In this document: piece by piece, positions 1 to 64,000 of the stretch
Layout: each line of letters opens with the position of its first letter
Numbering within the stretch: the stretch's first letter is position 1
The notes under the pieces: generated by a model
Seen by the model: the letters and a program-made list of their open reading frames with translations, nothing else
What the model was told of the DNA's origin: nothing
Database searches by the model: none
From: Branchipolynoe longqiensis
Taxonomy: Eukaryota > Annelida > Polychaeta > Phyllodocida > Polynoidae
Direction: 5' to 3'
Assembly (NCBI GenBank): GCA_030323885.1
Contig: CM059190.1
Coordinates: 84,064,709 to 84,128,708, forward strand
DNA: 64,000 nucleotides
Translations under genes and position numbers: made by a program

Positions 1-419
1 AGGATGTGATCACAATGCTGCTCTTGCGGCGTTTATAGTACACACTGAGCCACACATGATGTTTACATTTATTATTTTATAACATTGATTATTAATTTGA
101 TTGAATTAAAACTGAGAAGTACAGCATAAACACCATAGATTACCAGTGACTTATTTCAGGGGAGGCGAGGAGTCGATAATAATTTAGCACATTTTTAATT
201 ATCGCTGTGACACATGTTTTTTTCCCTCATCTTATTGATAAAGAGCTGGCTGAAATATTAGTGGTAGTGTACATGCGATTGGTTAATGACCATTATTAGA
301 CAGTGCATTCTTGTATAAATTAGAGATGTTATTGCCTACTATTTATCTATTTTTATTTTTTATTCCTAAGCAAATGTGTTTTGATTTTCCTTATTTCAAA
401 CTATGGCTAAGTCTTCACC

Positions 420-700
420 TTAGTAAATCCCTATGTTGTTGGAAGAAAAATAGAATATGGGGGGTGGGGGGGATGAAGGGTTGTTAGAAGGAAAACATTA
501 AAGTGGTATTGATGTTTATAAATGGTTTCCACTAGCAACCCGCCCTCTGATGGCAGTGGAAGAATGAATGTCGTAGTTAGCAGCCCACTGCACATCATAT
601 TCTGAGAAAAAAATGTTATAGAGGATTTACACCACCGATCACCCCTCTGATGGCTATAACTAATGTTGTGGGTAGCAATTCACTGCCCATTTTCCGCGGA
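420..700. repeat. Dispersed repeat family R-a, copy 1
   Basis: This unit runs from 'AAATCCCTATGTTGTTGGAA' through 'CCCTCTGATGGCAGTGGAAG' to 'TAGAGGATTTACACCACC', then begins a second CCCTCTGATGGC unit, so it contains an internal tandem of about 110 bp. Related copies lie at 3910-3985 plus 4515-4680 and at 10100-10320. No coding potential or target duplication was seen, so its class is unknown. Confidence 0.6.
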
Positions 701-763
701 AAGGGTCTAGTGCAGAGAAGATTGCTGTGTTTCCAGAGATGTTGGCATTGAATTCTTGTCTAG

Positions 764-1390
764 TCTAGTATAGCATAGCATCGTCTACTATAGCATTGTG
801 GTCTAGTATAGCATAATATGGACTAATATAGCCTAGTATGGTCTAGTATTGCACAGTATGGTTTAGTATCGCATATTAGTATAGCATAGTCTAGTGTAGC
901 ATAGTATGGTTTAGTATAGCATAGTATGGTCTAGTATGGCATAGTGAGGTCTAGTATAGAATAGTACAGTCTAGTATAGCATGATATGGACTAATATAGC
1001 CTAGTATGGTCTAGTATTGCACAGTACGGTTTAGTATCACATATTAGTATAGCATAGTCTAGTGTAGCATAGTATGGTTTAGTATTGCATAGTATGATCT
1101 AGTATGGCATAGTGAGGTCTAGTATAGAATAGTATAGTCTAGTATAGCATGACATAGTATAGTATAGCAAAGTATGGTTTAGTATAGCATAGTATGGTTT
1201 GGTATAGCATAGTGAGGTCTAGTATAGCATACCATAGTCTAGTGTAGCATTGTATTATCTAGTATATTATAGTACTGCCTAGTATAGCATAGTATGGTCT
1301 AGTATTGCACAGTGAGGTCTAGTATAGCATAGTATTGCCAAGTATAGCATAGTATTGTCTAGTAAAGCATGGTATGGTCTAGTATGAGCT
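764..1390. repeat. Minisatellite of AGTATAGCATAGTATGGTCT units with 168-bp higher-order period
   Basis: The array is built of diverged units of about 20-25 bp (consensus like CTAGTATAGCATAGTATGGT). A superimposed higher-order repeat is visible: the block starting 'GACTAATATAGCCTAGTATG' at 821 recurs at 989, and 'CATATTAGTATAGCATAGTC' at 872 recurs at 1040. Both are offset by exactly 168 bp. There is no ORF. Confidence 0.9.
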
Positions 1391-1391
1391 T

Positions 1392-1476
1392 CACGTCTGT
1401 ATTAAATATTATAGACCCCCAATAGCCGATGTTTACTTTTTGTGCTGGGGTGTCATTAAAGAAACAAACAAACAAA
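1392..1476 (+). mobile_element. SINE 3' tail, mollusc-type module
   Basis: 'CCAATAGCCGATGTTTA' is followed by 'GTGCTGGGGTGTCATTAAAG' and an (AAAC)n tail. The same module appears in opposite orientation, and longer, at 59166-59432. From memory this 3' module is common in mollusc SINEs. The tRNA-like head is missing, so the copy is 5'-truncated. Confidence 0.65.
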
Positions 1477-2300
1477 TATTAAATAGCATGAACAAACTAA
1501 TTCTGCCGATTCTATATTCTGTGACCTCACGTGCCCTATGATCTAGATGGGGACCTTTGAACCCGCCCCCCCCCCCACATCATTCCAATTCGATTCTGTG
1601 ATAGACTTTATAACGACGGAATAAAATCTGCCGAAAACTACATGATGTTGGCATCACTTTCCGCAGGCAGAGTTGTGGGCAATTTAAACAAATTAAAACT
1701 GATCGGGTTACAGGTAAGGCCAAATAAAACAAACAAAATTGGTTATCGTCCCCGCCCATGTCTGAAAAATCGCCCACCGGTGATTTAATTTTGTTATAAT
1801 TATTTCTTCAAACTGCTCAAAAATATGTTGGGTCAGCATCAACTTCCAGATGTTATAAGTAAATATGTATGGATAGCGGTTAACACCGTTAAACCATTAC
1901 ATGTGCATGCACTGAAATTGATGTTTTTGTAACTCCATTGAAATCATGTAAAAATACTGAAAATAATTAAAAAATACAAATAAAAACAACCTGCTCGACC
2001 CTGATTTGTGTGATGAAAAGGATGATCACCAACATAGACAAAATATTTGGACTATTATGGTTAGAATTATCGCAAGGCCTTAAGGTAGAGATTACTGTGG
2101 GTAGTTAGTTCAATGTGATTACAATTGCGAGTGTATGTAGAGCATACCTTGAGTGGATTGATTGAATTATGAATACATGTACTTGCAACTGAAGTCTGTT
2201 TTCTTCCTCGAACGCCTGTTCTCATATAATACATCTGCGACAATACAGAAGCGATCAACTCACCACCTAACTCTACCAGCATATATAGTAAATATAATAT
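1477..2300. other. Unannotated AT-rich stretch
   Basis: No supportable gene, RNA or repeat was recognised. A C11 run lies near 1566. Short ORFs here lack codon bias, motifs or splice context. Confidence 0.5.
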
Positions 2301-2309
2301 ATGCATAAT

Positions 2310-3335
2310 ATATCATGAATATTATAGATTATAGATTATGTGTAACATACATAACATATATACTGTATATATTGTATGTACTATATCCTCTGACGCGAGT
2401 GATGGTTTTAGTGTATGAAGGTACCGGGGAGCGCCGGAGGTGGCGACACCAGTAATGACACATGAAGGAGGCAGTACAGTATATCTTGTAATAATAATAA
2501 TAAACACAACAATAATAAGGAAACGATTCCCTTCCACGCCTTTAGACGCGCATAATGCGTTATACATCACATACACTGTATATAATGTACATACTGTATA
2601 TGCTATATATGCTATGCATGTTATATCAGTATATATGATATATATAATATATCTTATATATGATATATATACTATATATGTTATTTATCGGATTATGATG
2701 CTTAGGTTGCATGGAGATGGAAAGTAGGGCAGTGGCTGACCTCATTACGCCCCACATAATTTATTCAGAGAAATCAGGCAGCTCATTCCTGATCTCACTT
2801 CTAGGTGGAAGAACCTAGGTCAAACTTATCAGAATATCAAAGACTTGACGGTATTGTATTATTTCAAGGCAATATATGCCATGTTATATATACTATGAAT
2901 ACTAAACATACTATAATACCATGCATAGTATATATCCTATGCATACTCTACATACTATGCATACTATTACTATAACACTATACATAATATAAACTATACA
3001 CACTATATATACTATATATACTATATATACTATATATGCCATATATACTATATACACTATATATATTATATATACTATGCATACTATATATGCCATGTAT
3101 ATTATATATACTATATGTACTATATATACTGTATATACTGTATATAATATAATTATATATACATAATATATAGTAAACATAATATATAATATATTAAAAC
3201 GATATATAGTCGACATTTAATTAGAATAATTACAATGTAAATAATATATTAACAAATGGCGTAATATATATAATATTTCTTATTGATATATGATGCATAT
3301 TATATATATTATATATCAGACAATAAATATGAAAT
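2310..3335. repeat. TA-rich satellite clusters
   Basis: Two blocks (about 2310-2400 plus 2570-2690, and 2880-3335) consist of TATATACTA/TATATGCC-like degenerate repeats. The ORFs across them are low-complexity I/Y/V repeats on both strands, which is the signature of translated TATA repeats rather than protein. Between the blocks, 2700-2880 is non-repetitive with no gene seen. Confidence 0.85.
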
Positions 3336-3395
3336 ATAATTGGTACATCCCATAATATATTCTGTATTTCATAATACAGACGGAATTTACGAGTC

Positions 3396-3607
3396 ATGCC
3401 CGGTACACACCTCCCATATAAAACCTAAAACTGCCTGTTTCCCAACTAAGTTTGAATTTAGTCGGTTTCAGGCTTTAGGTGTGTGACCCCCTAACACACA
3501 TGAGCCTTCCGATTCGCGACTTAAAACTCAGTTTTAGGGCTTAAGTATAAGATTAGAAAAATGAATCGGACACTTTTAGGTTTCATACGGGAGGTGTGTA
3601 CGGGCAT
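3396..3607. mobile_element. Foldback MITE, termini TGCCCGGTACACACCTCCC
   Basis: The ends are inverted: the left reads TGCCCGGTACACACCTCCC then ATATAAAACCTAAAA, and the reverse complement of the right reads TGCCCGTACACACCTCCC then GTATGAAACCTAAAA. The interior carries repeats of AAAACT and TCGCGAMTTAAA. It resembles the element at 46598-46871 in both ends and interior. Another end-like motif continues to about 3690. No transposase is present, so it is non-autonomous. Confidence 0.8.
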
Positions 3608-3909
3608 AACGGGACAGGACAGGTTGTGATGGGTCGCGTCAGGCAGTCAGTTTTAGCGCGTGAATCGTATACAGGAGGTGTGTACAACCAGACTCATGAA
3701 CCATGGCAGTATTTACTCACAATACATAACTAATAACAGCACGATGTCAAGACGAGGCTCCTGCTTCTTGGGAGTGACTATTTACTGGGTACTACTGACA
3801 CAACACACTATACGGTGTAAGTCTATCACAATATTGACGCACGGTACGATATGAGTCACTGACAGAAGGTACTATTAAACATAATACGAACGGCTACGTC
3901 GTCATCGTG

Positions 3910-4680
3910 GTAAATCCCTATGTTGTTGGAAGACAGATAGAATATGGCAGGGGGGAGGGTTGGGACGTGGAAACTTTAAAGTCGCCGGGTATACCTCACC
4001 CAGATACAAACGAATCCAGCATCAAAAGCTCTCCAAACATACCTTTGCTTAGTTTGTTCAGTTCATGCCATTGAACATGTGGGAGGAGAGTTGAGGTCTG
4101 TGATGTATGAATGACATCATAGGTGGGATTCCCTCATCACATGACCTAGAGGGGTTCCCCACACAGAGGGGAAGCCATGACAACCACCAAGATGGCACCC
4201 ACAGAAAGCTCTCACTTCAACTTTTAAAGTCTATTAATCTACATGATTTAATCAATTATTCACACAAAAAGTACCTGTTTATGATAAATAAACATTTTAA
4301 CTTTATATTTATCAATTTAGATTGCAATTTCTAACATTTGTTTCTCTATATGGTTGTCTAAAAGTGTCAGTGCTGCTGGACTAAATAAAATACAACAGAA
4401 GCAACCAATGTCAGCACGCTCCCCCCACATATATAGTTGCATAAACTGAAAACTGGCAAACATATGCTTGGAGAGCATTTGTCGGAGTACCGGTACTGTC
4501 TCAGCGACCTATATTTGGTCCCTTTAAAGTGGTCCTGAGATTTATAAATGGTTTCCGCAACCAACCCATCCTCTGACGGCAGTGGAAGAATGGATGTCAT
4601 GGTTAGCAGCCCACCGTACATCATAGTCGGAGTGGAAATTCCTATAGAGGATTTACACCACCCAGACATTCTTTTGTTTT
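3910..4680. repeat. Repeat family R-a copy 2, split by an insertion
   Basis: 3910-3985 matches the left part of the copy at 420 ('AAATCCCTATGTTGTTGGAA' to 'AACTTTAAAGT'). 4515-4680 matches the right part ('CTTTAAAGTGGT' to 'TAGAGGATTTACACCACC'). The 530 bp between them have no counterpart in the 420 copy, so this copy appears to carry an insertion of unknown nature. Confidence 0.55.
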
Positions 4681-5140
4681 TCTCTCAAGAAAAAGCACCC
4701 TTCGCTTTGCTAGGAAGCACTCCTGTCAACCACCAACACTGCCACCGCACATGATCACACGTCTCCATTCACTCCAAGTCAAATTTAGCCAAAATCGTAA
4801 ACTGTGTGTTCATTTTTGGATTCATTGGCGTTTTACGTCCTAACAACATCCAAGGCTATTCCGCCGCGTGACAATGCACATGTAATACAATACAACCTTA
4901 CCTTCCGTTTCACCTAGGTGACAAAGTGGTATCATGAAAGTTATCCGATTTGCTCAATCATTGGGGCCCCAAATATAATAATGCGAACCTCCAATACAAG
5001 TTATTAATCATGAATTTAATAACATAAGTCAAAGGACATGGCAAACGATTAAAAACAGAACGCCCCGGATTGGAAATTACCGGATGTTCCAAATAGGGGA
5101 ACACAGACAGGTTTATAGATACTGGATTAGAGTTGTTTGA

Positions 5141-5466
5141 TTGTTGGAGTTTTACGTCCTGGTAAACATCGAGGGTCATATCAGGATGGGTACCGACTTA
5201 TGACAGTATGCACTCATGGCAACCTTCATAGTAGTGCTGCCCCACTGGGAGACAATGCCATCATCATCATAACCTGATATCCCACTCAGTCACATTATCC
5301 TGATACTGAGCCAACCAGTCCGTGCCCTATCCTAATAATGCCGACCGCCTGGCTAGGAAGCGACAAGTATCATTGAAGTCATTGGTTTGACTCGACCATG
5401 GGTTCCAACCCCTCAATGTACCAAAATGGTAGACGGATGCTCAAATCATTCGGCCATCCCACCTGG
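5141..5466 (-). mobile_element. tRNA-derived SINE type A, near full length
   Basis: On the minus strand it reads from a tRNA-like head (A-box-like TGGCCGAATGA, B-box-like GGGTTGGAACC) through 'GAGTCAAACCAATGACTT' and 'CTTCCTAGCCAGGCGGTCGG' to the tail 'AGGACGTAAAACTCCAACAA'. It is in inverted orientation to the next copy, 95 bp away. Confidence 0.9.
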
Positions 5467-5560
5467 TGGGGACTGGAGTTGAAGGCTATTTATAGCTTCT
5501 TAATCCGATAAAAGCATGACTTTTTCTCACCTAGATTTGATCCTACGTGGGATCCTTCGT

Positions 5561-5841
5561 GGGGTCATGGGTTCAAACCCTGGTCGAGTCAAACCATGAC
5601 TTAAAAATTGATACTTGTCGCTTCCTAGCCTGGCGCTCGGCATTATTAGGATAGGGCAAGGACTGGTTGGCTCAGTGTCAGGATAATGTGACTGAGTGGG
5701 ATATCAGGTCATGGTGCTGGCAGCCTGGTCTTCCAGTGGGGCAGCACTATAAAGTCGCCATGAGTGCGCACTCTCACAAGTCGGTACCTGTCCTGATATG
5801 ACCTTAGATGTTGCTAGGACGTAAAACAACAACAAACAAAC
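5561..5841 (+). mobile_element. tRNA-derived SINE type A
   Basis: It starts within the head (B box GGTTCAAACCC) and ends 'GGACGTAAAACAACAACAAA'. The body is highly similar to the inverted copy at 5141-5466. The 5' end of the head is degenerate. Confidence 0.9.
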
Positions 5842-6103
5842 TTTGATATTACAGATGCACATTGGATACTAGTGCATTAAGAAAACACTTACTGCTGCAT
5901 AGAAGGAACAAAAGGTCAATTTAACCGAAGCAGTCACTGCTGAAGCTTATGGTATCAAGCATGTTAACATGCATGCCGATATTTACTTTTACCTGTCTAC
6001 ACCTTAATTATCTCCAGGTATCTCTATCAAATAACTCTTTTTTTTGTTCCCTTTTTTATTTGGTGATGGGTGTATTTATGCTGCCCATAATTAATTAACA
6101 TTA

Positions 6104-6341
6104 ACCAGACGGAATGGCCGAATGAGTTAGAGCGTCCGTCTCCCGTGTTGGTAGATCATGGGATCGTGGTTTCGAATCCTGGTCGAGTCAAACCAATGAC
6201 TTAAAAATTGATACTTGTCGCTTCCTAGCCAGATGCTCTGCAGTACTAGGATAGGGCAAGGAGCAGTGGAATGAGGAAGACCAGTCATCTGCGACTGAAA
6301 TTTCCACTGCTTAAAAAAATAATGTACCAACAACAAAGAAT
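6104..6341 (+). mobile_element. tRNA-derived SINE type B
   Basis: The head is the same as type A (ATGGCCGAATGAGTTAGAGCG, written in two parts around the A box; B box GGTTTCGAATCC), followed by 'GAGTCAAACCAATGACTT'. After 'AGGATAGGGCAAGGA' it switches to a different tail: 'GCAGTGGAATGAGGAAGACC', 'GACTGAAATTTCC' and 'CTGCTTAA', ending in ACAAC repeats. Confidence 0.85.
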
Positions 6342-6704
6342 CTAATATATTTATCAAAAATAATTATGGCCGAAGCTGAAATGCATTAGATAATGATGTC
6401 TATGTTGCATCTAGTCAAAAAGTAGGGTAATGGTTGACCCACATAATTTATTCAGAGAAATCACCTAGCTCATTCCTGATCTCACTTCGAAGCAGAAGAA
6501 AGTAGGTCAAACGTATCAGAATATCAACGATTTTACAGTATTGCATTATTTCACAGGAAAATCTAGCTTGGATTCTATTCGTTTTCACTTTCAAATGAAA
6601 TGTTAAAACCCAGGCCTGATCACCGTCTGCATCCATTGACAAAGAAGGATTACAATATGAGGTCTGAATCAACTATAAACAATTCACGGAATGCACACAT
6701 ATAT

Positions 6705-6708
6705 ACAC

Positions 6709-6766
<58 letters not shown>

Positions 6767-6785
6767 TATATATATATGTGTGTGT
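6705..6785. repeat. (TA)n microsatellite
   Basis: Almost pure TA dinucleotides, flanked by ACACATATATAC on the left and GTGTGTGTG on the right. It abuts a minus-strand SINE. Confidence 0.95.
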
Positions 6786-6799
6786 GTCCAGATATTTTT

Positions 6800-7112
6800 G
6801 TTTGTTTGTTGATGTTTTACGTCCTAGCAACATCTAAGGTCATATCAGGGTGGGCAGCGACCTGGGACAGTGCACACTCATGGTGACTTTACAGTGCTGC
6901 CTCACTGGGAGACCAGGCCACCAGCACTATGTCCTCATATCCCACTCAGTCCCATTATCCTGGCACTGAGCGAACCAGTCCTTGCCTTGTCCTAATAATG
7001 CTGAGAGCCTGGCTAGGAAGCAACAAGTATCAATTTTTAAGTCATTGGTTTGACTCGATCAGGGTTCGAACCCACGATCCCGCTCAACGCATTCGGCCAC
7101 CCGTGTGTCCAG
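6800..7112 (-). mobile_element. tRNA-derived SINE type A
   Basis: On the minus strand it has the head with B box GGGTTCGAACCC, then 'CCTGATCGAGTCAAACCAAT', 'TTGCTTCCTAGCCAGGC' and the tail 'CTAGGACGTAAAACATCAAC'. The tail side adjoins a TA microsatellite. Confidence 0.9.
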
Positions 7113-7284
7113 CAAAGTATATTCGGATTTGTTTTCATATATACCTAGACATATATTTAGGTATATATGGATCTAGATATAGATATCTATGGTTATATAT
7201 TATTCATAAATATCCAGTCATACATACAAATTTACATATATATATATATATTTATCTATGTATATATATAAATATGTACATATG

Positions 7285-7520
7285 AAGAGCTCTTTTCCAA
7301 AACGTGATAAGCACCAATCAAAAAAATGAGTTTGCAATGCCAATGCCAAGCTCATAGCTTATGCTTTGGCAAAGAGCTCTTCACATATGTATACATATAT
7401 ACGAAGAGCTCTTTCTATATATACAAAGGTCTTTTCCAAAACACGATCTACAAACTTGGTATTGGCATTGCAACCCTATTTTTTGGATTGGTCCTTATCG
7501 CCTTTTGGAAAAGAGCTCTT
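7285..7520. mobile_element. Foldback MITE bounded by AAGAGCTCTT palindromes
   Basis: Arms of about 65 bp at 7285-7350 and 7456-7520 are inverted copies: CTTTTCCAAAA, GATAAG, ACCAATC and GCAATGCCAAT appear in mirror order. The self-palindromic decamer AAGAGCTCTT marks both ends (7285 and 7511) and also occurs at 7372 and 7404 in the loop. It sits inside TA repeats. There is no coding capacity. Confidence 0.85.
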
Positions 7521-7522
7521 CA

Positions 7523-7563
7523 ATTATATATATATATATACTATCCATATATATATATTTATG

Positions 7564-7600
<37 letters not shown>

Positions 7601-7622
7601 ACATATATATATATATGGATAG
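7523..7622. repeat. (TA)n microsatellite
   Basis: TA repeats with scattered C/G interruptions. The flanking 'CTATCCATATATATA' and 'TATATATATGGATAG' make a short palindrome around the block. Confidence 0.9.
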
Positions 7623-7895
7623 TGATGAGACATATCGCGTGTAATAATCTCTAGTGTTCTGCCCCTACCCCGTCCTGGGTGGAGGGGTATCGGCATCCTT
7701 CACTCCGCCCCCCCCCCCCCCCCATGTTCGGGGCTTTCGGACCATGCTTCTTTTTTTTTTTAACAAAGGAGTTGGGGTCTTTACCGCCAACTCATATTGC
7801 CCTACTTGTTTCTATCATTGTGTACATACCTGTTGTAGCCTAACGAAATTACACCTATCTACATATACAGATATGGACATTGCTGCATGCCTTAC

Positions 7896-8590
7896 CTGGT
7901 ACTTCTGCTTCACCCTGCCCCGCGCCCCTTTCTCGTTCACCAGCCAGTCACGCATGCGGTCCTCCAGCTGGTCAAGCTCAGGGTCGATCATTTCAGGGTT
8001 CAGTTCGCGAGTCGCGCTCGACGTCACGTCACCGGCATTCACGCGCGACACCATCGGCGAACCGGGGAAGGCACTTCCGGTCCCAACACCCACAGCGGTG
8101 CCACTTCCGGACGCGACGCTGACGTCATTTCCGGCAGCGTTGTTGGTGGCATTGCGGACGTTTTGCTTGGCTTTGGCATGCTGGCGCTGCCGGATGCGTT
8201 GGAACGCCATGCCCGGCCCAATCACGTCGATGGGCGGAACCTTGGCGCCCCCACCGGCCGCCAGCGGACCCTTCTTGCCCGGCGCCTTGTTGTTGTTCTT
8301 GGTCTCCCGCGCCTTGGCTCGCGCATCATTGGCCTGCTGCCGCTGCTCAAGGTACTCCTCCACCTTGTTGCTTAGGACCTTCAGCAGCGGCACCTGGTAG
8401 GCGACCTGGTTGGAGATGCGCGATGTCAGCTTCAGCTCCAGGCCGCCTTTCATGTTGTCGATTGTTCGTGGGTTGCGCTTCACCAGAAGACGCTCAAAGT
8501 GCTTCATCTCCAGCAGAAGCACTTCCGTCCGCTGAGTGCAGATGGCCGTTTGCATGTAGGTCTCCATCTCCAGCAGCACCTCGACGTCAC
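7896..8590 (-). CDS. CNBD2-like exon: end of a cyclic-nucleotide-binding domain plus basic tail
   Basis: A 695-nt internal exon. The acceptor TGCCACCAG lies just above 8590 and the donor is CAG|GTAAGG at 7896/7895. It starts with two bases completing a codon, then gives 231 codons ending in phase 0. The first ~35 residues (VEVLLEMETYMQTAIC, then TEVLLLEMKHFERLL) look like the last beta strands and the C helix of a CNB domain. Next come KRNPRTIDNMKGGLELK, a Q/K/R-rich segment, a low-complexity G/A/S/V segment, and an acidic-to-basic end (DPELDQLEDRMRDWL). GC content is much higher than in the surrounding repeats. On family knowledge it is cytoplasmic and cAMP/cGMP-related, as for CNBD2, a sperm-associated protein. 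The next exon downstream (below 7896) was not found. That it belongs to the same gene as the 18951-21495 exons is inferred from strand, order and domain logic. Confidence 0.8.
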
Positions 8591-8596
8591 CTGGTG

Positions 8597-8690
8597 GCAG
8601 TCCGGAGAACCAGCGAGGGAATAAACAAGGGAAGCTGTGTTAATGGGACACCCCGACAGAGGGCAGCACCGCGATGTCACCTGGGCCATA
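8597..8690 (-). repeat. Duplicated acceptor region of the CNBD2-like exon, copy 1
   Basis: On the minus strand, 'CAGGTGACATCGCGGTGCTG' near 8681 copies the true exon start 'CAGGTGACGTCGAGGTGCTG' near 8592. A second copy of the whole 90-bp block lies at 9121-9232. Each copy contains a decoy AG/G acceptor context. Confidence 0.75.
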
Positions 8691-9114
8691 ATCGATTAAC
8701 ATCACCCGAGTCATCAGAATTTTAAATCGGACACCGCGAGTGGAGTAAAGAAATACACGTGCCGTGCGCAAAACGATCCGACCCCAGTAACCCACCTCTT
8801 GGCTGGGGTTTGCTGGAGCGATGACGTCACATCTGTGCTGGTACCTGTAGTATAACAGCTACCGATACAACTCCTATGTGTTGTTTTAATACTTTTTTTT
8901 ATTAATAACCCAGATTTTCAGGTTCTACAATCATATAATACTTTAGATCCTATTTTGCTGTATTTCTATCAGTTATTGAAAAATAATATTAAGTTTCAGA
9001 TTAAGCCAACGTTTTGTCCACCCCGAGCGTATTCGTTTATTCAACCCGAATCTGTAGGATGTGGGCATGCGCCAAAACGTGGCTTGGGTGACCCGAGTTG
9101 ATTAATGGATTACC
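8688..9114. mobile_element. MITE with CACCCGAGT inverted ends
   Basis: The left end reads 'ATAATCGATTAACATCACCC' and continues GAGT. The right end reads 'GGGTGACCCGAGTTGATTAA' and continues TGGATTACC, its approximate inverse. Interior blocks (ACACCGCGAGTGGA, GTGCCGTG, GAGCGATGACGTCACAT) recur in the element at 22871-23058. No transposase. Confidence 0.7.
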
Positions 9115-9120
9115 CCCTAG

Positions 9121-9232
9121 GTAGTGGCAGTCCGGGGAACCAGCTAGGGAATAAACAAGGGAAGCTGTGTTAATGGGACACCCCGATAGAGGGCAGCGCC
9201 GCAATGTCACCTGGTTGTGGCAGTCCGGTGTG
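9121..9232 (-). repeat. Duplicated acceptor region of the CNBD2-like exon, copy 2
   Basis: Nearly the same as 8597-8690: 'GGGAATAAACAAGGGAAGCT', 'GTGTTAATGGGACACCCCGA' and 'GTCACCTGG' all recur. It is separated from copy 1 by the MITE at 8688-9114, which seems to have inserted between the duplicates. Confidence 0.75.
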
Positions 9233-9299
9233 GCGGTTTCAGCCGTGTCCCGTACTCAGCCGTGTACCTATACTCAAACTCAAGGCATTGTCAATGGTC

Positions 9300-9655
9300 T
9301 TAAGTCACTAACCTTATAAATTTAATATAATGTTTTTGGTAAAGATGTTTTCTATATGTGTACCTAGCGATTTGTTTCTAGGTGGTGTGGTTTTAGAGAT
9401 ATTTCACTTTTCCTGGATTTTCTGTATGAAGATTGCTCACCACCATTGACAATGCCTTGAGTTTGACGGTACGCGCAGTGCAAAACATTAGTTTTAATCA
9501 AAATTAATAGAAATCAAGAACCCTAGCCTTATAAATTTAATATAATCTTTTTGGTGAAGATGTTTTCTATATGTGTACCAAGCAATTTGTTAATAGGTGG
9601 TGTGCTTTTAGAGATATTTCACTTGTTATGTATTTTCTGTATGAAAATTACTCAC
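9300..9655. repeat. Dispersed repeat R-b, tandem pair of 215-bp units
   Basis: 'CCTTATAAATTTAATATAAT' at about 9311 recurs at about 9526, and 'AAGATGTTTTCTATATGTGT' and 'TTTAGAGATATTTCACTT' recur at the same offset. An inverted diverged copy lies at about 23655-23870. Confidence 0.75.
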
Positions 9656-9657
9656 AA

Positions 9658-9752
9658 CCATTGGTTTGACTCAACCGGGAACCGAATTCCCGATATCCTG
9701 CACGTGAAGCCTGCGCTCTACGGATTCGGCCACCGCGCTCGGTGGGGAGGTC
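9658..9752 (-). mobile_element. SINE head fragment (tRNA-like)
   Basis: On the minus strand it has a tRNA-like head GGTGGCCGAATCCGTAGAGC and a B-box-like GGTTCCCGGTTGAGTC ending AAACCAATG. It is a head subtype of type A with an extra GGGAATTC segment. The body and tail are missing. Confidence 0.7.
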
Positions 9753-10099
9753 ATGAACGGGTTATGTTTTGTACACTTGTGAAAAGGTTGATAATTGCGA
9801 AGGAACGCCCTAAGAAGAATTGTTTTAAAATGTCTCTCACCGACGGTCTCGTTCATTCCCAGAAGGCATAGCTCGAGGACATTTCGTCGTAACTTCCGGC
9901 GGTACTTTGGTAGTTCCGGTTCATCAGGTCTGTGACCTTTCACTGACATTTGTCTGTGACAAACATTGAAAGAAAGAAAACAGTAGGTAGATATATTGTA
10001 AACAATGGCTTCAATCGCAACAAGAGTAGACATACATGTTTTTTACAAAACCTAAAAATCTGTTTATTTTCATGGCAATGGATTCAACGGAGACTAGAA

Positions 10100-10320
10100 G
10101 AGACGATATCCACCGACCTCTGATGATAGTGGAAAGACAGATATTGTGATTATCAATTCAATGTGCAGCATGCCTTGTGGTCAGCTCTTATAGAGGATTT
10201 CCACAACCAAGCTCCCTCTGATAGCAGTGGTAAGAATTAGTGACATAGGTACTGACTTCACGTGCAGTATGCTCTGATGAAAACGTCTTATAGATGATTT
10301 CCACAACCATCCTACCTCTG
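10100..10320. repeat. Dispersed repeat family R-a, copy 3
   Basis: Two to three tandem units with 'TATAGAGGATTTCCACAACC', CCTCTGATRGCAGTGG and 'TATAGATGATTTCCACAACC'. The unit is about 100 bp. It ends directly at the MITE that starts at 10320. Confidence 0.65.
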
Positions 10321-10515
10321 AGTTCAGGTGCAAAACCTTGTAAACGCCAATCCAACAATTTAGTTAAAATAAAAGATATTTACATGAAGGTGATTTTAAT
10401 TCTCACTAATTCCATTTTGCTCGTGATGAAATGGCTATAGAGCATTTTGAGGGTTTGACTCCAACGTTTATCTCAATGTTTGGATTGGCGTTTACAGAAT
10501 TTAACACCTGAATTC
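10320..10515. mobile_element. MITE-B, intact copy
   Basis: Inverted ends: the left is GAGTTCAGGTGCAAAACC, then 'GTAAACGCCAATCCAA'. The right is 'TTGGATTGGCGTTTAC', then ACACCTGAATTC. This uninterrupted copy shows the sequence expected at the site where another copy (26891-27810) carries a nested insertion. Confidence 0.85.
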
Positions 10516-10982
10516 TTCAAATGTATTACGTATATGTACACACACATATATATATACAACTCCCAAAAGAGTTTCGCTCTAGTAATTTAGCTTTAGCGCT
10601 TGGAGCTAAAGTTGTTTACAAATAACATACAGCTGAGAACTTAAACCTGTTAAATATTCAGGACAATTTAAACAGAGTAGAATGATTGTGTGCGGATGTG
10701 GATCGACTTGGGAACACTACAGAAGGTTCAACATGAACCTCGATGTTCACCAATGTACACAACGGGCAGGGCAGAGAGGTGCTGGGGTTTTACGTCCAGC
10801 TATACTTAAGGTCATCTAAGCACAGGTGCCACCTTGTGACCGCACACGGTCATGGCGACGTTATAGTGCTTCAACACTGGGATACCAAAGGGTCCTCACT
10901 CGATGCCACATTGGCTACTCTTGGCTGGCACATGCATTTTGACGCAAGGGAGAAAGAACCCCTGCACCCATCCCCACCAAGC

Positions 10983-11323
10983 ACCAGACGGGATGGCCGA
11001 ATGAGTTAGAGCGCCCGTCTCGCATGCTGGTAGATCGTGGGTTCGTGGGTTCGAACCCTGGTCGAGTCAAACCAATGACTTTAAAATTGATACTTGTTGC
11101 TTCCTAGCCAGGCGCTCGGCATTATTATTAGGACAGGGCAAGGACTGGTGTGCTCAGTGTCAGGATAATGTGACTGAGTGGGATACCAGGTCATGGTGCT
11201 GGCGTCCTGGTTTCCCAGTGGGACAGCACTATAAAGTCGCCATGAGTGCACACTGTCACAGGTCGGTAGCCGTCCTGATATGACCTTAGATGTTGCTAGG
11301 ACGTAAAACAACAACAAACAAAA
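10983..11323 (+). mobile_element. tRNA-derived SINE type A, full length
   Basis: The best full-length copy. The head starts ACCAGACGGGATGGCCGAAT with A box, and the B box is GGGTTCGAACCC. Then come 'GAGTCAAACCAATGACTT', 'CTTCCTAGCCAGGCGCTCGG', 'GTGACTGAGTGGGATACC' and 'AGTGGGACAGCACTATAAAG', with the tail 'GGACGTAAAACAACAACAAA'. Length is about 340 bp. Confidence 0.95.
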
Positions 11324-11329
11324 CCCATC

Positions 11330-11940
11330 CCCACCGCAAATGCATTGGGGGTCAGTGTCCACTGACACACACATTCTACTTGAATGCGTAGATTGCATGG
11401 CAGTGTGCCAACATTGTTTTAATATAAATAACACACAGGACCTCCTTCCCAATATATTGCATGAACAAATTGTATCATATTTAAGAAGTACTGGACTACA
11501 TCACATCCTGTAATCTTAGCTATTTTGTGATTTAAATTTTGCTTTCATTTGACACAAACTTAAAATGGTATGTGAAATCGTTTCTGTTGCCATTTGAAGA
11601 TTTCAGATTTATTGTAAATTTCAGTGTAAATTTATAAATGCAAATAATGCATTTGTTTCAGGAAGCAAACTGACAGAATAAATAATACTACCTATTCGCC
11701 ATTAATATTGCCTTTCCTGTAGACATGGCATTAAACCATCACATACAAATCATCAATAATTGGAACACCATGATAAACACCACAATAAAAGTCTAGTCTA
11801 TCAACCGCAAGCAATCAAGTAAGGCATGGAGACTTGGGAATTATTAACTTCATCGATTACTGCTGCTTTAGCCAGTGGCATAGGTCACCTGACGTCATGC
11901 CCTTTGTGAGCATCGATTAGTGGGACCTCAATTGAACCCG
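11330..11940. other. Unannotated intronic sequence
   Basis: AT-rich, with no ORF of substance and no repeat shared with the rest of the window. If the CNBD2-like gene model is right, this lies in its large intron between the 19077 and 8590 exons. Confidence 0.5.
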
Positions 11941-11942
11941 TC

Positions 11943-12133
11943 TTAAGCCCTGTTCACACACAGGCCTTAAGTCGCCTCAACTAGTTTGTCTTATCTATCC
12001 ACCTCGCAAAGCAGTCTAGATGAGACAACCTAGTTGAGCTGACTCAGCCCTAATTCGCCTCACGATCTGAGTTGACTTAGATGAGGTGAACTAATTGAGG
12101 CGACTTAAGGCCCGTGTGTGAACTAGGGTTTAT
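11943..12133. mobile_element. Foldback MITE, termini TTAAGCCCTGTTCACACACA
   Basis: The left arm continues GGCCTTAAGTCGCCTCAA. The right arm is its inverse, TTGAGGCGACTTAAGGCC then CGTGTGTGAACTAGGGTTTA. The interior repeats TGAG/ACTCA-type motifs at roughly 11-bp spacing. It belongs to the group with TAAnGCCnnGGTCACAC-like ends. Confidence 0.85.
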
Positions 12134-12139
12134 ATTTTC

Positions 12140-13500
12140 CTTTTTTTACTTGTTGCTGGGGAAAATCCGATAAACCGAACTTATCACCATCACCACTCTG
12201 CCAGACAAATCAAGAGTCTTGTGCAACTCTCAAACTCTTAAAAAATATAAATAAATGTTCTTTTGAGGGAATGAAATTCTGAAAAGGTCAAAAATTAAGT
12301 TGGCATTTTAACTGAGCTTCAAATGTTTACAATTTCGATTTAAGTGTGTGTGTTTACAATGGGGTCTGTTGAGAAAAAGAGGTGTTTGGAAGCGAGAGGT
12401 GCCGGTGTAAAAATATACGGATTTTCGGTTTAGATTTATATATTGGCAGAGAGCATGATTAGTCTTGGGCGAAAGAATAGGTAAAGGATTATGTAATATA
12501 ATGAGCAATGATGTCCCACGCACATTATGACATGATATAGGCTATGTGAAATATATGTGCATGAATGGTGCCTAGAGATTAATGAAGGGATGTGGTATAT
12601 CAGAAGAAGTTTAAGGTTGAAGAAATGTTCCTCTATGTATTCATAAAGAATGCAATTGGAGAAAAAGGACATTTTAGTATATATATATATTTGTAACTGT
12701 TTGCAACTATCTGTCACCAGGGTGCCGAATGGCCCAACACACCAGCCTAATCAACATATGCATGAGGCACTGCCTGCAGCTGGGATGAGTCACCACCACC
12801 CGACGGGGTGGTGCCACCCTCCCAGGCTGTGGGGGGTGTTTTGATTGGCGGGCTGTGGGACGGCCAGTCGCTCTCTCCCCCCAGTCCTTTGTTCACACTA
12901 GCACCATAAGATTAATTATTAATGAAAAACAGACCGATGCTCCAGTCACACTGGACATCGGCACTCTTCGCCTGCCTCTTGAATGAGACAGACCTATTCT
13001 AGAGCAGGACCCCAGACACTCTGTCTGATGCTAGCAAAATTCACCTATTCCAATTGAGTGTGTGCAACAACCCTGGGGCTCTGGTTCCATGGGCTGTAGA
13101 CACTGATTTTGAGATTAACTATAGAGACCAATGAGTTGCTGTGTGGACAGAACAGGAGGGGTGAGGGTGATAGGTCACTGATAGGTGAGCAGGAGTTGCT
13201 GCCAATAAAGCACAACATCCTCACTGTCTATCTTTGTCCTTGTCTTCCTTTCTTCTTTATTATGGTAAGGAGTTATTAGTCTGGTTTGAATAGGAGCATC
13301 ACAGGTGATATGAAGGGGGAAGAGTCTGTTGGTATCATCTGGTGTCCAAAACGTGGCCGGGCATCCAGAAATATCACACCGGGACAGGAGCATCGGAAAA
13401 CATTAGGGACGATTCTTTATTTATATTCGCATAATAAATTATGTAGCACATACATGTGTGTGTGTGCTGTAGCAGTTTGACTTTCATTGCATCCCCCTTC
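12140..13500. other. Unannotated intronic sequence
   Basis: No gene or dated repeat was recognised. 12750-12850 contains a short palindromic GC-rich stretch (CACCACCCGACGGGGTGGTG). The missing CNBD2-like exon should lie somewhere between 8590 and 18951 on the minus strand, but I could not identify it here. Confidence 0.4.
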
Positions 13501-13505
13501 CAATG

Positions 13506-13823
13506 GTTGGTTGGTTGTTGGAGTTTTATGTCCTGGCAACATCCGAGGTCATATCAGGACTTGTGACAGTGTGGACTCATGGCAATTTATAGTGCTGCCC
13601 CATTGGGACAACAGGCTGTCGGCACTATGACCCGATATCCCACTCAGCACATTATCCTGACACTGAGCTAACCAGTCCTTACCCTATTGTATTAATGCCG
13701 AGCGCCTGGCTAGGAAGTGACAAGTATCAATTTTATATGTCATTGGTTTGACTAGACTGGGAACCAAATTCCCGACCTTCCGCACGCGAGGCCCGCCCTC
13801 TACCGATTCGGCCACCGTGCCTG
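13506..13823 (-). mobile_element. tRNA-derived SINE type A, alternative head
   Basis: On the minus strand the head is GGTGGCCGAATCGGTAGAGG, with the extra GGGAATTTGGTTCCCAG segment seen in other copies of this subtype (9658, 42236, 56640, 57925). The body and tail are those of type A, ending 'AGGACATAAAACTCCAACAA'. Confidence 0.9.
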
Positions 13824-13996
13824 ATCTCCTTTCCGCACTGTTCCAATGAAGGGTAATTGAATTAACCTTGAACCGCCGGGGACCTTTTAATTATTTTTTT
13901 TTATAACTTTTTTTATCAGCAAATCTGTGCTGACCTAATAACTACCAGAGACTAATCGCGCAGTTTCACTGTACTACCATGGATGTGTTTTTGTAT

Positions 13997-14310
13997 GATG
14001 GTCAAATGGTTAGGGCACCTGCTTCACAGACGGGAGGTTGTGGGTTCGATCCTTGGCCGAGTCAAACCAATGAATTTCAATATTTCAGTTTGTCGCACAC
14101 GCTGTCTGGTGCTTGGCATTCAGAGATGAGGGTAATCTCCAAGTAAAAACAGCGGAACTTTTACTTCCCCTTAATCTGACAAGAACTAACGTATTTATTT
14201 ATTTTATTTTATAGGAAACACAGCAAATTCCGGAAAATTGGGAAATTTCTCATCCCTGGTGTTATTAGAACAAAGTAAAAGGAGGGGAATGGGGAAGACC
14301 AATTTTTCAC
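13997..14310 (+). mobile_element. tRNA-derived SINE type C
   Basis: The head differs from types A and B: ATGGTCAAATGGTTAGGGCA (A-box-like) and GTGGGTTCGATCC (B-box-like). Then come 'GAGTCAAACCAATGAATTTC' and a body with 'GTCTGGTGCTTGGCATTCAG'. From about 14275 it carries a degenerate copy of the type B tail ('GGGGAATGGGGAAGACCAAT'). Confidence 0.65.
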
Positions 14311-14362
14311 AACTCAAATTTTGGACTGGTGCTTACAGGGTTTTCTGCCTGAACTCTTCAAA
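14308..14362 (+). mobile_element. MITE-B right-end fragment
   Basis: 'ATTTTGGACTGGTGCTTACA' followed by GGGTTTTCTGCCTGAACTCT matches the right end of the intact MITE-B at 10320-10515. The left part is absent. Confidence 0.65.
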
Positions 14363-14373
14363 TGTGGAAATGC

Positions 14374-15136
14374 TTAAGCCAAGTCACACCTACCTGGACT
14401 AGCCCCGGATTTTTAGACAGACCACCCCCGGACAATTCCCAGGGACTGTCCCGGACAGCCCTGGATAAAATCGCTATTTTTGCCTCGCTCTCACACCTAC
14501 CCCGACGAGCCACGGACTACAAGCCAAGATCAACCTGGATGAGCCCCGGCCAATCCCCGGACTACCCGGATGAGCCCCGGACAACCCCTGGAAGAGCCCC
14601 GGACAACCCATGGATGCTAGCCAGAAATGCGGGACTCATCCTGGAGTAGTCTGTAAGTAATATGTGGTCATCCATGGTGACCCATGGTTAATCCATGTTC
14701 ATCAGGCCTGTCTGGGTCTTATCCGGGCAGTCTGGGAGTGGTCCGTGGCTCTGCGGGGCCAGTCCAAGCTAAACCGGGGCTAAACGGGGGATAAAACATG
14801 ACTCTTGCGGTTTAAAAATGACCCGGACTTCCCCAGACGGGACACAGACTACCCCCGGACAACACCCGGACTACCCGGACCACACCAGGACCACACCCGG
14901 ACTACCCGGACCACCCCCGGATGATGCCGGATCGAGCCCCGGATTGCAATATTCCCTGGATCGCCCCAGATGGCTTAAACATTTAAAAAAATCCCGGATC
15001 ACCAAGGACCAGCCATGGATCACCAAGGATCACAAAGGACTAGCCACGGATGAGCCACAGATCACACCGGATCACCATGGACCACGGTCCAGGGCTCATC
15101 CGGCCCCTGATCTGGGTAGGTGTGACCTAGCCTATA
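14374..15136. mobile_element. Large foldback MITE with CCCGGAC-type internal repeats
   Basis: The left end is TTAAGCCAAGTCACACCTAC. The inverse of the right end is TATAGGCTAGGTCACACCTA. The 760-bp interior is dominated by repeats of CCCGGACTAC/GAGCCCCGGA at about 11-12 bp, G-rich in the middle (GGGGCTAAACGGGGG) and C-rich on the sides. Pro-rich ORFs across it are translated repeats. No transposase. Confidence 0.85.
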
Positions 15137-15139
15137 ACT

Positions 15140-15620
15140 ATAAGGACATGTAACTGCTTAAGTGTGTGCTGCCACAATTTTAACATGCACACAGAGAATA
15201 AATTATTTTCTTTTCACCTCCATTATCTAGAAGGTTGACCATTTAATACAAAAAAGTAAAGTCGCCATAATGGTCAACCTACTATGTTTATCCTGAAAGG
15301 AATGGCAGCAACTCAAAATCATCAAGCTATGCAACTTTCATCAATTAATGCAAAATCATTCCAAGAATTGTACATGTTACTTGGTAAATCTCAGTGTGGC
15401 AAAGAGTTGTTCGAATTAACACCACCGAGGTGAACACTGCTGCTGACACCTATCGATACTTAACCACAGCTCAGCTCTAGGCTTTTAACTCCACCCTCTC
15501 AACTGTGGCGCACCCTACCACAGATTGACTCCTCCAGGCCCTCTGACATCACAACCTCCTCCAGGTTCAAATCAAATCACCTATGGTCCTCAGTGACATT
15601 AACTGCTTTTCCTGAAGATA
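15140..15620. other. Unannotated intronic sequence
   Basis: No gene, RNA or shared repeat was recognised. Confidence 0.4.
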
Positions 15621-15625
15621 GTGTA

Positions 15626-16090
15626 GTAGTCTGCACTGACCTCTCAGGCAAGTAACCACATAGACAGGTAGGCATGGGTAGTGTGGTGATATCAGGGAGC
15701 CTAGGTGGGGTAATGGTTAGCACACTGGGCCGGAATGCAAAGAGATGTGGGTTCAAGTCCCACTCTAGGCGTAATATTTCCCATTTTCATCACCCCTATG
15801 ACACTGGTTGCCGTGACCATGATCCTATACATGCTATGCGCTGTATGGTTGTTGAACCTGCCCTGTGTATGTATGTGTATTTATGTAATTGTAAGCATTA
15901 AAAGACTTACAATTCCAGGGGGATGAGTGTAGTGGTCTACACTGACCTCTCAGGCAAGTAACCACATATACAGGTAGGCATGGGTAGTGTGGTGATATCA
16001 GGGAGCCTAGGTGGTGTAATGGTTAGCACACTGGCCCGGAATGCAAAGAGATGTGGGTTCGAGTCCCACTCTAATGGCAATATTTCCATC
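15626..16090 (+). mobile_element. Direct pair of tRNA(Gln)-like SINEs, type F
   Basis: Two copies about 300 bp apart both run from 'GACCTCTCAGGCAAGTAACC' through 'GGTAGTGTGGTGATATCAGG' into a tRNA-like block: A box GGTGTAATGGTTAGCACA and B box GTGGGTTCGAGTCCC. The A box resembles tRNA-Gln. The first copy continues to 'GTAAGCATTAAAAGACTTAC'. The second breaks off at a recombinase fragment. An inverted diverged relative lies at 39031-39145. Confidence 0.75.
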
Positions 16091-16107
16091 ACCCCCATGA
16101 CAATAGA

Positions 16108-16430
16108 AAGCTGTGTGTAGTTAGAACTATTGAATATTACATTGTTCGTACTGAAGAAATTAGGGAAAGCAAACAATTGTTGCTTAACTTTATTAGGCCT
16201 CATGGGCCTATTTCTAGAAATACACTAATGAGAGAGACACTTAGAGTGTTAAAATTAGCTGGAATAGACACTTCCCGCTTTGGGGCCCACTCCACGAGAG
16301 GAGCAATTGCTTCTAATGCAAGGATCCTAGGTGTTCCATTAACAGTATTCTTAAGATGCAGGTTGGAAGACCTCCATTGCTTTTGCTGGAAATGATAACA
16401 AATGAGTGGATATGACATGGCTACAACCTT
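16108..16430 (+). pseudogene. Tyrosine-recombinase C-terminal fragment
   Basis: The readable frame starts before any ATG (LCVVRTIEYYIVRTEEIR), continues through ISRNTLMRETLRVLKLAG and DTSRFGAHSTRGAIAS, then shifts frame near 16360, after which AGWKTSIAFAG follows. The AHSTRGA block is the H-x-x-R box of tyrosine recombinases, and the AGW block precedes the expected catalytic tyrosine, which is not reached in frame. This is the type found in DIRS-like and Crypton-like elements. No RT was found beside it. It is broken by at least one frameshift and lacks its N-terminal half. Confidence 0.75.
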
Positions 16431-17019
16431 TCTTACGCATTAAGAGTTGTGGGATAAATAAATATATTGGCTCAAGGTAGTAATCAAAATTATGTTTACG
16501 TAAACATCTTACTGTGCTATAATTAGCCAGGAGTATGAGAAGGAGGTGAAATAGATTAATTATGCGAGTACCTCTGTAGTACAGTTGACGCATAATTGGT
16601 GTTTCACTGAGTTTGCGGCCTCAGCTATTTGTAGGACAGTCCCACCAAACCCAACCCAGGGAAAGGTGGACTGGAAGATTACTATTGTGCTACATATTAA
16701 TCTTTCGCCAATTTTGGATGAGGTATAATTTCGAGTATGGTTAGGTAAAGGGTGCTGGATTCGGGGTACGCCAGGGTACGCAGTTGATGCATGGACACAA
16801 AACCATGAGGTTGTGCTGGTCGTCTTTTATGCTGCCACCAACCCACAATTTACTAATACTGTCTGTTTTATTTGTAGGGCTGAGCACCTGATTTTAATGT
16901 TGGATCTGAACATTGTCCTGTCTGCTACGATACTGTGAAATAAAGCACTATGTGTGCCCAATTCGATGAATTAATTCGAGAATAAACATTAAAGGCTATA
17001 CCATGGTTTTCCTTTCGCA

Positions 17020-17410
17020 TAAATAATTAAAGTTGCATAGTCCGATGGTTTTGAATTTCTGTATTTTTTTCTGAGATAAATATATTAGATCGATCACTAG
17101 TATCTACTTTACATTAGTTCAAGGTTACTTTTATTTAAATGGTAAACTTTGGAGTTATTTTGAGTGCAAACATAGAAATTAGTTTTGGCAGGTTGGCCAA
17201 AACTCTGACACCATAGACTTCTGCAGTAAAAGGTTTTGTTAAATTGAATCAGTATTGCCTTTTACGCATAAACAAATGCTTAATAGGTGCATCAGTATAT
17301 AAGTTAGATATGTAAAATCAAATCTAGATAATTGGTTTGGTTTTGAAAATTTGATATTTCATCAGACTATGCAGCTTTAACTTGTGGTGGCAATTCAGAA
17401 CTGTGATCTG
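17020..17410. repeat. Dispersed repeat R-c, uninterrupted copy
   Basis: Blocks TCTGAGATAAATATATTAGA, TTGGCCAAAACTCTGAC and TTAATAGGTGCATCAG occur in the same order in copies at 42310-42900 (carrying a LINE fragment) and, more diverged, 46540-47260 (carrying a foldback MITE). This copy therefore serves as the empty-site reference for both. Confidence 0.7.
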
Positions 17411-17429
17411 TGATTTCCTAGAGGGTGAT

Positions 17430-18110
17430 GACTGTGTTCTCACTAAGTTCATGAGCAATACTAGTACTTATACATTGTATTACTGTATGTTTCAGATGAC
17501 CGTCGTCATTGTTCAACACACTGAATAAATTGTTCCATACTTATCTATGACGACGGCCTAAGCTGACATGAAAAATCAACAACCATGCCTGCAGTGAGAT
17601 GTCCAATACCTGACTGTGAATATATCACAGAAGATCTCGATGTCGCTATAGTGGCTGCACTATAGCGCTATTTCCTTTTAGTTTCCTATACATGAAGTTA
17701 GTTATTTGCTTTTATACATGTTGCTTTTGTGTGTGTGCCTGTTATTTATTGTACTGATACATTAGTACAGAGTTTCAACTTTTCATCTTTGACCGACTGA
17801 CTGCTCAGTGTGCTTGTCCGACTGACTGCTGAGCATGTTTGTAACTGCTGAGTTTGTTTGTCTGACTGACTGCTGAGTGTGTTTGTCTGACTGACTGTTG
17901 AATGTGTTTGTCCGACTGACTGCTGAGCTTGTTTGTCTGGCTACTAGATATATCACGACTGGACATGATATATGAGATCTGCTACAAACACACCCTTCAA
18001 CACACAAGCTCGCTCGCTGCCTTGAACAGACGGGTCCAAGTGGAAACAACCATGATGTCGGCAACACAACACCATCAATATTCCACGCGTTATACGCAGG
18101 CTTCAGCTTA
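17430..18110. other. Unannotated stretch with a short TGACTGACTGCTGAG repeat
   Basis: 17790-17945 is a minisatellite of about 27-35 bp units 'CTGACTGACTGCTGAGTGTG' then TTTGTC. No gene was recognised in the rest. Confidence 0.6.
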
Positions 18111-18185
18111 GCTAGTCGGCAGAGCACCAGACTGCAACTTGAGCATTAGAATTCAGGTTCGAATCCCATACCATTTGGACTCTCC
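18108..18185 (+). mobile_element. tRNA-like SINE head fragment
   Basis: TAGCTAGTCGGCAGAGCACC (A-box-like) and CAGGTTCGAATCCCATACC (B-box-like) are about 30 bp apart. No cloverleaf closes and no Pol III terminator follows, so this is better read as a SINE head than a tRNA gene. Confidence 0.5.
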
Positions 18186-18629
18186 ACATTGGTTAATGGG
18201 TAAATTGGTTAAATTCATAAAACATCCACCATACTAAACATGGTGCACACCACTTCGGCGAAAATTAATTTGCTCTGCTCTAGGCCTCCTGCTCGCGTGA
18301 CTTGGCACCCCAAGCATTTAATTAAATATTCACAGCGTTTCGACAGACGTGCCTTATTAACATTACAGCGGGTCCTGGTTGGTGTATTTTTCCTTTTCCA
18401 GAAGGAACAAACCTCAAAGTAGAAGATAATTGGTCATGGTGAAACAACTTCATGGTGCTTTGTGTTGAATAATGGCCTGCACTGTAATTTGCACACGGGA
18501 CCGGGTTCTAATTGGGTCAGTTGTATATGGGAACAGGAAATGCAGTGCTTCATTTATTAAGTATGATTGCTTCTGCTTACATTCAATAAAGTGGTGAGCT
18601 CACAAAATCAAACGGCACTATATTAAAAA

Positions 18630-18830
18630 AAAAACAGATCTCTCTCTTTCTCTATATATATATATATAATATATATAATATATATGAAATATATATATAA
18701 TACATATATACTATATATAATATATATGAAATATATACATAATACATATATAATACATATATAATATATATATAATATATTTATATAATATAAATAATAT
18801 ATGCAATATATAATATATAATTGAACGAAA
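18630..18830. repeat. (TA)n-rich microsatellite
   Basis: A TCTCTCTCTTTCTC lead followed by TATATATAAT/ATATGAAATA repeats. Confidence 0.9.
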
Positions 18831-18950
18831 ATGTTATGTCATCTGATAAAATAATATTAAGTAGTGTTTGTAGGGATAATAATTCAAATCACAATTATCA
18901 ATAAATAAATCCCATCATCTTCACCATGACCCGGATGGGATGGTCGTGAC

Positions 18951-19077
18951 CTACTTGAGCAATTCCTTGACCTCATTATTCTCCTCCTCAGGGGGTAATT
19001 TGACCTCCTCAAAGGGTCCGAACTTGGCGTACTGGTTGACGTGTTGCGTCGGGTCTGAGAGCACTTTCACCTCACCT
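18951..19077 (-). CDS. CNBD2-like exon, middle of second cyclic-nucleotide-binding domain
   Basis: The acceptor CTACTTTCAG ends at 19078 and the exon starts with one base that completes the serine codon left open by the exon ending at 21186. This gives ...ILS-G-EVKVLSD, a normal CNB-domain beta hairpin. The peptide then runs QHVNQYAKFGPFEEVKLPP, EEENNEVKELLK and reaches TAG at 18953-18951. An alternative donor, CAA|GTAGGT at 18955/18954, would let the transcript continue. I favour splicing, because the CNB domain would otherwise be cut in half and its expected remainder is seen at 8590. Phase also requires at least one unidentified exon in between. Confidence 0.75.
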
Positions 19078-19378
19078 CTGAAAGTAGGTCAAAGCATAAG
19101 TAGGGGCCTACGTCTGCGTCTGTTAAATTAGTACAATGTCTGTTAAAGTAGGTCAGTGTCTGCTAAGCTAGGTTAGTATACCATAAACTAGGTCGGCGCT
19201 TTGTTTAATAGACCAGTGTCTGTTAAACTAGGTTAGTGTGCTAAATGTTGGTCAGTACTCCTTTAAATAGGTCAGTGCCTGTTAAACTCGATTCGTATCA
19301 GTGCCTGTTGAACTAGATCAGTAGACACCGGGGTTTACATTGAGAGAAGGCCACGAGTGTGAACTGTTTAGAGATAAC

Positions 19379-19660
19379 CACATTGTCCATGTTAGAGTAA
19401 CATGTGTTCATGTTGAGTAACATGTGTTCATGTTAGAGTAACATGTGTTCATGTTCGAGTAACATGTGTTCATGTTAGAGTAATATGTGTCCATGTTAGA
19501 GTATCATGTGTTCATGTTAGAGTAACATGTATTCATGTTAGAGCAACATGTGTTCATGCTAGAGTAACATGTGTTCATTTTAGAGTAACATGTGTTCATG
19601 CTTGAGTAACATGTGTTCATCTTAGAGTAACATGTGTTCATCTTAGAGTAACATGTGTAA
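19379..19660. repeat. 21-bp minisatellite in a CNBD2-like intron
   Basis: About 13 units of GTTAGAGTAACATGTGTTCAT with point variants. Each unit contains the near-palindrome AACATGTGTT. It lies in the same intron as the exon-derived array at 19943-21190. Confidence 0.95.
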
Positions 19661-19942
19661 TTCTCTCAAGAGCTAGTCGGCCTGCCATACTTCACCACTG
19701 ACACTTGCCGCCACCTATCATTTCATGTCAGAATTCTTAATATCTTAACTTGCGGCCACCACGTAGTGTCAAATTCTTCTTCCAACTCGGACATATGCTT
19801 GCCTCCGGGTTCTCTGTCCCTCACCGCCTGGACACAAACCTGCGAGGTCAGGCTCATCCACAATCTGATGCCACCCACCCCATAACTAACGTCAAAGGAA
19901 GAAGCTGGTAGGGCTGAGTGCCCGATTAACGACATACACAGG

Positions 19943-21190
19943 TATGAAATAGATCTCAACTCCCCTAATATTGCTCAGTGCCACCTAATGTTCATGCAGA
20001 AAGTCTACTGTATACAACTGTATGGAATAGATTTCAACTCCCTTAATATCACCCAATGCTAAGCGAATGATTACCCACAAAGTCTAGTGCATACCACAGT
20101 ACAAAATAGATCTCAATTCCCCATATATCGCTCAGAGATGGCTAAAGTTCACCCACAAAGTCTAATGCATACAGGATGATATTGATCTCAACTGCCCTAA
20201 TATCACCCAATTCTAGAGAAGGTTCACCCACAAATTCTACTAGATACAATAGTATAAAATAAATCTCAACTCCCCTAATTTCACCCAATTCTAGTGATGT
20301 TTCGCCCACATACACACGAGTATGAAATATATCACAACTCCCCTAATATCGCTCAGTGCCAGCTAAGGTTTGCCCACAAAGTAGTATGAAGTAGATGCCT
20401 GTTACCAGGTCACCCTGTCAGACCAGCATGTATTCAACTCCCTTAATATCACCCAATGCTAGAGTATGTTCACCCACAAAGCTTACTGCACACAGTGGTA
20501 TGGAATAAATCTCAACTCCCCTAATATCACCCAATGCTAGAGAAGATTCACCCACAAAATCTGATACATACAGCAGTATGAAATAGATCTTAACTCCCTT
20601 AATATCGCTAAGTCCCAGGTATGGTTCGCCCACAAAGTGGTCTATGTACGATAGTGTGAATTAGATGCCTACTACCAGGTCGCCCTCTCAGGCCAGTATG
20701 TATTCAACTCCCCTACTATCACCCGATTCTAGACAAGGTTCACCCATGAAGTCTACTACATACAGCTGTATGAAATAGATCTCAACTCCCCTAATATCAC
20801 CCAATTCTAGACAAGGTTCACCCACAAAGTCTACTACATACAGCGGTATGAAATAGATCTTAACTCCATTAATATCGCTAAGTCCCAGCTATGGTTTGCC
20901 CACAAAGTGGTTTATGTACGATAGTATGAATTAGATGCCTACTACCAGGTCGCCCTGTCAGACCAGTATGTATTCAATTCCCCTATCACCCAAGGCTAGA
21001 GAAGGTTCACCCACAAAATCGCTACATACAGTGGTATGAAATAGATCTCAACTCCCCTAATATCACCCGATTCTAGACAAGGTTCACCCACAAAGTCTAC
21101 TACATACAGCGGTATGAAATAGATCTTAACTCCCCTGATATCGCTCAGTTCCAGCTAAGGTTCGCCCACAAAGTGGTTTACGTACGATAA
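19943..21190 (-). repeat. Tandem array derived from a CNBD2-like exon-intron junction
   Basis: About 15 monomers of roughly 64-115 bp lie directly downstream (minus strand) of the 21495-21186 exon. On the minus strand monomers read ATCTATTTCATACC, then a GTATGTA donor-like site, then TTTGTGGGTGAACC and GGTGATATTAGGGGAGTTGA. The real exon end and intron start read ATCTACTTCATATTATC|GTACGTAAAC and then TTTGTGGGCGAACC, so the monomers are copies of the junction. Three monomers (20386, 20655, 20925) also include about 50 nt more of the exon. These recur every 266-270 bp up to the genuine exon at 21191, giving a three-unit higher-order repeat. The open reading frame over 20418-20633 is translated repeat, not a separate gene. 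Confidence 0.9.
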
Positions 21191-21495
21191 TATGAAGTAG
21201 ATGCCTGCTACCGGGTCGCCCTGTCGGACCAGCATGTTTTCATAGGGCACTGACTCCTTGACCAGCGCCATGGCCAGCTGCTTCTTGTACTTGGGTGGCC
21301 AGTTGTGGAAGTAAGGGCTGGTTGCAATAAAGTTTGACTTGTCCTCAAACTCCTTCTGCAAGACGGACTTGACGGAGCGGTTGTAGAGCTCGCGATCCAC
21401 GACGATGAGGTCAGCGTTGTCGTCACTAATAATGGACGCCGTCCGGATACAGTCGTCACTGAACAGGGCAACCTCCCCGAACGTGGCGCCAGCCC
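21186..21495 (-). CDS. CNBD2-like exon spanning the end of one and start of a second cyclic-nucleotide-binding domain
   Basis: 310-nt internal exon. The acceptor is CCACACAG|G at 21496/21495 and the donor C|GTACGT at 21186/21185. Residues GAGATFGEVALFSDD and TASIISDDNADLIVVDRE form the phosphate-binding-cassette region and last strands of a CNB domain. RSVKSVLQKEFEDKSNFI is its C helix, and WPPKYKKQLAMALVKE then LVRQGDPVAGIYFILS begin the next CNB domain. In the cassette position the sequence has FGEVAL and later R-T-A (CIRTASI), consistent with the conserved E and R, so binding could be retained. Its phase fits the 19077 exon exactly. The CNBD2 assignment is by recognition of tandem domains; PKA regulatory subunits and Epac are less likely. 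Upstream exons (above 21.5 kb) were not found. Confidence 0.85.
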
Positions 21496-21539
21496 CTGTG
21501 TGGTGGCAAACAGTGGAACTAATCAGTGACACAATCGGA

Positions 21540-21715
21540 ATGATACACGCCGTCCAGATACAGTTATTTCTGAACAGGGCAACCTCCCCAAACGTGGCGC
21601 CAGTCCCTGCACAGCGGCAAACAGGGGAACTAATCAGTGATATAATCAGCCATCAAGGAACAGGGCAACCCTCCCGAATGTGGGGCTAATTCTTGTGTGG
21701 TGGCAAACAGAGTAG
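21540..21715 (-). repeat. Duplicated acceptor side of the CNBD2-like exon
   Basis: Minus-strand copies of the acceptor and exon start lie upstream of the true exon: 'CAGGGACTGGCGCCACGTTT' then GGGGAGGTTGCCCTGTTCAG at about 21610-21570, and a shorter one at about 21715-21660 with CCACATTCGGGAGGGTTGCC. The true start reads GGGCTGGCGCCACGTTCGGG. The copies carry substitutions that change key residues, so they are not alternative functional exons on their face. Confidence 0.8.
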
Positions 21716-21771
21716 GTAATGAGTGAGACTTTCGGAATTGTTCTCTATCATTTATAATTAGTCAGGCAGTT

Positions 21772-22215
21772 TATGCTTAGGTCACAAATGCTGCAGGCGC
21801 CGTACGGTGCTGCAGTTTGCAGTGTGTCTTGCGGTGTATGCAAATATTATGGCTTTACGGTCTGCGGCTTATCTCTTCAAAAATAGTACACGTATTTAAT
21901 ATACAAAAAAAGTCATAACTTTCTTAATATTGATCACACAAACATGAATTTTGTACCATATTGATATTCATTTTACACCCTTTTTATTGATGTCAACAAA
22001 GGTGATCGTACAGTGTTGTGGAGTCTGGATTGCCAGGATTGCGGCCTGCGGCTTTGTGATTTTTCAAAGTTAAGATAACTCCAACTTGAAAAAAATGCAA
22101 CCCTTGCGGCGAGCAAAAGAACGCCCGGTGACCATAACCCAATGTACGGTCTGGCCGATGCGGCAACTTATGGTCACCGCAAGCATGCCGTAACGTATTT
22201 GTGACCGAGGCATTA
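21772..22215. mobile_element. Foldback MITE, termini GGTCACAAATRC, TGCGG-rich interior
   Basis: The left end is TATGCTTAGGTCACAAATGC. The inverse of the right end is TAATGCCTCGGTCACAAATA. The interior repeats TGCGGTCTGCGGC/TTGCGGTG motifs at about 11 bp, with a T-rich centre. It is one of the group sharing TAAnGCCnnGGTCACA-like ends. Confidence 0.8.
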
Positions 22216-22589
22216 GCAAGATGATGCGGACACGACGGATAAAAGCAACAATTTTTTCCCACATACTCTCCATCCCCATCACTTTCAATTTTTTTACGGG
22301 AGCCACTTCATCAAGATGGCAGATGGTGGCCATCTTGCATTTCCAAGATTGCGACCATGTAAAATCTATAAGTGCCAATATCTCATCTTGCAAGCCACTT
22401 AGAAAGTCAATCATCAAGTTGTTGACAGATTGATTAATTAACTAATCAATTTGCTTAATTGCATAACATCCTGCTGTATTGCATATTTGACTTAATACGT
22501 TAATAATAATATATAAATATATAAGTTAATATGAGATACATATGTAAGTATATACAAATATAAATTATTCATAGAGTGAAGTTTCCCAC

Positions 22590-22738
22590 ATGGCTGGTGG
22601 AGAAGCTATAAATAACGCATGGGTTAGCTAACCCCGCCATGCTTTGGCCACATACATTTCCCAACACTGGCGTTAGCTAACCCGGTGGCCGCCCTTAACA
22701 CCGCAGCCGATAAAAAGTTGTTCATACATTTGGCCCCT
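22590..22738 (-). mobile_element. Truncated foldback MITE related to the 37885 element
   Basis: The minus strand matches the left part of 37885-38580: GGTGTTAAGGGCGG, GGGTTAGCTAACGCC, GCCAAAGCATGG and GGTTAGCTAACCC in the same order. It lacks the GCC-repeat centre and the opposite end. Confidence 0.7.
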
Positions 22739-22870
22739 GCAGCCAAGTGGGAAGTTCTGGGAGGAGGCGGTAGGTGGCGCCTCGACAGAGCTTTTTAACA
22801 TCTGGGTGTGAGCCCATGTCGCTGCTTAGATTCTCAGTGGGTTTAGTGCTTGGGGTTCTGCGCATGCGCT

Positions 22871-23058
22871 TATTCGATTAACAAGACCCGGATGACTCGG
22901 GTCACCCGAGTTGCTAGAAATTAAAATAGAACACCGCGAGTGGAACTGACAAAAATGCGTGCCGTGTGCAAAAAGTCCTAGCGATGACATCAGGAGCGAT
23001 GACACCACATTTGTGCGTCAAAAAGTTGCTAGGGTCACCCGAGTTCATGAATCGAATA
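22871..23058. mobile_element. MITE with GGGTCACCCGAGTT inverted ends
   Basis: The left end has TATTCGATTAAC, then ACTCGGGTCACCCGAGTT (itself palindromic). The right end is GGGTCACCCGAGTTCATGAA and TCGAATA. It shares ACACCGCGAGTGGA and GCGTGCCGTG with 8688-9114. Confidence 0.75.
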
Positions 23059-23654
23059 CACTGAAATGCCATTCGATTTTGACACATGTGCAGAGCTCCA
23101 AGCGTACACTCTAAACCCACTGAGAATTTAAACTGCGACACCCTCAAGGTGAGAGTCTGGAGGGAAGTATGAGGAAGGGTACGGGCGTCAATGTCTCAAA
23201 ACCCTATGATTCAGCCACAATTCTTACATATTCCGCACCAATGCGTTCATGGCTTTTAAGCCTAACTTGACATCTCTGGTATGGCTCCCGCACCCCGCAA
23301 TGTTTGCTATGGAAATTGCACATGCCGTATATGACCCAATAGAAGCACACCCCCCATTTCAAGATTGGAAGCACACCCAAATTTACCATCATATTCAGAC
23401 TGAATGCATATAAAATAACACAATCCCACTTTATTTCAGAGGCAAGACAAAAAAAAATCCATGAAATTCTTTAACTTTGAATAGACGCGCATCCATGTGT
23501 CTGCACTCGCGCAGTGCGCATCTATTGGGACATATACGGTAAGTGATTTTGACGCAGAATATAGGGTATGCACTGATGTCATGCTAAACGGAAGTGCGGC
23601 CATTGTGGCGATAGTAACCACAATAATAAAGACACTGTCACACTGCACACTCAA

Positions 23655-23870
23655 TGGCTATGAGCAATCTTCCTACAGAAAAAGTTAAATATCTCTAAAA
23701 CCACAACACCTAGAAACAAACTGATTGGAATACACATAAAAAACCTGTTTACCAAAAAGATTATATTAAATTGATATGGTCAGGGTTCTGCATTTCTATT
23801 AATTTGTAATAAAACTAACGTTTTGCACTGCGCATACAGGCAAACTCTATGGAATGTTTACTGGTCGATA
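23655..23870 (-). repeat. Dispersed repeat R-b, inverted copy
   Basis: The reverse complement matches the unit at 9311-9450: ATTTAATATAATCTTTTTGG, then AATACACATA-type and CTAAAACCACAACACCTAGA blocks. The end near CAGTGCAAAAC is also shared. Confidence 0.6.
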
Positions 23871-24101
23871 TCGCCACAATATGGCCGCGCATCGGGTTGA
23901 TGACGTGACATGATTTCCCTATATTGTTTTCTGTTCCGTTCAATAGCACTAGTGCCGAACGCAAATACCAGAAAGTAGATTAATAACATATAATCACCCA
24001 TCTCAAACAATCAACAACAAATAAAACCCCAAATAGCATAAATTGTGTATATATAGAGAAATATGTAGCAATCGTGATACTTACGGCCACCACGCTTGGT
24101 C

Positions 24102-24107
24102 AAAAAA
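24102..24107 (-). terminator. RNA polymerase III terminator
   Basis: On the minus strand a T6 run lies four bases after the mature 3' end of the tRNA-Leu gene, a standard Pol III stop. Confidence 0.85.
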
Positions 24108-24111
24108 CCTT

Positions 24112-24229
24112 TGTCAGATATGGGGTTCGAACCCACGCCCACATTCGTGGACCAGAACGCCCGGGACCTGACTTTGCAGGTAAGGAGTAACCTTGAGTCT
24201 GGCGCCCTAGACCACTCGGCCAATCCGAC
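24112..24229 (-). tRNA. tRNA-Leu(CAA) with intron
   Basis: The minus-strand acceptor stem GTCGGAT pairs with ATCTGAC (one G-U), with discriminator A. The D arm is TGGCCGAGTGGTCTAGGGCG. The anticodon stem CCAGA pairs with TCTGG, and anticodon CAA is at 24195-24193. A 34-nt intron (about 24191-24158) follows CTCAAG, where tRNA-Leu(CAA) introns are normally found. A variable arm then TTCGAAC and a CCCAT stem complete a class II tRNA. No CCA is encoded, as expected in a eukaryote. The SINE heads in this window are looser and lack an acceptor stem, so this looks like a real gene. Confidence 0.93.
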
Positions 24230-24454
24230 CAATATATCTAAACACCCAATCTGACCTTATTTGAAGATCCCAGACAGGGCTATTCTTGTCCGTGCGTTAT
24301 CTGCTTACTTTGCTCATAGACAGAAGAACTAAATAATTGTGATATATATGGCGGTATATTATTATGAAGAGTTTGTTTTCCCTTTATTTCATTTGGGATA
24401 TGGAACCGCAGGAGCAGCTTCCCGTGAGCGGTTCCCGAGGGTAAATTAATTACT

Positions 24455-24935
24455 AAACTTTCTGTGTTTTCCACAAGCCTAATATATTGTTATGTGTGGT
24501 CTACTCTAATGTATGGGGCAGAGACATGGACAATCTCTAAGAAAATGTACAAACGTTTAGCAGCATTTGAGATGTGGACTTATCGAAGGATGATGAAAAT
24601 ATCATGGACAAAGAAGATCACCAACAAAGAAGTTCTCAGAAAAATTAAAAATAAGAAAAGCTTGTTTGCCACTATACAGACAAAGAAACTTATTTATTTT
24701 GGCCACATCATTCGTCAGAGTTCAATATACCGTACATTGTTGGAAGGGAAGGTGAATGGCAGCAGAGGGAGAGGGAGACCAAGAACATCATGGTTTACAA
24801 ATATTTCACAGTGGACAGGCTTGAATTATTCACAGTCTATCAGAACAGCACAACATCGGGACAAGTGGAGAACCATTGCATCCAACCCTCGACTAGAGGA
24901 TGGAACTATTGATTGATTGAATATATTGCTGATTT
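24455..24935 (+). pseudogene. LINE 3' end (non-LTR reverse transcriptase C-terminus)
   Basis: An ORF of about 150 codons ends in TGA at 24916. It carries the post-RT region typical of RTE-like non-LTR elements: LMYGAETWT, FEMWTYRRMMKISWTKK, LIYFGHIIRQS, GSRGRGRPRTSW and HRDKWRTIASNPR. Only the last few hundred base pairs are present, and the polymerase core is missing (5' truncation, the usual fate of LINE copies). The end is the short repeat TTGATTGATTGAATAT. The clade assignment is tentative. Confidence 0.85.
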
Positions 24936-25261
24936 CCATTTGACGTCACATGTTACAGTTGTTGATTTTTTTTTCCAATTTTGTTGTTGTTGTTAGATAT
25001 GCATGTTTCAATGTAAAAAATGTACTCTTCTCGACCTAAATATAATGGTCATTCCATTCTTCCCATTTTTTAATCACATTAGAACCCAGGATAAATAAAT
25101 TAAATGAGATATTTTATCAGAGGGTGTATCATCACGGAACATGCTGATTAGAAAGACAAGATTATCGTTTATAGTTTTGTTTAAATTATACAGTGCATTA
25201 CTATTATTTATTTTTAATAGTGAATCAGTGTCCACATCACCATTGGACGACGGGTACATGA

Positions 25262-26125
25262 GGAAAAAAAAAAATTACTATACTATGCATACGTTTACTC
25301 CAAAATCCAGTATGGTATAGAGGTGTATGGGAGAGCCAAATCATCAACCCTAAAAAAGATACAGACACAACAAAACAGAGCCTTGAAAATACTGTATAGC
25401 AAAGACTATCTCACCCCAACTAAATCACTTCATAAAGACCTGGACTTACTTATGGTAACTGACATTTATAAAATATACATTGCAAAATTTGTTTACAAGC
25501 AAAAGAATGGCCTCCTCCCTGAAATATTTGATAATCTCTTCAAAGAAAACAATCAGGTCCATTCCCATAACACACGACAGATAAATAACATACATCACAA
25601 ACACACTAGAAACAAATATGGCAAAATAACAACTGAAAACCAAGGAACCAATATCTGGAACTCGATACCAGTAGAGATTAGAAACCTTCAAACTTTGAAA
25701 AACTTCTGTAAAAAACTAAAGATAAGCTATCTCAATGCATACTAAATCGATTACCAGTAAAGAATATATATAATACCCCTATTAACATACATGCAAAATA
25801 ACTACTGATACTGCATGTAAATACATGAATCCATGACACAATATCCATATAATATTCCTATCATTACTTTGTTTCTTACTAACTGTGAAGAGACGCATCA
25901 GTAGCTCATCATAATCATTAGTTAAAAATGTAGCTTAGGTTTAATAATTTGTTATTGTCATCACTTATTCATTCACATCATGGAGACCAGCTAGATAAGC
26001 ATCGCTTTTCTGGGATCCTTTCTGTCTGTAAGGAATTTGTATGCATTTATTGTATCACCTCAATTTATTGTAAACATACCTTGCAGAGAGTTAAAATAAA
26101 AGAATTGATTGAATTGATTGATTGT
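25262..26125 (+). pseudogene. LINE 3' end, CR1/jockey-like
   Basis: The readable frame begins at about 25275 (LLYYAYVYSKIQYGIEVYG), continues QQNRALKILYSKDYLTP and HKDLDLLMVTDIYKIYIA, and stops at 25745. This is the C-terminal region after the RT fingers and palm in CR1/jockey-type elements. A 3' UTR of about 350 bp ends in (ATTG)n at about 26115, the usual tail of CR1/L2 groups. It is 5'-truncated near an A-run at 25265. Confidence 0.85.
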
Positions 26126-26410
26126 GTCATCGTTGAAGAAATGCAATACATACTTATAGATTTAAGCATTTAAGTCATAATTGTTATTTAGAAGTAGACT
26201 TCTGGAATAAAGGAACTTGAGTTTAATTACCATGACAATATGATGTTGCCTTCTTGACTAGCAAATAAAGGACATGCATCAGGAGCAGCCCTGACTCTTA
26301 ATCTTCACCCTAAATCTAGATTATTTTATTTAAACCTAGCTAGTGTGAAATGTGTTGACAGGAATTTGGTACAAAATCATTGATTTTTGTGTGGATTTTT
26401 TGGTACATTA

Positions 26411-26575
26411 GTTGTTTAAGCAGGGGAAATTTCAATCGCAGACAATTGGTCTTCCTCATTCCACTGCTCCTTGCCCTATCCTATTAATGCCGAGTGCCTG
26501 GCTAGGAAGCGACAAGTATCAATTTTTAAGTCATTGGTTTGATTCGACCAGGTTTCAAACCCCCGAACCCATGAT
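26411..26575 (-). mobile_element. SINE type B, partial
   Basis: On the minus strand it has GGTTTGAAACC (B-box-like), 'CAAACCAATGACTTAAAAAT', 'GCTTCCTAGCCAGGCACTCG' and the type B tail 'GCAGTGGAATGAGGAAGACC', then GACTGAAA-type sequence. It faces the plus-strand type B copy at 26662. Confidence 0.8.
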
Positions 26576-26661
26576 TCATTAAGCTGTGGAAGCACCAAAC
26601 TTAGTTCATGCCCTGCAAGCTTTGGTCTGTCTGAAGCCCATGATAAACAAATTTACTGTAA

Positions 26662-26888
26662 CCAGACAGGATGGCCAAACGAGTTGAGCACCCGCTTCCC
26701 ATGTGGCAGGTCACATGACATGGATCAGCTGGGCTCAAACCTCGGGCTGGTCAAACTAATGACTTAAAAAATGTATAATTGCCCCTACCGAGCATGGTGT
26801 TTTGCATTACTAGGATCGGGCAAGTAACAGTGGAATGAGATAGACCAATTTTCCGTGATTGAAATTTCTCCTGCTTAATCAACAAATG
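26662..26888 (+). mobile_element. SINE type B
   Basis: Head CCAGACAGGATGGCCAAACG and a degenerate B box CTCAAACCTCGGG, then 'AACAGTGGAATGAGATAGAC' and 'GATTGAAATTTCTCCTGCTT'. The tail ends where MITE-B begins. Confidence 0.75.
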
Positions 26889-26890
26889 AG

Positions 26891-27810
26891 GAGTTCAGGT
26901 GCAAAACACCGTAAATGCCAATCCAAAAATTAAGATAGACATTGGAATCAAACCTTCAAAAAGTTCAATTTTGTACATTCCTCATTGTTCATTGCCCCAT
27001 AATCATTTCATCGCAAGAAAAGTGGAATTAGTGAGAAATAAAATGATCTCCAGGAAGAAATCTGATATTTTAATTAAATTTTTGGATTGGCGTTTTCTGG
27101 GTTTTGCACCTGGGCCCCATATGCAGGAGTCATTCTTAGCGGGGTTTGGTGTTACAGCCTGTTACCGTTTAGCTATCACCGATGTCGGGAACTGTGTCAA
27201 GTCGTATGCAGGAGCGTGTAACACTTTCATTATAGCTAAACGTAAATTTATTTATAGATTTGGGAAATCCCTCTGCGTCTGTAGCCATATATGAGGCTTA
27301 AATATATATTAAATGCTATCATATTTAACAGAATTACATATGCAATAAGTGAAATTTCATGAAATTAACCCTAAATTCGAAGCAATATTAATGCTGCCGC
27401 CGCAACGGCGGCGATATTAATATTTTCGAACCGACGAATGCAAGCAACCGCCGCCGCCGCCAGTATGGAAAGCGAAGTCGATGCGGCTGCGGCAGCGATT
27501 TGGTTACTTTACATTCGTCATTCGTCGATTGCGGCGGCAGCATTAATCTCGCTTCGATTTTAGGATTAATTTAATAAAATTTCACTATTTGACTATGTAG
27601 CATTGTTAAACATGACACGATTGAATAGATTTGATACATTACACCGCTTGGAAACTAGCTAAATTTCTGGTTTACCTTAACCTAGTTTAAGCTTCTGGTG
27701 TTAGGCCTATCACTTACTCGTGCATACCATTTTTCGCCGCTAAACGGGAATTCCCGCCAAACACCGTTTTGCCACGCTAACACTGACTCCTGCATACGGG
27801 CCCTGAACTC
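26891..27810. mobile_element. MITE-B interrupted by a foldback MITE
   Basis: The left end GAGTTCAGGTGCAAAACACC and the body run to TTTTGCACCT at 27111. After the nested element (27112-27803) the right end resumes as TGAACTC at 27804. The intact copy at 10320-10515 and the fragment at 14308 show TTAACACCTGAATTC and TTCTGCCTGAACTC uninterrupted at the same point. Confidence 0.85.
27112..27803. mobile_element. Foldback MITE with GCC/GCG trinucleotide interior
   Basis: The left end is GGGCCCCATATGCAGGAGTC. The inverse of the right end is GGGCCCGTATGCAGGAGTCA. TTAGCG and GGTGTT follow on both sides. The centre (27390-27545) holds CCGCCGCCGCC and its inverse GGCGGC in an imperfect hairpin with ATTAATATT segments. 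The related element is 37885-38580. There is no coding capacity. A 3-bp CCT could be the target duplication. Confidence 0.85.
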
Positions 27811-28185
27811 TTCAAATGTAGCTTTCTTTTTCAATAAGGGTGGTTTCAGGTGGGGGTTTACAACAACAACAAAATTATCAAGAAACTGACATTCAATGAA
27901 TATTTCATGTTGATTATGGCTGGCCGTCCAACATGGCAGCATAAAGAAAGGTCACCTGACTTTTTTTGTTATGCACATGCAAATCCTCAGTAGTCATGCG
28001 TGGGATCATCACGTGACTGAATCTTCTCTCGATGCATCACCTCTCGAACATTAATTATGCAAACCCTAATCCCATTCATTTCGGATGGTCAATAATTAAC
28101 ACATGCTGCTCGCCTGGTCTCTAACTTGCCTAAGCAACAAATGTTATCTGTATATTTTGTCATGGCAACAACCTATTTAACGTTA

Positions 28186-28457
28186 AACCGGACGGGGTGA
28201 CCCAATCTAGTAGAACGCTAGTCAACTTCCTGTGTTGTTACAGGTTGTGGGTTCGATCTGAGTGAAGTCTCAAAGACTTACAAAATTGATACTTGTTGCT
28301 ATGTCGCCTGGTAATCGGCATCATTCGGATAGCTCCCTGGTGCAATCACCGCCCCCACACCTATCTGTGTATGTGGCATTTCACCTGGGGAGGTGAGAAC
28401 CGCTGAGTACAGTAGCTTATCTCTGCCGTGATTATAAGCACTGAATCTGTCTGGAGT
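28186..28457 (+). mobile_element. tRNA-derived SINE type D
   Basis: The head has GGTGACCCAATCTAGTAGAA and a B-box-like GTGGGTTCGATCTG, then 'AAAGACTTACAAAATTGATA'. The body after 'GATAGCTCCCTGGTGCAATC' differs from types A-C. It abuts a minus-strand type A SINE. Confidence 0.6.
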
Positions 28458-28460
28458 CGG

Positions 28461-28793
28461 TTGGTTGGTTGTTGGAGTTTTACGTCCTGGCAACATCTAA
28501 GGTCATATCAGGACAGGTACCAACATGTGACAGTGCATGTTCATGGCGACTTATAATTATAGTGCTGTCCCACTGAGAGACCAGGCCACCAACACCGTGA
28601 CCTGATATCCCAGTCAGTCACATTATCCTAACATTGAGCCAATCAGTCCTTGCGCTCATGGCTAGGAAATGACAAGTATAACATTTTAAGTCATTGGTTT
28701 GACTCGACTAGGATTCGAACCCATGGGTTCGAATCTCATGATCTACCAAAACGGGAGACGGACGCTCAACTCGTCCCGTCTGGTGTCGCCCGG
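28461..28793 (-). mobile_element. tRNA-derived SINE type A
   Basis: On the minus strand, the head starts CACCAGACGGGACGAGTTGA, the B box is GGTTCGAACCC with an extra duplicated GGGTTCGAATC, and the type A body ends 'AGGACGTAAAACTCCAACAA'. Confidence 0.9.
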
Positions 28794-28917
28794 AGGTAAC
28801 AGACTGCCTTTAGTCAGCTTTGACCGGAAGGCCCTACTTAAACCGAAGGACGCTGGGAGAACATCGCATGACCCGTGGGAATAGAGCACCGGAAACCATT
28901 TAGTTGACCACACTTCC

Positions 28918-29048
28918 TGTAAGATACGAGTCGACACGACACGGTGACTTCAAGTTAACGACTGACTTTATTCAACCTCTGGTTGTCCTAGTTACATTCC
29001 GGTTATATCTGGGTCCCGGCGTGTATCAGCATACATACATATATTACA
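28918..29048 (-). repeat. 3' LTR of the gypsy element
   Basis: 131 bp. On the minus strand it contains a TATAA-like box (GATATAACC) and a polyadenylation signal in GGTTGAATAAAGTCAGTC. It differs from the other LTR only at 'GAGTCGACAC' versus 'GAGTCAACAC'. Confidence 0.97.
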
Positions 29049-29868
29049 TCTCCCTTCCAATGCTCTTGAATACACTTGAATACATTTGCATACACTTGAA
29101 CACTTAACATAAGTATCAGCGTAACTTACTAACTGACAAAATGACTTAGTTCCCCTCCTCATACTCTAATCACTTACACGCAATATGTTTAGCCACCCAT
29201 TCAGATGGATACCGTTGAAATAGCTGCTTAGATTAAATCTACCCTGTTCACCTGTATGCATTTATCCTTACTTTCTACATTTCCTCAAACGGTACGATAT
29301 GTATTTTTAATTACATCTCGCTGATTCGATAATGGATAATGGTGAAATAGCCTCTTAATTTAACTCTAACATCATGCACTTGCAAGCGTTGATATTTAAC
29401 TATACTCTCGATTATTTGATAATAATTAGATATACATATACATTGATCACTTTTTTAATTCACATTTATATATTAATGTTAAGACATTAACACTAACATT
29501 ATTATGCATTCATCCATGGTAACTGAAGATCTATACTTTCGAATAACATGTAACAAGTTATCAAGGTATAACAACATGCTCCAACACCCAATTTGCATAG
29601 CAAACTAAACACATCATCTTATCTGAAAGCTAGGGACTGGGCGAATGATTCTACCATAACGTGTCTTGTATGGAATTTGTTTTGTTATATCCTGTCGCAC
29701 AGGCCTGTTATCTATGACCTCCTTAGGGATGTTTTTGGTATGCCGAATGTTGTCTTTTGGTGTTTTGAATATGTGTCTGCGATTTCTTCGTATGATGTTG
29801 TTCTGTATTTTTAATATTTGGTAATCCCTATGTCCAGGCTTTTGTGCTGCAGCGATGATTCCCGTAGC
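29049..29868 (-). other. 3' untranslated region of the gypsy element
   Basis: AT-rich with no ORF of note. It ends at the purine tract GGAAGGGAGA beside the LTR. No envelope-like gene is present. Confidence 0.8.
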
Positions 29869-32800
29869 TCATTTCCCATTGTGATGTAAATAATGTATGT
29901 GGTCGCCTTCACACAAATCCCTGTGTTTCTGACCGGCATGTTTATCAAAGTATCTTTTCTGATTATTCTGTACTTTAGTTAATTCAACCTTCTTAGGTAA
30001 TTGACACTTTGGCTGGAGCTGTGTCTTTAGCACAGGTAATTTGCTCCTCAACCTGCGCGACATAAGTAGTTGTGCCGGAGAAGCACCTATGCCCTGTAAT
30101 GTCGTATTTCTGTAATTTAATAAAGCAATGTGCGGATCATTACCATCTAAAGTGGCCTTTTTTATCAATCGTTTAATAGTTTGAACATATCGTTCCGCCT
30201 GTCCATTGCTTTGAGGGAACAGCGGACTCGAAAAACTGGTCTGAAAGTCATATTCTTTAGCAAATTGCAGGTATTCAGCGCTACTAAATTGCGGCCCATT
30301 GTCAGACACCACAATCTTTGGGATCCCGTACCTGCAAAATGTTTGTTTCAATGCATGTATGATAGCTTTACTAGTTGTGGTTTCTAGTTCAATTACCTCA
30401 GGGAATTTAGAGTAGTAATCTACTATTACAATAAAATTCCTATGTTCTAACATAAACAAATCCACTCCTACTTTATGATAAGGAATACATGGTATGTGAT
30501 GACTTTCTAGTGGTTCTGAATGTTGTGCATTTCTGTATTCCTGACAAATTTGGCACCGCGACACAATGTCTTCTAATTGACTCCCTAAACCGAACCAAAA
30601 TACCGTGTCCCGAGCTAATTGTTTACATCGGACGACACCTAAGTGGGACTCATGTAATTTGTGTAGCATGTCAGGCTGTAATGAACGCGGTATAACAATT
30701 CGATTACCCTTTAATACGAGGTCGTCATGGATTGTAATTTCACTACGGTATGTAAAAAACGGTTTGACTTCGCGGCTGAGATTACGCTGACTATTGGGCA
30801 AACCGTGCAGTGCCAGGTAACTGATCTTCTGCAACGTATCGTCTTTCTTCACCTCCTGCCTTAGTTGTGACATACTACCATCTCCCAATTGAATCTCTGC
30901 CACCGTGAAGTCATCATCGAACAAGTTTTCAGGTGAAGTTAAGGTGGTGTGTGCCCTGGACAGCGCGTCTGCAAAGTACATCAGCGTGCCTTTAATGTGT
31001 ATGACTTTGATATTATAGTTCTGGAGCCTCATCCTCATACGCTGCATCCTCGAAGACAACGTATGGATGGACTTATTCATAATTGCTACCAGCGGTTTAT
31101 GGTCTGTTTGGACTGTCACCTCTTTGCCGAATATATACTCATGGAATTTTGTACATCCGAAACATATGGCTAGTAATTCTTTTTCGATTACAGCATAATT
31201 AGATTGTGTGCTATTTAAAGCCTTTGACGCCATGGCCACAGGTTTATCGTTTTGAAACAAAGTGGCACCTAGACCTGATTTAGATGCATCAACTTGCAAA
31301 ACTATATCTGCATTCACATCAAAATATTTTAATACTGGGGCCTTGGTTAGTAACTGTTTGAGTTTTTCAAAAGCATCTATTTGTTCTTGTTGCCAGTGCC
31401 AAGCCACATCTTTGGTGAGAACAGTATGCAATGGTTTGGCAATGTCCGCCATGTTAGGGATGAATTTATTTACGTAACCCACCATCCCTAAGAACCGCTG
31501 TATAGCCTTTTTATCCCTGGACGCTGGCATGTCAATTATAGCTTGTACTCTTTCCTTACTAGGTGACACCCCTTCAGATGTCAGTACATGACCTACATAG
31601 TTGACTTGAGACTTACATATCTTAGATTTCTTGGGATTAAGGGTAAGGTTAAATTTCCTGGCTCTGTCTAACACTGCCCGAAGTCGACTATTATGTTCTT
31701 GCACAGTGTGACCATATACTAGAATGTCATCTGTAATTACATTTACTCCCTTCAAATCTCCTAGTATGTTGTTCATTTCCTCAATGAAAATATCACCAGC
31801 CGTTTTTATGCCAAAAGGTAATCTAGTAAAACGATATCTACCCCATGGGCTATTGAATGTGCACAGGTTAGAACTCTCTCTATCTAAATGTATCTGCCAG
31901 TAGCCGCTGTTCGCGTCAAGCACTGAAAAATATTGTGCTCCATGCGTACTAGCAACAACCTCTTCGATAGTGCGTGTCGGATAGGGGCCTCTTAAGATAG
32001 CTTTATTTAATTTAGTCGGATCTAGGCATATTCTAATTTTTCCTGGTTTCCTCACAATGGTGATCGAGCTAACCCATGGAGTTGGTTCTGTTTGTTTCAT
32101 TATAACACCCAATCTTAACATTCTGTCTAATTCTTTACGTACCTCTGAACTAATAGCATGTGGAATGCGTCTGGGAGCATCAATGACAGGGGAAACATTT
32201 TTATCTACATGAATATGCGCATTAACTTCTATTTTGCCAATGCCTTTGAATACATCAGTGTATATATTTACCAAGTTTGTAGCTTTCTCCCCTTGATCTG
32301 AGACATCTGATACACAGTCCACCCTTCTGATTAGGTTTAGTGCAACACAAACACTCATCCCAAGAAGAGGGTTTCCCTTGTCTGTTACTTGAAATTTGAT
32401 CCTTTGTCCACGTACGGTGATCATCGTCTCTCCCACTGGCTGTATTCGTTGTCCTGTATACGTGACGAGATTGCATGTAGGCGGAGATAGGGTCAATCCC
32501 CCTATCTTGTCATACAATTCCCTTGTGATTATATTTGCCTGTGACCCTGTGTCCAGTTTAAATTCCATCATCACGTCGTTAATTTGTACTGTCGTGTACC
32601 AAAGCCTGCTGGTCTGTTCGCTGTCACTGTTTAACGCACTGACGAACAGGTCGTGCATGTTGTTGTCGTCGTATCCATCCTCCCATTCGTCTACATCGCA
32701 TCGTCGATCCATAGTAACTTCATTCACCGCGGTGTTTCTTTGTTCACGTCTCCTGCACATTTTGATGAAGTGTCCCGTCTTCCCGCATCCGGAGCACTGT

Positions 32801-33108
32801 TTATCTCGGGCTGGACAACGATTCTGGTAATGTTGATATCCACAATTTCCGCACTGAGACGTGAATGTATTTGTACGGCGCGCCTGCATCTGTGACCTCC
32901 GTTTCCATGGTTCCGGTCGTCGGTGTGACGTCACATCACTGTCACGTTTTGAAATTGCGTCGACGGTCTCCGTTGCTATATAAGATGAACTGTCACTCAC
33001 TAATTCCGATTTGTGTTCACTCAAACGACACAAATTGACACACATCTCCAGGGATAAATTACTTGTTTGCAATAGACGATCCCGTAAAGTTTTACATTTT
33101 TCCCGCAT
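29869..33108 (-). CDS. Gypsy polyprotein: nucleocapsid, protease, RT, RNase H, integrase
   Basis: 1079 codons, uninterrupted. Two zinc knuckles are at about residues 86-98 (C-x2-C-x3-H-x4-C) and 105-118 (C-x2-C-x4-H-x4-C). The protease active site DTGS is at 186. The RT core has LDANSGYWQIHL at about 397 and the catalytic pair in VITDDILVYG near 460. The RNase H aspartate is in LQVDASKSGLG near 607, with FADALSRA closing the domain at about 712. The integrase has an HHCC-type finger (H819, H822, C852, C855) and catalytic D883, D936 (VSDNGPQF) and E972 (GQAERY). There is no chromodomain. The N-terminal 85 residues look like the end of the capsid region, so the ATG at 33108 is probably not a natural start and the frame is the downstream half of a gag-pol reading. 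Confidence 0.95.
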   Translation of the reverse strand: MREKCKTLRDRLLQTSNLSLEMCVNLCRLSEHKSELVSDSSSYIATETVDAISKRDSDVTSHRRPEPWKRRSQMQARRTNTFTSQCGNCGYQHYQNRCPARDKQCSGCGKTGHFIKMCRRREQRNTAVNEVTMDRRCDVDEWEDGYDDNNMHDLFVSALNSDSEQTSRLWYTTVQINDVMMEFKLDTGSQANIITRELYDKIGGLTLSPPTCNLVTYTGQRIQPVGETMITVRGQRIKFQVTDKGNPLLGMSVCVALNLIRRVDCVSDVSDQGEKATNLVNIYTDVFKGIGKIEVNAHIHVDKNVSPVIDAPRRIPHAISSEVRKELDRMLRLGVIMKQTEPTPWVSSITIVRKPGKIRICLDPTKLNKAILRGPYPTRTIEEVVASTHGAQYFSVLDANSGYWQIHLDRESSNLCTFNSPWGRYRFTRLPFGIKTAGDIFIEEMNNILGDLKGVNVITDDILVYGHTVQEHNSRLRAVLDRARKFNLTLNPKKSKICKSQVNYVGHVLTSEGVSPSKERVQAIIDMPASRDKKAIQRFLGMVGYVNKFIPNMADIAKPLHTVLTKDVAWHWQQEQIDAFEKLKQLLTKAPVLKYFDVNADIVLQVDASKSGLGATLFQNDKPVAMASKALNSTQSNYAVIEKELLAICFGCTKFHEYIFGKEVTVQTDHKPLVAIMNKSIHTLSSRMQRMRMRLQNYNIKVIHIKGTLMYFADALSRAHTTLTSPENLFDDDFTVAEIQLGDGSMSQLRQEVKKDDTLQKISYLALHGLPNSQRNLSREVKPFFTYRSEITIHDDLVLKGNRIVIPRSLQPDMLHKLHESHLGVVRCKQLARDTVFWFGLGSQLEDIVSRCQICQEYRNAQHSEPLESHHIPCIPYHKVGVDLFMLEHRNFIVIVDYYSKFPEVIELETTTSKAIIHALKQTFCRYGIPKIVVSDNGPQFSSAEYLQFAKEYDFQTSFSSPLFPQSNGQAERYVQTIKRLIKKATLDGNDPHIALLNYRNTTLQGIGASPAQLLMSRRLRSKLPVLKTQLQPKCQLPKKVELTKVQNNQKRYFDKHAGQKHRDLCEGDHIHYLHHNGK

Positions 33109-33521
33109 ACTATCCGGTCACATAACAGTGATTCTTCAAATGATCCGTACTGGCAATATGACACACGGTTTCGCAGATTTCTCAGATATGTGTCCATCGA
33201 TTCCGTCGTTTGGTTCAACGTATTAAATTGATACCTGACTATAGTAATGTTGGTTTTACCTTCGCAATAAACTTTGAACTGTTCTATCAGTACCGTAATC
33301 TTGTCTTTGTTTTCCTCTGCGATGTCGAATGTTCTATGGATCTTTTGAGCCTCCGTTCCTGCTACGTGAAGGAATACGCAACACTGAACCCGCTCAGACT
33401 TTGCTGCTATTCCTGCTGCCACCGTGTAAATCCTATATGAGTCAATCCACTGTGTCCAGTTCAGGTTAATGTTACCTTCCAAGTTTAACGGCAGTGGGGG
33501 TTTTAGTCCTGAAAGTGCCAT
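33021..33521 (-). CDS. Gypsy gag, N-terminal (matrix/capsid) part
   Basis: Begins MALSGLKPPLPLNLEG, 31 bp inside the 5' LTR/PBS, with WTQWIDSYRIYTVAAG and a capsid-like VRYQFNTLNQ region, reaching LLCDRIVCG before going out of frame with the homologous continuation. The pol-containing frame overlaps its last ~90 bp in another phase. Because the switch falls inside the capsid-like region rather than at a domain boundary, a disabling one-base indel is more likely than programmed frameshifting. Confidence 0.85.
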   Translation of the reverse strand: MALSGLKPPLPLNLEGNINLNWTQWIDSYRIYTVAAGIAAKSERVQCCVFLHVAGTEAQKIHRTFDIAEENKDKITVLIEQFKVYCEGKTNITIVRYQFNTLNQTTESMDTYLRNLRNRVSYCQYGSFEESLLCDRIVCGKNVKLYGIVYCKQVIYPWRCVSICVV

Positions 33522-33536
33522 TCCTTGTTAGGTAAA

Positions 33537-33551
33537 CCACATCTGACACCA
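33537..33551 (-). other. Primer-binding site
   Basis: Minus strand TGGTGTCAGATGTGG immediately follows the 5' LTR. The TGG start matches a tRNA CCA 3' end. I do not name the tRNA. Confidence 0.8.
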
Positions 33552-33682
33552 TGTAAGATACGAGTCAACACGACACGGTGACTTCAAGTTAACGACTGAC
33601 TTTATTCAACCTCTGGTTGTCCTAGTTACATTCCGGTTATATCTGGGTCCCGGCGTGTATCAGCATACATACATATATTACA
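33552..33682 (-). repeat. 5' LTR of the gypsy element
   Basis: 131 bp, one mismatch to the 3' LTR, followed on the outer side by the CTTCC target duplicate. Confidence 0.97.
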
Positions 33683-33689
33683 CTTCCGG

Positions 33690-34570
33690 TAGAAAACTAA
33701 CCAACCAAAAATGTATCCGATTCACATTATGTACCATATAAGACAGCATTAAATTACATTGGATTTTGAGTATGTATGTGTGTTTACAGAAATATAAATG
33801 TATCTTTAAGGGCTAGAAATATTTATTATAATTATATTTGAAATATTTATTATAGTTATATTTATTTTTTATCTTTGTCTTGGGATAGAAATAATTATTA
33901 TAATTATATTTGAAATATTTGTTATAGATATAGTTCATTTTTGTCTTTGTTTTTTTTAAGTTGCATATTCCGATAAGAACATGACATTTTCAAAAGCAAA
34001 ACACCCACATATCTAATTTAGATATTGGTGCATTTATTAAGCATTTGGTGCCGCATAAATGGGCATACTAAGTTAATTTAATAGAACCTGTTACTGCTGA
34101 AGTAAAGCAACCTCCAATCAATCAATCAATCATCTGCTGAAGCCTACGGGGTCAGAGTGTTTGTTGACAAGCACGCCAAAATTAATGTTACATGTCTGCA
34201 TTCCAAATATCTCTGAAGTTCGTCATTTAGTAATTTTAAAACAAAGTTACTTCAAATTAAAGTAATGTAGATTATAACGGTCAATATATTTATTTCAGAA
34301 AATGACAGAAGCTAAAAAAAACATCGGACTTTGCAACTTTAACACAAACGTAAAAATAAGTATACAGAGAGAGGTAGTGATGCTTAGCGTTTGTTTGAGC
34401 AATAACTTATTCAGGTTGTAAGCGCTTAATGATGTTTTGGAGGCTCGGGGTGGGTGTGTTGGGGTTGGGGTTGGGGGGTGGAGACCGGGTTGGAGGTGGG
34501 GGTGCGGGTGGGAACGCTGGGATGTTGGCACATACTGCGTCATCGGCTGGTGGTCATCCGTATCTCTAGT
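33690..34570. other. Unannotated stretch with G-rich end
   Basis: AT-rich, with a short tandem of 'AAATATTTATTATAATTATA' at 33810-33930. 34435-34515 is G-rich (GGGTTGGGGTTGGGGGGTGG) with quadruplex potential. No gene. Confidence 0.6.
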
Positions 34571-35513
34571 TAATGGGGCTGTCACACTACGACGTAACGC
34601 GGTAGTAGCGTAAGCCGGCATAGGTGAAACTTAGCCATTATGTCGAGGAAGATCGAGATACGTTATGCGTTCATTAAGCCTACATCGAAGTACGTCAAGA
34701 TACGTCGAGTTACGTCAAGATACGGTGACGTGGACATACCCAAAACTTTTGACATAGCTGGACGTACAGGCCATTACGTTGGGCTATGTTGGGCTTACGT
34801 TGCGCTCATGTTAGGCTTATGTTGAGATACGTTAGAAGTTTATTAGAGCTACGTCGGTTTACGTTGAGCTACGTCGACTTACGGTAGACTGACGGAGAGC
34901 TGGGAGGAACGTGCAGCCCGCGCGCTGCCAACGTGCTGTTAACGTATCTCGACGGAGGACTAACGTGACTCTGATGTGTGTTAGTCTAACGTAAGTCCAA
35001 CGTGTCTTGACGTATTCAACATAGTTGATGAATAGCTGGTGTGCACATAATGTATGTAACATGCGCCAACGTAACCAAGCGTGCTGTGAACGTGGTTTGA
35101 ATGTTTTGCCTTTGAGAATATAAAGGCATCCACGTCGAGTCGAGCGCTCACTGTCCTTACCCTGAGCATGCTGGACTGTCGTTAGACTGATGTTGCTCAC
35201 TCGCGGGCCTGACATCAACTCACGTTATGAATAACATCAGAGTCACACATAGCTGAGCTGCTGCTAAGGTTTCGCTAGGCTGACGCCGCGTATGCTGGAG
35301 GCAGGTTAGCCATAAGCCTTTTTTTTTATGTTCTAACTTGTTGACACATGTTCCAACTAGGTTGGACTGACGTTTCGCCTACATCCACTACATTGCACTA
35401 ATGTCCAAATTGGTCCCGCAACGCCGAGAATTTCAACATATCTCGACGTAAATAAGTGATTTCTATGTTCCCCACTCGCTGGCCAGTTACATCGTAGTGT
35501 GACAGGGTTATTA
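34571..35513. mobile_element. Large foldback MITE with TACGTCGAG-type 11-bp repeats
   Basis: The left end is TAATGGGGCTGTCACACTAC. The inverse of the right end is TAATAACCCTGTCACACTAC. The 940-bp interior carries many copies of ACGTC/ACGTT spaced at about 11 bp, for example TACGTCAAGATACGTCGAGT. No transposase or ORF with meaning. It belongs to the TAAnGCCnnGGTCACAC group. Confidence 0.85.
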
Positions 35514-35535
35514 GCATGCAATCTGAAAGGGTTAG

Positions 35536-36090
35536 TGGCAACAGCGGCGGTGGGAAAGGGAAGATGTGATTGGAGTTGGTGTGAGCTGGGGCAGTGGGAA
35601 AGGGAAGGTGTGATTGGAGTTGGTGTGAGCTGGGGCGGTGGGAAAGGGAAGATGTGATTGGAGTTTATGTGAGCTGGGGCCCATGTGGCAACAAGGTAAA
35701 CTGTGCTCGGAGAAGAAAAGTGCCTTAAGCAAGGATTGATTAATTGATTGATTGATTAATTGATTGATTGATTGATTGCCGATGGCTTAACGCCCTATTG
35801 GTACTGATGGTCATATTCATGGTGACAAGTTAGTGCTATTTATTCTGTCAGTTTTTAACTTCTTCATAAGTATATCCCCGTCTCTGCAATTAGCGATCCA
35901 TGAATTTATGCATGGTTTTGTTTGTTTTGTTTTTAATTAGAAAATCCTACCAAATTGTGTAAATATTGCCGGGGCTATTTCACTGGAAAAGCTGGACAAG
36001 GCCAGGGAAGATGTGATTGGAGTTGGTGTGAGCTGGGGCAGTGGGAAAGGGAAGATGTGATTGGAGTTGGTGTGAGCAAGGGCGGTGGGA
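35536..36090. repeat. 46-bp minisatellite split by an insertion
   Basis: Units of GGGAAAGGGAAGATGTGATT then GGAGTTGGTGTGAGCTGGGGC occur about three times at 35536-35680 and twice at 36000-36090. Between them lie (GATT)n at 35735-35780 and about 220 bp of SINE-like sequence ('GATGGCTTAACGCCCTATTG'), which appears to be inserted. Confidence 0.75.
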
Positions 36091-36377
36091 ATGGCACTAA
36101 CATAACGAGAGCCTGACGACAGCGATCCCTCAGCCTTGAGTGGGCGTTAAATAACTACCAGGAAATAATTAGTTTCAAGATGTGCAAACTATAAATTAGG
36201 CATATTCAATCATGGTAAGTGTGATAAGTAAAATTGTGTTTGTCATGCTTACTTCCCCGTATTAAATATCCAGATGATACACTGTCATGGCATACAGAAG
36301 CTTATATTTAACACCAGTCACCCGTCAGCATCCACAGTGTCATGGTTCGACGGACTTGTTTTGGTTGAGCCTCAACC

Positions 36378-36690
36378 TTGTGATGTTCTCTGTGGTGGAG
36401 TGGTTAGAGTGTCTGACTTTTTTCTAGGTCAGACTCCTAATCTGAGGGTCGGCGGTTCGATTCCCTGTGCCCCCAGCTCTGCCAATTTGGATTTCCACCG
36501 CTGTGTATAACTTACAGCGTCATCAAAGGCCGGTTGCTCTCATACCATGTTATGTGGTGTGGGAGGTTAAAAATCCCTTGGGTCAGTAAAAGTGTAGGCT
36601 CAGGCTTTCTATCGACCAGCAGTGGAATGAGGAAGACCAGTCATCTATGACTGAAATTTCCCCTCCTTAAACAACTAATGGACCAAAAAA
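36378..36690 (+). mobile_element. tRNA-derived SINE type E with the type B tail
   Basis: The head has GTGGTGGAGTGGTTAGAGTG (A-box-like) and GGCGGTTCGATTCCC (B-box-like). The body has 'GCTCTCATACCATGTTATGT'. From 36615 it carries 'GCAGTGGAATGAGGAAGACC' and 'GACTGAAATTTCCCCTCCTT', the same tail as type B. Confidence 0.75.
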
Positions 36691-36861
36691 CAGCAAAAAA
36701 ACCTTCGGCTTCGGCCCATTTGATATAACTCTGTACATCCACGCGGCCTATTATATATGTCTACACATTTCCTTTTTTGTTTTCTTTTTGTGAATAATTT
36801 ATTCATCTGAATGGTTCTTTTCGCAATTCCTGAACACTAATCGTCCAGTACTAGTTGCAGG

Positions 36862-36925
<64 letters not shown>
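36862..36925. repeat. (TA)n microsatellite
   Basis: Pure TA repeat adjoining a TA-flanked MITE. Confidence 0.95.
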
Positions 36926-36929
36926 GTTA

Positions 36930-37187
36930 CAGTAAGGTTGTGAAACTAGGGATTTCGTGAAATCCCTAAAACTTTCAGGGAATTCATGAAATCACTGTTT
37001 CACTTAGCGATTTCATGAATATCTTAAAATCTCTAGGGATTTCGCATAATTACTGAAATAAAAAAGTCTTATATTACACAACTTTACTCGGCACATTCTA
37101 GGAAGATTGCGAAATAACCTACATATTTGATCATTTGTTTAGGTATTTCACATACTTACTGAAATCCCTAGTTTCACAAACTCACTG
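36930..37187. mobile_element. Tc1/mariner-type MITE
   Basis: 258 bp with inverted ends CAGTAAGGTTGTGAAACTAG and CAGTGAGTTTGTGAAACTAG (right end reversed), both continuing GGATTTC. It is flanked by TA on each side (36928-29, 37188-89). TA targets and CAGT ends fit Tc1/mariner. Confidence 0.88.
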
Positions 37188-37198
37188 TAACATATGTA

Positions 37199-37513
37199 CA
37201 GTATGACCCCGTTATACCAAGCTCGGTTAATCCAAACTTTTGTCGGCGGCCCGGCAAAATACTACCATTTATCATATAAAAAAGTTGGTTAAACCAAAGT
37301 CGGTTAATCCAAATCATCGGTTAATGCAAACAAAATTGTCGGACCCCAGGACACTCCAGTATGATTAAATCAAATTTTCATGTGGTTATGAGGTCATCTG
37401 AGACCCCACCAACTTTTTTATATGATAAATGGTAGTATTTTGCCGGGCCGCCGAAAAAAGTTGGGATTAACTGATCGTTTGGTTTAACCAAGTTTGGTTT
37501 AAGGGCTATACTG
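37199..37513. mobile_element. Pogo/Tigger-like MITE
   Basis: 315 bp. The ends are CAGTATGACCCCGTTATACC and, reversed, CAGTATAGCCCTTAAACCAA. TA flanks lie at 37197-98 and 37514-15. The long internal inverted segment includes CTACCATTTATCATATAAAA and TTTTGCCGGGCC in mirror order. 37597-37690 holds a further partial copy (GGTTAATCCAAACAAAT to GGGTTATACTATG). Confidence 0.85.
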
Positions 37514-37884
37514 TATATACCTAAAAAAAACAATAATCAAAGTGTCCACATCATTGTATATTAGATGTGCGATACACGCTTCCTCAAAGTGAAAGTCGAA
37601 GCCAAAGCTTGGTCAAACCAATGATCGGTTAATCCAAACAAATTTCTAGGGTCCCTTCAAGTTTGGTTTCAAAGGGTTATACTATGTATATCTATATACG
37701 AGGTATATTGCAATATATATATCGTATATATATTAATATTATTATATATATTGCAATATACAACTATAAGAATAGGTGGGGAGGCAGTAGCGTTCCCCCA
37801 ACGCTCGGACGCTTGGGTAGCCTGAGGGGGTGGCATAAGCGCACCCCCCCTCACCCCATTGACTGCTGTAGGGGGCAGGGCTCT

Positions 37885-38580
37885 GGGGCCGTATGCATGA
37901 AGAATTATTTATCGGCTCCGGTGTTAAGGGCAGGGTCTGGGTTAGCTAACGCAGGCATTGGAAATTCGGTCACAGGGTATGTATGGAGCCAAAGCATGGA
38001 GGCGTTAGCTAACCTAGCAGTTATTTATAGATATGGGAAATCCCCTCTGTGCCTGTGTACATTTGTCGATTTGATAATATAATATCGCCGCCGTTAATAT
38101 CGGTTTGAGTATGTAATTCTGTTAAATATGATCGCATTGAATAGATTTGGGTCTAATATATTGCCGCCGATGCAGCGGCGGCGGCGGCGATGTTTTGTTG
38201 ATGTTAGACAGCATGGATAGCGACGTCGATGCGGCGGCGGCGGTGATTTGTTTTGCGTACATTCGTCGATTTGACAATATTAATATCACCGCCGTTGTAG
38301 CGGAGGCGTTAATATCGGTTCGAATTTAGGGTTAATTTAATTAAATTTCACGATTTGAGTATGTAATTCTGTTAAATATGATCACATTGAGTAGATTTGC
38401 ACCTAATCGGTCCCTAACACCGCCCTTATACCTGCTACAGAGTGGGGTTAGCTTACCCAACTTTTAACTCGCGGGGTTTCCATAACACTGGTCCATGCAT
38501 ACCGACCTTTCGCCACTAACCTGGAGATCGCCGCTAACCATGGGTTTGGCTCGCTAACACCGCTCCATGTATACGGGGCC
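37885..38580. mobile_element. Foldback MITE with GCG/GCC interior, second copy
   Basis: The ends are GGGGCCGTATGCATGAAG and, reversed, GGCCCCGTATACATGGAGCG. Both sides carry GGTGTTA and TTAGCTAAC/TTAGCG. The centre has GCAGCGGCGGCGGCGGCGAT and GATGCGGCGGCGGCGGTGAT, with ATTCGTCGATTTGACAATAT as in 27112-27803. Confidence 0.85.
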
Positions 38581-38599
38581 TGGTCTTCACTCTTGACAA

Positions 38600-39030
38600 C
38601 AGAGCATATGTTCGCCTTTTGATTGTGCAGCCAGAACGGCCATTCTCAGGACTACTGCACAGCGAGGACAATTCTTTTTCTTTTTATTTGATTGTAATTG
38701 TATTTGTGGGCAAGGTATTTCCCAGCCAGACAATCAGGTTAATAAAGAGTATTGTCAACCATTTATGTATCTTGATGTTGTAGCTAATGCTAACATATAT
38801 ATTATTCACTCACAAGCTAGACTATATCAAGTTAAATTAGAGAACATTAAATAACATTGTATGGTAAACGATACAGTATGACAACATCTAAGTAATCAGA
38901 TGCTACCTGGGTGGTCTAAATCATGGTTGACAGTGCCTTACAGTGTAGTTACACTGATGTAACACAGGTTGAGATGACAACGCATATAGAATTATTATGT
39001 AAGCAGGACTATTTCAGTGTCATCGGGGTG
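38600..39030. other. Unannotated sequence
   Basis: No gene or shared repeat seen. Confidence 0.4.
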
Positions 39031-39145
39031 ATGCAAGCATGGCATCCTAACCATTACACTACCTAGGCCTCATGATGCAATCATCCTATTCACGCCTACC
39101 TGTTTATGCGACTCCTTGCCTGATAGGCCAGTGCAGAGTACTATG
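39031..39145 (-). mobile_element. tRNA(Gln)-like SINE type F, fragment
   Basis: The minus strand has GCCTATCAGGCAAGGAGT, AACAGGTAGGCGTGAATAGG and GCCTAGGTAGTGTAATGGTT, matching the order in the pair at 15626-16090. It breaks off within the A box. Confidence 0.6.
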
Positions 39146-39149
39146 CTCA

Positions 39150-40140
39150 CCCTCTTACCCACCCCCCACCGCTGGAATTCTTTTTGGTAAATATGTTTGT
39201 TCTGCTGAATAAGTCTTTTGTCAGTGCCGAAGCACTGATCTTCCTGCCATTTTGCAATTCAGGGTTATTTACACAAAAGGTATGTAGAGTAAGGTATGCA
39301 ATAACTGTTGAATACCAAATTTGCAGCATATAACATAATGAAATTCTGTACCCCAAAAGTTCCATAGCAATATGTGAACAGTAGTGTCATATAACTAGAT
39401 CAATATTAGTCAGATCAATGTGAGTATTTACATGGTATTTAGAATGTAAGCAGAAGTTATCTTCTGAATTCATTTGGCAAAGTTGTAATAAGTTGTAATG
39501 TGGGGTCTGTTAGGTTGGAGTTAGGCAATCGCTATATGAATGTCAGTTTGTTAACAATATTCCTGTGTTAGTTATGTGTGGTTAGTTGTGTGAGTTTATT
39601 AATTATGTTGTTGGGGTGGGGTTGTTAGCAATAATACACTGGACCAGCTTTGGCCAGTGAAGCAGTGGGACCAATCCCAGTGCATTTTGGTCTTAAATGT
39701 TACATTTGTATTTGGACTGTCTCTGTCATTGCATATGGTTGACTGGAAATAATAGAGGAACAGCAACAAATAAAAGGGGGGGGGGAACTGAGGGTCATGG
39801 TTCGGTGGCCAGCTACTGAGGGTATGGTGACGCCATGGAACATCCTTTACTGTGACCGCATAAGGGCCTGCCAAATCTGATGTACTCTTACTGAGTTTTT
39901 GAGGTGCGAGGATGCTGCTCTGGTTCTGGCTGGTCCGTTGTTCCACATCAGGCTGCTTTAATTAATTATTTTGATATCAGCAATACTCTCTCAGTGCCGG
40001 CTAACATCCATATTGTGTGATAAACGATTTACTAACTGCCAACATTTTTTCAAAATCTATTTTGTAGACATTATATTTACTAAACACCTGCATATTTGGT
40101 AGTCTACTCATGCTCTTCTAATACCCTATTGAACAGGTCC
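39150..40140. other. Unannotated sequence with one weak coding hint
   Basis: Mostly featureless. A minus-strand frame (39946-39599) contains GPYAVTVKDVPWRHH, which faintly resembles the tail of a gypsy integrase (GPY...W-R-H). Without other pol motifs this is only a hint. Confidence 0.3.
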
Positions 40141-40146
40141 ATAAAC

Positions 40147-40478
40147 CGGACGCGGTGGCCGAATCGGTAGAGCGCAGACTTCCTGTGCTGAAGGTCAGGA
40201 AGTTTGATTCCCAGTCGAGTCAAACCAATGAGTTACACAATTGGTACTTGTCGCTTCGTAGCCTGGCACTCGACATTAACAGGATAGCACAAGGACTGGT
40301 TAGTTCAGTGTCACGATAATGTGACTGTGACTGAGTGGGATATCGGTCCGTGGTGCCAGTGGCATGATTTCCCAGTGAGGAAGCACTATAAAGTCGTTGT
40401 GAATGTGCACTGTCACAAGTCGGTGCCTGTCCTGATATGACCTTAGATATTGCCAGAACGTAAAACTCCAACAACCAA
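40147..40478 (+). mobile_element. tRNA-derived SINE type A
   Basis: Head GGACGCGGTGGCCGAATCGG then TAGAGCG, B-box-like AGTTTGATTCCC, and the type A body to 'CAGAACGTAAAACTCCAACA'. Full length. Confidence 0.92.
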
Positions 40479-40612
40479 CCACCAGGTGTTTGCTATCAGT
40501 TTCCATTTGCACATTTCCACTGGCCGTTCATTCCCGAGGGATATTGCAATAGAAATTGCCATATTGAAAGATATAATACACCACTTAGTAAATACACACA
40601 CATTGCAGTGCA

Positions 40613-40928
40613 GGGCCGCGTTCAGGGTCCATCTCGGAGGTGCCTCGGCGACGGGCCTGACATCACGCTAGTCTGAACAGATTTAGCTGTTGGCCGCCTC
40701 GAAAATGGCGGCCTCCATAGGCGGTGGCCATTTGCAATGGAAAAGCTGCGCTCTGATTGGATGAAACCAATGAATAACAGCGGCCATTTTCGAGGCACTT
40801 TTCATCTCTAGACTGAAAAGGGAGGCGTCGCTGAGACGTCGCCGAGACGCACCCTGAACGCAAATAGACCAAAAAGCATCGCCGAGACGTCTCCACGGCG
40901 CCTCCGAGACAGACCCTAAACACGGCCC
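40613..40928. mobile_element. Foldback MITE, GC-rich
   Basis: The left end is GGGCCGCGTTCAGGGTCCAT. The inverse of the right end is GGGCCGTGTTTAGGGTCTGT. CTCGGAGGYGCC follows on both. Internally CTCGAAAATGGC and GGCCATTTTCGAG form a second hairpin. No coding capacity. Confidence 0.82.
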
Positions 40929-41180
40929 AGGTGTTGCAAGCATCCTTCACCGTGTAGCACTCTGGAAGGTCTGTTCACCTGACCCCAATTTGGATGACAC
41001 GGGTCGTTGGCAGGCCCGGGAACATGGATAGAGTCTTAATTACCCTCCACACGAACCGGGTTACAGTGTCGTAGCAGGGAGGGGGATAAGGAGGGTTATA
41101 GTCCCCCCACCCTTCTTCTTACCAACAAAATATACTGTCTCCCAAACAAATCATTAAATCTAACAAACAAACAAAAACAG

Positions 41181-41518
41181 ACTAGATAACCGGATGAGTT
41201 CAGCGTTCGTCTCCCGTTCTGGTAGATCGTGGGATTCGAAACCATGGGTTCGAACCCTGGTGGAGTCAAACCAATTACTTAAAAATTGATGCTTGTCGCT
41301 TTCTAGCCAGGCGCTCTGCAAAATTAGGATAGGGAAATGACTGTGTGGCTCAGTGTCAGGATAATGTGCCTGAGTGGAATACTGGGTGATGGTGCTGATA
41401 GTCTGGTCTCCCTGTCGGGTGGCACTATAAAGTCCCCGTGAGTGCGCACTGTCACAAGTCGATACCCGTCCTGATATGACCTTAGATGTTGCCAGGATGT
41501 AAAACTCCAACAACCAAG
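41181..41518 (+). mobile_element. tRNA-derived SINE type A
   Basis: The A box is degraded (ATAACCGGATGAGTTCAGCG), with B boxes GGGATTCGAAACC and GGGTTCGAACCC in tandem. The body and tail end 'AGGATGTAAAACTCCAACAA'. Confidence 0.9.
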
Positions 41519-41940
41519 TATCCTAACAAAAATTGCTTGCTCCAACCCTTCTAGGGTGTGTTGATGGTGTTCTGCATTAAATCAGCCGCAATCACCATTC
41601 AGAAGGAGTCTATCCATGGCAACTGCCTAAACCCACAATGCGCATGCGCAGGGGGCGGCTATCGGGTTTTGGGTACAGATCATAATCAGGCGGCAAAAAG
41701 AGTGACGCCTGCTTAAACAGTTAAACTAGTCGATGAATCATTAGTGAAATATGCGTGTTAGTTTATTTGTGAAACATCAAAGCACCCCCCCCCTGCTTGG
41801 CTCCATCAGAGGAGAGAGAGAAACAAACACCAGCCCTGGATTCACTTACACGCACACACACACACACAAACAACAACAATACAAACACAAAATGGGGGAG
41901 ATGGAAACCCAATGTGCTCTTTGACTGCTGAACAATGGTT

Positions 41941-42236
41941 TGTTGGGGGTTTTAAATCCTGGCAATTTGTAAGGTCATATCAGGATGGGTAGCGACTTGT
42001 GACATTGCACACTCATAGCGACTTTATAGTCCTGCTCCACTGGGAGACCAAGCCACCAACACTATGACATAATTTCCCACACAGTCACATCATCCTGATA
42101 CTGAGCAACCCAGTCAGTCCCAGGCTAGCTAGTGACAAGTATACATTTTGTAAGTCATTGGTTTGACTCGAGTCAAATCCCCATTCTTCCATACGGGAAC
42201 CCTATGCTCTACTGATTCGGCCACTACGTCCGCTCG
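41941..42236 (-). mobile_element. tRNA-derived SINE type A, alternative head
   Basis: On the minus strand, the head is ACGTAGTGGCCGAATCAGTA, followed by 'GACTCGAGTCAAACCAATGA' and the body to 'GCCAGGATTTAAAACCCCCA'. Confidence 0.85.
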
Positions 42237-42309
42237 CTGAATAATTGTATACCCCAATCTGAAGTGTCCGTTGGACAAACTGGATGCGCTCGCCGAATCC
42301 GTAGAGCGC

Positions 42310-42900
42310 AGGCATGTCATTTTCTGAGATAAATATATTAGATTGATCGTTATAATCTACCTTCCTTTAGTTTGAAGTTACTTCGCTCCAACTTAACAGT
42401 CCAAGCCTACGTACAAGCCTATGATATGTAAATAGGAGTAGGCTAGTCTAGTAATAAGAGTAGAACAAAATAATATAATACATATAACCATACCAACCAA
42501 TTATCTATCTGCTACTGAAATGGAGGCAATCAAATACCTTATCAGCAGATACTGTGTGGTAAGGTAACACCAACACTACAACTGGCCAGCATTGAAAACA
42601 AGCCTGGGTACCCGGGCTTATATGCTATGGACAGTATAAATACAGCCTCAATAAAAAAAAAAAAAAAAAGAAACATGATTAACTGCAAACATGCCAAATT
42701 AAGTTTGGCATGCTTGCCAAAACTCTGACTCCATATGATTCAGCAGTAAGAGTGTGTATTAAATTGACTTATTATGCCCTTCTATGTAGCATCAAATACT
42801 TAATAAATGCACCAGAATCCATTTAAGATATGTAGGTTCACATCTAGATAAGTGATTTGCTTGTGAAAATTCGGTGTTTTTATGGGATTATGCAGCTTTA
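42310..42900. repeat. Dispersed repeat R-c interrupted by a LINE fragment
   Basis: Left part 42313-42395 and right part 42680-42900 match 17080-17140 and 17175-17395 respectively. The LINE 3' fragment lies between them. Confidence 0.75.
42400..42675 (+). mobile_element. LINE 3' UTR fragment
   Basis: From 'ACGTACAAGCCTATGATATG' to 'AATACAGCCTCAATAAAAAA', ending in an A-run. About 270 bp of it recurs at 50848-51135 within the Ngaro element with only a few differences. It is severely 5'-truncated. Confidence 0.88.
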
Positions 42901-42944
42901 ATATGGCTTGTCACGAAACAGGTGAAACAGACTTAGCAGTTGTG

Positions 42945-43010
42945 TTTGTTTGTTTGTTGTTGTTTTACGTCCTAGCAACATCTAAGGTCATTTCAGGACG
43001 GGGACTTAGC
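42945..43010 (-). mobile_element. SINE type A tail fragment
   Basis: The minus strand ends 'GATGTTGCTAGGACGTAAAA' and (CAAA)n. Only the last ~60 bp are present. Confidence 0.8.
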
Positions 43011-43221
43011 AGTAGTCTATGGCGGCACATAATAGGTGCAAGCTACAGCATGTTCTATAACGTTCTATAATCAGTGATAATATACCACTCTAAACAGCCT
43101 ATGTTTAGTACTTTGGCATAATTGTAAAAGAGTCTATTAATAATGCATTCGGACATTGGTTATGTTGGCCTCACTAACATGATTAATTCGCTAACAGGCC
43201 CGGGTGCGGTGAGGGTGGGGG

Positions 43222-43587
43222 TTGATGGAGTCGCGCACGCTCACTCGCTGGTCTTCAGGTCTGTCAATAACACAACTTGAAGCCCTAAATCTTGTCCAGG
43301 TGGTTAAGTTCCTGCTCCGTAGTGCTCCACATGAATTCCTGGTTAAAGTGAATACGGATAACTTAGTGTCTCAACATGTACTTGAATCAGGAAGAGGGAA
43401 AGAAAAGATTCTCTGTGCATGCGCTAGGCAGCTTTATCTGATCGCGGCCAACCTAAACTTCGAGTTAGAGATAATGCATAAGTCAGGTAAGGATTTAATT
43501 CTAGCGGATGTGCTGAGCAGGGCGCCTCACTCTGATATTGCAAAGGCAAAGGTGTTTGAGATCTGTACTGCACATAACCTTAAATAA
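43222..43587 (+). pseudogene. RNase H C-terminal part of the DIRS-like relic
   Basis: The first residues are not homologous-looking. From ITQLEALNLVQVVKF the frame shows the RNase H pattern of YR retroelements: E in TQLEAL, D in VNTDNLVSQHVLESG, and the closing ILADVLSRAPH. It ends in TAA at 43587. The first catalytic aspartate is missing because the 5' part is truncated near 43205. Confidence 0.75.
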
Positions 43588-43609
43588 ATTGTTGTAGAAG
43601 TGGGTCTTA

Positions 43610-44640
43610 ATGTATTGCAATGTAAGCTGTAAGGACTTGTGTACCTGGAAGATAGTAAAATTGTTGGCTCTATCTTCCAGGCTACTCGCTGATTCACCAT
43701 TAGCGCCTCCTCAATACATCCACTACTGCATTAGCGCAGCGGACTGGAAGAACAAAGTTGTGCATGTAAAACTCTATCTAGAGTTCCGCAAGCAACACAA
43801 GGCAAATGCTATCAACCCGTCAGTCTATGATCTGCTCTCTTTCCTGCTCCTGTTAAATGACCGGCTAAAGTCGCCTGGAGTGGTCATGAATTAGTTCAGT
43901 TCTGTAAAAATGTGGGTGTCGGGTGGACCAGGTGATGGCGGTGCATTTGAGGTGCAAGAGGTCCGAACCTTCAAGAGAGGTATCTTTAAATCATCAACCC
44001 ATGTCGCGCAAAGAGCCATGCCAATTTCCCCCCAAGATCTGAAGTCTATCATTGCCTACCTGCGCCAGCTTACACCTGTTCCTACCATCCTTGTAGCAGC
44101 GGTGCTCATTGGGTATTTCACACTCGTAAGGCAGAGCAACCTAGCGTCTCTCTCTGTTGGGTCAAAACTCCATCCCCATGTGATTAGGTATAAAGACGTT
44201 AAAGTCAAAGCAGCCTCACTTTCCGTGACTCTAAGGTGGACAAAAACTAGACCCATATCTGCCCCACCCATGGTGTTCCAGCTCCCGGCACTGCCGGGTT
44301 CCGTCTACTGTCTGGTGCAGGCCTGGACCAGCTATGCTTATGACCTCAAACATCACGGGGACTTGCCTGCGTTCTTGTTGCTGTCTGGTCTTCCGCTGAC
44401 CATACCAACACTGAAGCGTGCACTAAAAGTCTCCGCATTCACGGCTCTTGGCGTGGCCAAAAAGCTTCACCCTCCACGAGCTTTGGAGGGGTCCTGCTCA
44501 GACTTCTCAGGGTACAGGCCTGATGCTTGACCAGCATTATGTCTACTGGAACCTGGCATAGTGCAGCGGTAAATGTCTATCTTTGTGCTATCCATATTAC
44601 TTTATTAGTGCAGCGCCTGCAGCGCTCGGTCGTATGTTGG
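43610..44640 (+). pseudogene. DIRS-like tyrosine recombinase, broken
   Basis: The core-binding half (ALSSRLLADSPLAPPQY, HVKLYLEFRKQH) runs to a stop at 43892-43894. The same frame continues FSSVKMW, and the catalytic half starts with AMPISPQDLKSIIAYLRQ and IGYFTLVRQSNLASLS (first catalytic R). After 44440 frames shift: the HxxR box is degraded, and TGTWHSAAVNVYL, holding the W/H and Y positions, lies in another frame at about 44545. At least one stop and one to two frameshifts make it inactive. Confidence 0.78.
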
Positions 44641-44644
44641 GTCG

Positions 44645-45165
44645 AGCGCTGTCCTATACATAACGGGCTCATCTTGGTTTCGATTGGACTTGTATTTTAT
44701 TATTGTTCCTTTGGTTTATTACAGGTTACGTGATATGTGCTTATCTACATGTAGGTCAATTCGATCTGTAGACATCCTCCTACTGTGTGTCTGTCCTAGG
44801 TAAGAAGGCCCTGGCGCCGAATTGCGTTATTACTATTACATATATGTTATTTCTTTGACTGCTGGCCATTTCGGTCCCCAAGACATTACTCGTACTCCGG
44901 TACTGTACTTTTAAGAAGGCCCTGTTGCCGATTTGCTCTATTTATCCGAGATGCTCACTTACCTGAAGTACAGACTTATTTTTGATCAGATAATAAACAT
45001 CTGGTTTCCAAATCCTGGTGTTGAACTTGGTGTCTCGTTAAGCGAATTAAAGTATTAACCCACTGTGTGTGACCTAACCTCAAGATGTATCCAATGATGA
45101 TGTACTTAATTACAATTCTCAGTTATAATTCCTTGATTAAGTAGCAGCATTTTCAACTGTTGATA
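44645..45165. other. Unannotated sequence following the DIRS-like relic
   Basis: Contains a weak repeat 'AAGAAGGCCCTGGCGCCGAA' / 'AAGAAGGCCCTGTTGCCGAT' about 110 bp apart, possibly the element's terminal region. No gene. Confidence 0.45.
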
Positions 45166-45169
45166 ACTG

Positions 45170-45345
45170 GTGTTCCGCCAGTCCACTGCTCTCAAGTCTA
45201 TTCTAATAATGCCGAGTGACAGACTAGGTAGTGACATGTATCACACTTTTAGTCATTCATTTCACTTAGTCGGGGATCGAACCCACAAACTATCACATCA
45301 GAGTGGAAGCTGACGCACAACTCTTTCGGTCATATCAATTGTGTA
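45170..45345 (-). mobile_element. SINE fragment (type A/B head)
   Basis: The minus strand has GGGTTCGATCCCCGAC (B box) and 'CTAGTCTGTCACTCGGCATT'. It is diverged and lacks a clear tail. Confidence 0.6.
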
Positions 45346-45349
45346 AGCA

Positions 45350-45575
45350 TGCCAGACGGGATGGCTGAATGAGTTGAGCGTCTGTCTTCCATTTTTGTAG
45401 GTGGTAGGATTCGAACCCTCGGGTTTGAACCCTGGTGGAGTCAAAGCAATGATTTAAAAATTGATATGTGTAGCTTCCTAGCCATGCGCTCGGCATTATT
45501 AGGACAGGACAAGGAGCAGTAGAATGAGGAAGCCCAATCATCGGCGATTGTGCTTAACTAATGAACCAACAACAA
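45350..45575 (+). mobile_element. SINE type B
   Basis: Head GCCAGACGGGATGGCTGAAT, duplicated B boxes GGATTCGAACCC and GGGTTTGAACCC, then 'GAGCAGTAGAATGAGGAAGC' and a short tail ending in CAACAAC. Confidence 0.85.
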
Positions 45576-45577
45576 AA

Positions 45578-45660
45578 AAGTCATTTGTTTGACTCAGTCG
45601 GAATCGAACCCACGACCTAGTACAGTGGAAGTGAGCGCTCAACTCATTTGGCTACCTGGT
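45578..45660 (-). mobile_element. SINE head fragment
   Basis: The minus strand has AGCCAAATGAGTTGAGCGCT and GGGTTCGATTCCGACTGAGT then CAAACAAATGAC. The body is missing. Confidence 0.7.
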
Positions 45661-45787
45661 ATTAAAGGCTCTTCACAGTGTCGGGCAGGTTCGTGCTGGT
45701 TTCAGGAATGAGTCTAGTTTGGATAGATGCAGGTACAGGTGTTTGAAACAAGAATCTACCCACACCCCTCCTCCCACCCCCCTTCAC

Positions 45788-46030
45788 AAAATTGATACCT
45801 GTCGCTTCCTAGCCAGCCACTCGGAATTATTAGGATAGGGCATGGACTGGTTTGCTCAGTGTCAGGATAATGTGACTGAGTGGGATATCAGGTCATGGTG
45901 CTGGTGGCCTGGTCTTCCAGTGGGGCAGCACTATAAAGTCGCCATGAGTGCGCACTGTCACAAGTCGGTACCCAACCTGATATGACCTTAGATGTTGCTA
46001 GGACGTAAAACAACAAACAAACAAACAAAC
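45788..46030 (+). mobile_element. SINE type A, 5'-truncated
   Basis: Starts at AAAATTGATACCTGTCGCTT and runs through the full body to 'GGACGTAAAACAACAAACAA' and (ACAA)n. A C-rich tract precedes it. Confidence 0.92.
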
Positions 46031-46129
46031 CTTCACAAAAAGAGCTGGCAGCGGTGTTTTAAGCACTGTCAGTTTCAAAACTACTTCTCCCTCCACAGAA
46101 CCGTCTTTTTGCAAGCTCCCCCCGTCAAC

Positions 46130-46255
46130 CTCCGCCCCCCCCCCCCCCGCCCCCTCCCCCGCCCCGCCCTCTCCCAGAGAACTTACACCCAATCAGACAC
46201 CAAAGACTCAGAGGGTTATGGCGGGGCGGGGGGGGGGGGGAGGGGGGGGGAAGGG
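46130..46255. repeat. C-tract and G-tract pair
   Basis: C14-containing CGCCCCCCCCC... at 46134-46170 is followed by GGGGCGGGGGG... at 46222-46250. The two could pair as a hairpin or form quadruplex/i-motif structures. Such runs are also prone to assembly error. Confidence 0.8.
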
Positions 46256-46539
46256 AGCGAATCCTCTAATTAGTTATTCCACGCCAGGTCCCTGCTTCAC
46301 CAGCACATCGCCAACCAGTCTCTAAAACCCTCCAATTCACCAATACATCACTAACTTTTCTCAATAATGAATGCAGATATTATTTTTGGTGTGGAAATTA
46401 TTAAATTAAAATCCCGCTTTCCCAACGTATTCCTGAATAGACTTATAATTTATATGAACATCGAAAATCAAGCAGGTGTGGGTATGGTCTTATTTGCCAG
46501 ACCATAACAATAATAACGAAATAAAATCTTTGATTTCTC

Positions 46540-47260
46540 TTTATTTCTGTACGGATTAAAGTTGTAACAATCCGATAGTTTAGAAGTTCTGTCTTATTCT
46601 AATGCTAGGTACACACATACCGTATACGATTCGCGCACTAAAACTCGCGACCCGACCCGACCCGCTTAAAACTGAAAACGGGCTGATTCATTTTTCGAAT
46701 CGCGAATCGCAATCGTAAGGAAGCAGTTTTAGCCCTAAAACTGAGTTTTAAGTCGCGAATTGCAATCAGTAGGTGTGCTAGGGGAGTGCACAGCTCATGA
46801 CTTTTGAGCAGTTTTAGATCGTATACGGTAGGTGGGTGCGGAAAAACGGTAGGTGTGTACCTAGCATTAGATACATATATTAGGTTCTGTAATTATGCCC
46901 TCCCTAGCTTTGGCTTGAAGTAGCTTATAACTTTAGAGGTATTTTAGGTGAAAACATGTCAAAGTAATTTCGGCATGCACATCGAAATGCTCGATATTAC
47001 AGGCTTCAACAATGGTAACTTCTCTTGGAGTGACCTAGTATTTCTTTGAATACAGCAATGATTGTTTTCTATAAAATACTTTGGAGGTAGTTCAAGTGAA
47101 AACAAGTCACATTAATTTTGGCATGCACATGGAAATCCTAGACATTACAGACTTCAAGTTCAACAGAGACAGGTTCTATTGACGTGACTTAGTATTTCTT
47201 GGTATGCAGTAATACTTGTTTTTAAATAAGTGCACCGGTATCTAAATTGGCTATGTAGGA
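46540..47260. repeat. Dispersed repeat R-c, diverged copy with nested MITE
   Basis: GATTAAAGTTGTAACAATCC then GATAGTTTAGAAGTTCTGT aligns to 17025-17060. After the nested MITE, ATACATATATTAGGTTC aligns to 17080 onwards. An internal duplication (GTGAAAACATGTCA and GTGAAAACAAGTCA, about 165 bp apart) extends it. Confidence 0.6.
46598..46871. mobile_element. Foldback MITE, termini TCTAATGCTAGGTACACACA
   Basis: The ends TCTAATGCTAGGTACACACA and, reversed, TCTAATGCTAGGTACACACC are nearly perfect inverted copies followed by TACCG. The interior repeats AAAACTGAG, TCGCGAAT and GACCCGACCC. It is related to 3396-3607 and nested in repeat R-c. Confidence 0.87.
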
Positions 47261-47534
47261 CCAAATCAAGATTGTGTGGGTGTGCGTGTCAATCAATCAA
47301 TCAATAGGATACAGCTATAATAGGCCTTGGACCTTTTAGCCGCTCTTAATTAATATAAATGGAGACAGTTCTTCAGATGTGGTGGATTGTAGCAACTGTC
47401 ACTGGCTCCAAGATATACATAATGCTTGACCAGTATGCATCCAGTTGGGACTTGAAACAGTTCACCGACTCTGCTGCTACAACACTCTCCAGCAAGTCAT
47501 TCCACAGGTCAACCACCCTAAACCCCCACCACCA

Positions 47535-47705
47535 CTTTAAGTTTGTGTAAGGGTGTGGGTGTGTAGGTGTGTGTAGGTGTGTGTAGGTGTGTGTAGGTGT
47601 GTGCAGGTGTGTGTAGGTGTGTGCAGGTGTGTGTGGGTGTGTGTGTGTGGGTGTGTACGGGTGTGGGTGGGTGTGGATGTGTGTGTGGGGGGGGGGGGGG
47701 TGTAC
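47535..47705. repeat. GTGTGTAGGT minisatellite with G13 run
   Basis: About 12 units of a 10-bp GTGTGTAGGT/GTGTGCAGGT repeat followed by GTGTGTGTGG and a G-run at about 47688-47700. The H/T/P-rich ORFs on the minus strand are translated repeat. Confidence 0.93.
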
Positions 47706-47719
47706 AGGTCTCCAAAATC

Positions 47720-48120
47720 TGATGCTTTCCATACTTTAATTCCGTGAGACAGCTGCCTTGTTATTCACCCTAGTATGGTTAACGGACAGCTTACGGGCAA
47801 CTTACACCGCCCTCTGACGTCACTTTATGACGGCCATTCAGACTCGACGTCAAATAAGTAATGAGCCGCTCACCTGGCTTCTCGGCGACCCGGTAGGTGG
47901 CGCCTCGCTAGTCAAGGGGCGGGGATGGGTGTGTTGGTGGGGGCTCTAGTATAGGAAACACCAGCCATCTTCGTCAATAGAGCAAAGAGGCTGGTGGAAG
48001 ACTGATATATTTGAACCCTGGGAAATATTTACTAATGAGTGCGGTGTGTACAAGATAAGTAGAAGAAGAAGGGGATGACAATTAACCTATTTACTTGAAC
48101 TCTATGATCATCAAAACATT
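47720..48120. other. Possible single exon or nothing
   Basis: On the minus strand a good donor CAG|GTGAGC near 47878 is preceded by a short GC-rich stretch (RGATYRVAEKPG in one frame) and an AG near 47915. The related string GGTAGGTGGCGCCTCG also occurs at 22770, which suggests a repeat rather than an exon. No gene is called. Confidence 0.25.
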
Positions 48121-48124
48121 AGAA

Positions 48125-48285
48125 AATATTATGTATATGATATATATAATATATATGAGATACACATGATGTATATGATATATATAGTATCTATCATATA
48201 TATCATGATATCTATGATATATATAATATCTATCATATCATATTATATGTGCATGTATAAATCATATATCATGATATACATGTAG
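48125..48285. repeat. ATATGATATATA microsatellite flanking the Ngaro element
   Basis: Degenerate ATATGATATATATAATATAT repeats. Similar CATGATATATATGATATATG repeats resume right of the element at 53993, so the element sits within one TA-rich satellite. Confidence 0.85.
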
Positions 48286-48537
48286 TGGACCTGTAATGAT
48301 AACGCGCGGGCGCCGAACCCGCCCCCCGCCTTGCACCGCCGGGCCGGGAGAACTGCCAGCTCTAGGGGGGGGCTGAGGCAAGTCTAATCCTGCTAGGTGT
48401 CGGACGCATGCGCCAAGCCTCCGAGCGTCCAGTCGGACCGAGGCAAGTCTAGGCTGGAATGTGTCACGCGCATGCGCGCGCCTCCAGCCCCCAACGGTTC
48501 TCCAGTATTCGGCCATTCGAACCCGAGTTCTAGCTTT
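48286..48537 (+). repeat. Ngaro split direct repeat A1
   Basis: Matches 53408-53677: CCGCCTTGCACCGCCGGGCC, 'CTGAGGCAAGTCTAATCCTG', 'AGGCAAGTCTAGGCTGGAAT' and 'TCGAACCCGAGTTCTAGCTT'. Identity is near complete apart from the first ~50 bp, where A1 is shorter. Confidence 0.93.
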
Positions 48538-49573
48538 GAACAGACGTGCCCGTGCACCAACGTGCCCGTGCACCGCGCGAGCCTGCAAGATGCCGGTCGA
48601 TATCTGTGCGACGTGTGGGGGCTCAAATGCAAGAGGGGGGCTCAAATGCAAAGGGACAAAGACCGGCAGACGGTCTGTGAAGGTGGAAACTGCTTCGTCG
48701 AGTGAGGAAACCGCGGGTACGTCGGAAGCCGCCCCGGCCGGGAAATCAAACCGGCGCACGGGTGAAGGAACGGAAGACTACGAGGAGGATGACGAGGAGC
48801 GGGAGCTGCGACGGTTGGTGGCGGCGAAGGCGCGGGAGAGAAGGAAGAAGGCGCTGCGTGCAGTACTGGACGCTGGATCGCCGGAGGAAGACGCAACGCC
48901 AGTGATGAAGGCGACAAAAAAGAAGTCGTCAGGAAAAAAGGTGGGGGAGTCATCAGCCGAGCCTGATGAATCCCCGAGTGATAGTAGCTCCGACTATGAC
49001 TCGGCTTCAGATAGTGATACGGGGAGGACCAGCAGGAGGAGACGAAGGAGGCGTAGGCGCAGTAAGTTCACGTTAAACAAATATACAATAAACGAGAAGC
49101 GCCTTAAAAAACTATCGGTGATGGAGCTTATCCATGCCTCCTTAATCTTGTGCATTAAGCGAGGGAAACATGTGGGATTTGAATATGAAGATTTGGAACG
49201 TTACATTGGTCATGTTGCATATATGTGTATGCACGCTTCTACGGCTACCTACACGGACCAGGCCTATCGTGGCTATGACAAGGCAATCAGGGACAAGGTG
49301 AAGGAGAAGGGACTAAAAGCCTTCGTCATGGGGGATCACGAGATATCTCTCCTTCATTTCAATTTGGAGAACACCCGTAGTAACAGGGAGGCCAGGCGTC
49401 CGGCACGGCCAGCTTATACCGGGAAAACATATGACAATTCCCGGAAGCTCTGTTATGCTTATAACTATAATAAAGAGGGCTGCACCGTGCGGCGCTGTGA
49501 TTATGAACATAAGTGCCTAAACTGTAAATCGGGGGCGCACCCGTCGAGTGAGTGTAAAAATAAGCGAAACTGA
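48461..49573 (+). CDS. Ngaro ORF1, gag-like with zinc fingers
   Basis: 370 codons from the first ATG. A second ATG at 48590 (MPVDICATCGGSNARGG, a CxxC start) lies just outside repeat A1 and may be the real start. The middle is charged and low-complexity (acidic D/E, K/R, then an eight-arginine run followed by SKFTLNKYTINEKRL). The folded part with VMELIHASLILCIKRGK and YIGHVAYMCMHASTATY is unnamed. The end has CYAYNYNKEGCTVRRCDYEH (C-x9-C-x4-C-x3-H) then CLNCKSGAHPSSEC (C-x2-C-x5-H-x4-C), plausible RNA-binding fingers. It is intact and ends 4 bp before the next ATG. By analogy it packages the element RNA. Confidence 0.85.
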   Translation: MSRACARLQPPTVLQYSAIRTRVLALNRRARAPTCPCTARACKMPVDICATCGGSNARGGLKCKGTKTGRRSVKVETASSSEETAGTSEAAPAGKSNRRTGEGTEDYEEDDEERELRRLVAAKARERRKKALRAVLDAGSPEEDATPVMKATKKKSSGKKVGESSAEPDESPSDSSSDYDSASDSDTGRTSRRRRRRRRRSKFTLNKYTINEKRLKKLSVMELIHASLILCIKRGKHVGFEYEDLERYIGHVAYMCMHASTATYTDQAYRGYDKAIRDKVKEKGLKAFVMGDHEISLLHFNLENTRSNREARRPARPAYTGKTYDNSRKLCYAYNYNKEGCTVRRCDYEHKCLNCKSGAHPSSECKNKRN

Positions 49574-49576
49574 CTG

Positions 49577-50772
49577 GTGTGCGAGCCTGATAGGGGAGCG
49601 GGGGTGGCGCCCGTTGACCATGTTGAATTTGAATTTCGCGCCAAAAGTGGTGGCATCCAAGATGGCGGCCGAGTCGGGGACGCTAATATGGCATCCCCTG
49701 ACATTCGATGTGAGGTGCCTGAGGTCAGTGGGGCTAAAATGGCCTCACCAAATTATGTATGTGATGTTGATGTTCTATTTGGTGAAATAAATCAGAATTG
49801 TGCATTGAAAGATATTAATCGAGATGAAAGTATTGGTCAGGCAGAATGTGACTTTGATATTTGTGATGCGTTAAAATGTGATGTTTCAGGTGACGCTGAT
49901 TTAACACGCAATGTGCTGAGTACTGAGGTTTCACGTGAGGGGAACGGTGCAGGTGTGGTGGTTTGTGTGGATATGATTGCTGATCACCCAGATACTTGTA
50001 ATGTTGCCGATGGTAATCCGGCCGCAGAGGTGTTAGCAGATACGGGTAACGGGTGTGCGGCAGACCAGCACGCCGGAGGTAAGGGCGATATGCCACAAGG
50101 GGGTGTTGAGAGTGGGCGGTGCCATATCTATCCGGGCATGTGCTATGAGAATGGGGACTGGCTTAGGATTGTCGGGCCGGACCTCTCTCGGCCAGATCAG
50201 GTTGAGGTGTACTGCTCGATGTGGGTAGTTGACCTATGGGGCGAGGAACGGGATGAGAAACGTATCAATATCTACGCGGCGTGTCTCCAGGGCATTTGTG
50301 AGTGCACGCATGAGGTGGGCGGGGCGACAGCCCAGATCAAACCCTGCCGTATTTACGCTGAGGCGATGTGCCGCGGCGACACTGACCCAGACTGGGAGTA
50401 CATCCTCAGGGGGGCCTGCTTTGGTTATCGGGTAATCGACCCAGACTGTACGAGCGCCTACTCTCAAGGGAATTACTCGTCCATAACTAAGGGTGTGAAG
50501 GGGAGCTTGATGAGCAATAGGCTTCGTGATGAGATATCTGCAGGCTTGGTGTGTGTCGTAGAGGAACCGTGTGTATGTGTACACCCCATGGGTGCTGTGC
50601 CCAAAGGCCATGATGACTTCAGAGCCATCGTGGACTGCTCGAGTCCAACGGGGTTTTGTGTGAACGAGCACACCCGAGCCTGCAGAACAAATTTTAGTTA
50701 TAATTCTGTCGAGACTGTCACTAGATTACTCCAGGAAGGGGACCATATGGCCACTATAGATATTTCAAACGC
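49577..50772 (+). pseudogene. Ngaro ORF2, N-terminal part to RT motif A
   Basis: The open frame starts MCEPDRGAGVAPVDHVE and is unnamed for its first ~270 codons. It then shows the YR-retroelement RT start: ACFGYRVIDPDC, VCVHPMGAVPKGHDDFR, AIVDCSSPTGFCVNEH and ATIDISNA, where the D is the motif A catalytic aspartate. The LINE insertion follows at once, adding foreign codons (KKKEKKSLVRPILEYC...) that end at 50875. Confidence 0.85.
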
Positions 50773-51135
50773 AAAAAAAAAAGAAAAAAAGTCTCTTGTT
50801 AGGCCAATTTTGGAATACTGTCCACAAATTTGGAGCCCAAATTTTCGGACGTACAAGCCTATGATATGTAAATAGGAGTAGGCTAGTCTAGTAATAAGAG
50901 TAGAAAAATAAAAACATATATACCAAGAAAATCCAAAAAAACTAACATAGGCTACTAACCATACCAACCAATTATCTATCTGCTACTGAAATGCAGGCAA
51001 TCAAATACCTTATCAGCAGCCACTGTGTGGTAAGATAACACCAACACTACAACTGGCCAGCATTGAAAACAAGCCTGGGTACCCGGGCTTATATGCTATG
51101 GACAGTATAAATACAGCCTCAATAAAAAAAAAAAG
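50773..51135 (+). mobile_element. LINE 3' fragment nested in the Ngaro RT
   Basis: SLVRPILEYCPQIWSPN is the usual end-of-RT block of jockey/CR1-like LINEs, followed by an in-frame stop and a 3' UTR nearly identical to 42400-42675, ending AATAAAAAAAAAAAG. The Ngaro reading resumes right after (YRAINIHPASRERQGLSW). No clear target duplication. The A-run at 50774 and the poly-A end make the exact borders uncertain by a few bases. Confidence 0.88.
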
Positions 51136-52297
51136 AATACAGGGCGATCAATATACACCCGGCCAGCAGAGAGCGTCAAGGCCTAAGCTGGGACTTTGGG
51201 GATGGCACAGTTAATCTAAGGGATAACAGGCTGTGCATGGGTCTGAGCAGTAGCCCCTTCGTCTTTTCAAAGATCAGCGATTTCATTGTCAGATGCATGG
51301 TTAGAGAGGGATATGAAGAGTGCATCAACTATCTGGACGACTTTTGTGTCGTAGGCCGGACAGCGGCCGAGTGCACAGACACACAAGAGCTTTGGTAGCA
51401 ATTCTACGCAGGTTGGGCTTCTACGTCAGTTTCCGGAAGCTCACTCCCCCAGCTAGGATAACTAGATTCCTGGGTATAGACATAGACTCAATAGCTATGG
51501 AACTGTGACTACCTGATGACAAACTAGCGAAACTGGTCGTGCAGCTTAGCCTATTCATGCGGAGGCGGAAGGCGACAAGGCTAGAGTTGGAGGGGCTCGG
51601 GGGGGTCCTCGCCCACTGCTGCAAGGTCATACATGGGGGGAGGACCTTCTCGAGGAGAGTCTATGACCTAATTGCCTCCGCCAAAAAAGCCACCCACAAG
51701 GTGCGTTTGAATGAAGATTTCAGACTGGATCTGAAATGGTGGCTGGAATTTGCCTCGAAATTCAATGGGAAAGCTAGTATAATCCCCTCAATGGACCCCG
51801 TGATCTCAGTTTACAGTGACTCGGCCAAATTCGGGTTTGGTGCACTACATGGTGAGGATTGGGTGGCAGGCGCTTTTGAATCGGGGGCGGCCAAGAAGCT
51901 TCAGAAATGGCTGGGCCATCACTTTGTCAGTGCAGAGGACGAGGGGTGCAGATCAGATAATATAAACGTGTTAGAAATGTGGCCGGTGCTGAGAGCGGTC
52001 AGGCGATGGGGCCCGACTTGGAGGAACAAGACGGTAGTGTTCGTCACGGACAACACACAGGTGATGGCCGCCCTTAACTCTGGCCGTAGCAGAAATAAAA
52101 TAACGATGAGGTGGCTATGCCGCATTTTTTGGGCGTCCATAACTTCTAACTTTGATGTCCAGTCGGTATATATAAACACCAAATGTAACGTGATATGTGA
52201 CAGCTTAAGCCGTCTGGATAAATTTCAGAGCATAGCGCGCATCAGGGATGCGGACCTGAGTGAAGCAATGTGTTGCCACAATATCTTTAACTGCTAA
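51136..52297 (+). pseudogene. Ngaro ORF2, RT palm to RNase H
   Basis: It resumes with YRAINIHPASRERQG and LCMGLSSSPFVFSKISD. The catalytic YLDD is at 51330-51341. A frame change near 51390 and a TGA at 51506-51508 break the reading. RFLGIDIDS and the connection follow. The last open part (51539-52297) has the RNase H residues: D in VYSDSAKFGFGAL, E in INVLEMWPVL, D in FVTDNTQVMAAL, and CDSLSR at the end. It overlaps ORF3 by 38 bp. With insertion, frameshift and stop, this copy cannot make its own RT. Confidence 0.88.
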
Positions 52298-53249
52298 TTT
52301 CGCTTCAGATTGGGAAAAGCTACTGGAAGAGAGACGTAATTATGATAAGAACCACTACGCAAGTTCTACTATCGAGGTTCGCTCCGTGCAAGTCAACGCT
52401 TACATTGCCTTTTGTGAGGTATTTCACGACCAGCTATGTCCTTATCCATGTGACTCTGACCAGGTGTGTCTCTATATGTCTTATTTAGCAAGGCGTTTGT
52501 GCTACTCGTCCATCAGGAACTACCTGAGTGGACTAAATAACCACCTCAAGGATCTGGGTTGCCCGCCTATAAATTATGCCGACCATCATATCAAAAAATG
52601 CCTGGCCGGGATACGAAGGTTGAAGGGTAACGAGGTAAAACAAGCAGCCCCCCTCCTGCCATATGATTTAATTAAGTTGTTTGCGGTATTCTTTCCGTCC
52701 AGGGGCCACACGGCGGTCCGGGCAGCCATGCTGTTATCATTTAGAGCACTACTCCGCAAAGCACATGTAACTATGTCAGACGCAGCCTTATTGCGGGGGG
52801 ACATAGAGTTCTATCCATGGGGGATGCTAGTGTGCGTCAGAAAATCCAAAACTAACCAGTTCAGGGAGCGGGTTCACAAGACACCAGTGACCAAGGTGGC
52901 AAACCGAGAGTTATGCGCCGTGTCCTGGGTAAAAAGGCACATCGACCAGTGCCCGGCGCCTTTGGATGCAAGAGCCTTCAGGATACCTAGAGCAGGACAC
53001 TCCATCCCACTAACCTATGCACTCTATATGGCAGTATTAAAAGCGGCATGTACCGCGGCCGGCCTGCCTGCAGGGGACTTCTCATCCCACAGCCTTAGGC
53101 GAGGGGGTGCGACTTTCCTCAGGCTCTCAGGTGCGTCTGAGGAACAGATCAAGGAGAGAGGTGACTGGCGGTCCGATTGTGTAAGGCAGTACCTGAAGGC
53201 CTCTCTCACAGAGCGCCTGACACTCGACTTGCGGGTGTCAGGCGGGTGA
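52260..53249 (+). CDS. Ngaro ORF3, tyrosine recombinase
   Basis: 329 codons, intact. The N-terminal half is SAM-like core binding (VRSVQVNAYIAFCEVFH, SSIRNYLSGLNNHLKDLG). The catalytic half contains R166 (LLRKAHVTMSD), a candidate K near 195-197, H277-x-x-R280 in SSHSLRRGGATF, W303 in GDWRSD and the nucleophile Y311 in VRQYLKA. All key residues are present, so this protein may be active in trans although ORF2 is dead. It would integrate a circular cDNA intermediate without target duplication, as known for Ngaro/DIRS elements. The start overlaps ORF2. Confidence 0.92.
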   Translation: MKQCVATISLTANFASDWEKLLEERRNYDKNHYASSTIEVRSVQVNAYIAFCEVFHDQLCPYPCDSDQVCLYMSYLARRLCYSSIRNYLSGLNNHLKDLGCPPINYADHHIKKCLAGIRRLKGNEVKQAAPLLPYDLIKLFAVFFPSRGHTAVRAAMLLSFRALLRKAHVTMSDAALLRGDIEFYPWGMLVCVRKSKTNQFRERVHKTPVTKVANRELCAVSWVKRHIDQCPAPLDARAFRIPRAGHSIPLTYALYMAVLKAACTAAGLPAGDFSSHSLRRGGATFLRLSGASEEQIKERGDWRSDCVRQYLKASLTERLTLDLRVSGG

Positions 53250-53306
53250 TATACTAACTATCAGCGACACCATCGTAGATCCGGCTGGTTGGGGTGGTTC
53301 GGGTCT

Positions 53307-53386
53307 TTTGTGGCCAGCCAGAGTACCTACTCAATCCAGTTATATATCCTGTTATGTGTAATGACTAATAATGTGTAGTATAAAGC
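53307..53386 (+). repeat. Ngaro split direct repeat B1
   Basis: 'GGGTCTTTTGTGGCCAGCCA' to 'TGTGTAATGACTAATAAT', matching 53926-53996 with one to two differences. It begins 58 bp after the ORF3 stop. Confidence 0.9.
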
Positions 53387-53407
53387 ATTTATACCAATAT
53401 TATTCTG

Positions 53408-53677
53408 GATGGAACCTGTGAAATGTTAATCGCGGCGGGGCGGGGCGGACTCGAACCCGGGACCCCCCGCCTTGCACCGCCGGGCCGGGAGAACTGCCAG
53501 CTCTAGGGGGGGGCTGAGGCAAGTCTAATCCTGCTAGGTGTCGGACGCATGCGCCAAGCCTCCGAGCGTCCAGTCGGACCGAGGCAAGTCTAGGCTGGAA
53601 TGTGTCATGCGCATGCGCGCGCCTCCAGCCCCCAACGGTTCTCCAGTATTCGGCCATTCGAACCCGAGTTCTAGCTT
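53408..53677 (+). repeat. Ngaro split direct repeat A2
   Basis: Second copy of A. Near its start it has GGACTCGAACCCGGGACCCC, the inverse of a tRNA B box, which A1 lacks. Confidence 0.92.
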
Positions 53678-53925
53678 TATGTTACTTCTTCTATTGACTA
53701 ATTCGACTTTGTTGATTGATTAATATTGACTATTGATTCGCATGACGAATGGGATTGATACTTTGAATATTCTTTGATTTGCTTGATTTGTGATTTGTAT
53801 TGATTCCTTGAATTGACTTGATTTTGATCGATGTGAATTTGATGAATATTGCTTGATTTGTGATTTGTATTGATTCCTTGAATTGACTTGATTTTGATTG
53901 ATGTGAATTTGATGAATAAACGGTG
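53678..53925 (+). repeat. Spacer between Ngaro A2 and B2 with 70-bp tandem
   Basis: Two copies of GCTTGATTTGTGATTTGTAT to GATGTGAATTTGATGAATA start at 53781 and 53851 (70-bp period). The sequence is TTGATT-rich and has no ORF. Confidence 0.85.
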
Positions 53926-53997
53926 GGTCTTTTGTGGCCAGCCAGAGTACCTACTCAATCCAGTTATGTATCCTGTTATGTGTAATGACTAATAATA
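53926..53997 (+). repeat. Ngaro split direct repeat B2
   Basis: Ends ACTAATAAT, after which the TA-rich flank resumes. Confidence 0.9.
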
Positions 53998-54079
53998 CAT
54001 GATATATATGATATATGTGATATATCATGTACATCATGTACATCATGTATGCCACATGGACATGACATATATACATATA

Positions 54080-54800
54080 TCATCTCATCATCATCATCAT
54101 GCTGTTGGTCACAATGCGACAAAGACTGCTTTCATTACTTGATTGCCACTTTCTATTTAGCTCTCTGCTTTGAGAGTGATCTCCATGAGTCGGTCTTAAT
54201 GTCTCTCAGCTTCAGGTTTCTCTTGATGGTATCCTTGAACCCGAGACAAGGGCGCCCTCTCTTTCTGTAACCAGAAGACAGTTGAGAATAGAGGATCTGC
54301 TTTGGTAGCCTGTCTGATAACATTCTCATGAGGTGTCCAGTCCACCAGAGATTCTTTTTGGTCAGAAGATCTTCCATAGAGGGCAGCGCTGTCCATTCGA
54401 GTATTTCCTAATTTGTCACTTTGTCCTTCCAGGTTAGCCTCAAGATTGAATGCAGATGTCGCATCCTGAAGGCATGCAGCTTTTTCACCTGTTTTCTGTA
54501 CACTGTTCAGGCCTCGGCTCCGTATAGTAGGGTGGATAGCACGATTGCATGGTAGATCTTGCCTTTGACCCGCATGGACACATGGTGGTTGTTCCAGAGT
54601 CTCTGGCATAGTCGGCCGAAAGATGTGCTAGGCTTGGCCATCCTCCTCTGTATTTCAGCATCAATGCATCCATCACTTAATATAGTGCTTCCGAGGGAGG
54701 TGAATTCTGGAACAGAGTTCAGCTTGTTTCCGTCAACCATGATATCCTCCTCTCGGGTTCTTGTAGAGTTGGGTTGGTAAGGCACCTCCGTCGTCTATAT
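54080..54800 (-). pseudogene. LINE 3' end with (ATG)n tail
   Basis: One minus-strand frame reads VDGNKLNSVPEFTSLGST, DAEIQRRMAKPSTSFGRL and LSTLLYGAEA, then a TGA where W is expected, then VYRKQVKKLHAFRMRHLH, another stop, then EILEWTALPSMEDLLTKK, LWWTGHLMRM and RGRPCLGFKDTIK. This is the post-RT region of a non-LTR element. The RT core is missing. The 3' end is (ATG)n at 54101-54083. Two in-frame stops show decay. The clade differs from the LINEs at 24.5 and 25.3 kb. Confidence 0.87.
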
Positions 54801-54839
54801 CATCTATATTATATATATTATATATATCATATATATGTG

Positions 54840-55345
54840 CTCTATAATCTACTATGGGAATATAAACAAGGACACTAGCACTTATCAGTTCCTTTTCTAT
54901 ATGTACTGTATTACCTACTATCTACTACTACATGGCTTATTTACAGCTGTGGCCACACTGGCGACCCTTGCGAGCAGCTCCTGGCAACCCTAATAGTAAT
55001 ACCAGTTGCATATGGTCACTACCGCCTTCAGACCAGTGCTGACGGTCAGATTTAAAGTATATAATGGATCATGTACATAAAGTACGGAGGAGGAAGGAGG
55101 AAGGCCGGGTTATATCCGACCGGGTATTTATTATTATTCTGTATTATTATATTCCAATAATGCTGTCGGGATTATTCACTGCGATACTAGTATCGGTGGC
55201 GCCATCTCCGGACGGCGTGTCTCCTCAACCGCCAATGTCCCATTTCTCTAAGAATTTAAGCTTTGTAAGGTGGGCAAGGCAGTCGTCTTGCCAGAGTACC
55301 TGCGGTATACTAAGTAAATGATGAGATCATCCTGGACAAGGGCAG
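54840..55345. other. Unannotated sequence
   Basis: No gene or shared repeat recognised. Confidence 0.4.
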
Positions 55346-55349
55346 GCAA

Positions 55350-55570
55350 TAAACAAAATTTAAAAGAAAGAAAAGAAAAATGGATGAAAGGAAGAAAGAA
55401 AGAAAAAAGAAAGAGAGAGAGAGAAAGGAAGAGAGAGATAGAAACAAAGAGAGAACTCGAAAGAAAGAAAAAAGATAGAAAGAAGAAAGAAAGATAGAAA
55501 GAAAGAAGGAAAGAAGGAAAGAAAGAAAGAAAGAAAAAGAAAGAGTAAAGAAAGAAAGAAAGAAGACGCG
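55350..55570. repeat. Polypurine (GAAA)n tract
   Basis: About 215 bp almost free of pyrimidines on the plus strand (AAGAAAGAAAGAAAGGAAGA). The F/S/L-rich ORF on the minus strand is translated repeat. Mirror symmetry gives triplex (H-DNA) potential. Confidence 0.93.
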
Positions 55571-55574
55571 ATTC

Positions 55575-56430
55575 TACACAAAAGTAAGCATCTGTAAATA
55601 GTCCCCGTGTATCAATGGACGGAAGGATTTCAAATGGGTCTCAGCCTTCGACTTCAGCCCATTTGAAATCACTCCACCCACACACTCTGGCATATATCCT
55701 TCGATAGATGTAAAATTGTGGGTTTTTTTAATTCTAAAGTAGACAGGTTTCCGCATGTCGCCTCAAGCATACAGCCGTATCGGCATTGGGTCGCACAATA
55801 GACGACAGGTGGCGCACGGTCACCATCAATATAGAATATATCCAAGTTAAAGTTCAATAATCTCCTATAAATTAGCAATTCCGACCGAGTTAACAGATTT
55901 GCAGTGAAACCATAGAAACCAATTTCCGTGTGCCTACCAATCAAAACTGTTGATATGTTAACTAGGTCACACCACCGCTGGTCAAAGCCGATGGGTCCTA
56001 AGTTTCCTAAGGGGCAAACAAAGTCCTCACTTGCTGTCTGGACCCCACTTCGTCCACACCTCTCAGCTGCCGGACTCCTCCTTGATTATGTATGAAAAGA
56101 TTTGCAGGAGGGGCCAGCATTTCACCTTCTACCTCTTACTCCGTCTGTGTCTCCAGCTCGCCAACTGGTCACCACAGGGCAAGGAGGCACGGCCCTTTGA
56201 ATCAACTCTCCTCACTTCTCTTTCCTCTATACTACCCTTTCTTTTGTTTTCTCCTGGGATTACTCCTCCTTTGATCAAGGGAGTTGTCTGCTTGGATGGG
56301 GCCCTTTACCCTTTTCAATGGCTCGCTTTCCACCTTCTTGCTGCACATCCCATCTTTCCCTCCTCCTCTTCCTACCAACCAATCGGCGAATGGACACGAG
56401 TGCTCTGCTAAAATCCGACCGGAGTGAACC
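55575..56430. other. Unannotated sequence
   Basis: 55620-55680 contains a near-palindrome around AAATGGGTCTCAGCCTTCGA and CGACTTCAGCCCATTTGAAA. No gene was recognised. ORFs here show no family motif. Confidence 0.4.
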
Positions 56431-56433
56431 GGC

Positions 56434-56640
56434 ACCATGACCCGATATCCGACTCACTCACATAATCCTGACACTGAGCCAACCAGTCCTTGTCCGATCC
56501 TATTAATGCCAAGTGCCAGGCTAGGAAGCGACAAGTATAAATTTCATAAGTCATTAGCTTGACTCGACTGGGAACCAAACTCCTGATCTCCTCCCACACG
56601 CAAGGCCCATGCTCTAACAATTCGGTCACCGCTCTTTTGT
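56434..56640 (-). mobile_element. SINE type A, tail-truncated
   Basis: On the minus strand the head is AGCGGTGACCGAATTGTTAG with the GGTTCCCAGTCGAGTCAAG variant. The body runs to 'GAGTCGGATATCGGGTCATG' and stops without the CGTAAAAC tail. Confidence 0.82.
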
Positions 56641-56644
56641 AAAC

Positions 56645-57160
56645 CCTCAGTATACAGAAGCTAGAAAGGGTACACTAAAGGTGATTGTTGACTTGGACTG
56701 GCGCCCTGGGCAAACCCTGACTATAAGGAATATATTAAAGTTAAACTACCAGACCTGACACATGTTAAATCAAGACTTTCCACCCGGTTCCCTCCGTGAC
56801 CTGGGTGAACACGCCCTCCTCCTGCAGCCTTAATTAAAGGCAAATGTTCCGCACCATTGATTTATAATGACCTCCTTTTTAGTTATGTCCATCCGTGCAG
56901 GTTACAAGCTAGTATCCCCACCCAAAATCAATGAAAATGGGGGGTAAAATTAAGTTAATTTTACTAGAAAAGAAAAGTTGATAGTTGCGTGTTCTGTAAT
57001 ATATGCAACATGTGTTATAATATTTTTCAATACAGCAAAGTATTTATGATTTTAATATAATGATGTGTTGCTGTTATTTATTTGATCTAATATCCTCTGC
57101 TAACTCAATTGCTAGAACGACATATATTTGATGCCGAAAGAAAAATCTAAAAATTAAATT
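56645..57160. other. Unannotated AT-rich sequence
   Basis: No gene or shared repeat recognised. Confidence 0.4.
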
Positions 57161-57164
57161 AAAT

Positions 57165-57460
57165 CCCTTTAGTTAAACACTTGTTTCCTGAGCTTATTTC
57201 AGTGCAATACACCCCCTTTTTAAACACCTTTTTTCTTAAGCTTATTTCATCTCCATAAAATCTCTTTCTTAAACACTTTTTTCCGAGTTTTTTTCCTGAG
57301 CTTATTTCATCGCCATAAAATCCCTTTTTTCAAACACTTTTTTCCAAAGCTTATTTCATCGGCTTAAAATCCCTTTTTAAACACGTTTTTCTGTAAGATA
57401 TTTCATGGCCATATACTCCCTTTTTAAACACCTTTTTCTTGAGCTTACTCCAATGCCATA
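57165..57460. repeat. Minisatellite of about 48 bp
   Basis: About six diverged units of CCCTTTTTAAACACTTTTTT then TGAGCTTATTTCATCGCCAT and AAAAT. Confidence 0.88.
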
Positions 57461-57603
57461 ATTTGATTCAATCCACATCATGATTGATAACCACACACGG
57501 AAGTGACATTGATTTTAAAAGCCAGTGCTACTGTGTACCACTCATCAGTAAAGGTCATGACCAAAGTTCAAAGGTCTCAATGGAATCAACTACACCTATT
57601 TAA

Positions 57604-57925
57604 CTGGTCCTTTGTTTGTTCTGGGGTTTACGTCGTAGCAAAGTCTAAGGTCATATCACGACGGATACCGACTTGTGACAGTATGCACTCATGACGACTT
57701 TATAGTGTTGCCATACTGGGAGACCAGGCTGCCAGCACCATGCCCCGATTTTTTACTCATTTACATTATCCTATTACTGAGCTAACCAGTCCTTACCCTA
57801 TCCTAGTAATGCCGAGCACTAGGCTAGGAGTGATAAGTACCAATTTTATAAATCATGGGTTTGACTCGACCGGGAACCGAACTGCCGATCTCCCGCACTC
57901 GAGGCCAGCGCGCCCCGTGCGAGCA
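57604..57925 (-). mobile_element. SINE type A, alternative head
   Basis: On the minus strand, B-box-like GGTTCCCGGTCGAGTCAAAC and the body run to 'GCTACGACGTAAACCCCAGA'. The A-box region is damaged (GCACGGGGCGCGCTGGC). Confidence 0.85.
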
Positions 57926-57929
57926 TTAA

Positions 57930-59160
57930 TGGTAAATGTCACTACACACTAAACAAAGTTTTAGCGATATAGATGGCAAATTACAAGAAAATAAGCAAAG
58001 CATTGATATGAATAATGGGTAGAGAATAAGATAAGAGAAAGAACAAAGTATTGGTGGAGTCTAGGTTAGACTGGTATGATGTAACTTTTAGACAACAGCT
58101 GAACCAGTCTCACTAATGATAGAAGTGAGACAGGTAAAGAAGGAAGAGCAACCGTCCAACAGTGAGACCTTCTAAATTAATGAATTAATTATCTGAATTA
58201 AGTAATGAATGTCTTCAACAGACAAACAACAAAATGGCCACTGGTCTACGGACAGATGGCCAGAATATTTGGTTAAATCCTGAGTGCGTCATCCGCATTA
58301 ATATTGAAAGACCTCAACCCACTTTTACCGCGAACTCCGGAAGGAAGGGGGTTTATGTTTTGTTTGTTGTTGTTGTTTTTTGTGATGGCTTATTTACCCA
58401 GTCCATAACGAGTAAGTCGCATCACTGCTTGTTTTAATTGCTGAACCTTGTTATTTATTTTGTAGTTTGTTGATTTTTGTTTGTCTTGTTGTGCGTCTAG
58501 GACTAGAAGTGGTTTTGGTGGTTTTTTTGGTGTTTTTTTTTTTACCAGCTATGAGGTGTTTTTTTCTGGTTCAAACAGCGGAGAAAATAGTTCCGGTGTT
58601 GCAGTTTGAGCGCCCTGCCAGTTTGCGCGCCCTGCCAGTGGTTGTATAGTTTTTTTGTCAAATAGATTTAAAAGCTTTCATTGGATCGATTAAAAATATC
58701 TTAATGCGCAATCGAAGAGGAAGATCTGAAGTATTTAATGTAACCTAAGAGCAATTTACTCTGAAAGTATTAAAAACAGAGATAATAGTGAAAGTTGGGA
58801 TATTCTGAGTGTCAGTGCCAGTGTTAGCCTTACCAGATCATGGCCTCAAGAACTATTTTCGCAAAATAAATTCAAGAACTTCCAATTGGCTGATCAAAAA
58901 AAAGCTGAATGTTAAATTGTAGAGAAAGATCTGAACTATTTAATAGAAACAAGAGAAATTTGCTTTCAAAGCACCAAAAATCACAAATTACTGTGATAAT
59001 TAGGGTGGTTTTAATGTTGTCTCTATCCGCGCATGCGCAGAAGCAACAGAAGGGCGCTCAAACTGGCAGGGTGCTCAAACTGCGACACCAGGGTGGCTGG
59101 TGCCTTTGAGGTTGCATGACGTAAAGTTGGCATTAGTCTTGGAAGCAGTACGGGTGAAAG
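57930..59160. other. Unannotated AT-rich sequence
   Basis: No gene recognised. 58600-58640 has 'GCGCCCTGCCAGTTTGCGCG', and 59050-59095 has its inverse-like GGGCGCTCAAACTGGCAGGG then TGCTCAAACTGCGACACCA. This suggests a foldback element of about 490 bp (58600-59097) that I did not resolve further. Confidence 0.4.
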
Positions 59161-59165
59161 AGAAC

Positions 59166-59432
59166 AAGTTTGTTGTATTTAATGATGCCTCTAGAGCACA
59201 TTGATTTTTATCATTTGCTATTGGATGTCAAACATATGGTCATTCTGACATATTTCTTTAGAGGAAACCCACTGTTGGCACATAGGCTACTCTTTCTGAT
59301 AAGCAGCAAGGGTCCTTTTATATGCAATTTCCCACATACAGGACAGCACATACCACAGCCTTCGATGAACCAGTTGTGGACCACTGGTGGAACGGAAAAT
59401 ATCCCAAACTGCAGATGTGTCCACTGAGCAGG
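59166..59432 (-). mobile_element. SINE with mollusc-type body
   Basis: On the minus strand it goes from AATCGATCCTGCTCAGTGGA through 'GTATGTGCTGTCCTGTATGT', 'CATATAAAAGGACCCTTGCT' and 'TTGACATCCAATAGCAAATG' to 'CAATGTGCTCTAGAGGCATC'. The order and blocks match a SINE body I know from mollusc genomes. The tRNA head (beyond 59432) is missing or replaced by a G-rich tract. Confidence 0.75.
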
Positions 59433-59465
59433 ATCGATTAGAGAAAGCGCGACTGGACTTTTTGG

Positions 59466-59530
59466 TTGGGGGGGGGGGCGGGGGGGGGGGGTACAGCGGG
59501 GAGGGGGGGGGGAGGGGAGGAAGGGGGGCG
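59466..59530. repeat. G-rich tract
   Basis: Runs of 11, 13 and 9 G with short interruptions. Strong quadruplex potential and likely sequencing or assembly difficulty. Confidence 0.9.
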
Positions 59531-59876
59531 AAGGCTCCCAGCATGCACTGGGTGCCAGCTGAGAAGCCATGAGGCCGAAAGCCAGTCCGCGTCTTATCAT
59601 TATTTCAGTGGTGCCAAGTTCGTGCAAGTCTCTCAATCAGACCGGAAGTGGCTAAAACCAACAAATAAACACTACCTCTTTTGGGGAAGATGTCACCACT
59701 TAGAATTCTTTTTTTGCAGTGATTGAAACAGGTCGCAAAAAATGTACGTGGTAATGGGTTTGGATGGTGGGCACCACATGTAGCGTTACACATAATCGTT
59801 AATATTATTGCTGCAAGAATTTTGCTCATTTATATTCGTAGAAGTCTGTATGCAGCACCTAAATATATATACATTA

Positions 59877-60043
59877 AAACCTCTCTAAGTCGACCGACCA
59901 TGGGACCAACTTAAAATGCTTTTGGTTTAGAGAGTTTTATTTATTGTTACAATGGTGTTGTATGGGCGATCTCTTGGGACCCAACTAAAGCGATTGATAT
60001 AGGGGAGTGGTTAATCTGTTGAGGTGGTCGGTTAGAGAGGTTT
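59877..60043. mobile_element. Pogo/Tigger-like MITE
   Basis: 167 bp with inverted ends AAACCTCTCTAAGTCGACC and, reversed, AAACCTCTCTAACCGACCACC (first 12 identical), flanked by TA on both sides (59875-76 and 60044-45). Confidence 0.75.
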
Positions 60044-60142
60044 TACTAAGATAAGTATTAACATATATAAATCATAAGTTTGACAGTAAACATATATAAT
60101 CATAAGTTTGACTGATTACACCTGCACCTGATCTCTACCGAT

Positions 60143-60961
60143 TTGGCCACCGCAGTAGAGGAATTGAGGTTTTTCCGGGAGCATCCAGCAATAGTAGATG
60201 TGATTCGGGAGCCTACTTCTATTGCGGGTGGGTCAGGCTGGGAATCATGTAACCGGGATGCTTCGGAACTTGATGAGAATGTTTTGAAGTACCCAATGGT
60301 TGGTTCTGCGCATGTTCCGATGATACATCCGAAGCCATTTAGAGGTATTAAGCAGGATTGGAATATCTGGTGGTGGGACTTTACAGTGGACGTGACGTCA
60401 AATATGTGGGATGAGAAGGTGGCTCTCATCCAGCTGTTGCCTATGTTGAGGCATGGGCCGGCGCAGGACTGTGTGGACGGGTGGCGACATCATGGTTTGA
60501 CAGCGATGCAGGAACTGTCCCCATCATCTCAAATAAATTCCGTCCAGTGGATCCCATGGTGCTCTGGTACCAGTGGAAGAAGCATGTCCAAACTGCCTGG
60601 GACGGAGCGCATCGTGCGTATGGTCAGCAGATACACTGGGATGAGTGAGCGCGCAGTTGAGAACAAAGTGGTGGACCGCTTTGTGTGCTCACTCCTGGAT
60701 CCTGGGGAGCAGCAAGCTGCCTATGACCGTTGGCGTCCGGGCAAGTCGTCTCTGGAGGAGATCTTTGAGGTGGTCGATGATTACTGTGCCAAGGCACTGC
60801 GTGCTGGGCAACTGTCCGTGATTGAGGCTATTCTATTCGGCTCTGGGATGAGTCGGACAGTGAGTTTGAGGTCGAGGTGGCAGCTTTTAATGCACCACGG
60901 GAACCTAGGCGTGATGGCAGCGGTGGCAACTTCCAGAGTGGTTGTGGGGGGGCTACTGTGA
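60143..60961 (+). pseudogene. Gypsy-relic gag
   Basis: 272 codons, with IHPKPFRGIKQDWNIWWW near the start of the capsid-like region, ALIQLLPMLRHGPAQD, and RAVENKVVDRFVCSLLD then SLEEIFEVVDDYCAKA. This layout is that of Ty3/gypsy capsid. The zinc knuckle expected downstream is not in frame. The repeat TTCCAGGGTTCGACTGGAGG/GGTAGTAACTTCC follows. Confidence 0.7.
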
Positions 60962-61193
60962 GGGTAATAACTTCCAGGGTTCGACTGGAGGGCTACCGTG
61001 GGGGTAGTAACTTCCATGGTGGCTCTGCGAGGGGGTTACCATGCGCCACTGATCACAAAGGATATGGTGCAGGACTGGGTCAGGGAAATGGTGGCCGAGC
61101 AGAAATCTGTGACGCAAGTACCAATGTCGATGTTGTCCGACAGGGTTACATGCACAGGGTTATTTCAAGACTCTGGACAGAAAATGGTGGTAT

Positions 61194-61577
61194 GTGAGAG
61201 TGAGTGTTAGAGGTACTATCGGGTATTTCTTAGTAGACAGTGGGGCTGCAGTCACTTGTGTTGGAAGGAAATTCTTCGATAAGTTGGATGGTGACAAGGT
61301 GTTTTTCGATAACAGGGTGAAGCCAGTCACCATCACCGGTGAGCCACTCAAGCAATATGGACAAGCCATACTGTCTCTGGATATTGGGGGAAAATTTTTC
61401 TTTATGCCCCTACTGCTTCCGATATTTCAGAAGATGGTATTTTGGGTGCAGAATTGTTTAAGTATTACTTACGGTTGTGAGCTGCGCAAGGCTGGCAGCC
61501 TAACAGTGCTGTGTGAACTGCGTCGTGACAGTCAGATTATGTCTGCAGTTGTGCAAGACTTCGCAGTGGGCCACTAA
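61194..61577 (+). pseudogene. Gypsy-relic retropepsin
   Basis: YFLVDSGAAVTCVGRKFFDK gives the aspartic protease active site (DSGA), followed by VKPVTITGEPLKQYGQAI, a typical flap-region pattern. The frame ends at 61577, before RT. Confidence 0.75.
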
Positions 61578-61869
61578 CTGGTTGTGATGTTAAGATTACA
61601 GCTGTAGGGGTCGACGGAAACCACCGGAGCCTGTTTGAATCTTTGGTCTCAGGCCCCTGAGCGGGAGCCTACCTTCTCATCTTGTACCGTTAGCTATGGG
61701 TTGTGAGGTGGGCACTGAGTCCAAACGCTCTTGGGTAGTGAGATTTCTAGAAAATAATTTTCAAGTTTTCACAGTTCCTGGTGAGACAGTGGGCTGGACT
61801 GAGGTGGTAAAGCATGGCATTGATTCAGGCGATGCCACTGCTTTTAGGATCCTCTAAGTGTAAGCTTTT

Positions 61870-62288
61870 AAGCGAAAGACGCAGTACTTGGGTCGCATCA
61901 TTTCTGCAGGAGGGATTAAAGGAGACCCGGAGAAACTCTCTGCGATTGCAGGATGGCCCAGGCCTGAGGATATGAAGGAGGTTAGATTGTTCCTTGGGTT
62001 TGTGTCATACTACCGCGATGATGCCTTAGGCCGAGCAGCGGCTCATAAAAAATCTGACTACGCGCCAGCTGTGTGGTGTCAGTTCAAGGTGGGAGATCTA
62101 GTAGTGCGGTATCATGCATCTAGTAGTGCGGTATCATGCACCGCTTGCTAGGGCAAAACTCGCAAAGAACTGGGATGGTCACTTTACTATAACAGAAATT
62201 GTCGCTGACACTATGGTTATTATGAAGGGTAAGGATGGAAAATACTGTAAATCCAACGTTAGGCGTCTTAAGCTTTACACCGAGTAGA
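61870..62288 (+). pseudogene. Gypsy-relic RT thumb fused to integrase C-terminus by deletion
   Basis: KTQYLGRIISAGGIK and VRLFLGFVSYYRD are the RT thumb/connection motifs (FLG...YYR). Directly after, AAHKKSDYAPAVWCQFKVGDLVVRY is the integrase C-terminal motif (F-x-VGD-x-V). The frame shifts near 62140, after which NWDGHFTITEIVAD and KSNVRRLKLYTE end at TAG (62286-62288). The join implies a deletion of about 1.5-2 kb. Confidence 0.75.
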
Positions 62289-62289
62289 T

Positions 62290-64000
62290 GTCTAGAGACG
62301 CTGGGCCATCCTCCTGGTTGGATGCTCATGCAGGGGATGGGCCAACACCTGCACAGGTGGAGGCTGGCACTATAGATGCATCCAGTCGGAAGAGAGTACC
62401 TGGGCTTCCAGTTACTGTGGAAGAGGCTATGTGGCCATAACGCCATAGACCTAGTAAACGGAGAAACAATCATTGGCGTTGCCCTAAATCAGTGTCTGAC
62501 TCCGACAGTATTGTTTCCATATGCAGTAGCTCAAGTAGCAGCAGTGATTCTTTTCCAGTCGGTCAGAGGCCTGACGGGTGTTCAGATGCACCGCCTGTGT
62601 GGCGATCCGAGTGATTAGCGTTATGTCGTAGATAACTGGTGTGGGTGGAGTAGTAGGTATTGGGTTACTCCACCCTGGTGATTTACGGTCTCCAGCAGTT
62701 TGGCGTACATAAGTTACTCTTACTCCTGTTACACAACGAGTTACGCAGTAAATATGTTTGATTAACTTGATCCATGCCCTGTCCTTAGATAGTGTACCCG
62801 TGTGCTCGGACACACCCAGACCTTTCAGGACTGTGACTAGATGGGATGGTTGTGTTGTATGCTTAGACATTTTGTATTTCAGGGTGAATTGGATGCATGA
62901 CCGTGGCCTGTCCAGTTCTGCTTTGGTTTGTGCCAGGACACATACCCAGGCAGACTGCGCCCTATGATGATAGTCATTTAGATTTCCTTAGTACTTAGGA
63001 GTGCTAATTTCCGTATTTGTAATATCTACCATCTTTTTTGGCTGGTCTTTTACTTTTTGGGCCAGTACACACCAAGCAGTGACTGTGCCCATGGTCAGGT
63101 GAGATATTTTTCCCTCAGAAGGTGGTTGTGTATTACCTTCAGTAGGTGGTTGTGTATTACCTGATGGAATCGGTTGAAACCAATGTTTTTCTTTTATACT
63201 TTCATACTTATACTTTTATACTTAGACTTGAGGTGGCAACCAGTAGTGGCGACATAGGCTCACCACCTCCAGAGGTGGCACCCAGTGGTGGTGACCCGAG
63301 AGGTCGCACCTACAGCACATCGTTTTTGACAGAGAATATTGATCAAACGGCTCGGTGTCCGCATAAGATAGTTGTCCGTTATACACAGAGGCAATGCTAC
63401 TAAATTAAAGGGGTGCTGTGATGGGACCAGAACTTTTTGCCGTTATTGACAGAGATTTGTTATTGACAGAGGCAGTTATTGACAGAGTAGACTGTATTCA
63501 AAAGATTGTGAACATTTTAATGAACCTGATATCAACTAGCTCATAATGCAATTTGAATTCCATCTATCGGGAATAGGGCATTGCATTTTCAGGTTCAATT
63601 TCTTCTTTAAAAAAATAAGAAGTAGTTGATATGAGTAATGCCTGCAATCGAATAATTAATGACAATCAGGTATAGCATCACAAGTGAGAATTTGGATTTT
63701 AACGGACCATGGAAACGGGATTCGTGAACGGGAATCATGTTAAATTATCAGTGTGTGTGAGACAGACTTTATGTATATAAATAGATATTTAACTAGAAAT
63801 GGGTGACAATACAACAATGTTATATTACAGTAAATTAACTACTAAACAGGTAATAATATGACATGACATAATAATGCCCACAACATTTGAGGTAGGGTTA
63901 CATTACACTTATAGTGTGGTTGACAACTTCAGCATAGTTTGTATCTGTGATCAACCCTCTCAGATACCTTTTGCTGGTTCCTTCGGTTTGGTTCATTTGG
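62290..64000. other. Region after the gypsy relic, mostly unannotated
   Basis: Probably contains the relic's 3' end, but no LTR pair was found. 63420-63500 has GTTATTGACAGAG repeated four times, similar in style to Tigger-like MITE ends. The rest is AT-rich without a recognisable gene. Confidence 0.4.

Follow-up and report, generated by a model that had tools for sequence, protein, structure and literature searches.

Tandem copies of a CNBD2-like exon's own splice junction in an intron of Branchipolynoe longqiensis

In the window, that is, the whole 64 kb stretch of Branchipolynoe longqiensis DNA analysed here (C5:84064709-84128708 of the 1.85 Gb assembly), we found that the first 1.25 kb of the intron after a cyclic nucleotide-binding exon (exon A) is occupied by a tandem array made from the exon's own exon-intron junction. 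This array is probably a minisatellite that started from a tandem duplication spanning the splice junction and is carried as a tolerated passenger with a small cost to splicing. A separate duplication, its unit 111 bp long, affected the acceptor of this exon.

The host exon and its junction-derived array

The joined exons A and B matched Pfam PF00027 (E 9.9e-11), and on the minus strand exon A ends in ATTATC, followed by GTACGT. A predicted Aplysia protein was 65% identical to exon A and runs on over the junction as YFIL-RG-QVEI. The five homologues named by organism were all from molluscs (Aplysia, Elysia, Mytilus, Potamilus, and Ruditapes). The gene is presumably CNBD2-like, a name that comes from the sequence-only reading. 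The exon A peptide, run once against viral and once against genome contigs, retrieved no relative. The exon-end motif was present in 86 of 113 homologous proteins (fuzzy match, at most two mismatches). The predicted frame stopped one residue past the motif in 50 of the 86, as expected from a phase-2 intron starting with GTAA, GTGA, or GTAG, while 5 continued in register as spliced proteins and 31 ran on for at least two residues. Based on the frame ends and the five spliced proteins, the intron position after exon A looks old. The closest homologue (P0001) and the three exon-tail copies in the array (20382-20976) have Tyr where the window's exon and two further homologues (P0002 and P0003) have Asn. 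Related cyclic nucleotide-binding exons lie at C5 83.78-84.19 Mb (several there), C1 174.8 Mb, and C11 24.86 Mb, and weak matches at C5:84147694 and 84186588 may be upstream exons of the window's gene.

Table 1. Positions of the exons, arrays, and copies described (window coordinates unless a genome locus is given)
Feature	Position	Strand	Remarks
Exon A, CNBD2-like, cyclic nucleotide-binding domain	21186..21495	minus	phase-1 acceptor, phase-2 donor
Real donor of exon A	21180..21185	minus	GTACGT
Exon B, next after exon A	18955..19077	minus	SGEVKVLSDP...
Junction-derived array	19936..21202	minus	78 bp unit; one partial and 14 full copies besides the real junction
Higher-order copy H1	20977..21242	minus	includes real exon end
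Higher-order copy H2	20707..20976	minus	239/266 to H1
Higher-order copy H3	20437..20706	minus	228/266 to H1, 239/270 to H2
Higher-order copy H4	20271..20436	minus	partial; donor lost in 14 nt gap
Exon-tail copy	20920..20976	minus	57 nt, 50/57 identical, then GTACAT
Exon-tail copy	20650..20706	minus	57 nt, 47/57 identical, then GTACAT
Exon-tail copy	20382..20436	minus	55 nt, 49/55 identical, without donor
Acceptor-side tandem copy 1	21539..21645	minus	period 111; 39 nt intron end and 68 nt exon start
Acceptor-side copy 2	about 21653..21729	minus	more decayed
20 bp array beside exon B acceptor	19118..19288	minus	relation to acceptor doubtful
Kinase exon ...DVWSLGVLLYTMLAG (L022), donor-spanning array	G000:C4:40529841-40533089, array 998-1524		65 bp unit, about 8 copies
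Kinase exon (L070), acceptor TTACAG|CTGAAGG repeated upstream	G000:C2:20402239-20405394, array 1015-1527		74 bp unit repeated 6.8 times, 75% matches

The sequence-only reading had described a tandem array of about 15 junction monomers, and an iterated profile search of the whole 64 kb window (three rounds, cut-off E <= 0.01) bore this out. Between 21202 and 19957 it recovered 15 monomers (E 2.4e-23 to 6.2e-13), every one of them on the minus strand; the rest of the window yielded none. One of the 15 is the real junction itself (21202-21128), which leaves 14 full copies of 62-77 bp, and a partial copy was read by eye at about 19954-19936. In each monomer, about 17 nt from the end of the exon precede the donor place, which is followed by about 60 nt of intronic sequence. 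Tandem Repeats Finder (TRF) reported the 78 bp unit together with a higher-order unit of 270 bp (3.2 copies, 88% matches). The earlier observation that three monomers, 266-270 bp apart, carry about 50 nt more exon was likewise upheld, since alignment placed 55-57 nt of exon in each of them (identities in table 1 derived from alignment scores). The 57 nt exon tail aligned to the array with a score of 43, while the best of 500 shuffles reached 15.5, so the similarity between junction and monomers is real. In a tree of the monomers, the three exon-rich copies grouped with the real junction (support 96/98), and 8 of the 12 inner branches were weak. Pairwise divergence among the monomers ranged from 1% to 39%. 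When the whole 1248 bp array was searched against the 1.85 Gb genome, with very common words skipped, it matched its own place and no other, which speaks against a dispersed satellite or transposable element as its origin. Peptides of the array gave 451 candidates in other species, none of them at E <= 10.

Source and growth of the array, and the acceptor side

Judged from its coding content, exon A is the source of the array, because the exon part of the monomers codes for the conserved end of the cyclic nucleotide-binding domain seen in most of the homologues. The earlier proposal of a tandem duplication anchored on a 5' splice site, giving rise to a series of donor-like sites, was upheld. 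Read in the frame of the exon, the exon-tail copies contain TGA or TAA, a mark of decay. The best identity of a copy to any other copy dropped with distance from the exon (rho -0.86, 14 copies). Mean identity also fell with distance among the 11 short copies (rho -0.80), with a weaker trend when all 14 were taken (rho -0.38, p 0.17), and the copy that matched the real junction best was a far one, at 20396 (93% over 62 bases). Growth was thus likely to have been mainly on the exon side, although the pattern is not clean. Intron gain by tandem genomic duplication, in which a new intron arises from a duplicated exonic AG/GY proto-splice site (PMC2891723), was considered and rejected; the old-looking intron position, with its 50 frame ends and five spliced proteins, stands against it.

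The acceptor duplication of exon A was absent from the sequence-only reading. TRF found its 111 bp unit at 21436-21647; the first copy scored 71 (shuffle maximum 20) and the second 43 (shuffle maximum 16). Among 22 aligned codons, the first copy differs from the exon by six nonsynonymous and two synonymous changes, and therefore no protein constraint is visible in it. When compared with 937 window points of similar base make-up, both edges of exon A were in the top 1.5% for a nearby copy, which hints at a local bias toward duplication at this exon. Exons B, C, and D, with six edges between them, were unremarkable in the same 937-point test, so that no wider hot spot was seen in the gene. The acceptor junction of exon D has a 22 bp near-copy (20/22) 90 bp upstream (window 8663-8684, minus strand), in the top 9% of the 937 points. 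It is doubtful that the adjacent 20 bp array ends in the acceptor of exon B: a fit as good was reached in 13 of 1130 windows and by 23 of 2000 shuffles, and the edge score of this acceptor was ordinary.

Other features of the window were recorded as well. An open frame of 1082 aa on the minus strand (29872-33117), which we take to be Gypsy-like, has reverse transcriptase, RNase H, and integrase domains. Two tRNA-like matches on the plus strand (15699-15771 and 16008-16073; Rfam gathering cut-offs, 7.0-22.5 kb) are possibly SINE heads. At 19380-19658 a 21 bp unit is repeated 13.4 times (90% matches); on the minus strand many of the units read TACTCTAAC, which resembles a branch-point motif.

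Junction repeats in the same genome and in other species

The frequency of such arrays in this genome was estimated from kinase exons. The sample was drawn from 140 matches to PF00069 and consisted of the best 30 and the 40 ranked after them, with two skipped; one locus (L075) was left out because its contig ends there, giving 138 edges of 69 exons. An outward copy that includes match sequence was found at 2 of the 138 match edges at a score of at least 22 (five at 18 or more; 95% interval for the two, 0.2-5.1%). The value of 2/138 may be low, because the edge of a match need not be that of an exon, and some of the matches cover the whole domain. In contrast, nearby outward copies were present at 99 of 690 outside points 400-800 bp away (Fisher p 1.3e-6), in a comparison that covers one family, with a few loci overlapping in their flanks and outside points that need not all be intronic. 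TRF arrays with a period of at least 20 occupied 27356 of 207000 flanking bases (13%) at the 69 kinase loci, as against 51 of 25161 exon-match bases, and they crossed the same two match edges (L022 and L070) and no other of the 138. Seven further exons in the fetched loci, with 13 measurable edges, gave scores of 15 or less.

The first of these two exons (L022), which we take to be RSK-like, has its donor place AGG|GTGAGC repeated at eight downstream places, 58-66 bp apart, and seven of the eight keep the real 9-mer. Decay of the copied donors is therefore not general. In this array (family D3), the lowest identities to the reference unit (79% and 82%) belong to the two copies adjoining the exon-side copy, contrary to a clean polarity. 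Since the array spans a donor in L022 and an acceptor in L070, the junction arrays form a class in this genome, of which the exon A array is one member.

Among the homologues of exon A in other species, 42 acceptor-side and 24 donor-side extensions were shuffle-tested; these 66 extensions do not represent 66 species, because several of the proteins are near-copies of each other. One protein (P0019) repeats LGPGAT ahead of the acceptor, and 0 of 2000 shuffles were as good. The read-through frame of another (P0006) reads YFIL-TYVALYCM-YFIL-MYVALYCR, by eye a repeat of 36 nt that spans the same donor; its shuffle value was only 0.023, since in this test the tail is matched against nothing but the exon. 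A third (P0032) gave 0.0075, which could be chance among 66 tests. In the literature surveyed, which consisted of open-licence papers found by a search not aimed at molluscs, no junction-anchored mollusc array was encountered.

It had been supposed that no standard repeat class behaves in this way, and this supposition does not hold: the 25 bp unit of the ABCA7 VNTR and the 31 bp unit of the CBS VNTR each contain the exon's donor. Because these two VNTRs share the build described here, a junction-spanning repeat is a known kind. The human ABCA7 VNTR in intron 18 starts at the exon, and the first two bases of its unit are the exon 18 donor. The donor of the next unit can be used, so that 25 nt are retained and a stop follows; the isoform with the retained unit was unchanged by VNTR length, and skipping of exon 19 alone rose with it (PMC5954066). 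The exon A array is like it in that the unit holds the exon's donor and the first unit is the real exon end. It differs in its 78 bp unit with about 17 nt of exon and in its 270 bp tier, whereas the ABCA7 repeat is polymorphic in length and is described there without a higher-order unit; moreover, the array here is diverged and is accompanied by acceptor-side copies. The human CBS VNTR, c.1444_1467+7(16_21), sits at the boundary of exon 13 and intron 13, and its name implies a unit of 24 exonic and 7 intronic nucleotides in 16-21 copies (PMC2630376, PMC5188458, PMC1395315). Its unit is shorter and its copy number varies, while the array here is known from one assembly. CBS 844ins68, again human, is a single 68 bp duplication of the intron 7/exon 8 junction, for which a strong preference for the distal site, and thus normal mRNA, is reported; the source text says "donor", while the title that it cites (Romano 2002) says 3' splice site (PMC2630376). 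It parallels the acceptor side of exon A, not the donor array. In human SLC22A1 (OCT1), rs35854239 duplicates a donor, and alternative splicing is reported at 38-52% in a minigene and 0.3-0.6% in liver (PMC8137991); this is one 8 bp duplication without an array, and the likeness lies in a duplicated donor at the junction. To this known kind the present array contributes a second tier, duplication at both edges of one exon, and diverged copies, and the kinase sample contributes a frequency within a single genome.

Donor-like sites and competing explanations

It had been stated that most monomers keep GTATGTA or GTACGAT where the real donor sits. In fact, GT is present at the donor place in 13 of the 14 full copies, and GTATGT in five of them; GTACGAT occurs at no donor place. 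Two of the exon-rich copies have GTACAT, and in the third (20396) the site was removed by a 14 nt gap. Scored with mammalian weights, the real donor of exon A reached -1.19, the 83rd percentile of 1182 GT sites on the gene strand of nearby DNA. By the same weights the five full GTATGT copies scored -0.2 to -1.1, with U1 pairing about equal to that of the real donor, and the remaining GT-bearing copies -6.3 to 1.1. Several unrelated GT sites in or beside the array outscored the real donor, among them one just past the array (19878; 2.61). The other three donors taken for the gene in the window scored 2.76, 3.06, and 7.5, so the exon A donor is the weakest of the four. Because an in-frame TAG stands at 21157-21155, 29-31 nt inside the intron, any copied donor, if used, would truncate the protein. 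GT was kept in 13 of 13 copies in which the site is present, with 18 other columns equally invariant, and donor positions +5 and +6 were conserved at 71%, against a column mean of 85%. The +5 G was kept in nine of 14 copies (nine of the 11 short and none of the three exon-rich copies; p 0.027, or p 0.077 when the two GTACAT copies are counted as one event). That the exon-rich copies are without a good donor may hint at pruning, and at no more than that.

We propose that, in a genome rich in local tandem repeats, a duplication with ends straddling the exon edge would keep one working edge at the exon, while the surplus copies would come to lie in the intron. The donor and acceptor that adjoin the exon would still be the ones used by the spliceosome, and the copies would thereby be nearly free to multiply and decay, at the cost of occasional mis-spliced, stop-bearing messages that would be degraded. 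The silence of the copied donors is what we infer here. As 13% of the flanking sequence in the kinase sample is taken up by tandem arrays, neutral growth is the simplest account. It is unlikely that copy number instead tunes the amount of CNBD2-like protein, through transcripts that use copied donors, gain a stop, and are degraded. The near-equal scores of the GTATGT copies and the real donor (by the mammalian weights), together with the weakness of the latter among the gene's four, would suit such a leak, as would the use in ABCA7 of the donor one unit downstream with a resulting stop (PMC5954066). Nevertheless, a good donor is missing from the exon-rich copies, the invariance of GT is matched by that of other columns and +5 and +6 fall below the column mean, and the ABCA7 isoform with the retained unit is reported to be independent of VNTR length.

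The acceptor copy might also act as a coding variant, an acceptor at 21607/21606 adding 37 in-frame codons that repeat the GAGATFGEVALF motif. The 111 bp unit does equal 37 codons, and on the minus strand the frame is open from 21652 into the exon; yet the six nonsynonymous and two synonymous changes give no sign of protein constraint, and the insert would fall within the nucleotide-binding motif, so that we hold this to be very improbable. Unit lengths in multiples of three were rejected as evidence for selection on coding: 78, 111, and 270 fit, while the L022 unit is 65 bp and the acceptor copy is unconstrained. It is still less probable that splice junctions as such are duplication hot spots, for instance via R-loops or paused polymerase. 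Both edges of exon A, the two homologues with repeats at their junctions (P0006 and P0019), and the two kinase exons would agree with it, while nearby copies were rarer at match edges than at flank points; this contrast is not decisive, because selection against exon damage could mask a higher birth rate. Tandem arrays are difficult to assemble, and an artefact of assembly might be suspected for this reason; the divergence among the monomers makes it unlikely, and, with the single genomic place of the whole array, the chance that we are dealing with an artefact or a dispersed satellite is close to nil. Short tandem splice sites (GYNGYN, NAGNAG) offer alternatives 3 nt apart and were rejected as a model, the spacings here being 78 and 111 bp.

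Beyond the passenger reading preferred here, a working ladder of decoys is possible. Extrapolated from 2/138, junction arrays would stand at about one exon edge in seventy, or at thousands of edges; that they act as ladders of competing sites seems to us rather doubtful. If they did, either exon definition would silence all but the exon-adjoining site, or the cell would use the ladder to adjust the share of message that goes to decay, and over-competitive copies would be pruned by mutation, as the loss of a good donor in the three exon-rich copies would suggest. How the spliceosome chooses among identical neighbours is an old question that has usually been studied with built constructs. A natural series is offered here by the 13 decaying donor copies of exon A and by the presumably RSK-like exon, with its real donor and eight copies, seven of them with the same 9-mer. 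Gene models in such repeat-rich genomes may misplace exon ends, and the array shows one route by which introns lengthen from exon sequence.
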